Below, in pieces: positions 1 through 41,871 of a stretch of 41,871 nucleotides of DNA. This DNA comes from Kiritimatiellia bacterium. Its GTDB lineage: Bacteria > Verrucomicrobiota > Kiritimatiellia > RFP12 > UBA1067. The stretch is taken from positions 1 through 41,871 of the forward strand of contig JAKSOZ010000012.1 of assembly GCA_024405265.1 (NCBI GenBank), given 5' to 3'. The notes below the pieces were generated by a model. It was not told the origin of the DNA. It searched no databases and was given only the letters and a program-made list of their open reading frames with translations. Position numbers and translations under genes: made by a program. Numbering within the stretch: position 1 is the stretch's first letter; every line of letters begins with the position of its first letter.

Positions 1-711
1 ACCTAAGATTACACCCGTACCATCGGGAAGACGGAAGCGACGCCCGACGGTAAGAAGCTCTAGAAGACGGCGGTTCTCGCGCCCATCGAAATCTCGAAGA
101 TCCTTAAGCTTACGCCCATAGCCTTCTTCGGTAAGCTTACAACCGCCAGCGGGCGAAGGATAGTCAACGATCCCGAATTCCGCGGCAAGTTTGATCTGGG
201 GATCGCGGCAACGCCCTGAAATCGCGAGAAGTTTTTCGCGCTCGATGAGCCCTTCTTTTTCGGGGATGGTCGGCTCCATCAAGAGCGCACTCAAAGGACG
301 AATAAGGCGACCGACTAACCCCGAGGTTCTTTCGACGACGCCGAGAGCCTGCTTGTTCTGACTCATCGGGCGCTGCCCCATCACCTCGCCCGTCGCGACG
401 AAATCATAACCGAGTTCGGTCATAAGTTCCCCTGCTCTTTTGATCATCGTCGCGTGGCAGTCGATACAAGGATTCATCGCCCCGCCGAAGCCGTGAGGAG
501 GATTATGAAGAAGCTTTACTTCATCCTCGGTAAAGTCGATTACATGGAGCTTCACGCCGAGCGCTTCCGCCGCTTTCTTCGCAGTATTCGCGCCGAAGAA
601 AGGCGTCTCGAAACAAACGGCCTCAACCTCGGCACCGGCGCGCTGAAGGACTTTGATGGCGAGCTGGCTATCGAGCCCGCCACTCATCAAGCTTAAACCT
701 CTCGCACCCAT
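1..711 (-). CDS. PP-loop ATPase, ThiI/MnmA-like tRNA-thiolation family protein (3' end cut by window)
   Basis: The visible 237 codons run off the window at base 1, so the C-terminus is missing. The start ATG is at 711-709, one base after the stop of the acyl-CoA synthetase gene, so translation is probably coupled. Near the N-terminus the PP-loop motif SGGLDSQLA is clear; in this superfamily it binds ATP to adenylate a substrate. Further on are a cysteine pair in MNPCIDCHA, the family-typical segment GEVMGQRPMSQNK, and a C-terminal PSPAGGCKLTEEGYGRKLKDL segment. This arrangement matches the proteins often labelled tRNA 4-thiouridine synthase-like, which carry an NFACT-R-like C-terminal domain. 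The exact substrate is not known from the sequence. I infer tRNA sulfuration from the PP-loop and the cysteine positions. Confidence 0.8.
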   Translation of the reverse strand, partial: MGARGLSLMSGGLDSQLAIKVLQRAGAEVEAVCFETPFFGANTAKKAAEALGVKLHVIDFTEDEVKLLHNPPHGFGGAMNPCIDCHATMIKRAGELMTELGYDFVATGEVMGQRPMSQNKQALGVVERTSGLVGRLIRPLSALLMEPTIPEKEGLIEREKLLAISGRCRDPQIKLAAEFGIVDYPSPAGGCKLTEEGYGRKLKDLRDFDGRENRRLLELLTVGRRFRLPDGTGVILG

Positions 712-712
712 C

Positions 713-2449
713 TTAGGCGTTCGGCCAAAGCTGCGCGGCCATTTCGCGGAGTTTATACTTCTGAATCTTCTGCGAAGCGGTCATCGGGAAGATATCGAGG
801 AAGTGGACGTACTTCGGAATCTTGAACCACGAAATCTTGTCCTTACAGAAGACCTGGACGTCATGCTCGGAAATCTCGGAGCCGTCGGAACGGATAATGA
901 ACGCCGCGGGCTGTTCGCCGTACTTCTTCGAGGGGCAACCGACGACGGCGACATCCTTGATGCCGGGCATCGTACCGAGGAAGTCCTCGACTTCCTTTGG
1001 ACTAATGTTTTCGCCACCACGAATGATGAGGTCTTTAAGGCGGCCGGTGATGTAGTAGTAACCGTGCTCATCCATACGACCGATATCACCCGAGTGGAGC
1101 CAGCCGTTCGCGTCGATGCACTTAGCGGTCTGCTCAGGCATCTTGTAGTAGCCCTTCATATTGCCGTAACCGCGGCAGCAGATTTCGCCGTCCTGTCCGA
1201 TAGGCGCGATATTGCCAGTTTCGGGATCGATAATCGCGACTTCGACGCCGGGAAGCGCCTGACCGATCGTCTGGCACTTACGCTCGATCGAAGTTTCGAA
1301 GTATCTCGTCATCGTCATCACGGGGCCCGATTCGGTAAGCCCGTAGGGATTCGTGATTTCGCGCATGTTCATGAGATCGTTCGCCTGCTGCATACGGTGA
1401 GTCGGGCAAGCGGAACCGGACATGATGCCAGTACGAAGCGTCTTCAAATCGAATTTGTTGAAGAGCGGGTGATCGAGCATCGCGATATACATCGTAGGAA
1501 CGCCGTATGTCGCCGTGCAATGTTCCTTTTCGATCGAAGCCATAACCTGGACAGGATCGAACTTTTCGAGGAAGACCATCGTCGCGCCGTGGTTGACGCA
1601 GCTCATGACGCCGAGGACGCAACCGAAGCAGTGGAAAAGCGGAACGGGGATGCAGATCTTATCGCGCGCGGAGAGATTCTGGCAAGCGCCGATCCAGAAG
1701 CCGTCGTTCGCGATATTGTAGTGAGTAAGCTGGACGCCCTTCGGGAATCCGGTCGTACCCGAGGTGTACTGCATATTGACGACATCATGAACGTCGCACT
1801 GGGCCTGGCGAGCGTGATACTCTTCGTCGGAAACTTCGCAAGCGAGAGCCTTCACTTCGTTAAGCGAATACATGCCGCGGTGCTTTTCGCCACCGAGGAA
1901 GAAGACGCGCTTCAAGTGAGGATATTTCTCCGACTTGAGCTCCCCTCGCGGGCATTCCTTAAGTTCGGGAATAAGCTCGTTCACAACCTGGACATAGTCG
2001 CAATCACGATAACCCGAAATCACGAAGAGGTTTTCGGTATCGGACTGCTTCAAAGCGAAGTCGAGTTCGTGGCTCTTGTAGTTCGTATTAAGCGGAAGAA
2101 GAATCGCGCCGATCTTCGCGGTTGCGAACATGAGAACAACCCAATGAGGAACGTTCGTCGCCCAAAGAGCGACCTTCTCGCCGTGCTTGACGCCGAGAGC
2201 CATGAGGCCCTTCGCGACCAAATCGACTTCTTCGGAAAATTCGTACCAAGTAAGACGGAAGTCACGATCGGCATAAACGACCGCGTCATTTTCGCCGCAA
2301 CGAGCGACCGTCTGATCAAGAAGCTGACCGAGAGTATAGTTACGGGTAACGGGAAGGTTGTGCCACGGAACACCGGTCGAAACGGATTGCGTGAACGGAG
2401 CTTTCGAGGGGGCTGTACCGAAAGGATCGGTTAATTTGAATTCTGCCAT
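713..2449 (-). CDS. AMP-dependent acyl-CoA synthetase (fatty-acid--CoA ligase family)
   Basis: This 578-residue protein belongs to the ANL adenylating superfamily, which activates a carboxylate with ATP and transfers it to CoA. All core motifs are visible: YTSGTTGFPKG (residues 228-238, P-loop), YGLTESGP (369-376), GWLHSGDIG (449-457), GRLKDLIIRGGEN (469-481, hinge), and a C-terminal lysine region around 561-564 (SQKIQK). Length and motif spacing fit medium/long-chain acyl-CoA synthetases, close to the FadD / YngI type. It sits at the end of the fatty-acid/lipid operon, 23 bases after the GT2 gene, with a purine-rich ribosome site (AAAGAGAG) before the ATG. Chain-length preference cannot be read from the sequence. 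Confidence 0.92.
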   Translation of the reverse strand: MAEFKLTDPFGTAPSKAPFTQSVSTGVPWHNLPVTRNYTLGQLLDQTVARCGENDAVVYADRDFRLTWYEFSEEVDLVAKGLMALGVKHGEKVALWATNVPHWVVLMFATAKIGAILLPLNTNYKSHELDFALKQSDTENLFVISGYRDCDYVQVVNELIPELKECPRGELKSEKYPHLKRVFFLGGEKHRGMYSLNEVKALACEVSDEEYHARQAQCDVHDVVNMQYTSGTTGFPKGVQLTHYNIANDGFWIGACQNLSARDKICIPVPLFHCFGCVLGVMSCVNHGATMVFLEKFDPVQVMASIEKEHCTATYGVPTMYIAMLDHPLFNKFDLKTLRTGIMSGSACPTHRMQQANDLMNMREITNPYGLTESGPVMTMTRYFETSIERKCQTIGQALPGVEVAIIDPETGNIAPIGQDGEICCRGYGNMKGYYKMPEQTAKCIDANGWLHSGDIGRMDEHGYYYITGRLKDLIIRGGENISPKEVEDFLGTMPGIKDVAVVGCPSKKYGEQPAAFIIRSDGSEISEHDVQVFCKDKISWFKIPKYVHFLDIFPMTASQKIQKYKLREMAAQLWPNA

Positions 2450-2472
2450 TATTTTACTCTCTTTCTTTTAAA

Positions 2473-3618
2473 TCAGTTACCATGTTGTATCGGCTTCCAG
2501 CGATGTTGAGGATGAACTACGCTGTAAGCTACAGTAGCGGACAAAATCAAAACGAATATCGGGAACGAAAGAATCGGCAAGAACAGCGAGCGGATCGAAT
2601 AACGGGATAAGAACGTCGCGAGCAATGCCGAGGCCCAACAAAATGCAAAATAGCCGACCAAGAACCCCATATCCCCTTCAGCTATATCGAGCAACAAAAG
2701 AATCGTACCTGAAAGGCCGAGAGTGATAATAGCGAAGCAATCGAACATCCGAGGCGTCGGCATCTTGATGAGCGCCATAAGCCAGACGAATAGATAGTGT
2801 CGAATGATCTGCAAGCCGCCGGTAGCCCAACGGCAAAGCTGTCGCCACATAGGCTTGAACGATATAGGCTGCTCGTCGAAGAAGACCGCATCGTCAACAT
2901 AGACAACGCGATTACCGCGAACATTTTGCTGAAAAGCGAATTCAAGATCTTCAACGAACGTCTTCGTATTCCACCCCTCTTCGGGCAATACCGAAAGTCG
3001 AAACGCGAATCCGGTTCCGGTAAGCATCGAACTTAACATCAAATTCGCGCGGACGCGATTGGAAAGTTCGTTCATCAAATTCCAATAAACGGAGTACCAA
3101 CCCGTGATCAGATTCTTGAAAGCATTCGAAGCCATGCGATGACCGGTAACTATCTTGGCTCCACGAGCCATAGCCGCGTTCAACCGTTTGAGCCAGAATT
3201 TATCGACCTCGTTGTCGGCATCTACGATAGCGAGCGCGTCGTATCCGTTATTCTTTATAAGTTCGACTCCCCAATGCAAGACATCGCCCTTTCCTGACGA
3301 AGGAGAAGACTTCTCATAAACTTTGACGCGAGAGCCGAAAGCGTTGGCGATCTCCGCGGTTCGATCGGAACAATTATCTGCGAAAACCACTATATCGAGC
3401 TTTTCTTCAGGATAATCGGAATTAAGAAGCGATTCAATCGGACGATGGATGACGACTTCTTCATTATGAGCGCATATTATACACGCGAAACGGAGGATCT
3501 GATCATTCTCAAGAGGAATCGATTCTTTACGTTTAAAAATGGCGACAAACAATCCCAAAAGGACGACTGCCGTCGACCAAATGAACATGAGACCGATTAT
3601 GAGCTTGAAAGTCACCAT
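2473..3618 (-). CDS. Membrane-bound family 2 glycosyltransferase
   Basis: The 381-residue protein starts with a membrane segment (about residues 7-27), followed by a cytoplasmic GT-A domain and several C-terminal membrane segments (from about 273 onward). The GT2 motifs are visible: CAHNEE (49-54), DNCSDRT (81-87), VDAD (132-135, metal/nucleotide-sugar binding), VEDLE (222-226, catalytic base region) and QLCRW (260-264). This is the architecture of processive, BcsA/IcaA-like polysaccharide synthases, though the protein is shorter than cellulose synthase and has no PilZ domain. Its start overlaps the UPF0126 gene by 7 bases. It may make or extend a surface glycan; the product sugar is unknown. 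Confidence 0.88.
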   Translation of the reverse strand: MVTFKLIIGLMFIWSTAVVLLGLFVAIFKRKESIPLENDQILRFACIICAHNEEVVIHRPIESLLNSDYPEEKLDIVVFADNCSDRTAEIANAFGSRVKVYEKSSPSSGKGDVLHWGVELIKNNGYDALAIVDADNEVDKFWLKRLNAAMARGAKIVTGHRMASNAFKNLITGWYSVYWNLMNELSNRVRANLMLSSMLTGTGFAFRLSVLPEEGWNTKTFVEDLEFAFQQNVRGNRVVYVDDAVFFDEQPISFKPMWRQLCRWATGGLQIIRHYLFVWLMALIKMPTPRMFDCFAIITLGLSGTILLLLDIAEGDMGFLVGYFAFCWASALLATFLSRYSIRSLFLPILSFPIFVLILSATVAYSVVHPQHRWKPIQHGN

Positions 3619-4283
3619 CTCTTCGGTCTACCTCTCAATACCGGAAGTCCCAGATGATAACGAATCGCCACGTAACGAATAAAGAAAATTATCACGAAGC
3701 ATACGGTAGCGCACCAATGCGCGTGGAGGCCGGTGAAATAATGAAGCGCATAGTAACCGAAGCCGCCGACGATACAAGCAAGCGCGTAGATTTCCTTACG
3801 AAAAATAAGCGGCACTACATTAATCAAAATATCACGTCCGACACCGCCCGCCGCGCCGGTAATCGTCCCCATAACGATCGCGAGCCACCACGAACATTCG
3901 CTCCCCAATACCAACTCCGTCTTCTGAATACCGATAACGGTAAAGGCCGCGAGCCCGATTGTATCGAAAATGAACCAAGTGATGCGCTCCCCTATGACGT
4001 GACGACCGAAGAGCCAGACCGCGAGCACCGCGATCATCGTACATGTGAAGTAGCCGGAATGGAACATCCAAAAAGGTCTTACCCCAAGCATCACATCGCG
4101 AATCGTACCTCCACCAAGCGCAGTCACGAAACCGATGACATAAGCTCCGAACCAATCGAAATGCTTGATCGACGCCATACGAATTCCCGAGATTGCCGCC
4201 GCGAACGTCCCGAGATATTCAAGCGCCAAGAAGAACGGATCGGTCCCGAAATAGATTTTGAGGGTCTGGTACCACTCAGTCAT
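3612..4283 (-). CDS. UPF0126 / TRIC-type cation channel family membrane protein
   Basis: The 223-residue polytopic membrane protein has the two-repeat pattern of the UPF0126 (YadS/YicG) family, related to TRIC cation channels. The signature GTFAAAISGIRMAS (about residues 25-38) and the glycine-rich ALGGGTIRDVMLG segment are clear, and a second related segment GAAGGVGRDILINVVPL occurs in the second half, as expected for the internal duplication. The length is typical for the family. It overlaps the upstream LpxL-like gene by 8 bases and the downstream GT2 gene by 7, so it is co-transcribed. Family members have been described as glycine transporters or cation channels; the substrate here is not certain. 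Confidence 0.88.
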   Translation of the reverse strand: MTEWYQTLKIYFGTDPFFLALEYLGTFAAAISGIRMASIKHFDWFGAYVIGFVTALGGGTIRDVMLGVRPFWMFHSGYFTCTMIAVLAVWLFGRHVIGERITWFIFDTIGLAAFTVIGIQKTELVLGSECSWWLAIVMGTITGAAGGVGRDILINVVPLIFRKEIYALACIVGGFGYYALHYFTGLHAHWCATVCFVIIFFIRYVAIRYHLGLPVLRGRPKRW

Positions 4284-5100
4284 TACGCCATCTCCGGTGA
4301 GCCCAAAGATACTGCTCAGGATATTTACGAATCACTTTTTCAAGGCGATCATTAAGCATCTGAGCTGCCACATCACGATCGGTATCCTTGGTGAACTGTA
4401 AAGGGTCCTCTCCTACCAATCCATATTTGTAGGGAGCAAGACGAACAAACGAGCCTACTACGATCTTACGTCCGGTACGAATCGCGAGCCTCGCGGCGGA
4501 AGTATGGCACATCGCAGGGCGACCCATGAATTTAAGGAGCGAGCCTTTGCCATGATGTTGATCAATAAGGATGGTCATCGCCGCTTTTTCGCGTTCCCAT
4601 TGTTCCATGATCGGCTTGGTGAAACCATTGTTTTTATCGATAATGGTAACGGGGCCACGGAAATGGAACTTCTTGAGAAACTTTTGAGCAAGCGGATTAT
4701 TCATCGCGCGCGCTATCGCAATCATCGGGCGCGCAAATGAAATCGTATTTGTCGCCGCTTCCCAAACGCCATGATGACCCGAGACGATAAGAATCGGTTC
4801 GTCAGGCGTGTCGAGTAAAAGCTTCGCCGCAATCGGACTCGCTTCGGAAAAATCGAAATGCTCTCGATAGTTGTCCTTGTTGACGACTCCGGGAACGAAC
4901 AAAGCTTCGCCGATATGGCCAGCGAAATGGCAAAAGCTCTTTTTTGCGATCCGCCTCGCCTCATTTTCATCCTCAGTGATCTTCGCGCGAAGAATGTTCT
5001 CAATCGAAATCTTCTGACGCTTCTTCATGAAGGGCCAAATAAGCGCGGCGATTCCACATCCGATATCGTAAGCGTGTTCGACAACGTAGTTCATTTTCAC
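4276..5100 (-). CDS. Lipid A biosynthesis acyltransferase, LpxL/HtrB family
   Basis: This 274-residue protein resembles the late acyltransferases that add secondary acyl chains to Kdo-lipid A at the inner membrane. The catalytic H-x4-E/D motif is seen in GHHGVWEA (H109, E114). The segment ILIDQHHGKG is followed by an RPAMCHTSAARLAIRTG segment, and the C-terminus PEQYLWAHRRWRND is a hallmark of the family. The protein is a little shorter than E. coli LpxL (about 306). It follows hisD with a 4-base overlap in the operon that also makes acyl chains (fabH, fabF, fabZ), which supports a role in envelope lipid assembly. It implies an outer membrane with lipid A or a related lipid. Confidence 0.88.
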   Translation of the reverse strand: MKMNYVVEHAYDIGCGIAALIWPFMKKRQKISIENILRAKITEDENEARRIAKKSFCHFAGHIGEALFVPGVVNKDNYREHFDFSEASPIAAKLLLDTPDEPILIVSGHHGVWEAATNTISFARPMIAIARAMNNPLAQKFLKKFHFRGPVTIIDKNNGFTKPIMEQWEREKAAMTILIDQHHGKGSLLKFMGRPAMCHTSAARLAIRTGRKIVVGSFVRLAPYKYGLVGEDPLQFTKDTDRDVAAQMLNDRLEKVIRKYPEQYLWAHRRWRND

Positions 5101-6395
5101 TCGAAACGAATTGTAGCGGCGCGGCCGTGGCCATCAAGTCCTTCGACTTCGGCAAAGGCCTCAATCGCCGCTTTGGTTTCTTTAAGATCTTCTTCCGTAA
5201 ACTGAACGAAGCTGTGACGACGACGGAAGTCATCAGGAGTGAGCCCCGAAAACATATTCGCCGCGCCTCCCGTGGGTAGAACATGGCTCGGACCCGCGAC
5301 GAAGTCACCGGCGGACTCGGGCGTCCAAGGACCCGCGAAAACCGCACCGGCGGAGCGAACCCCCTTCATCACCTTCAAAGCATCCTTCGTCATGATTTCG
5401 AAGTGCTCGGGAGCGAAGTCGTTAACGATCTCAAGCCCTGCCTTCACGCTCTTCGCAACGACGATCAAAATACCATCTCGGTCGATGACACGTTGAACGA
5501 GGGCCTTGCGAGAAAGCGTTTCCGTTTGACGGAGCACTTCGGCGCGAATCTTCTCGGCCAAACTCTTCGAAGTGCAAACACAAAGCGACTTTTCCCATCC
5601 GCTTCCATGTTCGGCCTGAGAAAGGAGATCCGCGGCGATCCAGCGGACATCGACGGAGCCGTCGGTAAGAACGGCGATTTCGCTCGGCCCCGCGACTTGA
5701 TCAATCGCGACGTAGCCGTAAACCTGACGCTTCGCGGCAGTTACGAAGGCATTACCGGGACCCGCGATTTTCTGAACCTTCTTGCAAGTTTCGGTCCCGA
5801 AAGCCATCATACCGATAGCTTGGATTCCGCCGACACGATAAATCTCGGTAGCTCCGGCAAGTAAGAGCGCATAAACGAGAACGGGATTCACTTCTCCTGT
5901 CTTACCGGCAGGAGTGCAGGCAACGATTTCTTTTACACCCGCAGCTTTCGCAAGCGTAACGGTCATGATCGAAGTCGAAGCTAGGGGCGCGGTGCCTCCC
6001 GGGATATAAACGCCGACGCGGTCCATCGGACTGAAAAATTCACCCGCCTTACCGCCTTTAGGAGTCGACATTTCCCAGCTCTTACGAAGCGAAGCAAGCG
6101 AAAACGCTTTTACTCGTTTATGAGCTTCCTTTACCGCCTTCGCGATCTTGGGGTCGATCTTGATACCTTTAAGGGAAAGATTGAGACGCAAATCGGCCGC
6201 CTTCTTCGCCTTAAAGCCCTCAAAGCGCTCAACGGCGCCGAGGACCGCCTTATCTCCATCTTGTTTGATCGCAGCCAAAACTTGCGCCGCGGCCTTCTCC
6301 GCTTCTTCGGGGAAGGCCGGGCGGGCGTTAAACGCCGCGATTTTAGGAGAATTTTGGTCGACGATGTCGATCAATTCGTGCCTCCGAGCATACAA
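5097..6395 (-). CDS. hisD: Histidinol dehydrogenase
   Basis: The 432-residue length and the motifs fit HisD, which oxidises L-histidinol to L-histidine in two NAD-dependent steps using a zinc ion. Visible are GVYIPGGTAPLASTS, DQVAGPSEIAVL, the zinc-site segment SQAEHG, the catalytic pair in FAPEHFEIM and the C-terminal GPSHVLPTGGAA. The gene starts inside the end of fabZ (25-base overlap) and ends inside the start of the LpxL-like gene (4-base overlap). No other his gene is nearby, so it is a lone histidine gene in a lipid operon. All catalytic residues I can check are present, so it should be active. Confidence 0.96.
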   Translation of the reverse strand: MYARRHELIDIVDQNSPKIAAFNARPAFPEEAEKAAAQVLAAIKQDGDKAVLGAVERFEGFKAKKAADLRLNLSLKGIKIDPKIAKAVKEAHKRVKAFSLASLRKSWEMSTPKGGKAGEFFSPMDRVGVYIPGGTAPLASTSIMTVTLAKAAGVKEIVACTPAGKTGEVNPVLVYALLLAGATEIYRVGGIQAIGMMAFGTETCKKVQKIAGPGNAFVTAAKRQVYGYVAIDQVAGPSEIAVLTDGSVDVRWIAADLLSQAEHGSGWEKSLCVCTSKSLAEKIRAEVLRQTETLSRKALVQRVIDRDGILIVVAKSVKAGLEIVNDFAPEHFEIMTKDALKVMKGVRSAGAVFAGPWTPESAGDFVAGPSHVLPTGGAANMFSGLTPDDFRRRHSFVQFTEEDLKETKAAIEAFAEVEGLDGHGRAATIRFE

Positions 6396-6841
6396 GTAAG
6401 CGTACCTTCGACAGCGAGTTCATCGCCGACGTATCCCTTAGCCGCGAAGACGCCGATACCCTTATCATGCCCAAGCTTCTTGACCTTCACCGCTTCAGAG
6501 AAGACGGTAAGTTTATCGCCGGGGCGAACGGGGCGCTTGAACTTCGCCTCTTCAACCTTCGCGAAAAGGAAGCTCGCGTTCTCGCCGAGGAACTTAGTCG
6601 CGATGAGACCCGCTCCATGAACCTGAGCCATCGTTTCGATAAGAACGACGCCGGGGACGATCGGGAAGTCCGGGAAGTGGCCCTTGAAGAAGTCATTCTT
6701 CTCCATCGTGAAGGTGTATTCACCGAGCGCGCCCGTTTCGTCGGCGGCAATCAAGTTGTCGACGAAAAGGAACGGGGGGCGATGAGGAAGAAGCTCGATA
6801 CCCGGGATGTTGTAAGTATTCTTTAAAGGACGGAATTCCAT
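6371..6841 (-). CDS. fabZ: 3-hydroxyacyl-[acyl-carrier-protein] dehydratase FabZ
   Basis: The 156-residue hot-dog-fold enzyme dehydrates 3-hydroxyacyl-ACP in the fatty-acid elongation cycle. The first signature LLPHRPPFLFVDN and the second, FFKGHFPDFPIVPGV, carry the catalytic His55, and Glu69 lies in IETMAQ. The length is normal for FabZ. The ATG is preceded by TAAAGGAGTAAATA, a strong ribosome site, 20 bases after the fabF stop. It lies in a fabH-fabF-fabZ row, so it most likely serves saturated fatty-acid synthesis. Some relatives are fused to LpxC, but there is no such fusion here. Confidence 0.95.
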   Translation of the reverse strand: MEFRPLKNTYNIPGIELLPHRPPFLFVDNLIAADETGALGEYTFTMEKNDFFKGHFPDFPIVPGVVLIETMAQVHGAGLIATKFLGENASFLFAKVEEAKFKRPVRPGDKLTVFSEAVKVKKLGHDKGIGVFAAKGYVGDELAVEGTLTCMLGGTN

Positions 6842-6861
6842 TATTTACTCCTTTAGGTAAC

Positions 6862-8118
6862 TTAGGCCTTCTTGAAGACAAGAACGCCGTTGTGGCCGCC
6901 GAAACCGAGCGAAGTCGACATCGCGACACGGATATCGCGGTTGACGCCGACATTCGGGGTGTAGTTGAGGTCGAGCTCGGGATCGGGATTTTCGTAGTTG
7001 ATCGTAGCGGGGCAGTAGCCTTCCTTGATCGCGAGAGCCGTCAAAGCCGCTTCGATAGCGCCGGTAGCGCCGAGGCAGTGGCCGTGGAAAGGCTTCGTCG
7101 AGGAAACATTGATCTTCTTCGCCTGCTCTTCGCCGAAAACGCGCTTGAAAGCGGTCGTTTCCATCTGGTCGTTGAGGTGGGTCGAAGTTCCGTGGGCGTT
7201 GATGTAGTCGACGGTCGTGAGATCTTCGACTTCGGCGTTCTTGAGCGCGATACCGATCGCCTTCACCGCGCCGTCAGCGGACGGATCGGGAGCCGTGATG
7301 TGGTAAGCGTCGCAAGTAGCGCCGTAGCCCGCGAGTTCCGCGTAGACCTTCGCGCCACGAGCCTTCGCATGCTCTTCGGACTCGAGGATGAGAATCGCCG
7401 CGCCTTCGCCCATAACGAAGCCGTCGCGGTCGACGTTGAACGGGCGGCAAGCCTTCTCGGGCGTGTCATTGAACTTCGTCGCGAGAGCCTTTTCCTTCAT
7501 GAAGCCACCGACGCAGAATTCGAGAATCGTCGCTTCCGAGCCGCCGGCGATGATGACGTCGGCACGACCGGCGCGGATCATATCGAGCGCGAAACCGAGC
7601 GCATCGGTCGACGACGCGCAAGCGGTCGTGACGACCTGAGCGGGACCCTTCGCACCGAGAGCGATGGCGATGTTGCCGGCGCCTTCATTCGAGATGAGCT
7701 CAGGAATCGCGAGCGGAGAAAGGCGATCCGGACCACGATCGAAGAGGATCTTATAGCTCTCGCCGGTGACGTCGAGGCCGCCGATACCGACGCCGAGCAT
7801 CGTACCGACGCGATCCATATCAGGCTTGTTCTCTTCGGTATAACCGGCGTCCTTCCACGCTTCGGTCGCGGCGGCAACCGCGTACTGAGAGAAGAGTGCC
7901 ATCTTGCGAGCGGCCTTGGGATCGAGAACGCCCGTAGCAGCACAATATTCGTTAAAACCGTTGACTTCCGCCGCGACCTGACAGGTGCAGCGAGAGGGAT
8001 CGAACTTAGTGATGCGGCTGATGCCGGGCTTACCCGCTTTAACGCTAGCCCAAGCGGCGTCCTTACCATTGCCGGCCGCGCAAACCATGCCGATACCGGT
8101 AATCATTACTTTCTTCAT
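6862..8118 (-). CDS. fabF: 3-oxoacyl-[acyl-carrier-protein] synthase II FabF
   Basis: The 418-residue condensing enzyme extends acyl-ACP with malonyl-ACP. The Cys-His-His triad is visible: Cys167 in TTACASS, His309 in NAHGTST and His347 in FHGHCLGATG. The glycine-rich C-terminus (TSLGFGGHNGVLVF) is typical of KAS II. The usual ketosynthase motif TKSMTGH reads TKPFHGH here, a mild difference. A good ribosome site (AAAGGAGACAAAGA) precedes the ATG. It follows fabH by 37 bases and precedes fabZ, so the three genes form a fatty-acid elongation unit; an acyl carrier protein gene is not in the window. Confidence 0.95.
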   Translation of the reverse strand: MKKVMITGIGMVCAAGNGKDAAWASVKAGKPGISRITKFDPSRCTCQVAAEVNGFNEYCAATGVLDPKAARKMALFSQYAVAAATEAWKDAGYTEENKPDMDRVGTMLGVGIGGLDVTGESYKILFDRGPDRLSPLAIPELISNEGAGNIAIALGAKGPAQVVTTACASSTDALGFALDMIRAGRADVIIAGGSEATILEFCVGGFMKEKALATKFNDTPEKACRPFNVDRDGFVMGEGAAILILESEEHAKARGAKVYAELAGYGATCDAYHITAPDPSADGAVKAIGIALKNAEVEDLTTVDYINAHGTSTHLNDQMETTAFKRVFGEEQAKKINVSSTKPFHGHCLGATGAIEAALTALAIKEGYCPATINYENPDPELDLNYTPNVGVNRDIRVAMSTSLGFGGHNGVLVFKKA

Positions 8119-8155
8119 TCTTTGTCTCCTTTGCTTAGAAATTTATTTCTTTGGT

Positions 8156-9178
8156 TTAGAGATTAGGCCATGTGAGATAGGTTCCGGCGTATGTAAGGCC
8201 CGCGCCGAAACCGATCATCACGATCTTCATTCCTTCTTTAAGCTCACCCGCTTTGACCGCCTGGTCGAGCGAGATCGGAATCGACGCGGCGGAAGTGTTG
8301 CCGGTCTCTTCCAAATTGAGCCAAAAGCTTTCGAGAGGAAGTTTCATGCGACGCGCCGTAGCTTCGATGATACGCGCATTCGCCTGATGCGCGAAGACGC
8401 GGTCGAGATCGGTCGTCTCGATTCCCTTCTTCACGCAAAGATCAGTCGCGACCTTCGAGAGCTGTCTGACGGCAAACGCGAAAACGTCGTGGCCCTTGAT
8501 TTCGAACTTTGCGTTCACATGTTCAACGGGAACGGGAACGCCGGTCTCGGGATTAAAGGGAATCGCGTCTTTCATGCCACCCGTACGAGTGATGAAGCCC
8601 GCGCCCGTGCCATCCGCGCCGAGAATCGTGTACGCATCTGTCTTGGTACCCGCGACGCCCGGCGCCTCGTCATTGCCGATAACGATAGCGCCCGCGCCAT
8701 CTCCGAAAAGAATGCAGGAGCTACGGTCGGTCCAATCCTGAATTCGCGTCAGGGTCTCGGTGCCGATAACGAGCGCCTTCTTGTCGGGATAAAAGTTGAC
8801 GAAGCCGCGCGCCTGCTCTACCGCGTAGACGAAGCCCGCGCAAGCGGCCTGAAGATCGAACGCGCCCGCATTAGTGCAGCCGAGAGCTGCCTGAATAAGG
8901 CACGCGGTTGAGGGGAAAGGCCCGTAATCAGGGGTCGAAGTCGCGACGACGATAAGGCCGATTTCATCGGGGCTCACGCCTGCGGCCTCAAGCGCCTTCT
9001 TCGCGGCCTCAGTTCCCATCGTGGAAGAAGATTCTCCCTCGCCCGCCACATGACGGCGGTGAATACCGGTATGAGAGTAAATCCACTCATCGGTGGTATC
9101 GAGCGACTTTGCGATATCGTCGTTCGTTACCACCTTAGGCGGCAAGTAGCTACCGGTTCCAAGGATTTTAATACCCAT
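8156..9178 (-). CDS. fabH: 3-oxoacyl-[acyl-carrier-protein] synthase III FabH
   Basis: FabH starts fatty-acid synthesis by condensing acetyl-CoA (or a branched starter) with malonyl-ACP. The 340-residue protein shows the catalytic Cys113 in QAACAGF, His264 in FAHQANARI and Asn294 in ETGNTSAAS, plus the N-terminal GTGSYLPPKVVTN typical of KAS III. The start choice is supported by this family-typical N-terminus. It is the first gene of the lipid operon: a TGG-TATAAT box lies upstream at 9210-9215, just after the dapB stop. Starter-unit preference cannot be told from the sequence. Confidence 0.95.
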   Translation of the reverse strand: MGIKILGTGSYLPPKVVTNDDIAKSLDTTDEWIYSHTGIHRRHVAGEGESSSTMGTEAAKKALEAAGVSPDEIGLIVVATSTPDYGPFPSTACLIQAALGCTNAGAFDLQAACAGFVYAVEQARGFVNFYPDKKALVIGTETLTRIQDWTDRSSCILFGDGAGAIVIGNDEAPGVAGTKTDAYTILGADGTGAGFITRTGGMKDAIPFNPETGVPVPVEHVNAKFEIKGHDVFAFAVRQLSKVATDLCVKKGIETTDLDRVFAHQANARIIEATARRMKLPLESFWLNLEETGNTSAASIPISLDQAVKAGELKEGMKIVMIGFGAGLTYAGTYLTWPNL

Positions 9179-9209
9179 TTCTTATCCTATTGCAAGGTTA
9201 TTTATGTAT

Positions 9210-9238
9210 ATTATACCAAATTTACAGCCCGAGTACAT
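9210..9238 (-). promoter_or_regulatory. Candidate promoter of the fabH operon
   Basis: On the minus strand a TATAAT box (9210-9215) is preceded directly by TGG. The best match 17 bases upstream is ATGTAC (9233-9238), a weak -35 that lies inside the 3' end of dapB. The TGG-TATAAT form recurs at other promoters in this window. It would start the transcript about 25 bases before the fabH ATG. Confidence 0.55.
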
Positions 9239-9944
9239 CCCTCATCGTGTAAATTCCCGGATTTTTTCCTTTCGCCCATTCGAGAGCTTTTAGGGCTCCC
9301 GCGGCGAAAGCTTCGCGTCCTTGCGCTTTATGGGTAAGTTCGATTCGTTCAAGGTCTCCGGCGAACATAACCGTGTGATCACCGATCACCGACCCTCCGC
9401 GGAGCGCATGGATCGCGATCTCGCCGACAGGTCTTTCTCCGGTCTCACCTTTACGACCATAGACAAAACTCTCAGATATGTCGCGCCCTTGAGCGGCAGA
9501 CTTTGCGAGCATGAGCGCCGTCCCCGAAGGAGCGTCTTTCTTGTGCTTATGATGCATCTCGGTTATCTCGATATCATATTCCGGTCCGAGAATCTCGGCC
9601 GCTTTCTTGACGAGGCCCAAGAGCAAATTGACGCCGAGCGAGTAGTTCCCCGACTGAATGACGGGAATCTTCTTCGCCGCCTCGTTTACTACCGCCTGTT
9701 CCTCGGCGGTAAGACCGGTCGTGCCGATCACATACGCAATACCCTTTTCCGCGGCCTTCTTGATCGCGGCAGGAACGGCGGTGTGGAACGAAAAGTCGAT
9801 AACTCCTTCGACTTCGTCCGCCCATTCCTTATCATAGCCCTCGGCGATATCGATCTTCGAGATCACTTCGAGCGCAGTGTCCTTCGCAAGCTTCACGAGC
9901 ATCTGGCCCATGCGCCCGGCGGCACCGACAATGGCGATTTTCAT
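9222..9944 (-). CDS. dapB: 4-hydroxy-tetrahydrodipicolinate reductase
   Basis: DapB reduces 4-hydroxy-tetrahydrodipicolinate with NAD(P)H in the lysine/diaminopimelate pathway, so it supplies peptidoglycan precursors. The 240-residue protein has the N-terminal nucleotide-binding loop GAAGRMGQ (about residues 7-14), the segment GTTGLTAEE, and the catalytic EMHHKHKKDAPSGTA stretch holding the proton-donor His and the substrate lysine. The length is slightly short but normal. It starts inside the last codons of miaB (4-base overlap) and is the last gene of the operon starting at 13238. No other dap genes are next to it. Confidence 0.95.
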   Translation of the reverse strand: MKIAIVGAAGRMGQMLVKLAKDTALEVISKIDIAEGYDKEWADEVEGVIDFSFHTAVPAAIKKAAEKGIAYVIGTTGLTAEEQAVVNEAAKKIPVIQSGNYSLGVNLLLGLVKKAAEILGPEYDIEITEMHHKHKKDAPSGTALMLAKSAAQGRDISESFVYGRKGETGERPVGEIAIHALRGGSVIGDHTVMFAGDLERIELTHKAQGREAFAAGALKALEWAKGKNPGIYTMRDVLGL

Positions 9945-11263
9945 TTGACTATTTCTCCTATTAGAATCTGAGGATGTGCCTCAGAGATTAGAATCTTTAC
10001 GATATCCCCGATCTTTGCCGTCCCATCATCTTCCCAGACGACGATACGATTTCCCGAGTCGCGTCCCGAGAGGCGGGACTTGTTGCGCTTCGAGGGCCCC
10101 TCGACCATAACTTCACGCGTTGTTCCGATGAGCGCATCGTTGCGCTTTTGACCGCGAGCTTCCTGATCCGCCAAAAGAACTTGGTCGCGACGCTCCTTCT
10201 CTTCCTTCGTCACATCGTCCTCCAAGGCGGCGCTTCGCGTCCCCGGACGCGGCGAATATTTGAAAACGAAAGCGTTGTCAAAGCCCGCCTCTTCCATGAG
10301 CGTGCGCGTCTCTTCAAAGTCTTGCGCGGTTTCGCCCGGGTAACCGACGATGACGTCGGTCGTAATCGCAAACTCGGGATCGAAGTCACGAAGCTTCTTG
10401 ATCGCGGCGAGATATTCCGCGCGAGTATAGTGGCGACCCATCTCCTTAAGGACCCTATCGGAGCCCGACTGAACGGGGAGATGGAGGTGGCGGCAAACTT
10501 TCGGGCAAGTCTTATAGACATCGACGAGTTCGCCGGTGCAGCCCTTCGGATGAGCGCTCGTGAAGCGGATACGCTCGAGTCCTTCGATCTTCGAAAGCTC
10601 GCGAAGAAGTCGCGGGAACGCTTCTCCCTTTTCGTCATCCCATGCCTTATTGCGAATCCCGTAGCGGAGGACACTCTGACCGAGTAAGCATACTTCTTTA
10701 ACGCCGCGCTTGGCGAGGCATTCGACTTCGGCAATCACTTCTTTAGCCGGGCGCGAATACTCGTGACCTCGCACGTCGGGAACGATGCAATAGCTGCAGC
10801 GGTTATCACAACCGAGAAGCACGGTCACATAGCTCTGAACCGCGGCAAAAGTTCCGTTGCGAGTAATGTCGGGATGAGCATCCATTCCTGTCGGGACCAC
10901 ACCGTCATCCCCGAGCTCAAGACAAGGGAATTTCTTCTCGGCGAGAATCTTCGGAATCGTGCCGAACATGCGCGGCGCTACGGCGAAGTGAAGTTTCGGG
11001 AGACGCTTGAAAGTATCTTTCCCCATGCGCTTCACGGCGCAACCCATGAGACCCACAATCTTGCCCGCGGCAATCATATTACCCGCCTTACCGACCGCCT
11101 TCTCTTCCGCTTTTTGGCGAACGGTGCAAGAGTTGATGATGACGACTTCCGCGTCGTTTTCTTCCGCGGCTTTCTCATGCCCGGCGGCGATAAGGAGCGC
11201 TTCAACCGCCTCCGAATCGCGAACATTCATCTGACACCCATACGTATGAATTAGAAACTTCAC
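9941..11263 (-). CDS. miaB: tRNA-2-methylthio-N6-dimethylallyladenosine synthase MiaB
   Basis: This radical-SAM methylthiotransferase adds a methylthio group to i6A37 of tRNA. The 440-residue protein has the N-terminal UPF0004 domain with cluster ligands C10 (TYGCQMN), C46 (INSCTVRQKAE) and C75 (GLMGCA), the radical-SAM C-x3-C-x2-C in GCDNRCSYC (C152, C156, C159), and a C-terminal TRAM-like region ending in VKILISEAHPQILIGE. The pattern fits MiaB better than RimO or MtaB, because of TYGCQMN and the SVLRYG segment in the radical-SAM domain. It lies 2 bases after the thioredoxin-like gene and overlaps dapB by 4. Confidence 0.93.
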   Translation of the reverse strand: MKFLIHTYGCQMNVRDSEAVEALLIAAGHEKAAEENDAEVVIINSCTVRQKAEEKAVGKAGNMIAAGKIVGLMGCAVKRMGKDTFKRLPKLHFAVAPRMFGTIPKILAEKKFPCLELGDDGVVPTGMDAHPDITRNGTFAAVQSYVTVLLGCDNRCSYCIVPDVRGHEYSRPAKEVIAEVECLAKRGVKEVCLLGQSVLRYGIRNKAWDDEKGEAFPRLLRELSKIEGLERIRFTSAHPKGCTGELVDVYKTCPKVCRHLHLPVQSGSDRVLKEMGRHYTRAEYLAAIKKLRDFDPEFAITTDVIVGYPGETAQDFEETRTLMEEAGFDNAFVFKYSPRPGTRSAALEDDVTKEEKERRDQVLLADQEARGQKRNDALIGTTREVMVEGPSKRNKSRLSGRDSGNRIVVWEDDGTAKIGDIVKILISEAHPQILIGEIVK

Positions 11264-11265
11264 GC

Positions 11266-12084
11266 TTATTCTCCGATCAATTCAAGCATCATTTCGATTT
11301 CATCTTTGCTTTCATCTGCACAGGTCTTAGCAAGACGTTCAATCTTAGACTTCAAGTTCAAGAGCTCTTTCTTGTCGGACTTACGCCGAGCCCCGTCAAG
11401 CTTCTCTTCGAGATCGGCGAGTTGTCGCGCCGAAGGCGAAGCCTGAAGTCGATTCAAAATCTCTTTCGTCCTCGACGCTTCGTTCGGGTTCGAATTCTTG
11501 AAGCGCCTTGCCAGCATCAACGCAAGACCGCTTTTCGAATCGGCCGCAGCCTCAATCGAGCGAATCGTCCACTCCACTTGATTACTCGCCAACTTCTTGG
11601 CAAGCTTATCGATTTCGGTATTGTCTTTCGCGGACCAAAGGATTTCGCCGGAAGGACCTACCACATAAAGCTGACGATGCTTACGATTCTTTTTCTGCGC
11701 CTCGGCCATCGCGCCTAAATAGACGCTCGTCTTGATCGCTTTACGCTTAATGAACTCATTGACCTCTTCCTTCGAGTGAGGAGCCTCAGGAACATAACTC
11801 GTCAAAAACGTGATGCCTGAGCCGGAGAATTTGGCCGCCAGAGATGAGTAGTCCTTGATTGCGTCTTCGACTTTCGGGCAAACCATACAAAGTTTTTGCA
11901 CCACCGTTATGCCGGAGTTCAGATGCTCGGGGGCCTCTATAGGGCCTGCGAGATAATGAGATCGATCGATATTGACCCAGCCGGTTTTAACCACGCGATT
12001 ACTCGGATTGTCGGTATAGAATTCTTCCTCGCCGAACAATGTCAGCGACATCAAGCAAGCGATGACTAACGGCATTATCCTCAT
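11266..12084 (-). CDS. Secreted thioredoxin-fold-like protein with C-terminal helical region
   Basis: I do not recognise a named family. The 272-residue protein starts with a signal peptide-like stretch (MRIMPLVIACLMSLTLFG). Residues about 60-150 look like a thioredoxin fold: a CMVC pair (CxxC form) after a beta-strand-like VVQKL, then SGITFLTSYVPE and RQLYVVGPSGEILW, which resembles the later strands of TlpA/AhpC-type proteins. The C-terminal 100 residues are charged and helical, probably a coiled coil. It sits 3 bases after the cupin gene and 2 before miaB. A redox role outside the cytoplasm is inference; the flanking genes give no direct link. Confidence 0.6.
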   Translation of the reverse strand: MRIMPLVIACLMSLTLFGEEEFYTDNPSNRVVKTGWVNIDRSHYLAGPIEAPEHLNSGITVVQKLCMVCPKVEDAIKDYSSLAAKFSGSGITFLTSYVPEAPHSKEEVNEFIKRKAIKTSVYLGAMAEAQKKNRKHRQLYVVGPSGEILWSAKDNTEIDKLAKKLASNQVEWTIRSIEAAADSKSGLALMLARRFKNSNPNEASRTKEILNRLQASPSARQLADLEEKLDGARRKSDKKELLNLKSKIERLAKTCADESKDEIEMMLELIGE

Positions 12085-12087
12085 ACT

Positions 12088-12441
12088 TCAACGACGGTAA
12101 TCGTCCTCATAGCGAACGATATCATCCTCTTCCAAGTAGTCTCCGATTTGCACCTCGGAAACGATGAGTTCACATTTGTCGGAGATGTTTTCGATTCTAT
12201 GCTTTACGCCCTTCGGGACCGAGACCAGCGAATCTTCCTTTACCTTGATCACGTTGTCCCCGATCGTACAAAGCCCTTCTCCACGAATGATCGACCACAT
12301 TTCTTTTCGATGTTCATGCGACTGAAGCGATAAACGCTTTCCGGGTTCAACGGAGAAGACCTTCGTCTTATAGCCCTCCGTTTGGTACGTTCTAAGGTAC
12401 CATCCCCAAGGTCTGATTATCTTTCCCTCGCCGGACATCAT
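12088..12441 (-). CDS. Cupin protein, mannose-6-phosphate isomerase type II-like
   Basis: This 117-residue protein is a single cupin barrel like the C-terminal domain of ManC-type bifunctional mannose-6-phosphate isomerase / mannose-1-phosphate guanylyltransferases. Visible are the N-terminal RPWGWY motif, the metal-site segment SHEHRKEMW (two His and a Glu), and the last His in PKGVKHRIEN. In ManC the same fold isomerises fructose-6-phosphate and mannose-6-phosphate; stand-alone versions occur in glycan gene clusters. It overlaps the upstream glycosyltransferase by 4 bases (ATGA), which supports a role in supplying a nucleotide-sugar precursor. Catalytic activity is not proven from the sequence. 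Confidence 0.8.
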   Translation of the reverse strand: MMSGEGKIIRPWGWYLRTYQTEGYKTKVFSVEPGKRLSLQSHEHRKEMWSIIRGEGLCTIGDNVIKVKEDSLVSVPKGVKHRIENISDKCELIVSEVQIGDYLEEDDIVRYEDDYRR

Positions 12442-13238
12442 TTATCGTTGACTTCCCAGAGCTCCTTAACCCAGGCACAAGGCTTAACCCAAGTATTAAG
12501 GTGTTTCCCCTTATAGCCGGCGATAGCCTGATCGGGGTTGGGATAGCCGTGGAAGCAAAGTATCTTAGTATTCTTTCTAAGCTTAGGCACAAGAAAATGA
12601 TTCAGCGGCCACATCCACTGGCAACTGCGCTTAAAACTCGTAACCCATTCATCAGGCCACCAATTGACGTTTTCTTCACCGACCGCGTGAGTCATGTATG
12701 CTTGTTCCGTTTGGTAGATAGAGGTATCAAGCGATTCGGGAAGTTCCTTAAGCCACTTCTCATATACGTACCCCATCTTACCCGCTTCAAAACGGAAGCA
12801 AGAGGAGTTCCCGACGAAAGGACGTTTACGGAATAAGCGTTTACGGAGCTCTATCCAATTGTGAACGATGCAAAACTCGCCCGGCTTATAATCGAAGAAG
12901 CTGTCGAGCTCGCCCGTGATGATCTGATCAATATCGAGGAATAATGTCGGACCTTTCAAATCGGCACAGCCGTCCTTGAAAAGCGCGATCTTGATATAGA
13001 TATTAGGCCAACCACTATAACGAGGCGTGTCGATAAATTCTTTCGGCTTCTCGGGAATCGGCTGAGCGTCGATACCTTCATCAAGTCCGGTAGCGTCGTC
13101 GGTAATGCATACGAAACGGAAAGGACGATGAAGATTCTTCTTTACCGCGCGATAGACACGATTGACGTACGAGGCGGAATAGAGAGTTCCCCACTTAAGC
13201 GTAAGTATATTAACCATTTCTTGTTCCATAACATACAA
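12438..13238 (-). CDS. Putative glycosyltransferase with DID motif (GT8/GT32-like)
   Basis: The protein has up to 266 residues. It begins with a beta-strand (NILTLKWGTLYSASYVNR), has the FVCITDD segment and a DxD-like metal motif in FLDIDQIITG, and ends with a KILCFHGYPNPD segment resembling the HxxGxxKP-type motif of glycogenin-like enzymes. This suggests a retaining GT-A glycosyltransferase, but I cannot name the sugar. Three ATGs lie close together (13238, 13229, 13217). The third gives the more family-like N-terminus MVNILTLKWG, so the coding region may start at 13217. It is the first gene after a strong promoter and overlaps the cupin gene by 4 bases. Confidence 0.7.
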   Translation of the reverse strand: MYVMEQEMVNILTLKWGTLYSASYVNRVYRAVKKNLHRPFRFVCITDDATGLDEGIDAQPIPEKPKEFIDTPRYSGWPNIYIKIALFKDGCADLKGPTLFLDIDQIITGELDSFFDYKPGEFCIVHNWIELRKRLFRKRPFVGNSSCFRFEAGKMGYVYEKWLKELPESLDTSIYQTEQAYMTHAVGEENVNWWPDEWVTSFKRSCQWMWPLNHFLVPKLRKNTKILCFHGYPNPDQAIAGYKGKHLNTWVKPCAWVKELWEVNDK

Positions 13239-13255
13239 TAGAAATTACTGATGGT

Positions 13256-13284
13256 ATTTTACAAGATTGGCCGAGTAATGTCAA
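13256..13284 (-). promoter_or_regulatory. Strong sigma-70-like promoter for the GT-cupin-miaB-dapB operon
   Basis: On the minus strand TTGACA (13279-13284) is followed after exactly 17 bases by TAAAAT (13256-13261). This is a near-consensus promoter just after the polysaccharide deacetylase stop codon. The start site would fall about 10 bases before the first ATG of the glycosyltransferase gene, or 30 bases before the third ATG. Confidence 0.8.
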
Positions 13285-13290
13285 TGGGGC

Positions 13291-14169
13291 TTACGTCAAA
13301 GAGTCGATTCTCGGAGCCAAGGCATCGATATCGGAATCACGAGTGCAAATAACCCGCGGCAGTTTGTGATTATCACTCTCGTCGGTGACGATGAATGGCG
13401 GATAAACGACGTCTTTAGTCGCGCTGGAGAAACGCGCTCTAACTTTTTCAAGCGCCGCGTCGTTCACATGTCCGTACGGATACGAAAAGCTATCGCACTT
13501 CTTGCCGGTCCATTCTTCTATTCGTTTAATGGATTCATCGAGCTCCGCGTCTTTGTTCTTAACCCGGTCGATATGAACATGATCATGAGTGTGAGAGCCG
13601 ATTTCGCAAAGCCCCGAATCACTCATCTCCTTAAGCTCGGCAACCGAACAAATCGTCTCACGACGATAACGATCGAAATCGATCCCCTTCCCGAACATCA
13701 AGCGCATGATCGCCGGCCCGTTCAAGAACGGCAAGAAACGTTTGATGCGCTTGAACGTCTTGAAATACCTGTTGAAGTTACCGTTCTTCTCGATAGTTTT
13801 ATCAGCCAAGATCGCCATCCCGTCCAGCTCCGCGTAAGGGCAATCACGAAACCCTTTTTCGATCAAGGCGGTCGCGACATAAAAGACGAATGGAACATTT
13901 AAACGTTTGAAGAGCTCAAAGCCTTCGGTATAGACGTTACGAGCCCCGTCATCGATCGTGATTACGATATCCTTATGCTCCTTATCGTCTGCTTTGTGCT
14001 CGAGAAACGTCTTCATCGAGACGAACTCGTAGCCACGTTCTCGCGATGCCGTGATAAACTCTTCGAGTTTCTGAGGCGGAACTGCGAGATTTCGATATAA
14101 GGGGCACTTATTGGAGCGCGGCGAATCGCTTTCGATCAAATGGAGCATCCATATAATACCTTTATTCAT
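13291..14169 (-). CDS. Polysaccharide deacetylase (NodB-homology, CE4 family)
   Basis: The 292-residue protein has the NodB motif 1 as TIDDG (residues 71-75, D73/D74) and motif 2 as SHTHDHVH, which together give the Asp-His-His metal site. A later SYPYGHVND segment matches motif 3. These enzymes remove acetyl groups from N-acetylated sugars in cell-wall or exported polysaccharides. No clear signal peptide is present: the N-terminus is MNKGIIWMLHLIESD, so action in the cytoplasm or at the membrane is possible, or secretion by another route. The gene overlaps the upstream glycosyltransferase by 4 bases, so it probably works in the same glycan pathway. Confidence 0.88.
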   Translation of the reverse strand: MNKGIIWMLHLIESDSPRSNKCPLYRNLAVPPQKLEEFITASRERGYEFVSMKTFLEHKADDKEHKDIVITIDDGARNVYTEGFELFKRLNVPFVFYVATALIEKGFRDCPYAELDGMAILADKTIEKNGNFNRYFKTFKRIKRFLPFLNGPAIMRLMFGKGIDFDRYRRETICSVAELKEMSDSGLCEIGSHTHDHVHIDRVKNKDAELDESIKRIEEWTGKKCDSFSYPYGHVNDAALEKVRARFSSATKDVVYPPFIVTDESDNHKLPRVICTRDSDIDALAPRIDSLT

Positions 14170-14993
14170 CGATCAAGTCTCCTATGCGTGAATATCCCAT
14201 CCAAAAGGCCGATCTTAAATCCCTGTTTTCTCCACCAAAGACAATTAAGCGGCTTCTCGAAATCCTGATATCCTCCAACGGTGCGCGACGACGGATGAGC
14301 GTCCGCGTAATCCGCGATTTTAAGGAACAGCTCGCGGCGAATCAAAACGGGGTTATTCGTCCAGTTAAGATAACGGCTATCGGTAATCAGCCCTACTTCG
14401 TCTCGCTTGAAAATCTTCGGGAACAGCTTTTCCGGGTAGCGCTCGACATAAACGCCGCGCGCGGCGATTCTGCGACACTTGAAAGGACGAAAAAGACGAA
14501 TAAAGAAATTGCCCTTCTTAAGTCTCGAAGGGTTTATGAAGCGCGGGTCGACTTCGGTCGGTTTATATATGGACGAATATTTGTCAGGATCTCCGCACGG
14601 CTCTCCGGGATTAAAGATCGAGCGGAGACGAACCATATCGACCGCTCCGGACTTGATCCACGCTTTCGCCTTCTCGAGTTCCTTAACCGCTTCGTCTGGA
14701 GATACGAGGAGATTGAAATCGTTTTCAAGAAAAATGACGAATTCGCTCTTAAGGTTCTCGACTACCCAGCGAATGCCGCCTTGAATACCGATATTCTTAT
14801 CTCGTCCTAAGTACTCTATCGCGTACTTCTCCGCGACCTCTCTGTCGCTTTGAGAAATCTCTTGGAAGAAGAGTTTGAACTCGTTAAGGCGCTTCGGGAA
14901 ATCTCCGTACTGCGCAAGCGTATTCGCGATCGTCTGAGGCGCTTTCCAAGACAGCACCCCGGCGCTGATGTCAGAAACTGCATCTTCGGTCAT
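14166..14993 (-). CDS. Putative GT-A (GT2-like) glycosyltransferase
   Basis: The 275-residue protein looks like a GT-A glycosyltransferase but is divergent. The N-terminal AGVLSWKAPQTIANTL segment resembles the first GT2 strand, GRDKNIGIQGGIRW resembles the segment NxGxxxGxN of GT2 rhamnosyl-type transferases, and FLENDFNLLV carries the acidic metal site (END instead of DxD). No membrane segment is obvious. The ATG follows an AAAGGTGGA ribosome site, 27 bases after the membrane protein gene, and the end overlaps the deacetylase gene by 4 bases. The donor sugar is unknown. Confidence 0.68.
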   Translation of the reverse strand: MTEDAVSDISAGVLSWKAPQTIANTLAQYGDFPKRLNEFKLFFQEISQSDREVAEKYAIEYLGRDKNIGIQGGIRWVVENLKSEFVIFLENDFNLLVSPDEAVKELEKAKAWIKSGAVDMVRLRSIFNPGEPCGDPDKYSSIYKPTEVDPRFINPSRLKKGNFFIRLFRPFKCRRIAARGVYVERYPEKLFPKIFKRDEVGLITDSRYLNWTNNPVLIRRELFLKIADYADAHPSSRTVGGYQDFEKPLNCLWWRKQGFKIGLLDGIFTHRRLDR

Positions 14994-15020
14994 TTAAGTC
15001 CACCTTTTTAACATATCATT

Positions 15021-15662
15021 TTAAGCATCGGTACGTTTAACGAAACCGTATTGCTTACTGATGTCCAAGAAATAGCAAATCGCCCAGTACATCAAGATCG
15101 AATAAGCCATAAGCTCCGTGCCCTCTTCCGCCGCGTGCTTCGCAGGAAGATGTTCCGACGTGCAAATCGTTTTCCAAATCGCCTTATTGCCGAAAACTCG
15201 AGAGAACCCAAGCAGCAAGAAAAGTCCCAATGTAAGCGCGGGGAAGTGGTGATTGTTGCGGATATTCATAAGCCCATCGCGAATCGTCCAACGATAACGC
15301 CAAGCAAAGAAGAAAGCTGTAGCAGTCGCAATTAGCGCAGGGACAAGCCAGAATCCATGGCAAATCTTATCAAGAAACGCATCTTGCTCTCGAATCAAAA
15401 GCGTAGTGAAAAAGCCGGTTACAAGAATGAGGCCTCCTCTAAACGGTTTGGCGATTTTGATCAGAATCGAATTAAGAACTACTATCGCTAAAAGAACTAA
15501 CGCCTGCGTAATCTCGACAATACCCAGTTCTTCGCAATCAAGACCGAAGACAGCCGTATCTAACCAAATAAGAAACGCGGGGATAGTGCAAATCGCCGCA
15601 GCAGGTACGAACCCGTTCAATAGACGCAAGATGTCACTGCCGTACTTATTTTCCATAATCAA
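15021..15662 (-). CDS. Multi-pass membrane protein, paralogue of the upstream gene
   Basis: I do not recognise a named family. The 213-residue protein has about six hydrophobic segments (around residues 15-35, 45-65, 72-88, 103-123, 138-156 and 188-205). Charged residues lie in or next to them: GIVEITQALVLL, LLIREQDAFLDKICH and HAAEEGTELMAY. The same three motifs occur in the same order in the upstream protein (ELMTLPLFAL, ICRETDLHKTF and FEEGGEMLLAF), so the two are paralogues. It lies 7 bases downstream of that gene and 27 upstream of the glycosyltransferase. Conserved acidic residues in membrane segments suggest an enzyme or carrier rather than a simple anchor. Confidence 0.75.
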   Translation of the reverse strand: MIMENKYGSDILRLLNGFVPAAAICTIPAFLIWLDTAVFGLDCEELGIVEITQALVLLAIVVLNSILIKIAKPFRGGLILVTGFFTTLLIREQDAFLDKICHGFWLVPALIATATAFFFAWRYRWTIRDGLMNIRNNHHFPALTLGLFLLLGFSRVFGNKAIWKTICTSEHLPAKHAAEEGTELMAYSILMYWAICYFLDISKQYGFVKRTDA

Positions 15663-15669
15663 CCCTCTC

Positions 15670-16401
15670 TTACATCTTGCTCGAACATTGTTCTTCTTGC
15701 GCTTTTTGCTTACGATAAACGTAGGCTTGCAAGAGCGCGGTCAGCGCGAAGAAAGCGAGGAGCATTTCACCGCCCTCTTCAAATACGCGAAAGAGCGCAG
15801 AGGCCGAATCATTACAGACAATACCGAATTTCTCGAGCTTACCCTCAAAGTCGTCCGCAAGCTGTGACATCACACCGCAACCGCCGAAGAACGCAACCGT
15901 CCAAGCCACGGGATGAAGGCGGAAAAATTCCTTAAAGAGCGTGAGGCCGTAACGAACAAGCGGAGCAATAATCGCGATTATCGCGACAGAGTAAAACACG
16001 AAGACCATCAACTTCGCCTCGATCGGCACCGCCTCATTCATAAAGAACTTCGCCTTGAAATTAAAGTTCACGTTCGACAAGTGAGGCCAAATATAATGTC
16101 CGAACGTCTTATGCAGATCCGTCTCGCGACAAATCGCAATAAACGCCAGTAAGGAATAGTCGAGGCTCCATGCCCACTGCCATTTCCCCTCCTTCGTCGG
16201 CGGGAAAAGCCAAGCGAAAGGAATGATCAGCGCGAACAAGGGTAGCGTCATAAGTTCAACCGGCGAGGCTCCGTCCATATTGAAAAGCTCCGTGATCGTA
16301 GCCGGCGAAACGATCGCCCAGATTGAAATGAGAATAGACATGCCTAGCACGAACAAAATCGGAGGCATAAGGAAAGAATACTTCGAGGTTACCATGTTCA
16401 T
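15670..16401 (-). CDS. Multi-pass membrane protein, paralogue of the downstream gene
   Basis: The 243-residue protein has about six membrane segments and ends in a charged, cytoplasmic-looking tail. It shares with the next gene the motifs ELMTLPLFAL (membrane Glu), ICRETDLHKTF and FEEGGEMLLAF. Its first ATG (16401) lies only 6 bases after a perfect TATAAT box, so the transcript would begin at or next to the start codon. The third codon is also ATG (16395), but both leave almost no leader. It is the first gene of a four-gene unit with a glycosyltransferase and a polysaccharide deacetylase, which suggests a role in surface glycan. The function is unknown. Confidence 0.75.
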   Translation of the reverse strand: MNMVTSKYSFLMPPILFVLGMSILISIWAIVSPATITELFNMDGASPVELMTLPLFALIIPFAWLFPPTKEGKWQWAWSLDYSLLAFIAICRETDLHKTFGHYIWPHLSNVNFNFKAKFFMNEAVPIEAKLMVFVFYSVAIIAIIAPLVRYGLTLFKEFFRLHPVAWTVAFFGGCGVMSQLADDFEGKLEKFGIVCNDSASALFRVFEEGGEMLLAFFALTALLQAYVYRKQKAQEEQCSSKM

Positions 16402-16407
16402 GCGATA

Positions 16408-16436
16408 ATTATATCACAAAAGCTGAAAATACTCAA
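16408..16436 (-). promoter_or_regulatory. Sigma-70-like promoter overlapping the nitrilase 3' end
   Basis: On the minus strand TTGAGT (16431-16436) and a perfect TATAAT (16408-16413) are 17 bases apart. The -35 overlaps the stop codon of the nitrilase gene. The predicted start site falls at about 16401, the first base of the membrane protein ATG, so the mRNA may be leaderless. Confidence 0.72.
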
Positions 16437-17791
16437 ACAGCTTCGATCGTTTCGACGAAGAGGCAGGATTTATCGCATTCGCCCTTCGCGGCACCTTCAC
16501 ACGAAGGAAAGACGCAAAGACGCTGGGCGGAGTCGCCGTCCTTGGCGACACGCTTGCGGATATAACCGATGTGACGAAGATTGTCTTCCTTGCCGAGACG
16601 TTTCGCGAAACGCATCGCGGCGCAAGTATTGATCCAGACGACCGCGCAATCATCCTTCGCGCAAAGTTCGAGCGACTTCATGAAGTCGTAAGACCCCGTC
16701 GAGAAGGACGGCACGACGATCATCGTGAGCTTAAACGACTGCATAAGCTGAGTCACATACTGGGTCGTCAGGAAGTCCTTACAGATAATGATCGCGATTC
16801 GCCCGATTCCCTCGGCGTGAATGATCGTGATCTTTCGGTCGCGGCGGATATGCTCCTGCCAATAGGAGCCGTCCTTAAAATAGCGGAAAGGAAATTGCTT
16901 CGACTGTTCGGCGACGAGTTCACCTTCGCCGGTTAAGACCGTCACATAATTGCGCCCTTCGTCCCAAACGCTAGGTAAGAAGATAAGCCGCGGCACTTTT
17001 ACCTTACCCGCGTTCTCCTTAAGGCGCTTCGCAATCGACGCGGCCATCGGGGGTTTGCCCATAATCTCCGGAAAGACGAGAATCTCGGCACCTTCTTCTC
17101 CGGCCTTCACGATCTTTCCCCAAAGCATATCGTCGTAGACTTGATTATAGGTATGAACATAATCGACGTCGTAATATTGAACATCGTCGATCACACGATA
17201 AATGGAATTCAAGTTCGCGGCGTTTTTAAGCGGCGTCGCGGCGACGCGGAGCTTCCCTGTCTTAGCAAAATCGGGGAAGAAATCTTTTTTCAAGAAGACA
17301 TGCTTATCCTTCATCGTCCGAAGCTTTTCGCCGTCGATCAAGAGGAGATTTCGCATGTAATTATCAGGCCGCGCATAATACTCAGCGAGACGACTCGATC
17401 TTTCCCAAACCGAGTGAAAACGCGGCAAAAGCCCTACTTTCGTCTTCGCGCGATTCGAGTTCAAAACCGCAGCGGGCTTCAAAGTCGACTCAAGGCGAAC
17501 GATTTCTTCTTTCAAGATATCGACGAGCGCCGCGTCGATCATCTCGATCAAGACCATCGGCTTATAACAAGTATCGTCGGTCTTGAAGACGCTGACCATA
17601 ACACTTAAGTCAGCATAAAACTTCTCGGTCAAATCGCTCTTCGTAAGCTTCTCGGGAAGGACTTTCCGAATCTCGGAAACGATTCTATCCTTCGCGATTT
17701 TGGCGAGACACCCGTATCGAACATAAAAGCCGCTCCCGCTTTTCGCAATCACATGCGAGCAGAGGTCGGCTTCGATGTCGTAGATCTTCAT
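16433..17791 (-). CDS. Carbon-nitrogen hydrolase (nitrilase superfamily) with N-terminal extension
   Basis: The 452-residue protein has a nitrilase-fold domain from about residue 180 to 420. The Glu-Lys-Cys triad is visible: E242 in LVFPEIMG, K298 in QSKQFPF and C337 in IIICKDF. Family members hydrolyse amides or nitriles, or act as the amidase of NAD synthetase. Before this domain are about 170 residues I cannot assign, with no membrane segment. The C-terminus has several cysteines (CVFPSCEG, GECDKSC) that could bind a metal. It overlaps pflA by 4 bases and so is the third gene of the pfl operon. The substrate is unknown. Confidence 0.82.
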   Translation of the reverse strand: MKIYDIEADLCSHVIAKSGSGFYVRYGCLAKIAKDRIVSEIRKVLPEKLTKSDLTEKFYADLSVMVSVFKTDDTCYKPMVLIEMIDAALVDILKEEIVRLESTLKPAAVLNSNRAKTKVGLLPRFHSVWERSSRLAEYYARPDNYMRNLLLIDGEKLRTMKDKHVFLKKDFFPDFAKTGKLRVAATPLKNAANLNSIYRVIDDVQYYDVDYVHTYNQVYDDMLWGKIVKAGEEGAEILVFPEIMGKPPMAASIAKRLKENAGKVKVPRLIFLPSVWDEGRNYVTVLTGEGELVAEQSKQFPFRYFKDGSYWQEHIRRDRKITIIHAEGIGRIAIIICKDFLTTQYVTQLMQSFKLTMIVVPSFSTGSYDFMKSLELCAKDDCAVVWINTCAAMRFAKRLGKEDNLRHIGYIRKRVAKDGDSAQRLCVFPSCEGAAKGECDKSCLFVETIEAV

Positions 17792-18513
17792 ATTTTGAGG
17801 ATTTCCCTCGCGAGGGTGACTTGTTCCTTAGTGGGCGACTTAACGCCCTCAAGGCCATAAGGGAGGCCTAACTCTTTCCACTTGAAAACGCCGAGAGTAT
17901 GATAAGGAAGAACATCGACGCGCTCGACGCACTTTAGCGAGTGGATGAACTCGGCTGTTTTTCTTAAAGTCGCCTCGTCTTCATTGATCCCGGGGACGAG
18001 GACATAACGAATCCAAACTCGCTTCCCCTTCTCGTCCAAGTACTTCGCGAAATCAAGAACGTTCGCATTATCCTGACCGACGAGTTCCTTGTGCGCGGCA
18101 GGATCGATGTGCTTGATATCGAGCATGACGACATCCGTCGCGGCGATTAAGCGCTCGAACGCGGCGAACTTCTCGCCTTCGCGAGTAAACGGGCCGCCCG
18201 CCGTATCCATGCAAGTGTTGACGCCCTGAGCGTGAGCAAGCTCGAAGATTTCGCTCACGAATTCCGGTTGGAGCATCGGCTCGCCGCCGGAAACCGTAAT
18301 CCCGCCTTCAGTTCCCCAGTAATTCTTGTAACGAAGAGCCTTCTTAAGGATATCTTCAGGGGTAACTTCCTGAGCGCAGGGCTTCGCCCAAGTATCGGGA
18401 TTATGGCAGTATTTACAACGGAATCCGCATCCATGGCAAAACACCAGGAAGCGGACTCCGGGGCCATCGGCCGACCCAAACGATTCTGTCGAGTGAATAC
18501 GGCCGATAGTCAT
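17788..18513 (-). CDS. pflA: Pyruvate formate-lyase activating enzyme
   Basis: This radical-SAM enzyme installs the glycyl radical on pyruvate formate-lyase. The 241-residue length matches PflA. The cluster motif C-x3-C-x2-C is C29-C33-C36 (in CGFRCKYC) within HGCGFRCKYCHNPDTW, and GGITVSGGEPMLQ is the SAM-binding GGE motif. The N-terminal GRIHSTESFGSADGPGVRF is typical of this subfamily. No extra ferredoxin-like domain is present, as expected for PflA rather than other glycyl-radical activases. It starts 18 bases after the pflB stop and overlaps the nitrilase gene by 4 bases. Confidence 0.96.
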   Translation of the reverse strand: MTIGRIHSTESFGSADGPGVRFLVFCHGCGFRCKYCHNPDTWAKPCAQEVTPEDILKKALRYKNYWGTEGGITVSGGEPMLQPEFVSEIFELAHAQGVNTCMDTAGGPFTREGEKFAAFERLIAATDVVMLDIKHIDPAAHKELVGQDNANVLDFAKYLDEKGKRVWIRYVLVPGINEDEATLRKTAEFIHSLKCVERVDVLPYHTLGVFKWKELGLPYGLEGVKSPTKEQVTLAREILKI

Positions 18514-18531
18514 TTTTTCACCTCTTTCCTA

Positions 18532-20775
18532 TTAGAGCGAGGAGTGGCAAGTACGGCTGATGACGTCGTCCTGCTGTTCCTTCGTGAGGTTGATGAACTT
18601 CACGGCATAACCCGAAACGCGGATCGTGAAGTTGGCATACTCGGGCTTTTCAGGGTGAGCCTGGCAGTCGAGGAGCTTTTCAACGCCGAAGACGTTGACG
18701 TTGAGGTGATGGGCGCCCTGAGCGAAGTAACCGTCCATCGCCGAGACGAGGTTCGCTACGCGCTCTTCTTCGGTGTTGCCGAGAGCCGCGGGGTTGATCG
18801 TCTGGGTGTTGGAGATACCATCGAGAGCGTACTCGTAAGGAAGCTTCGCGACGGAGTTGAGCGATGCCAAAAGGCCGTTCTTTTCAGCACCGTAGGCGGG
18901 GTTCGCACCGGGAGCGAAAGGCTTACCGGCGGGACGACCGTCGGGGGTAGCGCCCGTGGCCTTACCGTAAACGACGTTCGAGGTGATCGTAAGGATCGAG
19001 GTCGTGGGTTCGGCATCACGATAGGTGTGGTGCTTGGCGACCTTGGCCATGAACGTCTTGAGGAGCCACTTGGCGATATCATCGGCGCGATCATCGTCGT
19101 TACCGTACTTCGGGAAGTCGCCTTCGACCTTGAAGCCGGTGGCGAGACCGTCAGCATCACGTTCGACCGTGACCTTAGCGTACTTGATAGCCGAGAGCGA
19201 GTCAACCGCATGCGAGAAGCCGGCGATACCGGTCGCGAAAGTACGACGAGCCTTCGTATCGATGAGCGCGAGCTCAGCGGCTTCGTAGTAGTACTTATCG
19301 TGCATGTAGTGGATGAGGTTCAAGGTATTGACGTAGAGGGCGGCGAGCCATTCCATCGAGACGTCGAACTTCTTCATGACTTCGTTGTAGTCGAGGACAT
19401 CGCCCTTGATCGGAGCCCACTCGGGAGCGACCTGAGCCTTGGACTTCTCATCGATACCGCCGTTGATGGCGTAGAGGAGAGCCTTCGCGAGGTTCGCACG
19501 AGCGCCGAAGAACTGAAGTTCCTTACCGGTCTGGGTAGCGGAGACGCAGCAGCAAATCGCGTAGTCATCGCCCCAAACGCGACGCATGACGTCGTCGTTC
19601 TCGTACTGGATCGAGGAAGTGTCGATCGAGACCTTGGCGCAGTATTCGCGGAAGGTCTTGGGAAGACGCTTCGAGTAGAGAATCGTCATGTTGGGTTCCG
19701 GGCTGGGGCCCATCGTCTCGAGCGTGTGGACGATACGATAGTCGTTCTTCGTGACGAGGCTGCGACCGTCGATACCGAGACCGCCGATCGAGAGAGTCGC
19801 CCATACGGGGTCGCCCGAGAAGAGCTGGTTGTAGCTCTCGATACGAGCGAAGCGGACCATACGGAGCTTCATGACGAGGTGGTCGATGATTTCCTGAGCT
19901 TCGCTTTCGGTGATGACGCCGTTAGCGAGGTCGCGTTCCATGTAGATATCGATGAAGGTCGAGACACGGCCGATCGACATCGCGGCACCGTTCTGGCTCT
20001 TGATCGCGGCGAGGTAGCCGAAGTAGGTCCACTGGACGGCTTCACGAGCGTTCGTCGCAGGCTTCGAAATATCGAAACCATAAGCGGCGGCCATCGTCTT
20101 CATCTTGTTGAGAGCCTTGATCTGATCGGCGACTTCTTCGCGGAGACGAATGACGTCGTCGGTCATCGTGCCGTCACCGACGTTCGCGAGGTCGGCCTTC
20201 TTGGCGGCGATAAGCGCGTCGATACCGTAGAGCGCGACGCGGCGATAGTCACCGACGATACGACCGCGGCCATAGGTGTCGGGAAGGCCGGTAATGATGT
20301 GGGCCTTACGAACGGCACGAATCTCGGGGGTGTAGACGTCGAAGACGCCCTGGTTGTGGGTCTTGTGATAAGTCGTGAAGATCTTATGGAGCTCGGCCGA
20401 GGGAGTATAGCCATACATCTGGCAAGCTTCTTCAGCCATCTTGATGCCGCCGTAGGGCATGAACGCGCGCTTGAGCGGCTTATCGGTCTGGATACCGACG
20501 ATCTTTTCGAGGTCCTTGTCGAGGTAGCCCGCGGGGTGCGAGTCGACGTCGGCGACGACGTCCGTGTCCATATCGAGAACGCCCTTCTTGGCGCGTTCTT
20601 CAACCATGAGCGCGGAGAGCTGAGCCCAGAGCTTGTTGGTCGATTCAGCAGCCGGAGCGAGGAACGAAGTGTCACCATCGTAGGGCTTGTAGTTGCGCTG
20701 AATGAAGTCGGAAACGTTGATCTCTTCCTGCCAACGTCCACCGACGAATCCCTGCCATGCAGTATTGTTTTCCAT
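18532..20775 (-). CDS. pflB: Formate C-acetyltransferase (pyruvate formate-lyase)
   Basis: PflB splits pyruvate and CoA into acetyl-CoA and formate by a glycyl-radical mechanism, a key step of anaerobic fermentation. The 747-residue length is normal. The catalytic cysteine pair is seen in [11 protein letters not shown] (C409-C410, with an extra Cys408), and the radical glycine is G722 in RVSGYAVKF near the C-terminus. The N-terminal half shows [13 protein letters not shown] and [16 protein letters not shown], as in classical PflB. It has its own promoter at 20820-20848 and is followed by pflA. The coding strand is highly biased, which also opens long false frames on the other strand. Confidence 0.97.
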
Positions 20776-20819
20776 TTTATTTATCTTTCTTTACTTTGGT
20801 GGTAAATCTAATACACTTT

Positions 20820-20848
20820 ATTGTATCATTTCTCCCACCGAAAATCAA
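20820..20848 (-). promoter_or_regulatory. Sigma-70-like promoter of the pfl operon
   Basis: On the minus strand TTGATT (20843-20848) and TACAAT (20820-20825) are 17 bases apart, about 45 bases before the pflB ATG. The -35 overlaps one arm of the hairpin after the rubrerythrin gene. Confidence 0.7.
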
Positions 20849-20867
20849 TCGTGATCGCTGTTTTCGG
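20838..20867 (-). terminator. Candidate hairpin after the reverse rubrerythrin gene
   Basis: Seven-base arms CCGAAAA and TTTTCGG (20861-20867 and 20838-20844) are 16 bases apart, starting 1 base after the rubrerythrin stop. No T-run follows, and the second arm overlaps the pfl -35 box, so it may stop readthrough or tune the pfl promoter. It is a weak terminator candidate. Confidence 0.4.
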
Positions 20868-20868
20868 C

Positions 20869-21420
20869 TTACTTGAAATAGCGGTTGTAGAGGCCCTGGA
20901 AAGCCTTACCGTGACGAGCTTCGTCCTTCGCCATTTCATGAACCGTGTCATGAATCGCGTCGTAATTAAGCTCCTTCGCACGCTTGGCGATCGCGAGCTT
21001 ACCGGCGGTAGCGCCAGCTTCCGCTTCCATGCGGCGCTTCAAATTTTCCTTCGTCGAGTCGGTAACGATATCGATCTTCTTTCCGAGGAGCTCAGCGAAC
21101 TTCGCCGCATGCTCGGCCTCTTCAAACGCGATACGCTTATAAGCTTCGGCGACTTCGGGATAGCCTTCACGATCGGCCTGACGGGACATCGCGAGGTACA
21201 TACCTACTTCAGTGCATTCGCCGTAGAAATGATCCTTAAGACCCTGAGTGACTTCGGCGTCTTCGACGATACCGTCGCCTACATGATGCTCGCAGGGGAA
21301 TTCGAGACCGGCGGCCTGCTTCGAAAACTTCGAACCGGGAACTCCGCAGAGGGGGCACTTTTCAGGAGCCGTATCACCGGTATGGACATAACCGCAAACA
21401 GGGCAAACCCACTTATTCAT
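20869..21420 (-). CDS. Reverse rubrerythrin (N-terminal rubredoxin, C-terminal ferritin-like diiron domain)
   Basis: The 183-residue protein has a rubredoxin-type iron site at the N-terminus: C6/C9 in [10 protein letters not shown] and C22/C25 in [12 protein letters not shown] ferritin-like diiron domain follows, with ligand motifs [18 protein letters not shown] and [10 protein letters not shown]. In classical rubrerythrin the order is the other way round, so this is the reverse form, which in anaerobes reduces hydrogen peroxide with electrons from NAD(P)H. It is a single gene with its own promoter, upstream of the oxygen-sensitive pfl operon. This fits protection against oxygen in an anaerobe. 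Confidence 0.92.
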
Positions 21421-21460
21421 CGTATCATTCCTTTCTTGTTTTCACGCTTCTTTTCAAATG

Positions 21461-21490
21461 AGTATACCATAATCGCGCGCGTACGCGCAA
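21461..21490 (-). promoter_or_regulatory. Rubrerythrin promoter with a perfect 12-bp palindrome
   Basis: TATACT (21461-21466), preceded by TATGG, lies 18 bases from TTGCGC (21485-21490) on the minus strand. A perfect palindrome GCGCGTACGCGC (21477-21488) covers the spacer and part of the -35. It could be the operator of an oxidative-stress or redox regulator. A ribosome site AAGGAATGATACG precedes the ATG. Confidence 0.55.
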
Positions 21491-21500
21491 GGGGCAAAAT

Positions 21501-22148
21501 TCAGAAGTTTTGGGTCTTTGCGATAGCGATCCCGAAAGCTCCCTTTGAGCCCGCTTTTTCGATAGTTTTCATGGCTTCCGCGAGAGTCGAACCGGTCGTC
21601 ATGATATCGTCGACGACGAGAAAAGTCTTGTTTTCGACCGAGCTCGGACGACGCACCGTAAAAGTCCCCTTCACGTTCTCGCGGCGCTCTTCCTCGCTTA
21701 AACCGCTTTGACGCTTAGGATATCCGATTCGCTTCAAAACGCCGCGCTCATAAGGTAGCGCCAACCGTTTCGCCAATCGCTCGGCGAGATACTCCGTTTG
21801 ATTATATCCTCTTAAGAATCGGTGAAGAGGATTCGAAGGAAGTTCGGTCACCGCATTTATCGAATTCAATCGAAAATTTCCGCGGACTCCGGCTTCGAGA
21901 AAGTCCACGAAGTCTTCGATATATTCAAGGCTTCCTCTGAACTTGTAATCCAGAATCAGTTTCCTTACCGTATCATCGAACCAGACTGCCGCGGTAGTGT
22001 TCTTTACCTCATAACCGTGTTCTCCCGGCTTGATGAAAGGAATCCTATCGAGGCAGTCGGAACATAAATGTCGCCCGGGTCTATCCACCGGGCGACGACA
22101 TACCCCGCAAACGCGGGGATAGAAGATATCAAGAATCTTACTTAGCAA
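21501..22148 (-). CDS. ComF family phosphoribosyltransferase-like protein
   Basis: The 215-residue protein has the double-zinc-finger N-terminus of ComF (C14-x2-C17 and C29-x2-C32) and a C-terminal phosphoribosyltransferase-type motif, FLVVDDIMTTGST. ComF proteins take part in DNA uptake in some bacteria, but members are widespread and their role elsewhere is unclear. The length is typical. It starts inside the end of the nucleotidyltransferase gene (11-base overlap) and ends the dnaX operon, so co-expression with replication genes is likely. No other competence genes are in the window. Confidence 0.9.
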   Translation of the reverse strand: MLSKILDIFYPRVCGVCRRPVDRPGRHLCSDCLDRIPFIKPGEHGYEVKNTTAAVWFDDTVRKLILDYKFRGSLEYIEDFVDFLEAGVRGNFRLNSINAVTELPSNPLHRFLRGYNQTEYLAERLAKRLALPYERGVLKRIGYPKRQSGLSEEERRENVKGTFTVRRPSSVENKTFLVVDDIMTTGSTLAEAMKTIEKAGSKGAFGIAIAKTQNF

Positions 22149-23046
22149 GGAGATTCGAGGGATATTCTCCCGCGTCCACGAGCTTCTTGATCTCCGCCAT
22201 CACGTAAGGCTTATCTTCGCGATAGGTAACGCCGAACCAGCTCGACTCGGTCGGGAGAACCTTGCAGTCCGCCTTACCTTCTTTGATGAGCTCGTCGACG
22301 ACGAAAGGAATATACCATTCGCTCTTCATTTCAGTGCCGCGCGCGGCGAGGAACTTGACGAAACGATCTTCGAGTTCCGTGAAGAGTTTCGGCGTGAAGC
22401 CCCAGCAGTTCATCGAAACGCGCGAATCGAGCGCGACCTTGACGAGGTGCTCCGGGTCTTCCTGATTCTCGGCCATATCCCCCGCCTTGACGAGCTTCGT
22501 CATTTCGGTGACGCTCTTGAGGGTGCCGTCTTCAGCGATATCGCAGATACCGCGAGCGACCGAGCCGTTCTCGGAAAGCGTAAGCGAGAGCTTGTAGCCG
22601 ACCATCGAGAAGTGAAGCGAATCGGGATCGACGGACGAAAGGTATTCGCCGAGCTTGGCCATCGCGTCACGACCGTAGAAGTCGTCGGCGTTGATGACGG
22701 CGAAAGGAGTCTTCACGATGTCGCGAGCGGCGCGAACGGCGTGCGCGGTACCCCAAGGTTTCGTACGGCCTTCGGGGAACGTGAAAGGAGCGGGAAGATC
22801 GTTGAAATCCTGATAGCAATAATCGATATCGACGAGGCCTTCATACTTCTTGCCGACCTTTTCCTTGAACTCTTCTTCGAAGTCGTGACGAATGATGAAG
22901 ACGACCTTCCCGAAACCGCCGCGGATCGCGTCGAAAACGGAATAGTCGAGGATGGCTTCGCCGGAGGGACCGACGGGATCGACCTGCTTAAGACCACCAT
23001 AACGCGAGCCCATGCCCGCCGCGAGAACTACGAGAGTAGGTTTCAT
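22138..23046 (-). CDS. Sugar-phosphate nucleotidyltransferase
   Basis: The 302-residue protein starts with the NTP-binding signature VLAAGMGSRYGGLKQ, followed by PVGPSGEAILDYSV, and has the metal-binding INADDFYGRD segment. These are typical of enzymes that join a sugar-1-phosphate and an NTP into a nucleotide sugar. Unlike GlmU there is no left-handed helix domain, and the length suits a single catalytic domain. The sugar is unknown, though nucleotide sugars for the glycosyltransferases elsewhere in the window are a plausible use. It starts 3 bases after the SPFH gene and overlaps comF by 11. Confidence 0.88.
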   Translation of the reverse strand: MKPTLVVLAAGMGSRYGGLKQVDPVGPSGEAILDYSVFDAIRGGFGKVVFIIRHDFEEEFKEKVGKKYEGLVDIDYCYQDFNDLPAPFTFPEGRTKPWGTAHAVRAARDIVKTPFAVINADDFYGRDAMAKLGEYLSSVDPDSLHFSMVGYKLSLTLSENGSVARGICDIAEDGTLKSVTEMTKLVKAGDMAENQEDPEHLVKVALDSRVSMNCWGFTPKLFTELEDRFVKFLAARGTEMKSEWYIPFVVDELIKEGKADCKVLPTESSWFGVTYREDKPYVMAEIKKLVDAGEYPSNLLAK

Positions 23047-23049
23047 TCT

Positions 23050-23967
23050 TTACTTTACCTCTTTGATTACCGAAGCGCAAGCCTTCAAAACGCCCGCGAC
23101 GTCCGCGAGATTCGAAGGGATGATCATCGTATTGTTGGTTTTGGCTAAATTGCCGAACTGCGAAATGTACTGCTGCGCAAGCTGCATATTGACGGATTCC
23201 ATACCACCCTGCGACTTGATCGCTTCGGCGACCTTCATGATACCTGCGGCCTGCGCTTCGGCGACGAGCGTAATCTCCTTCGCCTTACCTTCGGCCTCGT
23301 TGATCTTACGCATACGCTCGCCTTCGGAAAGCGCGATCGCTTCCTGACGCTCACCCTCGGCGCGGTTGATCTTCGCCTGGCGTTCACCTTCGGACTCGGC
23401 GATCATCGCGCGCTTTTCGCGCTCGGCGCGCATCTGCTTCTCCATCGCGTCGCGAATCGTACGAGGAGGCGTGATGTTCTTGATTTCGTAGCGCGTCACT
23501 TTAATACCCCAGGGATCCGACGCCTTATCGACCGCGGTGACGATCGCCTGATTGATCGAGGTACGTTCTTCGAACGAGCGATCGAGATCGAGCTTGCCCA
23601 TCTCCGAGCGCATCGTCGTCTGCGCGAGCTGAGTCGTCGCGAAAAGATAATTGCCGATACCATAAGAAGCCTTGACGGGGTCGACGACCTGCATGTAAAG
23701 AATACCGTCGACCGAAACGGCGATGTTATCCTTCGTAATGCACTCCTGCGGCGGAACGTCGATCGCCTGTTCCTTCAAGGTATGACGATAAGCGATCTTT
23801 TCGACAAAAGGAATAAGGAAGTGAAGTCCCGCGTCGAGTGTGCGGCGATACTTACCGAAGAATTCGATGATGTAGGCCGTCTTCTGAGGTACGATCACGA
23901 AGCACTTGATAAGCGCGAGAGCGATAGTGGCGATAAGTATATACATAAGAACGGATTCGATTGGCAT
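23050..23967 (-). CDS. SPFH-domain membrane protein (stomatin/prohibitin family, QmcA-like)
   Basis: The 305-residue protein has one N-terminal membrane segment (about residues 7-28) and an SPFH domain with the stomatin signature (VPQKTAYIIEFFGKYRRTL and GLHFLIPFVEK). After residue about 180 comes a charged coiled coil with repeated AEGERQ-type heptads. It is close to E. coli QmcA (YbbK) in length and layout. Members form ring-like membrane scaffolds and often partner an NfeD protein, but none is next to it. It lies 15 bases after dnaX and 3 before the nucleotidyltransferase gene. Confidence 0.92.
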   Translation of the reverse strand: MPIESVLMYILIATIALALIKCFVIVPQKTAYIIEFFGKYRRTLDAGLHFLIPFVEKIAYRHTLKEQAIDVPPQECITKDNIAVSVDGILYMQVVDPVKASYGIGNYLFATTQLAQTTMRSEMGKLDLDRSFEERTSINQAIVTAVDKASDPWGIKVTRYEIKNITPPRTIRDAMEKQMRAEREKRAMIAESEGERQAKINRAEGERQEAIALSEGERMRKINEAEGKAKEITLVAEAQAAGIMKVAEAIKSQGGMESVNMQLAQQYISQFGNLAKTNNTMIIPSNLADVAGVLKACASVIKEVK

Positions 23968-23982
23968 TTCAGGTTTCTCCGA

Positions 23983-25425
23983 TTAGCGGCGTTTAGTACG
24001 GATATCGGTCACTTGCGCGCCCGGTCCATCCATTAAAATATCATTCAGAAGCTTATCGTCGAGGATCTCGCGATTGTCGAGAGTCTTGGCGACAGGCTGC
24101 GGCGGAGGAGGCGTCGAAGGCGTCGGAAGCGACGGCGCGGGAGCCTTCGGCTTGGATAGTTCCGAGAGCGAAGGTAGCGAATGAGAAGCTACGGGCTTGA
24201 TCGGACGCTCCTGAAGATTCTTCGACGCTTCAATCTTTACTGCCGGCTTTTCTCCTTGCCCTTGACCTTGACCTATCCCTTGCCCCTTCATCTTCTTCAC
24301 CGCTCGCATCAACTCTTCGATCGTAGCGGTCGTCGCGATCTTCGAAGCCTTGATAAGCGACATTTCAATAAGCGTACGAACCGAGAGGACGTAGCGAAGC
24401 TTATCTTCCATCTGTGCGATCTGGTCGCAGACCTGAAAGACGCGCGAAGGATCTACCCCTTTCGCTTGCTCGCTCAAGACCTTGATCTGATCCTCGGTCG
24501 CTTCCAAGCTCTTGGAATTCGCTCCGAGCGCCTGCAAGACGACGAGATTACGGAAATGCGACAAAAGCTCCCCCGCGAGGCGGCGCATATTCTTACCGGC
24601 CGAATCGAACATCTCGACCGACTCAAGGATTTTCGCCGCGTCGCCTTTCAGAATCGCTCCGGCGAGTTCTTCCAAAGCCGAACGCGAAACGAGGCCGAAA
24701 ACGCCGAGCGCGTCTTCTTCGGTAATCTTGTTGCCTTTGAAGGAAATAAGCTGATCAAGCGAGGACAGCGCGTCGCGCATGCCGCCTTCCGCGCCGCGAG
24801 CGATCGCCAGAAGCGCGTCTTCTTCCGCGTCAATCCCCTCTTTCTCGCAAATGTATTTAAGTCGCGAGACGATGTCATGAGTCAAGATTCGACGAAGATC
24901 GAAACGCTGACAACGCGAAATGATGGTCGCGAGCACTTTATCGCCTTCTGTGGTCGCGAAAATGAAGCGAACATACTCCGGGGGCTCTTCGAGCGTTTTC
25001 AAAAGCGCGTTCCACGCCGCGTTCGAGAGCATGTGACATTCGTCGATAATGAAAATCTTGTATTTCGAAGACGTGGGCTTGAACTGCACGGATTCGATGA
25101 TCGGCTTGACGTCCTCGACCTTATTGTGAGATGCGGCATCGAGCTCAGTCACGTCGAGACTGTTGCCGGCGGCGATTTCGCGGCAGTTGTCACACTCTCC
25201 GCAGGGCTCGACCCCTTTAGGATTTATGCAATTGAGCGCTTTCGCGAAGATACGCGACATCGTCGTTTTACCGATACCTCTGGGACCGATAAAAAGATAA
25301 GCGTTAGCTACGCGTCCGGAGCCGATCGCATTGCGCAAAGTTTTGACGACATGCTCCTGCCCGACGACATCTTCGAAAGTCATCGGACGATATTTAAGCG
25401 GAAGCGCGATATGCTTATTCTCCAC
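23983..25425 (-). CDS. dnaX: DNA polymerase III subunit gamma/tau
   Basis: DnaX is the ATPase motor of the clamp loader. The 480-residue protein shows KYRPMTFEDVVGQ, Walker A GPRGIGKT (47-54), the zinc-site cysteines C66, C75, C78 and C81, Walker B DEC(H) (D128/E129) and the arginine-finger segment ATIISRCQRFDLRR. Domain III runs to about residue 370. The C-terminal tail is short and unusual, with a GQGIGQGQGQGEKP tract and a proline-rich stretch. No A-AAA-AAG slippery site was found, so a shorter gamma form by frameshift is not evident. It overlaps the DUF2062 gene by 11 bases. Confidence 0.97.
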   Translation of the reverse strand: MENKHIALPLKYRPMTFEDVVGQEHVVKTLRNAIGSGRVANAYLFIGPRGIGKTTMSRIFAKALNCINPKGVEPCGECDNCREIAAGNSLDVTELDAASHNKVEDVKPIIESVQFKPTSSKYKIFIIDECHMLSNAAWNALLKTLEEPPEYVRFIFATTEGDKVLATIISRCQRFDLRRILTHDIVSRLKYICEKEGIDAEEDALLAIARGAEGGMRDALSSLDQLISFKGNKITEEDALGVFGLVSRSALEELAGAILKGDAAKILESVEMFDSAGKNMRRLAGELLSHFRNLVVLQALGANSKSLEATEDQIKVLSEQAKGVDPSRVFQVCDQIAQMEDKLRYVLSVRTLIEMSLIKASKIATTATIEELMRAVKKMKGQGIGQGQGQGEKPAVKIEASKNLQERPIKPVASHSLPSLSELSKPKAPAPSLPTPSTPPPPQPVAKTLDNREILDDKLLNDILMDGPGAQVTDIRTKRR

Positions 25426-25900
25426 GTTTCAGCGCCTTTCTTTCACGGAACTTGCGAGCGCGAACGACGAAGTCTTTAACCATGAAATAAGCGATCGGGG
25501 TACAGACGAACGCGACGAGGATTCCTCCGAGGAAGAACGAAATGATAACGTCCGTACCCAGCGATAAGACGGCCTTGCGAGTCCACTCCATCGCCTGGAG
25601 TTTCTCGAACGAGAGCGAGCCGCCGAACAACAAGCGATTGACGAAATACGTCTGAGCGGGATAAATGAAAAGGATCGAGACGGGATTCGAAATGAACGTA
25701 CCGGCGGTAGCGCCGATCTTCGAAACTCTCATCATCATCGCGAGCGGAATCGCGAGGATAAGCTGAAGCCCGAAAGGAATAGCGCAGCCGATGAAGACGC
25801 CGAGCGCCCAACCGGCCGCGATATCTTCGACGGGAAGTTTCTCTCGCGCGAGCTTGCGCTTGAGTCTTCCCGTCAAGAGTCTGAACTTACGAACGATCAA
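25415..25900 (-). CDS. DUF2062 family membrane protein
   Basis: The 161-residue protein has the DUF2062 pattern: a basic N-terminus, AAGWALGVFIGCAIPFGLQ, the ATAGTFISNPVSI segment (the family signature around TxxxNP) and further membrane segments (about residues 30-55, 68-85 and 115-145). Proteins of this family are often annotated as glycan-linked membrane proteins because some are fused to glycosyltransferases; the biochemical role is unknown. It starts 5 bases after the GLxN-repeat gene and runs 11 bases into dnaX. Confidence 0.85.
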   Translation of the reverse strand: MIVRKFRLLTGRLKRKLAREKLPVEDIAAGWALGVFIGCAIPFGLQLILAIPLAMMMRVSKIGATAGTFISNPVSILFIYPAQTYFVNRLLFGGSLSFEKLQAMEWTRKAVLSLGTDVIISFFLGGILVAFVCTPIAYFMVKDFVVRARKFRERKALKRGE

Positions 25901-25905
25901 CGTTC

Positions 25906-26466
25906 TCAGTAGCCGATGTTGATGATCGGCATAACGGGCGTATCGCTGTCACGAATGACGTTGATAAGGCCGACCTGGAAACCATAAAGAGTCTCGGCGC
26001 GGTTGATAAGGCCGACCTGGAAGCCGTTGACGCTACCGGCGACGTTGATAAGGCCGAGCTGAAGGCCATCGGAACCGATCGTTTCGTTCCAGAGACCGAC
26101 CTGCGCACCGGCGAGATCGCCGCGGCCGACGGAGTTGTAGAGACCGACCTGAAGACCGCCGGCGTAGTCCTTAACATCGTTGCGAAGAACGTTGAGCTGG
26201 ATACCTTCGAAGTAGATCGAACGACCCCAGAGGCCGAGATCGATACCGGTGATCGAGTCATGGCAGCTCGAGAAAGGAATCGTGAGGCGAAGGCCGATGA
26301 TATCAGGCGAGTTCGGCCACTGGCAAATAGCGATGGGCGAGGGCCAGATCGCGGACTGTTCGCGCGGAATGCGCTTGATAGTGGCGTCCGTCTTATCGGC
26401 GTCATCCTTAGCGAAAAGCGGCATCGCCATAGCGACGACGAGAGCGATCGAGAACAATTTCTTCAT
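25906..26466 (-). CDS. Secreted GLxN-repeat protein (LA_2272-type surface repeat)
   Basis: The 186-residue protein begins with a signal peptide (MKKLFSIALVVAMAMPLFA). The second half is built from about five repeats of roughly 14 residues, such as FQVGLINRAETLYG, LQLGLINVAGSVNG and AQVGLWNETIGSDG. Such repeats resemble the LA_2272/LA_2273 surface repeat first noted in Leptospira; they probably form a beta-structure at the cell surface. The DNA repeats as well (unit about 42 bases, with the phrase GTTGATAAGGCCGACCTG on the plus strand). It is the first gene of a long operon that continues to DUF2062, dnaX and comF. The function is unknown. Confidence 0.72.
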   Translation of the reverse strand: MKKLFSIALVVAMAMPLFAKDDADKTDATIKRIPREQSAIWPSPIAICQWPNSPDIIGLRLTIPFSSCHDSITGIDLGLWGRSIYFEGIQLNVLRNDVKDYAGGLQVGLYNSVGRGDLAGAQVGLWNETIGSDGLQLGLINVAGSVNGFQVGLINRAETLYGFQVGLINVIRDSDTPVMPIINIGY

Positions 26467-26501
26467 TTGGATTACTCCTTCAGTTTAGTTTTATTGAGGT
26501 T

Positions 26502-26530
26502 ATTATATGCTTTTTCTGCGGAAAAATCAA
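26502..26530 (-). promoter_or_regulatory. Sigma-70-like promoter for the GLxN-repeat / dnaX operon
   Basis: TTGATT (26525-26530) and a perfect TATAAT (26502-26507) are 17 bases apart on the minus strand, just after the cyclophilin stop. A 6-base-arm inverted repeat (26511-26526) fills the spacer and may be an operator. The ribosome site GGAG lies before the ATG at 26466. Confidence 0.78.
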
Positions 26531-26533
26531 GGG

Positions 26534-27031
26534 TTATCGAATATGAACCTTTTTGATCACGACAGGAACTTCAGGGACGTTCTGGTGGTAACCGCAATTC
26601 CCGGTCGGGACTTTCGCGATCTTATCGACGATTTCGATACCGTCGATAACCTCGCCGAAGACCGCGTATCCGAATCCCTGAGGAGTCGGTTGCGAGAAAT
26701 CGAGGAAGTCGTTGTCGACGAGATTGATGAAGAACTGGCTCGTCGCGGAGTCTATAACCATCGTACGCGCCATCGCGATAGTGCCGCGCTTGTTCTTTAG
26801 CCCGTTCATCGCTTCGTTCTTGATCGGCTCTTTCGTAGGCTTCTGATTCATATTGCGATCGAAGCCGCCGCCCTGAATCATGAATCCTTCGATAACGCGG
26901 TGAAAAGTCGTGCCGTCGTAGTGGCCGGACGCGGCATAATCTAAGAAGTTCTTGACCGTGATAGGCGCCTTATCTTCGTTAAGCGCGACCGTGATCGAGC
27001 CGAGAGAAGTCTCGATAATGACCTGTTTCAT
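26534..27031 (-). CDS. Peptidyl-prolyl cis-trans isomerase, cyclophilin type
   Basis: The protein has 165 residues from the ATG at 27031. I chose this start because the cyclophilin domain begins there ([13 protein letters not shown]) and the codon lies one base after the stop of the upstream gene; an in-frame ATG at 27073 would overlap that gene by 41 bases. The motifs [13 protein letters not shown] (with the catalytic Arg) and [12 protein letters not shown] are clear. It catalyses proline isomerisation. No signal peptide is seen, so it is probably cytoplasmic (PpiB-like). Confidence 0.93.
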
Positions 27032-27032
27032 T

Positions 27033-27386
27033 TTACTCTTGTACCTCTTGGATGGAATTGGGAACCGGCGCAACGTCGGGAACGACGGGGGCGGACGCGA
27101 GCTTCAAAATCTGATCGAGCTTACCTTCGATGCGATCGAGCTGAGCCTTCGAGTCGTTGAGCTTCAAGTCGATAGCGCCGGCTTTCGCGTCGACTTCTTC
27201 GACCTTCGCGGTGAGCTGCTTGGAGCGGACGTCGATACGAGCCTGAATCTCGAGCGATTCGCCGCGGACCGTGTCGCGAACTTCCGCATTCGAGACGCCC
27301 TGGTTGAACCAGAACCAAAGATATGCGAGCGCGGCCAAAACCGCCAATAGGAATATACCCTTTAATAATGCCAATAATGCTTTCAT
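27033..27386 (-). CDS. Small single-pass membrane protein with coiled coil
   Basis: The 117-residue protein has one hydrophobic segment (about residues 7-28, [21 protein letters not shown]) followed by a helical region (about 35-95) with heptad-like spacing of Leu and Ile, and a proline/valine-rich tail. It belongs to no family I recognise. It starts 12 bases after the stop of the giant LamG protein and ends 1 base before the cyclophilin start, so it could be read from the same message. The ATG is preceded by AAGGAAATC. A role as a periplasmic coiled-coil linker is only a guess. Confidence 0.75.
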
Positions 27387-27398
27387 GATTTCCTTATC

Positions 27399-30300
27399 TT
27401 AGTTATTCTTCGTACAAGTCGTTTTGATAAAGGTGGCAGGAGCGAGGACCGTGATCTCCGCGTCGCCGCTTCCGTTGAGTGTAACAGGAGTATCGTTGAC
27501 CATCAAAGCGAGCGACGAATATCCCGCTCGAATTTCAGCGTGAACGATAAGCGTATTGCCTTCGATCGCGAGACCCTCTTCGTCGACAATGCCGTCCTTG
27601 ATCCAGAGCTTCGTCCCCTTCGTTTCGATAAGCACGATCGGGATAATCGTTAGCGGTTGATCTGAAACGATCACCTTGGAGATGTCGATCGTATTATCTT
27701 TGGAAGACAAGACAACGAACGAAATCGTACCGTTCTTGATATAATACCCTTCCTCAGCAGTGTAAGTAACCTCTAACTTCGTTCCTTCCATGACCGAAAT
27801 CATATTGTCGGAATCGGGCTCGACAAGCTGTCCATCAGCCTTAACCGTAACAGTAGTATGCTCAATGGTCGGGATGATAATGCCCTCGACATTGATCTTC
27901 TCAGCATAAAGCATTCCATCTCTCACCACAGGTTGATACTTCATGGGCTGACCGTTAGTCTTGATCTGAATATATGTGGGGAGCTTGATGCCTTCAGTAA
28001 TACCGCTGAGAATCGGAGCACTGTCATCGTTAACGACAGCGGTAAGAATATCAGGAAGATCAATATTGAAACCTTCCGGAATGGTAATGATATCGCTCCC
28101 CTTCGTGGTGTCAATCGCCTTGACCGACAATCTGCCACTACCGACCAAAGTACCATCACCAGCTAAAGTTCCGACCGACAAATCGGATCCGACATCAAGC
28201 GTCGCGCCGTCATGAACGATGATTGTAGCGTCAGTCGCGGAAACGGCAGAACGGCGGGTCGCGAAGGTTCCGCCTTGGACGTTAATCGTACCATTACCGT
28301 TGATTGTCAAGTTAACAACCGCAAAGACATTCGTGCCTGTCTTGGAGAGCGTTACATCATTAGACATATTCATCGTAACAGCAGACCATTGTCCTCCAAC
28401 CAAACCGAAATGTTGTGTACCACCGATGGTCGAGTCTTTGGTCACATTAAGAGTTTTAATCGGATATGCATGGTTCGAATAAGTTGAATCGAGACCGTTA
28501 ACCGCCTTATTATTTACGAAAGAACCTCCATCAAGAGTCAAAACCGTCGTTGATGCTCCGCTTAAACCATTTTGATCGAACGAAGCTCCATCCTTAACGA
28601 TAACTTCTGATGCTCCAACAAATTGAGAGTTAGAGTTCATCTTGAAATCGGAAGCGGTTACGATAACCGGCTTATTGCCCGTAATCGTCCCCGTGTAAGT
28701 TCCATTATCATTGAAACGAATAAAGCCGTTATCGATATTGAAACCGACATTATACATCGAACCGGGAACGATGAATGTACCGAGGCCGATCTTACGAATC
28801 GGGTTAATCGTGCCGGAGAAATTATATGGGTAAGCGGTAGTTTCTTCACCTTCATTCATTGCTACGAAGGTAATATGCGTATTCGCGCCAAGCGAAACCA
28901 TGCCCGAAATACGCGACTGAAGATAGAGGTCACCGCAGAATCCCGTCGCATCGACAGGTGCATTCAGAATGTAATCGGGATTATCATTCGGAGTTGCAAC
29001 GTCACCTAAATCTTCGAGCGTCAAGAACTTGAATTCATGTTCATCTAAGGTATAGCTCGTGTCAGAATTCTTGACCGTTACGCCATTAGCCGTAATGACG
29101 TCATTAACCTTAATCGCCTTGACTTCATCGGCATTAATGGTGACATTACGCTCACCTTCTGTCGGCCAATTGATAACCGAACCATTGGACTTCTTCCACG
29201 AATTTTCTCGCGTCCAAACATTGCGCTCATCGTCATCGCCGCCCATATCGGCCGGATCGGCCTGACGCGTATAAAGACCATCGTCTTCAACTTCGACAAG
29301 CTGAATACCTGCGAGACCCAATCGTCCGTTCGATTTGTCAGGATAGGTCAAATAGATGTTTTCAATCGTTTCACCTGCCGCAAGACCAAGAGCTGCCGCG
29401 GACATACGATAACGGATATAGTTCGTACCCTCGACCATAGTCTCAGAGTCGCAATACGCCGCGCCGTTCCAACGCGTATCGGCAGTAGCGGCAATTGTGG
29501 AGCCATGTCCGTCACCTGCGAAGTATTTCCATTCGCCGTCATTGGCCTTAACGCCGATTGGAAGAAGTGAAATCGTTTCCGCAGTCTGGTCAGAAGCCTG
29601 GTAAATATAAAGGTCGAAAATCTGATAAGGAACGTCCGAGATACCGACTTCCCAGAAGAGCTTCCCGGTCGGAGTGGGCTTAAGGACACGTGTTTCGCTC
29701 GTTCCGTCGACATCCTGTGTTATCGTGAGCGCGGCAGTTGCGTTATCACCACTTAAGCGTTCCGAATCATCAAAATACGAATAGGTGAGCTTACCGTTAC
29801 CGGTCGTTTGCTTATTACGCCCACCAAGACCACTGCCGGCATTTACAAGATATGAGTTCGGCATATAATAGAATACTCTTGTATTGGCCAAAACTTCGCC
29901 GTTACCATCCTTAACCTTGAAGATTTCGGTGGTACCGGCGTCATTGTTATTGTAATCCTTCGAGTGATTCCAGAATATGCCCACGACCGGGAAGCCGCCG
30001 ACATTTTCATCCAATTCACCGATATGACCTTCGGTTGCGCCACGAGGACCGAACTTAATCGAAATCGAGTTCGTCTTCTTGATTAGGAGCAAACGATTAT
30101 CAATGATTTTCGCAAGTGCGTTCTCAGGCAAGTTGGTAAACGTGAGTTCTGTCGGCGCGATAACCGTCATCGGATCGATATCTTGCATGATACCGGTAGC
30201 GCCCGACTCAAACGATTCCAATTGTTCGCTCGTAAAGGTATATTCGGTTTCGGAATGGAGTTTACCGAAGTAGATAACCCCATCATGGACCACGCAGTCA

Positions 30301-33300
30301 GCGGTGATATCCTCTGCGTTTTCATCAATGATAGTGAGTCCCGTAGGAATCGAAGTAACACCTTCAACAACCGCGGCAATCTTGATAAACTTCGCAGGAC
30401 GAGTGATTTTGATCTTGGCATTGTTATGCGTTGGACCGAGCGGAATTTCTTGGAAATGTCCATCAGTCAGATCAAGAGTTTCGGAATTGAGAATAAGACC
30501 ATTAGTGGTATTGATAATACCGATTTCAGTATCCGTATGATAGATTTCCCAACCGGTCGGGAGATTGACCGCAGCAAATCCGGCTCCGTACGTAATCGAT
30601 GTTTTAGCGGTAATCAAGGGAAGCGGCTGACCTACCTGCGCTGCAGTAAGAAACTCGGGAGTCAAAGAAGAGCCGTCATATTTCGCCTCGGGTCCGAGAA
30701 TGAGCTTGCCGACGCCTTCCGCTTCACCTCCGACCAAACCGATGCCGGAGATTAAGCCGTTAACCGTAATTGAGCAGTTCGCGGAAAGACAATTAACGGA
30801 GCCGTTCAAAACCAAGTTCTTAACGACAGGCTTCGTACCGGCGGTGTAATTCTCTAGGTCAAGTGTCGCGCCGGAGGCGATTTCAAGCGTTCCGTCGGAG
30901 ATTCTCGGCTGCGCACCGCTATTATGCGCGAGTCTGAGTCCGCCGCTTGTGACGAGAATCTTGCCCGTGCCGGTAACTTGAGGGCAAGACATATAGGCCG
31001 GCTGATTGCCGATGATTTCGAGAGTATGCTCGCCTAATTCGATAGCGGTCGAGTTATTAAAGTGAAGCGAAAGGCCACAAGCGAAGCCATCACAATTGAT
31101 TGTAGCATCCCCTTCTAGAACGAGTTTGGAAATCGGGAATGCCGCTTTAATATCACTATGATGTGCCGCGGAATTTTTGTATGTCGCGCCTTCTTCTAGC
31201 GTCAAGCAATAAGTCGCGGATTGACTATAACCATTGCTCATTCCGTTCATATCAAGTGCCGCGCCGGTTTTGACGCGAATCGCACGATTGACGCCATAGG
31301 CGCCAAGGCACTTATTGTGACCCATCTTCAAAGTACCGCTCCTGACAAGAACGCTACCTGTAAAGCTGGAGTTATCGGCCGAAATCGTAACCGAATTACC
31401 ATCTCCCGCATTAACGGCAATCTGACCGATACCTTCAGTTTGACAAGTTACAACCCCATTAACCTCTCCGGGAGTATTGTAGCTGATAGTGCCGTTATCG
31501 ATATTGAAGGCATATCCATACATTGAGCTCGGAACGATAAAGGTACCGAGACCGACCTTGCCGATGGGATGCTGCAAGTTCGAGAAGGTATAAGGATACG
31601 CGGTAGTCTCTTCCGCGGCATTTTCTTCATCGCTCTTATTTTCATCAATACCTGCAACGAAGATTACGCGCGTTTCATCGCCGAGCGCAATCGCATCGGA
31701 AATACGAGCTTGGAGATAGAGCTTACCGGCAAAACCCGCTGCGCTAAGCTTACCGTTGATTACATAATCAGGGTCTTCCTTTTCTAAAGCTACTTCACCG
31801 AGATCCTCCAAGGTCTCGAAGCGGAACTCCGATCCTTCTTCGGAGGCGGTGTTGGTCAAAGTGATCATATCCGCCTTGACCTTAGTATCAACTATAATCT
31901 TTGATACTTGATCAGCATCGATGTTGACAAAAGGAACGCCCTCAACCGGCCAATTGACGGCATTACCGCCGGCATCGATCCACGATCCTTCCGCAGTCCA
32001 CTTAAGTTGCTCGTCGGTCGCATCCACAGGATCTGCACGGCGCGTCAATGTCGAATCGGTCGGAATCGTATAACTAGCGGTCTTATTATCAAGATTAAGT
32101 GTAGCATTAGCGGTAATCATTACCGAGCCGACATAGATCTGAGTTTTCGTCAAATCAAGTGAGCCAGTACTCTGTCCATGATATGTGAAAGTTCCATTGC
32201 AAAGCGTTAAAGTTTCACCTGGAACATAGCTTTCGGGGAATGTAAGCAAAGCCCCGTCTTGAATCGTCAGGCTACCGGGAAGTGCTGTTGTCGGAAGTTC
32301 GAACCTTCCTGCTTCGACGATGACATTTCCGGTGTAGCTACTTGGCAAGTTGACCTGGGGCTTGCCGGTATCGGGTGCATTTATGGTTAAGTTCCCCGAT
32401 AATGCTCCCGAAACTCTAAATGTAGCTTCTTCAGTCGGCGCGAAGACAAGCGAGCCCGCATGAGTATTCAAAGTCGGAATATCAACCGCCTTGGTGAACT
32501 CGAGAATGCCTTCTCCGTAACGATGGAGCGCGGCATCACCGGTATTAAGACGAACTTCGCTCTTGATTTGAAGCTTGGAATTCTCACCGACATACATCGC
32601 AAGGCCACGCGTTTGATCCGAAGCGAGAACTAACGCCGAAGCGCCCTTCTGCTCGATGACTGCCGGCTTATTCGTCTGATCGCTCGTCGAAGCGGGGACA
32701 TAAATCTGAGCGGTTTCTTCAGATGTGCCGCCTTGCCAACGGAAACAACCTTCTCCGGATTTAAGTCCGAAATTATGGCTGACATACGCCCCCGGGTCAA
32801 GGTAAAGGCGCTGACGATAGAAGAAAGTTTCAGAACCATTTTGAATAAAATTGAGTCTTCCTCCTTCATTAACACGGATAACACCGGTAATATTCGCGCC
32901 TCCGCTCCAACCACTCAAGTCGTTAGCGGTAAAATTAAGGGTCGCTCCGTTTTTAACGAGAACTGTCGGGTTGTCGTCTGTGTGTCCGGTTGCGAAAAGG
33001 TTACCGGCATTATTACGATACTTCATCGTGTGGACACCGGATTCGAAAATTAGGTGCGACTTCATCTGCGATGCGAGCGAAGCCGATATATTATAGTCGA
33101 GATGAACACCGGTAGTTTCGGAGCCGAGGAACTTGAATGTATTTCCCGAAGTACGGACAAACGAAAGGTACTCAGCACTCGGCGTAACATCCGCATTTGA
33201 AGCATCGATAACAAGCGTAAACGTTCCGGTCAAACCGGAAGCATTGAGGTTAAGCGGAAGTTTCTCCGCGCCAACGACATCAACATTACCCGATCCCGAG

Positions 33301-34883
33301 AATATAATAGCCTTCGCATTGATTGTATCAGATGTATCGATTGCAAGAGTCGAGTTGGCAGCAACTTCGATATTGACAATCAAATCATCCTGCCAATCAA
33401 CGGTCTTACTGCCATCCGACCAAACAAGATCACTCCAGTTGACATTACCCTCGATTGTCGTCGACAGGCTTGAGGAAGCGACATTGAAGAAGTCAATCGG
33501 CTCCGCGGCTGCAAGCTGCGCAATCTGCTCATTATTGACAACGTAATTGTAAATCGCATAATTTGCCGTCAGTGCAGGAGAAGGACGCTGATCATTGAGT
33601 CCCTTTGTACCCATAATCAATTTCGTGAGCGCATGAACCTCGCTTCCGCCCCAAATCTTGTTTTCTCCGCCTGGGTTCCACGTAACAACTTCCGTCCCGT
33701 TTGCGTAAATTTTAATGGAATTATCCCCTAACGAGGTAATGACAATATTCTGCCATTTATTCGGCGTATAGGGAATCGGCGTATCAAGCGAAGGGAAGCT
33801 TTTGTTGTTGTATATTTGAAACGCGTTATCGCCGTTTGCAACGTTCTCCAACTTATATTGCACATCGCCGATGTTAAATCCACACAAATCGCGCCATTGA
33901 TTCATCCCGTTGGGATTCACCCAGAAGCTTAGCGTCCACCCGGTATCATAGCCGACAAGGCCGTTTGACTCGTCCGCTAGTACATACGAACCTGTTACAT
34001 TTTGACCATTGCCGCTGGAAAGAGCCTTTGAGCCGAACTGCGAATTATCAGCAAAGGTTGGCGTACCATCGGTATCAAGTTTTCCTTCGATCGAAGCCGT
34101 ACCGAGATTCGTAGCGTCTCCATCAAGCGGGAAGTAATACTTCATCTCCTTCGGCTCGGGGAAAACGAAATCGGCGAAGTCAGTCGTCGTTCCACCGGTG
34201 TAGTGAATACCTTTGAAGATAGCGATGCCTTCAATCACAAGCCCATCTGCGGAAGGATTGGTAGCCGAGTTAATAGCTCCACCGACAGAGAATTTGCTTA
34301 TTGTTTTACCCGACCATTGTAGCTGCGATCCGTGACCACCTGAAAGCGAAGCGAGCGTAGCTCCGTAATAAACCGAGGTTCCTCCGCTGCCCATCTTCGC
34401 AGACATGAGTAGATAGCCCGACTCACCAATGGCGCTACTCGTCGTACATCCATTATAGTCACCGGCGCCTTCGATACAGCCATCAATCGTTCCATTTCCG
34501 GCAGCTTTCATACGAACACCGCCGCGATTACCGTTGCTAACTTCATAGCTCATGAGCGCGCGGCGTTGATCGGGAGATGCGGTGAACGACTTATACTTAA
34601 TCAGGATGACACCCGACGAACCGAAACTCGCGGTATCACTGATTGTTATCAGCGCACCTAAAGAATTACCGGTGGTCTGATTAATGGTTAAGGCATTTTC
34701 GGTAACCAAATTGCCGCGCGGATCGAGGGTATAGGTTATACCATCGGTAGTCTTCGCGGAAGCGGACTTGAAGTCACCTCCCCACACCGCGACAGGAGTC
34801 GGCGCTGCCCAGACCGCGGCAGAAGTGAAAACGAGAGTGAGCGCTAAAACGAGATAGCGATTAAAGATATTCTTAATGATCAT
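27399..34883 (-). CDS. Giant secreted protein with LamG domain and beta-helix-type repeats (2494 aa)
   Basis: I chose the ATG at 34883 because GGAGG (34890-34894) lies 6 bases upstream; an ATG at 34904 has no such site. The protein then starts with a signal peptide (MIIKNIFNRYLVLALTL..., cleavage after AVWA). Domains in order: an N-terminal LamG-like region (about 20-240), a clear LamG/concanavalin-like domain (about 245-460), then glycine/asparagine-rich beta-repeats typical of parallel beta-helices. Two related 200-residue modules occur near 955-1155 and 1878-2078. The C-terminus has a beta-sandwich-like domain (IPTIEHTTVTV...) also seen in the protein at 38089. I see no autotransporter barrel or PEP-CTERM anchor. 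It may bind surfaces or glycans. Confidence 0.85.
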   Translation of the reverse strand: MIIKNIFNRYLVLALTLVFTSAAVWAAPTPVAVWGGDFKSASAKTTDGITYTLDPRGNLVTENALTINQTTGNSLGALITISDTASFGSSGVILIKYKSFTASPDQRRALMSYEVSNGNRGGVRMKAAGNGTIDGCIEGAGDYNGCTTSSAIGESGYLLMSAKMGSGGTSVYYGATLASLSGGHGSQLQWSGKTISKFSVGGAINSATNPSADGLVIEGIAIFKGIHYTGGTTTDFADFVFPEPKEMKYYFPLDGDATNLGTASIEGKLDTDGTPTFADNSQFGSKALSSGNGQNVTGSYVLADESNGLVGYDTGWTLSFWVNPNGMNQWRDLCGFNIGDVQYKLENVANGDNAFQIYNNKSFPSLDTPIPYTPNKWQNIVITSLGDNSIKIYANGTEVVTWNPGGENKIWGGSEVHALTKLIMGTKGLNDQRPSPALTANYAIYNYVVNNEQIAQLAAAEPIDFFNVASSSLSTTIEGNVNWSDLVWSDGSKTVDWQDDLIVNIEVAANSTLAIDTSDTINAKAIIFSGSGNVDVVGAEKLPLNLNASGLTGTFTLVIDASNADVTPSAEYLSFVRTSGNTFKFLGSETTGVHLDYNISASLASQMKSHLIFESGVHTMKYRNNAGNLFATGHTDDNPTVLVKNGATLNFTANDLSGWSGGANITGVIRVNEGGRLNFIQNGSETFFYRQRLYLDPGAYVSHNFGLKSGEGCFRWQGGTSEETAQIYVPASTSDQTNKPAVIEQKGASALVLASDQTRGLAMYVGENSKLQIKSEVRLNTGDAALHRYGEGILEFTKAVDIPTLNTHAGSLVFAPTEEATFRVSGALSGNLTINAPDTGKPQVNLPSSYTGNVIVEAGRFELPTTALPGSLTIQDGALLTFPESYVPGETLTLCNGTFTYHGQSTGSLDLTKTQIYVGSVMITANATLNLDNKTASYTIPTDSTLTRRADPVDATDEQLKWTAEGSWIDAGGNAVNWPVEGVPFVNIDADQVSKIIVDTKVKADMITLTNTASEEGSEFRFETLEDLGEVALEKEDPDYVINGKLSAAGFAGKLYLQARISDAIALGDETRVIFVAGIDENKSDEENAAEETTAYPYTFSNLQHPIGKVGLGTFIVPSSMYGYAFNIDNGTISYNTPGEVNGVVTCQTEGIGQIAVNAGDGNSVTISADNSSFTGSVLVRSGTLKMGHNKCLGAYGVNRAIRVKTGAALDMNGMSNGYSQSATYCLTLEEGATYKNSAAHHSDIKAAFPISKLVLEGDATINCDGFACGLSLHFNNSTAIELGEHTLEIIGNQPAYMSCPQVTGTGKILVTSGGLRLAHNSGAQPRISDGTLEIASGATLDLENYTAGTKPVVKNLVLNGSVNCLSANCSITVNGLISGIGLVGGEAEGVGKLILGPEAKYDGSSLTPEFLTAAQVGQPLPLITAKTSITYGAGFAAVNLPTGWEIYHTDTEIGIINTTNGLILNSETLDLTDGHFQEIPLGPTHNNAKIKITRPAKFIKIAAVVEGVTSIPTGLTIIDENAEDITADCVVHDGVIYFGKLHSETEYTFTSEQLESFESGATGIMQDIDPMTVIAPTELTFTNLPENALAKIIDNRLLLIKKTNSISIKFGPRGATEGHIGELDENVGGFPVVGIFWNHSKDYNNNDAGTTEIFKVKDGNGEVLANTRVFYYMPNSYLVNAGSGLGGRNKQTTGNGKLTYSYFDDSERLSGDNATAALTITQDVDGTSETRVLKPTPTGKLFWEVGISDVPYQIFDLYIYQASDQTAETISLLPIGVKANDGEWKYFAGDGHGSTIAATADTRWNGAAYCDSETMVEGTNYIRYRMSAAALGLAAGETIENIYLTYPDKSNGRLGLAGIQLVEVEDDGLYTRQADPADMGGDDDERNVWTRENSWKKSNGSVINWPTEGERNVTINADEVKAIKVNDVITANGVTVKNSDTSYTLDEHEFKFLTLEDLGDVATPNDNPDYILNAPVDATGFCGDLYLQSRISGMVSLGANTHITFVAMNEGEETTAYPYNFSGTINPIRKIGLGTFIVPGSMYNVGFNIDNGFIRFNDNGTYTGTITGNKPVIVTASDFKMNSNSQFVGASEVIVKDGASFDQNGLSGASTTVLTLDGGSFVNNKAVNGLDSTYSNHAYPIKTLNVTKDSTIGGTQHFGLVGGQWSAVTMNMSNDVTLSKTGTNVFAVVNLTINGNGTINVQGGTFATRRSAVSATDATIIVHDGATLDVGSDLSVGTLAGDGTLVGSGRLSVKAIDTTKGSDIITIPEGFNIDLPDILTAVVNDDSAPILSGITEGIKLPTYIQIKTNGQPMKYQPVVRDGMLYAEKINVEGIIIPTIEHTTVTVKADGQLVEPDSDNMISVMEGTKLEVTYTAEEGYYIKNGTISFVVLSSKDNTIDISKVIVSDQPLTIIPIVLIETKGTKLWIKDGIVDEEGLAIEGNTLIVHAEIRAGYSSLALMVNDTPVTLNGSGDAEITVLAPATFIKTTCTKNN
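28655..29275 (-). repeat. Internal protein module copy 2 of the giant LamG protein
   Basis: This stretch encodes about 200 residues starting with TRQADP, then ENSW..INWPTEG, GDLYLQSRIS, TTAYPYNFSG and KIGLGTFIVPGSMYN. It matches the segment at 31430-32045, which has the same motifs in the same order. The pattern points to a duplication inside the gene. Confidence 0.8.
31430..32045 (-). repeat. Internal protein module copy 1 of the giant LamG protein
   Basis: This stretch encodes TRRADP, then EGSW..VNWPVEG, GKLYLQARIS, TTAYPYTFSN and KVGLGTFIVPSSMYG. It pairs with the copy at 28655-29275. The DNA has diverged more than the protein, so the duplication is not recent. Confidence 0.8.
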
Positions 34884-34889
34884 ATTCTT

Positions 34890-34894
34890 CCTCC
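34890..34894 (-). promoter_or_regulatory. Ribosome binding site that fixes the start of the giant LamG gene
   Basis: GGAGG on the minus strand lies 6 bases before the ATG at 34883-34881. It sits within the codons that follow an upstream ATG (34904), so the downstream start is the likely one. Confidence 0.75.
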
Positions 34895-34922
34895 ACAAAT
34901 TCATTTTTGATTTTCCAATAAA

Positions 34923-35351
34923 TCATTGCTCCATCGATGCGGGATTCAAAATATCAAGATCGGGGAAAAGCGTTTTGAAGTGCTTCTCATTGCGAGTAAT
35001 CAGTCCCCCTCCAATGCTCTTTGCATATGCCCCAATCAATACATCGGCTATCGGGCGTTTAATCTCTTCACCTGTCCGCTTACGCTGCACATGCCGATAC
35101 CACGAGTGATACGCCTCACGAACAACATCGTTGTTACTACCGAAATCAAACATAATCCAGTGTGATTCAAGAAACGCATCTTGTTCAAGTTGATTACCAC
35201 TAAAGCACGGCGCCAATTCAATATATGTAATGGGAGAAATAGCAAGAGGACAATCAAGTTTGCTATTCAAAACCTGTGCCGACGACGACGCGAAAGTCGG
35301 GTCATTGGTAAAAATATCAATAAGCACGCAAGTATCGACAACCCACGTCAT
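34923..35351 (-). CDS. PIN-domain nuclease, VapC-type toxin
   Basis: The 142-residue protein has the PIN layout: DTCVLIDIF near the N-terminus (first acid, D6), PITYIEL (Glu), RPIADVLIGAYA (Asp) and TRNEKHF near the end. VapC toxins cut RNA with these acidic residues and a metal ion. The start codon overlaps the stop codon of the previous small gene (TAATG at 35353-35349), so translation is coupled. It has no VapB-type partner that I recognise; the 89-residue protein upstream is its only nearby partner. It ends 39 bases before the giant LamG start. Confidence 0.85.
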   Translation of the reverse strand: MTWVVDTCVLIDIFTNDPTFASSSAQVLNSKLDCPLAISPITYIELAPCFSGNQLEQDAFLESHWIMFDFGSNNDVVREAYHSWYRHVQRKRTGEEIKRPIADVLIGAYAKSIGGGLITRNEKHFKTLFPDLDILNPASMEQ

Positions 35352-35620
35352 TATTCTTCACCCTCCCTCATCTCGCGCATATACATCTCGGTCGAGGCAA
35401 TATCAGGAATATACTTTTTTGCAATGCCGATAGCGTCCATAAAGTTTGGTCTACGGGCAACTTTCGTATTTAAGATCGATACATTACCGACTACCTGTCT
35501 AATGATCAATCCATTGAGACAATATACATTTGCAATGCCCTTCTCGCGAAGGTTATATTCTTGTGCCTGAAGGACAGCCTCCTCACCAATAGATGCGATT
35601 CTTTCTACGAAATTAGGCAT
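35351..35620 (-). CDS. Small antitoxin-like protein between a zeta-like ATPase and a PIN toxin
   Basis: The 89-residue protein has an N-terminal helix, then the segment KGIANVYCLNGLIIRQVVG. This resembles the small partner proteins often encoded after zeta-like ATPases (pattern GIPNVYxxNGxIxxE). After residue about 55 it continues with a helical, charged tail (DAIGIAKKYIPDIASTEMYMREMREGEE is split here: positions 62-89), longer than I would expect for that family. It overlaps the ATPase gene by 8 bases and the PIN gene by 1 base. I infer an antitoxin, possibly for both neighbours, but no DNA-binding motif was recognised. Confidence 0.65.
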   Translation of the reverse strand: MPNFVERIASIGEEAVLQAQEYNLREKGIANVYCLNGLIIRQVVGNVSILNTKVARRPNFMDAIGIAKKYIPDIASTEMYMREMREGEE

Positions 35621-36191
35621 CAGCTACTCCTTCCATGAACAACTTGAACAAATGCTTCGACAGGACGTGAATATCACTTTCGCCATACGCAGCGATTGCT
35701 ATGTTACATCCGCCATTATAGAGCATCACCCACTTATCAACTGCCTTCGAGTACTTTTCGATGAAGTTCTTCTTGCTGCGATAGAACCGACGACGAACAT
35801 CTTCGTCGGGAACATAATGTCCTCCGGTCTTGACTCGCACAGCAATACGTGCGATACATACTTCAGGATTATCGAGGAAGGTATAAATAATCGCCGTCTC
35901 ATAGCCGAGCGACTTCGCTTTCTCGATGACCTTCAAGTAGACGTTCCCCGAAAGCGTCGACTCAATCGCGAAAGAAGTCCCCGCGGCAAAAAGCTCTTCG
36001 ATGCGCTTTAAGGTTTCTTTGCCCGCTTCGATTTTCGCCGCGGTCGGCTCGGCGGGATTTATCTCTCGCGCGATGTCGTCGGGGTTCACGTAGACAAGCG
36101 ACTCCGCAGGCAGGAGTACTTTGGAAATAGTACTCTTGCCGCTACCATTGGCGCCGGCTAAGATATAGAGCTTTTTCACCACGATTGACAT
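35613..36191 (-). CDS. Zeta-toxin-like P-loop ATPase/kinase
   Basis: The 192-residue protein has Walker A GANGSGKST (residues 13-21), VNPDDIAREINP with the acidic residue seen in zeta toxins, SFAIESTLSG (substrate-binding segment) and GHYVPDEDVRRRFYRS (arginine-rich lid). Such COG4185-type proteins are close to zeta toxins, which phosphorylate UDP-sugars of the cell wall. The first ATG (36191) overlaps a TATAAT hexamer, so if that is a real -10 the true start could be a GTG at 36182 or 36179. It is the first gene of a three-gene set with a small antitoxin-like protein and a PIN toxin. Action as a toxin is inferred. Confidence 0.82.
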   Translation of the reverse strand: MSIVVKKLYILAGANGSGKSTISKVLLPAESLVYVNPDDIAREINPAEPTAAKIEAGKETLKRIEELFAAGTSFAIESTLSGNVYLKVIEKAKSLGYETAIIYTFLDNPEVCIARIAVRVKTGGHYVPDEDVRRRFYRSKKNFIEKYSKAVDKWVMLYNGGCNIAIAAYGESDIHVLSKHLFKLFMEGVADA

Positions 36192-36240
36192 TATATCAAA
36201 TTTTAAGCGCCCTCGTCATCAAGAATCTTCAAATACAATT

Positions 36241-36266
36241 CGCGGCAGTCCCGAAGAACCGCCGCG
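36241..36266 (-). terminator. Conserved hairpin copy D (UUCG loop), after the DUF4160 gene
   Basis: Read as minus-strand RNA, 11-base arms CGCGGCGGTTC and GGACTGCCGCG enclose a UUCG tetraloop, with two G.U wobbles. It is one of four near-identical copies (others at 36889, 37404 and 38036), here between DUF4160 and the zeta-like gene. No long T-run follows; it probably stops or protects transcripts. This copy lacks the promoter seen next to the others. Confidence 0.6.
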
Positions 36267-36302
36267 TATTAATCTATAATCAGCTATTACCTGAATGTGG
36301 AT

Positions 36303-36581
36303 TCAGCAATAATATGATGCTTGCCCGAATCGTTCCGTCCATTTGCGAACAATTAGACGATATTGCGATTCGATAACTCGACGAACCGATTTCAACTTAT
36401 TCGCGGGGATCTTACCTTTGTTGTGACACACTACTGTTCCGCCGGACTTAGTGAGCCAAATCTTCGTATCCTCCGGTTGCGGAACCGCGTCTGTAACATG
36501 AACATGAACAGGTTCTAGAGGATTTCCTTCGCCTATCCAAAAATAAACGGTGTAAGGGCCGACATCAAAAACCCGAGGCAT
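36303..36581 (-). CDS. DUF4160 family protein
   Basis: The 92-residue protein has the DUF4160 pattern: MPRVFDVGPYTVYFWIGEG, a conserved PVHVHV segment (family PPHFHV), and a helical, basic C-terminus. DUF4160 proteins often occur in pairs with a DUF2442-like or similar small protein and are thought to be toxin-antitoxin parts, though evidence is limited. A strong ribosome site GGAGGA lies 8 bases before the ATG, inside the end of the upstream gene, which it overlaps by 17 bases. The pair is bounded by hairpins at 36889 and 36241. Confidence 0.78.
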   Translation of the reverse strand: MPRVFDVGPYTVYFWIGEGNPLEPVHVHVTDAVPQPEDTKIWLTKSGGTVVCHNKGKIPANKLKSVRRVIESQYRLIVRKWTERFGQASYYC

Positions 36582-36834
36582 TAAGGAATCCTCCTGTCTC
36601 TGAATATTCGTAGATTAAATGAGCTCCGTCTTCAATAATCTGCTGATACTCCTTGAGTTCTTCTTCACTAAAGCCCTCGACATCACTCCATTGATAAGAC
36701 GGAAGCATACAAGTGGCCGCTTTAAAGCCACGCATAATCGGCTGCTCAATGCAAACGCGAATCTGCCCATCCGCAAGCTTCTCGGAATGAGCAATCATCG
36801 TATTATCATCAAGCGTCATAAACGGATACATCAT
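36565..36834 (-). CDS. Small partner protein of DUF4160, antitoxin candidate
   Basis: The coding region is 89 residues from the ATG at 36834. I preferred this start to one at 36930 because the family-like sequence begins at MMYPFMTLDDNTM and an AAAGGCGGTGA site precedes it; the longer frame would run through the promoter and hairpin at 36859-36914. Further segments are HSEKLADGQIRVCIEQP, ATCMLPSYQW and a C-terminal acidic helix. Similar small proteins are found next to DUF4160 genes. It is the first gene of a two-gene unit. The role as an antitoxin is inferred from the pair, not from a motif. Confidence 0.65.
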   Translation of the reverse strand: MMYPFMTLDDNTMIAHSEKLADGQIRVCIEQPIMRGFKAATCMLPSYQWSDVEGFSEEELKEYQQIIEDGAHLIYEYSETGGFLNASGF

Positions 36835-36858
36835 ATATTCACCGCCTTTCACCAAAAT

Positions 36859-36887
36859 ATTATACCATAGTCCTCTTAGGAAAACAA
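36859..36887 (-). promoter_or_regulatory. Promoter of the DUF4160 pair (TTGTTT-17-TATAAT)
   Basis: TTGTTT (36882-36887) and TATAAT (36859-36864) are 17 bases apart on the minus strand, with TATGG before the -10. The -35 starts 1 base after the hairpin at 36889-36914. Two more copies of this hairpin-promoter unit lie at 37373 and 38005. Confidence 0.8.
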
Positions 36888-36888
36888 G

Positions 36889-36914
36889 CGCGGTAGTTCT
36901 TTCGAACCGCCGCG
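36889..36914 (-). terminator. Conserved hairpin copy C (GAAA loop), after the DUF3791-type pair
   Basis: The minus-strand RNA has arms CGCGGCGGTTC and GAACTACCGCG around a GAAA tetraloop, with one C-A mismatch and one G.U wobble. It starts 2 bases after the stop codon of the 74-residue gene and is followed 1 base later by the promoter at 36859-36887. Confidence 0.65.
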
Positions 36915-36916
36915 TA

Positions 36917-37141
36917 TTAGGCCAATGCAAGCATCAAATATAACTGCTCGGAACTGTTATGCCAAAGTTTAGTGGCTTCATCGGCAAGCTTTTTATAAAA
37001 CGGCATCGCGTAGATTCGGCGCATCGCTTCCAATGTCGTTATGCCGCAATCTTTCGCCATAAGTTCAGCCATTCCCGCAATCTTCCAAGGCAAAAGGAGA
37101 TGCACATTCTCTTGCGTTATTTCTCCAGTGAACGCTATCAT
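36917..37141 (-). CDS. Small protein, partner of the DUF3791 protein
   Basis: The 74-residue protein carries LLLPWKIAGMAELMAKDCGI, then MRRIYAMPFYKKLADEAT and KLWHNSSEQLYLML. I have seen similar layouts (a LLxPxKI start, a Y..L..E.TK.W centre) in small genes next to DUF3791 members, so I treat the two as a pair. It overlaps the DUF3791 gene by 4 bases and ends 2 bases before a hairpin. Its activity is unknown. A toxin-antitoxin role is only inferred. Confidence 0.6.
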   Translation of the reverse strand: MIAFTGEITQENVHLLLPWKIAGMAELMAKDCGITTLEAMRRIYAMPFYKKLADEATKLWHNSSEQLYLMLALA

Positions 37142-37356
37142 ATCTTTGCGCCTCTCACTTCCAGGAAGCGATTGATATAATCAAGCACCATATCAATTCC
37201 CATGGTATGAAGAATTTCATACTCTTCGTACAAGTAACTATCGACACCATACTTGGCGAAAAGCGTAGACACCTCTTCTCCGCCAATATGCTTGGCGGTT
37301 TTATATGCTTCCACGCAAAAAGCGACAAAAGCAACCTTTTTAGCTTCTTCACTCAT
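37138..37356 (-). CDS. DUF3791-type small protein
   Basis: The 72-residue protein fits the DUF3791 pattern: VAFVAFCVEAYKTAKHIGGE, EEVSTLFAKYGVDSYL and a C-terminal EILHTMGIDMVLDYINRFLE segment. It is the first gene of a two-gene unit driven by the promoter at 37373-37401, with its start about 17 bases after the -10. DUF3791 proteins usually come with a small partner gene, as here. The function of the family is unknown; a toxin-antitoxin role is inferred from the setting. Confidence 0.65.
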   Translation of the reverse strand: MSEEAKKVAFVAFCVEAYKTAKHIGGEEVSTLFAKYGVDSYLYEEYEILHTMGIDMVLDYINRFLEVRGAKI

Positions 37357-37372
37357 AAATCTCTTTTACTAT

Positions 37373-37401
37373 ATTATACCATAATCCCCTTCTAAATACA
37401 A
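37373..37401 (-). promoter_or_regulatory. Promoter of the DUF3791-type pair (TTGTAT-17-TATAAT)
   Basis: TTGTAT (37396-37401) and TATAAT (37373-37378) are 17 bases apart on the minus strand, with TATGG before the -10. The hairpin at 37404-37429 ends 2 bases before the -35. Confidence 0.8.
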
Positions 37402-37403
37402 CA

Positions 37404-37429
37404 CGCGGCAGTTCCGAAGAACCGCCGCG
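37404..37429 (-). terminator. Conserved hairpin copy B (UUCG loop), after the ParE-type toxin
   Basis: The minus-strand RNA has arms CGCGGCGGTTC and GAACTGCCGCG around a UUCG tetraloop. It lies 37 bases after the stop of the ParE-type toxin gene and just before the next promoter. Confidence 0.65.
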
Positions 37430-37466
37430 CTTGCTTAGCCTTAATCAGGGATTTGCTGAATAGGGA

Positions 37467-37766
37467 TTATCGAGCCAATGAGAGATGTTCGTCTATCCAA
37501 TCAGGATTGCGTTTATTGCCAATTACAGCATAAACAACAACGCCCGAATCTTCAATATCATAATAGATTGAATAAGGGAATCTACCTGAAAGCAAACGGT
37601 AAAACCCATAAACTCGAGTATGAATCCCGGCATACAGCGCCAAAGAACCGGCCTCTGAATATATCGTATCCGAGAAATAATCGCCTAGCCCTTCCTGCTG
37701 ACTATTGTAAAAATGCCAGCCGTCGACAATATCCAAGTGCGCGGATTTTGAGAACTTAACGCGCAT
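37467..37766 (-). CDS. RelE/ParE-superfamily toxin
   Basis: The 99-residue protein follows the ParE layout: an N-terminal strand (MRVKFSKSAHLDI), two helices, and the C-terminal beta-sheet motif FYRLLSGRFPYSIYYDIED followed by VVYAVIGNKRNPDW. ParE toxins inhibit gyrase, while RelE relatives cut mRNA; the sequence does not settle which applies. The gene overlaps its antitoxin by 11 bases, the usual order antitoxin-toxin. It ends 37 bases before a hairpin. It should be active as no key segment is missing. Confidence 0.87.
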   Translation of the reverse strand: MRVKFSKSAHLDIVDGWHFYNSQQEGLGDYFSDTIYSEAGSLALYAGIHTRVYGFYRLLSGRFPYSIYYDIEDSGVVVYAVIGNKRNPDWIDEHLSLAR

Positions 37767-37983
37767 AAGCTACAGCTTCTTTTAGACGGCGCTTCGATTC
37801 GTCGATAGAGATTAACTCGTCTTCACCTGACTCAACGCGACGACGACGTTCCGCCAAGACTTCAGCGTGCCAATGCGGCGCCGACACATTTCCTGCCGAA
37901 GACATAACCTTCCAAAGGAACTCCATTGATTGGACACGTTCTTCGGCAGTCATGTCATTTATTTGTTCTAGCGTAAAAGCCAT
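37756..37983 (-). CDS. Antitoxin of the ParE-type toxin (addiction-module family)
   Basis: The 75-residue protein has an N-terminal helix (MAFTLEQINDMTAEERVQSMEFLW) and a long acidic helix with RRRVESGEDELISIDESKRRLKE. This is typical of the unstable-antitoxin family placed before ParE toxins: xxSGExxxxxxxExxxRLR. A ribosome site (AAAGGATT) precedes the ATG, and the promoter TTGTTC-17-TATAAT lies just upstream (38005-38033). The C-terminal part should wrap the toxin. Like other antitoxins it probably represses its own promoter, but no operator was proven. Confidence 0.83.
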   Translation of the reverse strand: MAFTLEQINDMTAEERVQSMEFLWKVMSSAGNVSAPHWHAEVLAERRRRVESGEDELISIDESKRRLKEAVAYAR

Positions 37984-38004
37984 ATACTAATCCTTTCGAG
38001 AAAT

Positions 38005-38033
38005 ATTATACCATAATCCTCTTAGGAGAACAA
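38005..38033 (-). promoter_or_regulatory. Promoter of the ParE-type toxin-antitoxin pair (TTGTTC-17-TATAAT)
   Basis: TTGTTC (38028-38033) and TATAAT (38005-38010) are 17 bases apart on the minus strand, with TATGG before the -10. The -35 touches the extended base of the hairpin at 38033-38064. Confidence 0.82.
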
Positions 38034-38064
38034 TACGCGGCAGTTCTTTCGAACCGCCGCGTAT
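38033..38064 (-). terminator. Conserved hairpin copy A (GAAA loop), after the 38-41 kb LamG protein
   Basis: The 14-base arms (ATACGCGGCGGTTC and GAACTGCCGCGTAT) enclose a GAAA tetraloop in minus-strand RNA, with one G.U wobble. This is the longest of the four copies. It lies 24 bases after the stop of the LamG gene at 38089 and directly before the antitoxin promoter. Confidence 0.7.
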
Positions 38065-38088
38065 CGTTAGGTTTCGCTTAAGCGAAGA

Positions 38089-41000
38089 TTAGTCCTGTGC
38101 CGTGGGGAGCGAGAGCTTGAGCTGATAGAGGTGGGTGTTCGTCGCCCCATCACCACAGATCGTCGTCGTCACGTCTTCGACCGTAACAACCGCATTCGGA
38201 TACTTCTCCTGCAAAGCAGTCGCGGCATCCTCAAGACTCTCGGACGCGAGAATCGCCGCGAGATCTTCAGCAGTGATCTTGAGCTCAGGATCGTCCGCCG
38301 AGTTCTCAACCCCCATGAGGAAGCAGTTCACGTTGATCGAGGAAAGCCCGTCAATCGTCGTGATTCCGGAGGTCTCCGTAATCCACGCAGCGAGCTTTTC
38401 AGGATCAGCCGTCTGAATCGTCGCAGGAACGACATCCATAACGTTGTCCTCTGTAATCTCATCGATCGTCGTCGGTCCCGTCTGCGTCACCGTGATGCCC
38501 GGATCGAACGGCGTATCAATGTTCTGTCCGATGGAGGAATATTGAATTGAGAGCTCACCGTTCTCGTACGACGTCACACCCTGAACATCACTCGTGATCG
38601 CATAGCCCTTCGCAGGCGTGAAATAAATCACAACCGCCTGACCATGGATCGCAGCAAATGTACCGTTTTCTACTGCTGTGCGTTCACCACCGTTGATCGT
38701 ATAGGAGGCCGTAACGTGCTCGATATCGCTCTTAACTGCGATCGTGTACTCATTGATAGCCGTTTCAAACGTCAGCGAACCGACGGCGGAATCCTCGACA
38801 ACCTTGTCGATCGTCGTCGACTTGGTGTTCTCGCCGACGATATGATAGCCGGTCGAACCCTGATAAGTGACCGTAACTTCCGCGCCATACGGAACCGCGA
38901 TTTCGTTATTAGTCGCGGACTTCGTAACGCCATTGACGGTAACCGTATAGGACGTATGCTCATAGGTCGGGATCGTCAAGGTCTTCGTATCGACCGTAAC
39001 TTCAACGACATACGCGCCATCCTTATACGCCTTAACCGCATGACGATGCGTCGCCTCGGGAAGCGTAACCGTAACCTTCTCGTCTGCCTGATCAATAAGA
39101 CCGGTGAGCTGATAGGTCGTCGTTTCCATGACCTCAGAGATGTCGATCTCAGAGCAATCGAACGAAAGCGAACCGTTCGCGCCGAGCGTGACGGGCGTAC
39201 CGGCGAGCTTCAGCGTGCCATACGGAATCACAACAGGCGTATTGATGATCGCCGCATCAGACGCAGTGATCTCGCCAGCAGCCGTTGTAGGATCACCCTC
39301 TTCGACGGGCTCGACAGGATACGTACCGGGCTTGATCGTGAGCTCACCGGAACCGCCGATCGTCAGCGTCTCCGTCGCCTGCTTCGCATTGAGCGTCATC
39401 GACGAATCACCATCAACGGTAATCGTCATGGACGCGCCTTCCGCAGGAACCGTCGCAGCTTCCTTGGTCTTGTCATTCGTCCAAGTTGCCTCTTCTTCGA
39501 TAAGATTGACGTCACCGGCAATCGTACGCGTAAAGAGACCGTTCTCGGAAACGTAAGGATAGGCCGAGAAGAGCGCCTGAGTCTGCTTGTCCGAGAGGAT
39601 GTAATCGTAGACACGAATAGCGTTAATCGCGCCGGTTTCAGTCGCGACATCGGCTACCGCCTTATAAACGCCCTTGGCTTTGATTCCACCACCGAAGTCT
39701 GATCCGACCTGAATGCCGCCATAATTGGACTTGCCGAGACTGAAGCCGCTCGGAAGAGCAATCTGACCACGCTTCGTGCCGTCAACATAAACGGTCATCA
39801 CATCGCCTTGGCGAGTAATAACATACGCATGACGCGAAGTTGCGGCATTCGGCACGGTCGCATAAACGGCAGTTGCGGCATTAACCGTTCCGCCCATGGC
39901 AGTGGCGATCATAACCTGATCCTTCGTATCGGTCGTAGTGATCAGGAGCGAACCATAATCGTTATAGTAAGTATAGCCGATGCTGATGAACTGGGTATTG
40001 GCAGTAGGCGACATCTGACCGACGACGACAATGGAGCAGCCATTCTCGCCATTGAAGGCTGAATTGAAAGCACCGGCTGCACCGTCGATATACGGATGGG
40101 TGCGGAGCAAGCAACCGACGGTATCATCCCACTCCTCATTAGCGCCCTTTGTAAACGTTGCCGCACTATCCCACTTGAGGTTACCGGTACCGGGACGGTT
40201 ATAGGTGAAGTAACCGCCGCCACCACCGGCCTTGCCGATATCGGCCTTGTTATTCTTGAAGGTCAGATCGAAGACCGTCGCATTACCGTCGACGATACCC
40301 AGCGCGGAAGTGAACGTCGCCGTTCCATCGGTTACGGGAAGCGTCTCAAACTTCGTGCCGGCCGTATAGCTGATGGAGGTAATGCCAGCAGGAACATTCG
40401 TGAACGTCGCCGAACCGGTCTTCGCTTCCTCAATCGTCATCGTCGCACCGGCAACCGTCTGCGCGGGAGCGGTAATCGTCGGGATCGTAACTCCACTCAA
40501 GTCACGGGTCGTTCCGACATTAACGCCGTACGTACCGGCGGTCACTTCGGTAATCGTGCCGCTATCATCAGCAGCAACCGTATATTTAAGCTTGGAAATT
40601 TCAGTCAACTTTTCCGTGGAAACCAATTCCTGATAAACGCGGAGATCGTCAAGAATCACGCCGCTTACACGATCAAAGTTCGCTGTCGTGAGCTTGCCAC
40701 CCCAGCCACCATTTACGCCACCAATCTGATAATTCTTATTACCGGTCCAGTTGCGTCCCGTATACGAACCGACGGAAACACCGTCGACATAAAGCGTATA
40801 GGTTCCGGCGTTCGACGTAATCGCATACGAATGCGCCGCTGTCGGGTCGGTATTATAAGTAACGCCGACAACCATGTTCTGATCCGCCTCTGCTGCAGGC
40901 GCACCCCAAAGACGAAGCGTCACGGCGCCTGTCGTGCCATCCGTTGAGCTGGTCGGCTCGGCAAAGAGACCCAAACCTTCACCATTGCCGCCAATCGTCA

Positions 41001-41346
41001 TCATCGGAGCCGACTTACCCGCAGTCACCGTAGCAGGCGCCGTCATCTTAAGAACAATCGTCGCCGCGCCGGAGCCGAGCGCAAAATTACCTCCGTAGGG
41101 ATGGCACGAGCCATGAACAGTCTTCAACGCCTTACCCATCTCGGAAGCTTCGCAATTAGCCGCGCTACCCTTCTCGCCGTTGAAGGACAATTCGGCTGCG
41201 CCATAGCTCGTCAAGTACTGAGAGCCATCGAAGCGATACCAATGCTTCGGCGTAATACCGGTTTCATCGACATCCGCGTAGGCGTTGCCCGCGAGAATCG
41301 AGAGAATAGCTGCCGCGCTGATGCCGGCGAGAGTCTTTATACTCAT
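38089..41346 (-). CDS. Secreted LamG-domain protein (about 1085 aa)
   Basis: I chose the ATG at 41346 because the protein then begins with a clean signal peptide (MSIKTLAGISAAAILSILAG, cleavage near NAYA); an ATG at 41385 would add 13 charged residues. After the signal comes a LamG/concanavalin-like domain (about residues 30-250, HWYRFDGSQ to LDDLRVYQ), a linker, a second LamG (about 390-600, with YVDGTKRGQI and INAIRVYDYIL), then a beta-repeat region starting with LFTRTIAGD and a C-terminal domain (TIPTYEHTSYTV...) shared with the giant protein. The last 100 residues are acidic and helical. No membrane anchor is visible. The ribosome site is weak (AAAGAAAGTGA). It probably works outside the cell. 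Confidence 0.87.
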   Translation of the reverse strand: MSIKTLAGISAAAILSILAGNAYADVDETGITPKHWYRFDGSQYLTSYGAAELSFNGEKGSAANCEASEMGKALKTVHGSCHPYGGNFALGSGAATIVLKMTAPATVTAGKSAPMMTIGGNGEGLGLFAEPTSSTDGTTGAVTLRLWGAPAAEADQNMVVGVTYNTDPTAAHSYAITSNAGTYTLYVDGVSVGSYTGRNWTGNKNYQIGGVNGGWGGKLTTANFDRVSGVILDDLRVYQELVSTEKLTEISKLKYTVAADDSGTITEVTAGTYGVNVGTTRDLSGVTIPTITAPAQTVAGATMTIEEAKTGSATFTNVPAGITSISYTAGTKFETLPVTDGTATFTSALGIVDGNATVFDLTFKNNKADIGKAGGGGGYFTYNRPGTGNLKWDSAATFTKGANEEWDDTVGCLLRTHPYIDGAAGAFNSAFNGENGCSIVVVGQMSPTANTQFISIGYTYYNDYGSLLITTTDTKDQVMIATAMGGTVNAATAVYATVPNAATSRHAYVITRQGDVMTVYVDGTKRGQIALPSGFSLGKSNYGGIQVGSDFGGGIKAKGVYKAVADVATETGAINAIRVYDYILSDKQTQALFSAYPYVSENGLFTRTIAGDVNLIEEEATWTNDKTKEAATVPAEGASMTITVDGDSSMTLNAKQATETLTIGGSGELTIKPGTYPVEPVEEGDPTTAAGEITASDAAIINTPVVIPYGTLKLAGTPVTLGANGSLSFDCSEIDISEVMETTTYQLTGLIDQADEKVTVTLPEATHRHAVKAYKDGAYVVEVTVDTKTLTIPTYEHTSYTVTVNGVTKSATNNEIAVPYGAEVTVTYQGSTGYHIVGENTKSTTIDKVVEDSAVGSLTFETAINEYTIAVKSDIEHVTASYTINGGERTAVENGTFAAIHGQAVVIYFTPAKGYAITSDVQGVTSYENGELSIQYSSIGQNIDTPFDPGITVTQTGPTTIDEITEDNVMDVVPATIQTADPEKLAAWITETSGITTIDGLSSINVNCFLMGVENSADDPELKITAEDLAAILASESLEDAATALQEKYPNAVVTVEDVTTTICGDGATNTHLYQLKLSLPTAQD

Positions 41347-41427
41347 ACTATTTATCACTTTCTTTTTGTGTTTTAATTGCAACAAATTACTACACGCTCA
41401 AGGAGGTTGTCCCCTCGAACTGGTGAC

Positions 41428-41456
41428 ATTATAGCAAATTGAAGAATCTTCCGCAA
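41428..41456 (-). promoter_or_regulatory. Promoter of the 38-41 kb LamG gene (TTGCGG-17-TATAAT)
   Basis: TTGCGG (41451-41456) and TATAAT (41428-41433) are 17 bases apart on the minus strand. The leader would be about 75 bases long and includes ACCTCCTT, the reverse of a ribosome binding site, plus a small GAGG/CCTC inverted repeat. Confidence 0.72.
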
Positions 41457-41571
41457 CAAAGTTTTTTCACTCTACATAGTCGGAGGAAAAAATCATTAGC
41501 GGTAAGCAGAACCGAACAGCCGCGCTCATCGGCGCGGTCCTCGGCGTCCTCTCCGGCGGCGGCTGCCGATA

Positions 41572-41725
41572 AGCACGCTGGAAAACGATTTTGAGCACGC
41601 TGAAAAGCAAATCTCAGCGCGCTGAAAAGTAAAAGTCAGCACGCTGAAAATGAAAAGTCAGCGTGCTCAAAAACAAAAGTCAGCACGCTGAAAATCAGAA
41701 GTCAGCACGCTCAAAAACAGGCTCT
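41572..41725. repeat. Seven tandem 22-bp repeats (AGCACGCTGAAAA type)
   Basis: Units start at 41572, 41594, 41616, 41638, 41660, 41682 and 41704, each exactly 22 bases. The core is AGCACGCTGAAAA followed by a variable tail that often ends GTC. Unit 5 has AGCGTGCT, the reverse complement of AGCACGCT. Since 22 is not a multiple of 3 and stops occur in all frames, the array is not coding. Confidence 0.9.
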
Positions 41726-41776
41726 CGCCTCGACTCGACTTCCGCCCGTGTGAAGTTCAATCTGTGAGGCGGAGGT

Positions 41777-41808
41777 GCTTCCGGGGGACGAGGGGCTTCC
41801 GGGGGACG
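41777..41808. repeat. Two copies of a 14-base direct repeat
   Basis: GCTTCCGGGGGACG occurs at 41777-41790 and again at 41795-41808, four bases apart. Confidence 0.8.
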
Positions 41809-41814
41809 GCAGCG

Positions 41815-41849
41815 GCGAGTAGCTGTACTCGCTGAATCGCAAGCGATTC
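41815..41849. other. Two adjacent perfect hairpins
   Basis: GCGAGTA/TACTCGC (41815-41832, 4-base loop) and GAATCGC/GCGATTC (41834-41849, 2-base loop) each have a 7-base stem. They lie beside the direct repeats near the window edge. The role is unknown. Confidence 0.6.
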
Positions 41850-41871
41850 CCGGCAAGGAAAGCAAGGTCGA

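Follow-up and report, generated by a model that had tools for sequence, protein, structure and literature searches.

Four small gene units in the genome of an uncultured bacterium of a Kiritimatiellae gut lineage are stacked in one direction with a common boundary between them, a terminator-type hairpin with a housekeeping-type promoter that was probably copied from the end of a surface-protein gene to positions between unrelated toxin-antitoxin (TA)-type units. Each hairpin would form an RNA stem-loop of the terminator type that ends one minus-strand unit, and its U-rich tail would overlap the -35 element of the housekeeping-type promoter that starts the next. The hairpin appears to be native to a surface-protein gene family of this genome. 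Downstream of one such gene, the terminator and promoter would have been copied between the TA-type units by recombination or duplication, with the stacked units as the outcome. Insulated units with copied boundaries are likely on this evidence; we infer from sequence that the hairpins terminate, that the promoters are active, and that the units are insulated, as well as how the boundary was copied.

The locus and its gene units

The window (i.e., the whole stretch of DNA that was analyzed, 41,871 nucleotides) is a whole contig (C4) of a 1.71-Mb genome in 56 contigs that is 77% complete. The closest histidinol dehydrogenases in named genomes, at up to 90% identity, belong to uncultured Kiritimatiellae/Verrucomicrobia, a large number of them of ruminant gut origin. 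Two very large surface-type genes (38089-41385 and 27399-34904) enclose the four small units, and hairpins lie at the unit borders. Because all of these genes are encoded on the minus strand, the hairpins come after stop codons and the promoters point to the next unit. The units follow in the order ParE-like, DUF3791, DUF4160, and Zeta-like/PIN. Upstream of the first hairpin, the gene at 38089-41385 (start codon provisional) encodes a large surface-type protein with a Laminin_G_3 match. Tandem 22-nt repeats of the type AGCACGCTGAAAA... were seen beside surface-protein genes on two contigs (window positions 41572-41720 and L033:1740-1910). A dispersed repeat of about 80 nt (GGGGGACGGCAGCGG...AGCAAGGTCGA) occupies the contig end (window positions 41770-41871), where it is possibly the cause of the assembly break, and recurs on contig C2 near a copy of the hairpin (L001:1275-1350).

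Unit 1 has the gene order of a type II TA system, with an antitoxin gene followed by a toxin gene of known families. The Unstab_antitox protein (PF09720; 37756-37983) scored above the Pfam cutoff; the ParE-like toxin (PF05016; 37467-37766), in the expected place, scored below it (E value, 0.0058). Unit 2 encodes a DUF3791 protein (PF12668; PADLOC PDC-M13; 37138-37356) and a second protein (PADLOC PDC-M13C; 36917-37141), their genes overlapping at ATGA. In relatives, genes for DUF3791, DUF3990, and a third small protein follow one another with overlapping starts and stops, and such proteins constitute the PADLOC candidate system PDC-M13. The first and third of these genes touch in unit 2 and the middle DUF3990 gene is absent, so the full PDC-M13 set is not present. 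The first-pass annotation had read the units as toxin-type gene pairs, a description that does not hold for unit 2, where the expected toxin-like middle gene is missing. By its gene content, unit 2 appears to be a DUF3791 system that lost its DUF3990 gene, and it may be a leftover pair of antitoxin-type genes, i.e., a toxin-free remnant of a candidate defense or TA system. The nearest DUF3791 homolog (74%, in genome G032) likewise has no adjoining DUF3990 gene. DUF3990 belongs to the ADP-ribosyltransferase clan in Pfam (PMC7955679); our literature search found no mention of it together with DUF3791. Direct repeats (TCTACAACAGTAGAAATTAAGTCGAGGCCTTAGAC) with spacers, resembling a CRISPR array, were observed in G028 just downstream of a DUF3791-DUF3990 unit and near a contig end (L137:3780-3929).

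Unit 3 comprises a gene for an 89-amino-acid protein with no significant family (36565-36834) and a DUF4160 gene (PF13711; 36303-36581). The DUF4160 family is paired with DUF2442 in the described TA system dhiTA (PMC8198452); a family search gave no DUF2442 match for the partner found here. On contig C16 of G032, a DNA-similar copy of the 89-amino-acid gene lies beside a copy of the DUF4160 gene region. Unit 4 encodes a Zeta-toxin-like kinase (PF06414; 35613-36191); another 89-amino-acid protein, with no family (35351-35620); and a VapC-like PIN-domain protein (PF01850; 34923-35351). Judged by its place, the 89-amino-acid protein of unit 4 would occupy the position of a VapB-type antitoxin.

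Hairpins and promoters at the unit borders

The four 26-nt hairpins reported in the first-pass annotation lie exactly at 38036-38061 (H1), 37404-37429 (H2), 36889-36914 (H3), and 36241-36266 (H4), read on the minus strand. H1 is CGCGGCGGTTC-GAAA-GAACTGCCGCG, with a full stem of 18 bp (38029-38068). H2 has the same arms around a TTCG (UUCG) loop, H3 has a GAAA loop and one C-A mismatch, and H4 has a TTCG (UUCG) loop and an extra U-G pair. Their folding z-scores range from -3.0 to -8.7, and all are in sense orientation at gene 3' ends, where, as in intrinsic terminators, a stable GC-rich stem-loop in the transcribed strand sits just 3' of the stop codon. An Rfam search gave no credible match.

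Several features distinguish the two strands. GAAA and UUCG are stable RNA tetraloops only as read in the sense strand. The six copies of the hairpin in the genome contain nine stem pairs that are not Watson-Crick, namely eight that are G-U in sense RNA (A-C mismatches in antisense) and one C-A; several of the G-U pairs are common by descent, and those in H4 and in the copy on contig C31, at different positions, are separate changes. In every one of the six copies, the sense strand had the better minimum free energy (-14.6 to -20.6, against -11.3 to -15.7 for the antisense strand). Sense-strand tetraloops and G-U pairs suggest that the hairpin acts as sense RNA, which favors a function in the gene direction, as a terminator or a 3'-end hairpin.

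Read 5' to 3' on the minus strand, the module consists of a gene end, CGCGGCGGTTC-loop-GAACTGCCGCG, 1 or 2 nt, TTGTNN, 17 nt ending in TATGG, TATAAT, and the next gene. The TTGTNN -35 element, 17-nt spacer, TATGG-extended -10, and TATAAT are present behind H1, H2, and H3 as first described, and the hairpin and the promoter aimed at the next unit match the sequence at the boundary; the gap between them, given earlier as 0 to 2 nt, is 2, 2, and 1 nt, respectively. The predicted minus-strand promoters are TTGTTC-17-TATAAT with the TATGG extension at approximately 38005-38033 (P1), TTGTAT-17-TATAAT at approximately 37373-37401 (P2), and TTGTTT-17-TATAAT at approximately 36859-36887 (P3). H4 retains the TTGTATTT start in its tail and lacks TATGGTATAAT and the TATGG-TATAAT -10; unit 4 appears to use another minus-strand promoter, at approximately 36190-36220, with a TGATATAAT extended -10 at about 36190-36198. 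The promoter type behind H1, H2, and H3 is general in the genome, with 74 TGNTATAAT sites and 26 TATGRTATAAT sites in a 410-kb own-genome set (the window together with sampled stretches of about 368 kb in total). Weighing against the proposed reading, a general promoter scan of the region gave no excess over shuffles. The same layout occurs at L110:1686, where a tRNA-like gene end is followed by a hairpin of another sequence and then by such a promoter.

With a hairpin to end one unit and a promoter to start the next, each small gene pair would form a separate transcription unit. We consider a terminator the most likely role of the hairpin, with a U-rich tail that also serves as the following -35 element; this dual use would explain why the tails, although rich in U, are interrupted (TTGTTC, TTGTAT). 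A terminator scan was passed by two of the four hairpins, H1 and H3 falling below its T-count; with the interrupted U-tracts, this suggests that termination is perhaps partial or Rho-assisted, or that the hairpin is a 3'-end stabilizer.

Copies of the boundary in this genome and its relatives

Six copies of the hairpin were found in the 1.71-Mb genome at up to 3 mismatches, i.e., the four described here, within 1.8 kb, and one each at C2:30941 and C31:16413; a control search with the reversed pattern gave 0 matches. Because the genome is 77% complete, further copies may be missing. All six are oriented alike with respect to the gene before them and lie within about 40 nt past its stop codon. 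The C2 and C31 copies are 22 and 34 nt, respectively, past the stop codons of surface-protein genes whose C termini align with the large protein of the window, and the H1, C2, and C31 copies all lie 20 to 34 nt past the stops of one surface-protein paralog family. Six paralogs with the common C-terminal domain were identified, and the hairpin is absent behind three of them and present behind the three best scoring, whose top ranking is by construction since the search model was built from these three. The proposed link between the hairpin and TA genes was not borne out, as three of the six copies stand at the ends of surface-protein genes, and behind two of these three there are neither TA genes nor a TTGTNN-17-TATAAT promoter. 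The hairpin is therefore not specific to TA genes; it is best seen as the terminator of the surface-protein gene family, apparently re-used between TA-type units.

The modules fall into two subtypes: H1 and H3 are 94% alike over 33 nt, and H2 and H4 are 92% alike over 36 nt, with 64 to 76% across subtypes. This high within-type identity indicates that the modules are copies. Along the array the loops alternate (GAAA, UUCG, GAAA, UUCG) and the flanks alternate likewise, making H1/H3 and H2/H4 sisters; one possibility is duplication of a two-boundary block followed by gene exchange.

Relatives were compared by hairpin-only patterns and by BLAST of the whole region. In the same genus, homologs of units 1, 2, and 3 are separated by 26 kb or occur on separate contigs, and they lack the hairpin module. 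A search of 60 same-genus genomes, allowing up to 2 mismatches, found no copy of the hairpin other than matches at or within genes that we attribute to chance; the near-matches in G048 and G036 are of this kind, as they fall within coding genes or border unrelated genes. Because the units are unlinked and module-free in relatives, the array appears to have been assembled in this genome. The earlier proposal that units were gained or copied with their boundary stands as regards the rare hairpin and the unlinked, module-free homologs; a TA-specific hairpin and a special promoter are not supported, and the searches turned up no recombinase or site for one. Neighboring small-gene units in G029 (L139:2412-2490 and 3220-3300) carry promoter regions nearly identical to each other and unrelated in sequence to the present module, and the same was observed in G052 (L138:1795-1860 and 2717-2780). 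These analogous regions suggest that repeated boundaries may arise repeatedly in the group.

Possible insertion at the boundary, other readings, and known systems

The flank to the left of H2 (AAGCAAG) can pair with the one to the right of H3 (CTTGTTTT). Joined on a common core, they make an outer stem of 7 contiguous pairs and rank as the most stable among the 36 left-right combinations (-36.5 kcal/mol), compared with 1 and 0 outer pairs for H2 and H3 in their present form (-26.1 and -22.1 kcal/mol, respectively). The reciprocal combination, H3 left with H2 right, gains 5 pairs. When flanks were shuffled, 7 pairs arose in some non-cognate combination in 2.9% of trials and for H2/H3 in 0.2%, figures that overstate the significance because the flanks are related by descent. 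The pairing implies that taking out unit 2 would restore an older hairpin. One tentative reading, which we regard as somewhat unlikely, is that the hairpin core is an entry place, i.e., that DNA carrying a core and a unit integrates by a single crossover in a resident core and leaves a hybrid hairpin at either end; recombination over a short homology would suffice, and a dedicated recombinase would be unnecessary. The H2-left/H3-right arms, the best pairing of all, and the unlinked units of the relatives agree with it, but there is a single informative event, the comparison was chosen after the data were seen, H2 is able to pair its own outer stem with a bulge, and no relative is known to have an empty site. 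For unit 2, gain as a cassette at the boundary is nevertheless possible. The first-pass idea that new units insert at the boundary accordingly keeps one event, the H2/H3 arms that fit insertion of unit 2 into an older hairpin, with no recombinase or site found. A further reading, which we consider unlikely, makes the hairpin a landing site, where a single crossover in its core would admit each TA-type unit without any dedicated integrase. Every entry would then restore a full terminator on either side of the new unit and insulate it immediately, and boundaries that were entry points would offer TA genes a simple integrase-free route to accumulate in rows.

It is very unlikely that the hairpins are a dispersed DNA repeat, of the REP or MITE-like kind, that landed between genes by chance. 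REP elements are typically palindromic, GC-rich, short intergenic repeats, and the present GC-rich short palindromes between genes resemble them; however, the single orientation of all six copies, their positions near stop codons, and their RNA-specific features do not, and no transposase was noted beside them. We give hardly any credence to the hairpin being the organism's common terminator and its recurrence trivial. It does end surface-protein genes too, and terminators lie beside promoters elsewhere, but four of only six copies fall within 1.8 kb and other gene ends carry different hairpins; hairpins after genes are diverse in the 410-kb set, which holds no further member of this family. 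The first-pass annotation had conceded that a hairpin at most operon ends would be just such a terminator; the hairpin is rare, so that objection fails, and copy number refutes this explanation for the available 77% of the genome.

Just as improbable is that the hairpins serve in site-specific recombination, as integron attC or Xer dif-like sites, with the units as gene cassettes, although the 11-nt arms about a short center, the co-directional small units, and the TA genes they carry are reminiscent of dif modules and integron cassettes (PMC6449649, PMC11014356). No integron integrase scored over the family cutoff in this 77%-complete genome or in 34 same-genus genomes; the weaker matches, of a kind also found in 14 of 14 control genomes, are probably ordinary tyrosine recombinases such as XerC/XerD. 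No paired RYYYAAC/GTTRRRY motifs (attC R''/R' boxes) were found; for dif, the 28-bp XerC/XerD site in its E. coli-type consensus, the closest match anywhere had 8 mismatches, and the closest at the hairpins had 15. The centers also differ (GAAA, UUCG), and the tetraloops and G-U pairs of the sense strand are indicative of RNA.

Two things stand out at this locus, the copied boundary and the apparently split hairpin, and the locus as a whole is a small natural case in which stacked gene units re-use predicted insulating boundaries. Acinetobacter dif (pdif) modules are TA pairs bounded by short inverted-repeat sites (PMC6449649), an arrangement like the present one, except that the sites here are not dif-like (15 mismatches), have a variable 4-nt center, and are all in direct orientation. 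Chromosomal integron arrays similarly line up small co-directional units that include TA genes and have their own promoters, with a genome-specific repeat in between; here there is no integrase over the cutoff, there are no attC boxes, and the repeat is too short, and termination is reportedly not a function of attC sites (PMC11014356). Of PADLOC PDC-M13 (DUF3791-DUF3990-small protein), unit 2 retains the two outer genes without the middle one. Intrinsic (Rho-independent) terminators with GNRA or UUCG loops share the GC-rich stem, sense-strand tetraloop, gene 3' end, and U-rich tail, whereas here the U-tract is interrupted and one sequence is re-used at unrelated unit ends in one locus. TA clusters and islands are likewise tandem co-directional pairs of TA-type families (Unstab_antitox/ParE-like, DUF4160, Zeta-like, and VapC-like PIN); here, in contrast, neighboring units share a copied terminator-promoter boundary that is absent at homologous units in the relatives searched. 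Each part is ordinary, and one boundary copied between unrelated gene pairs is what is unusual.
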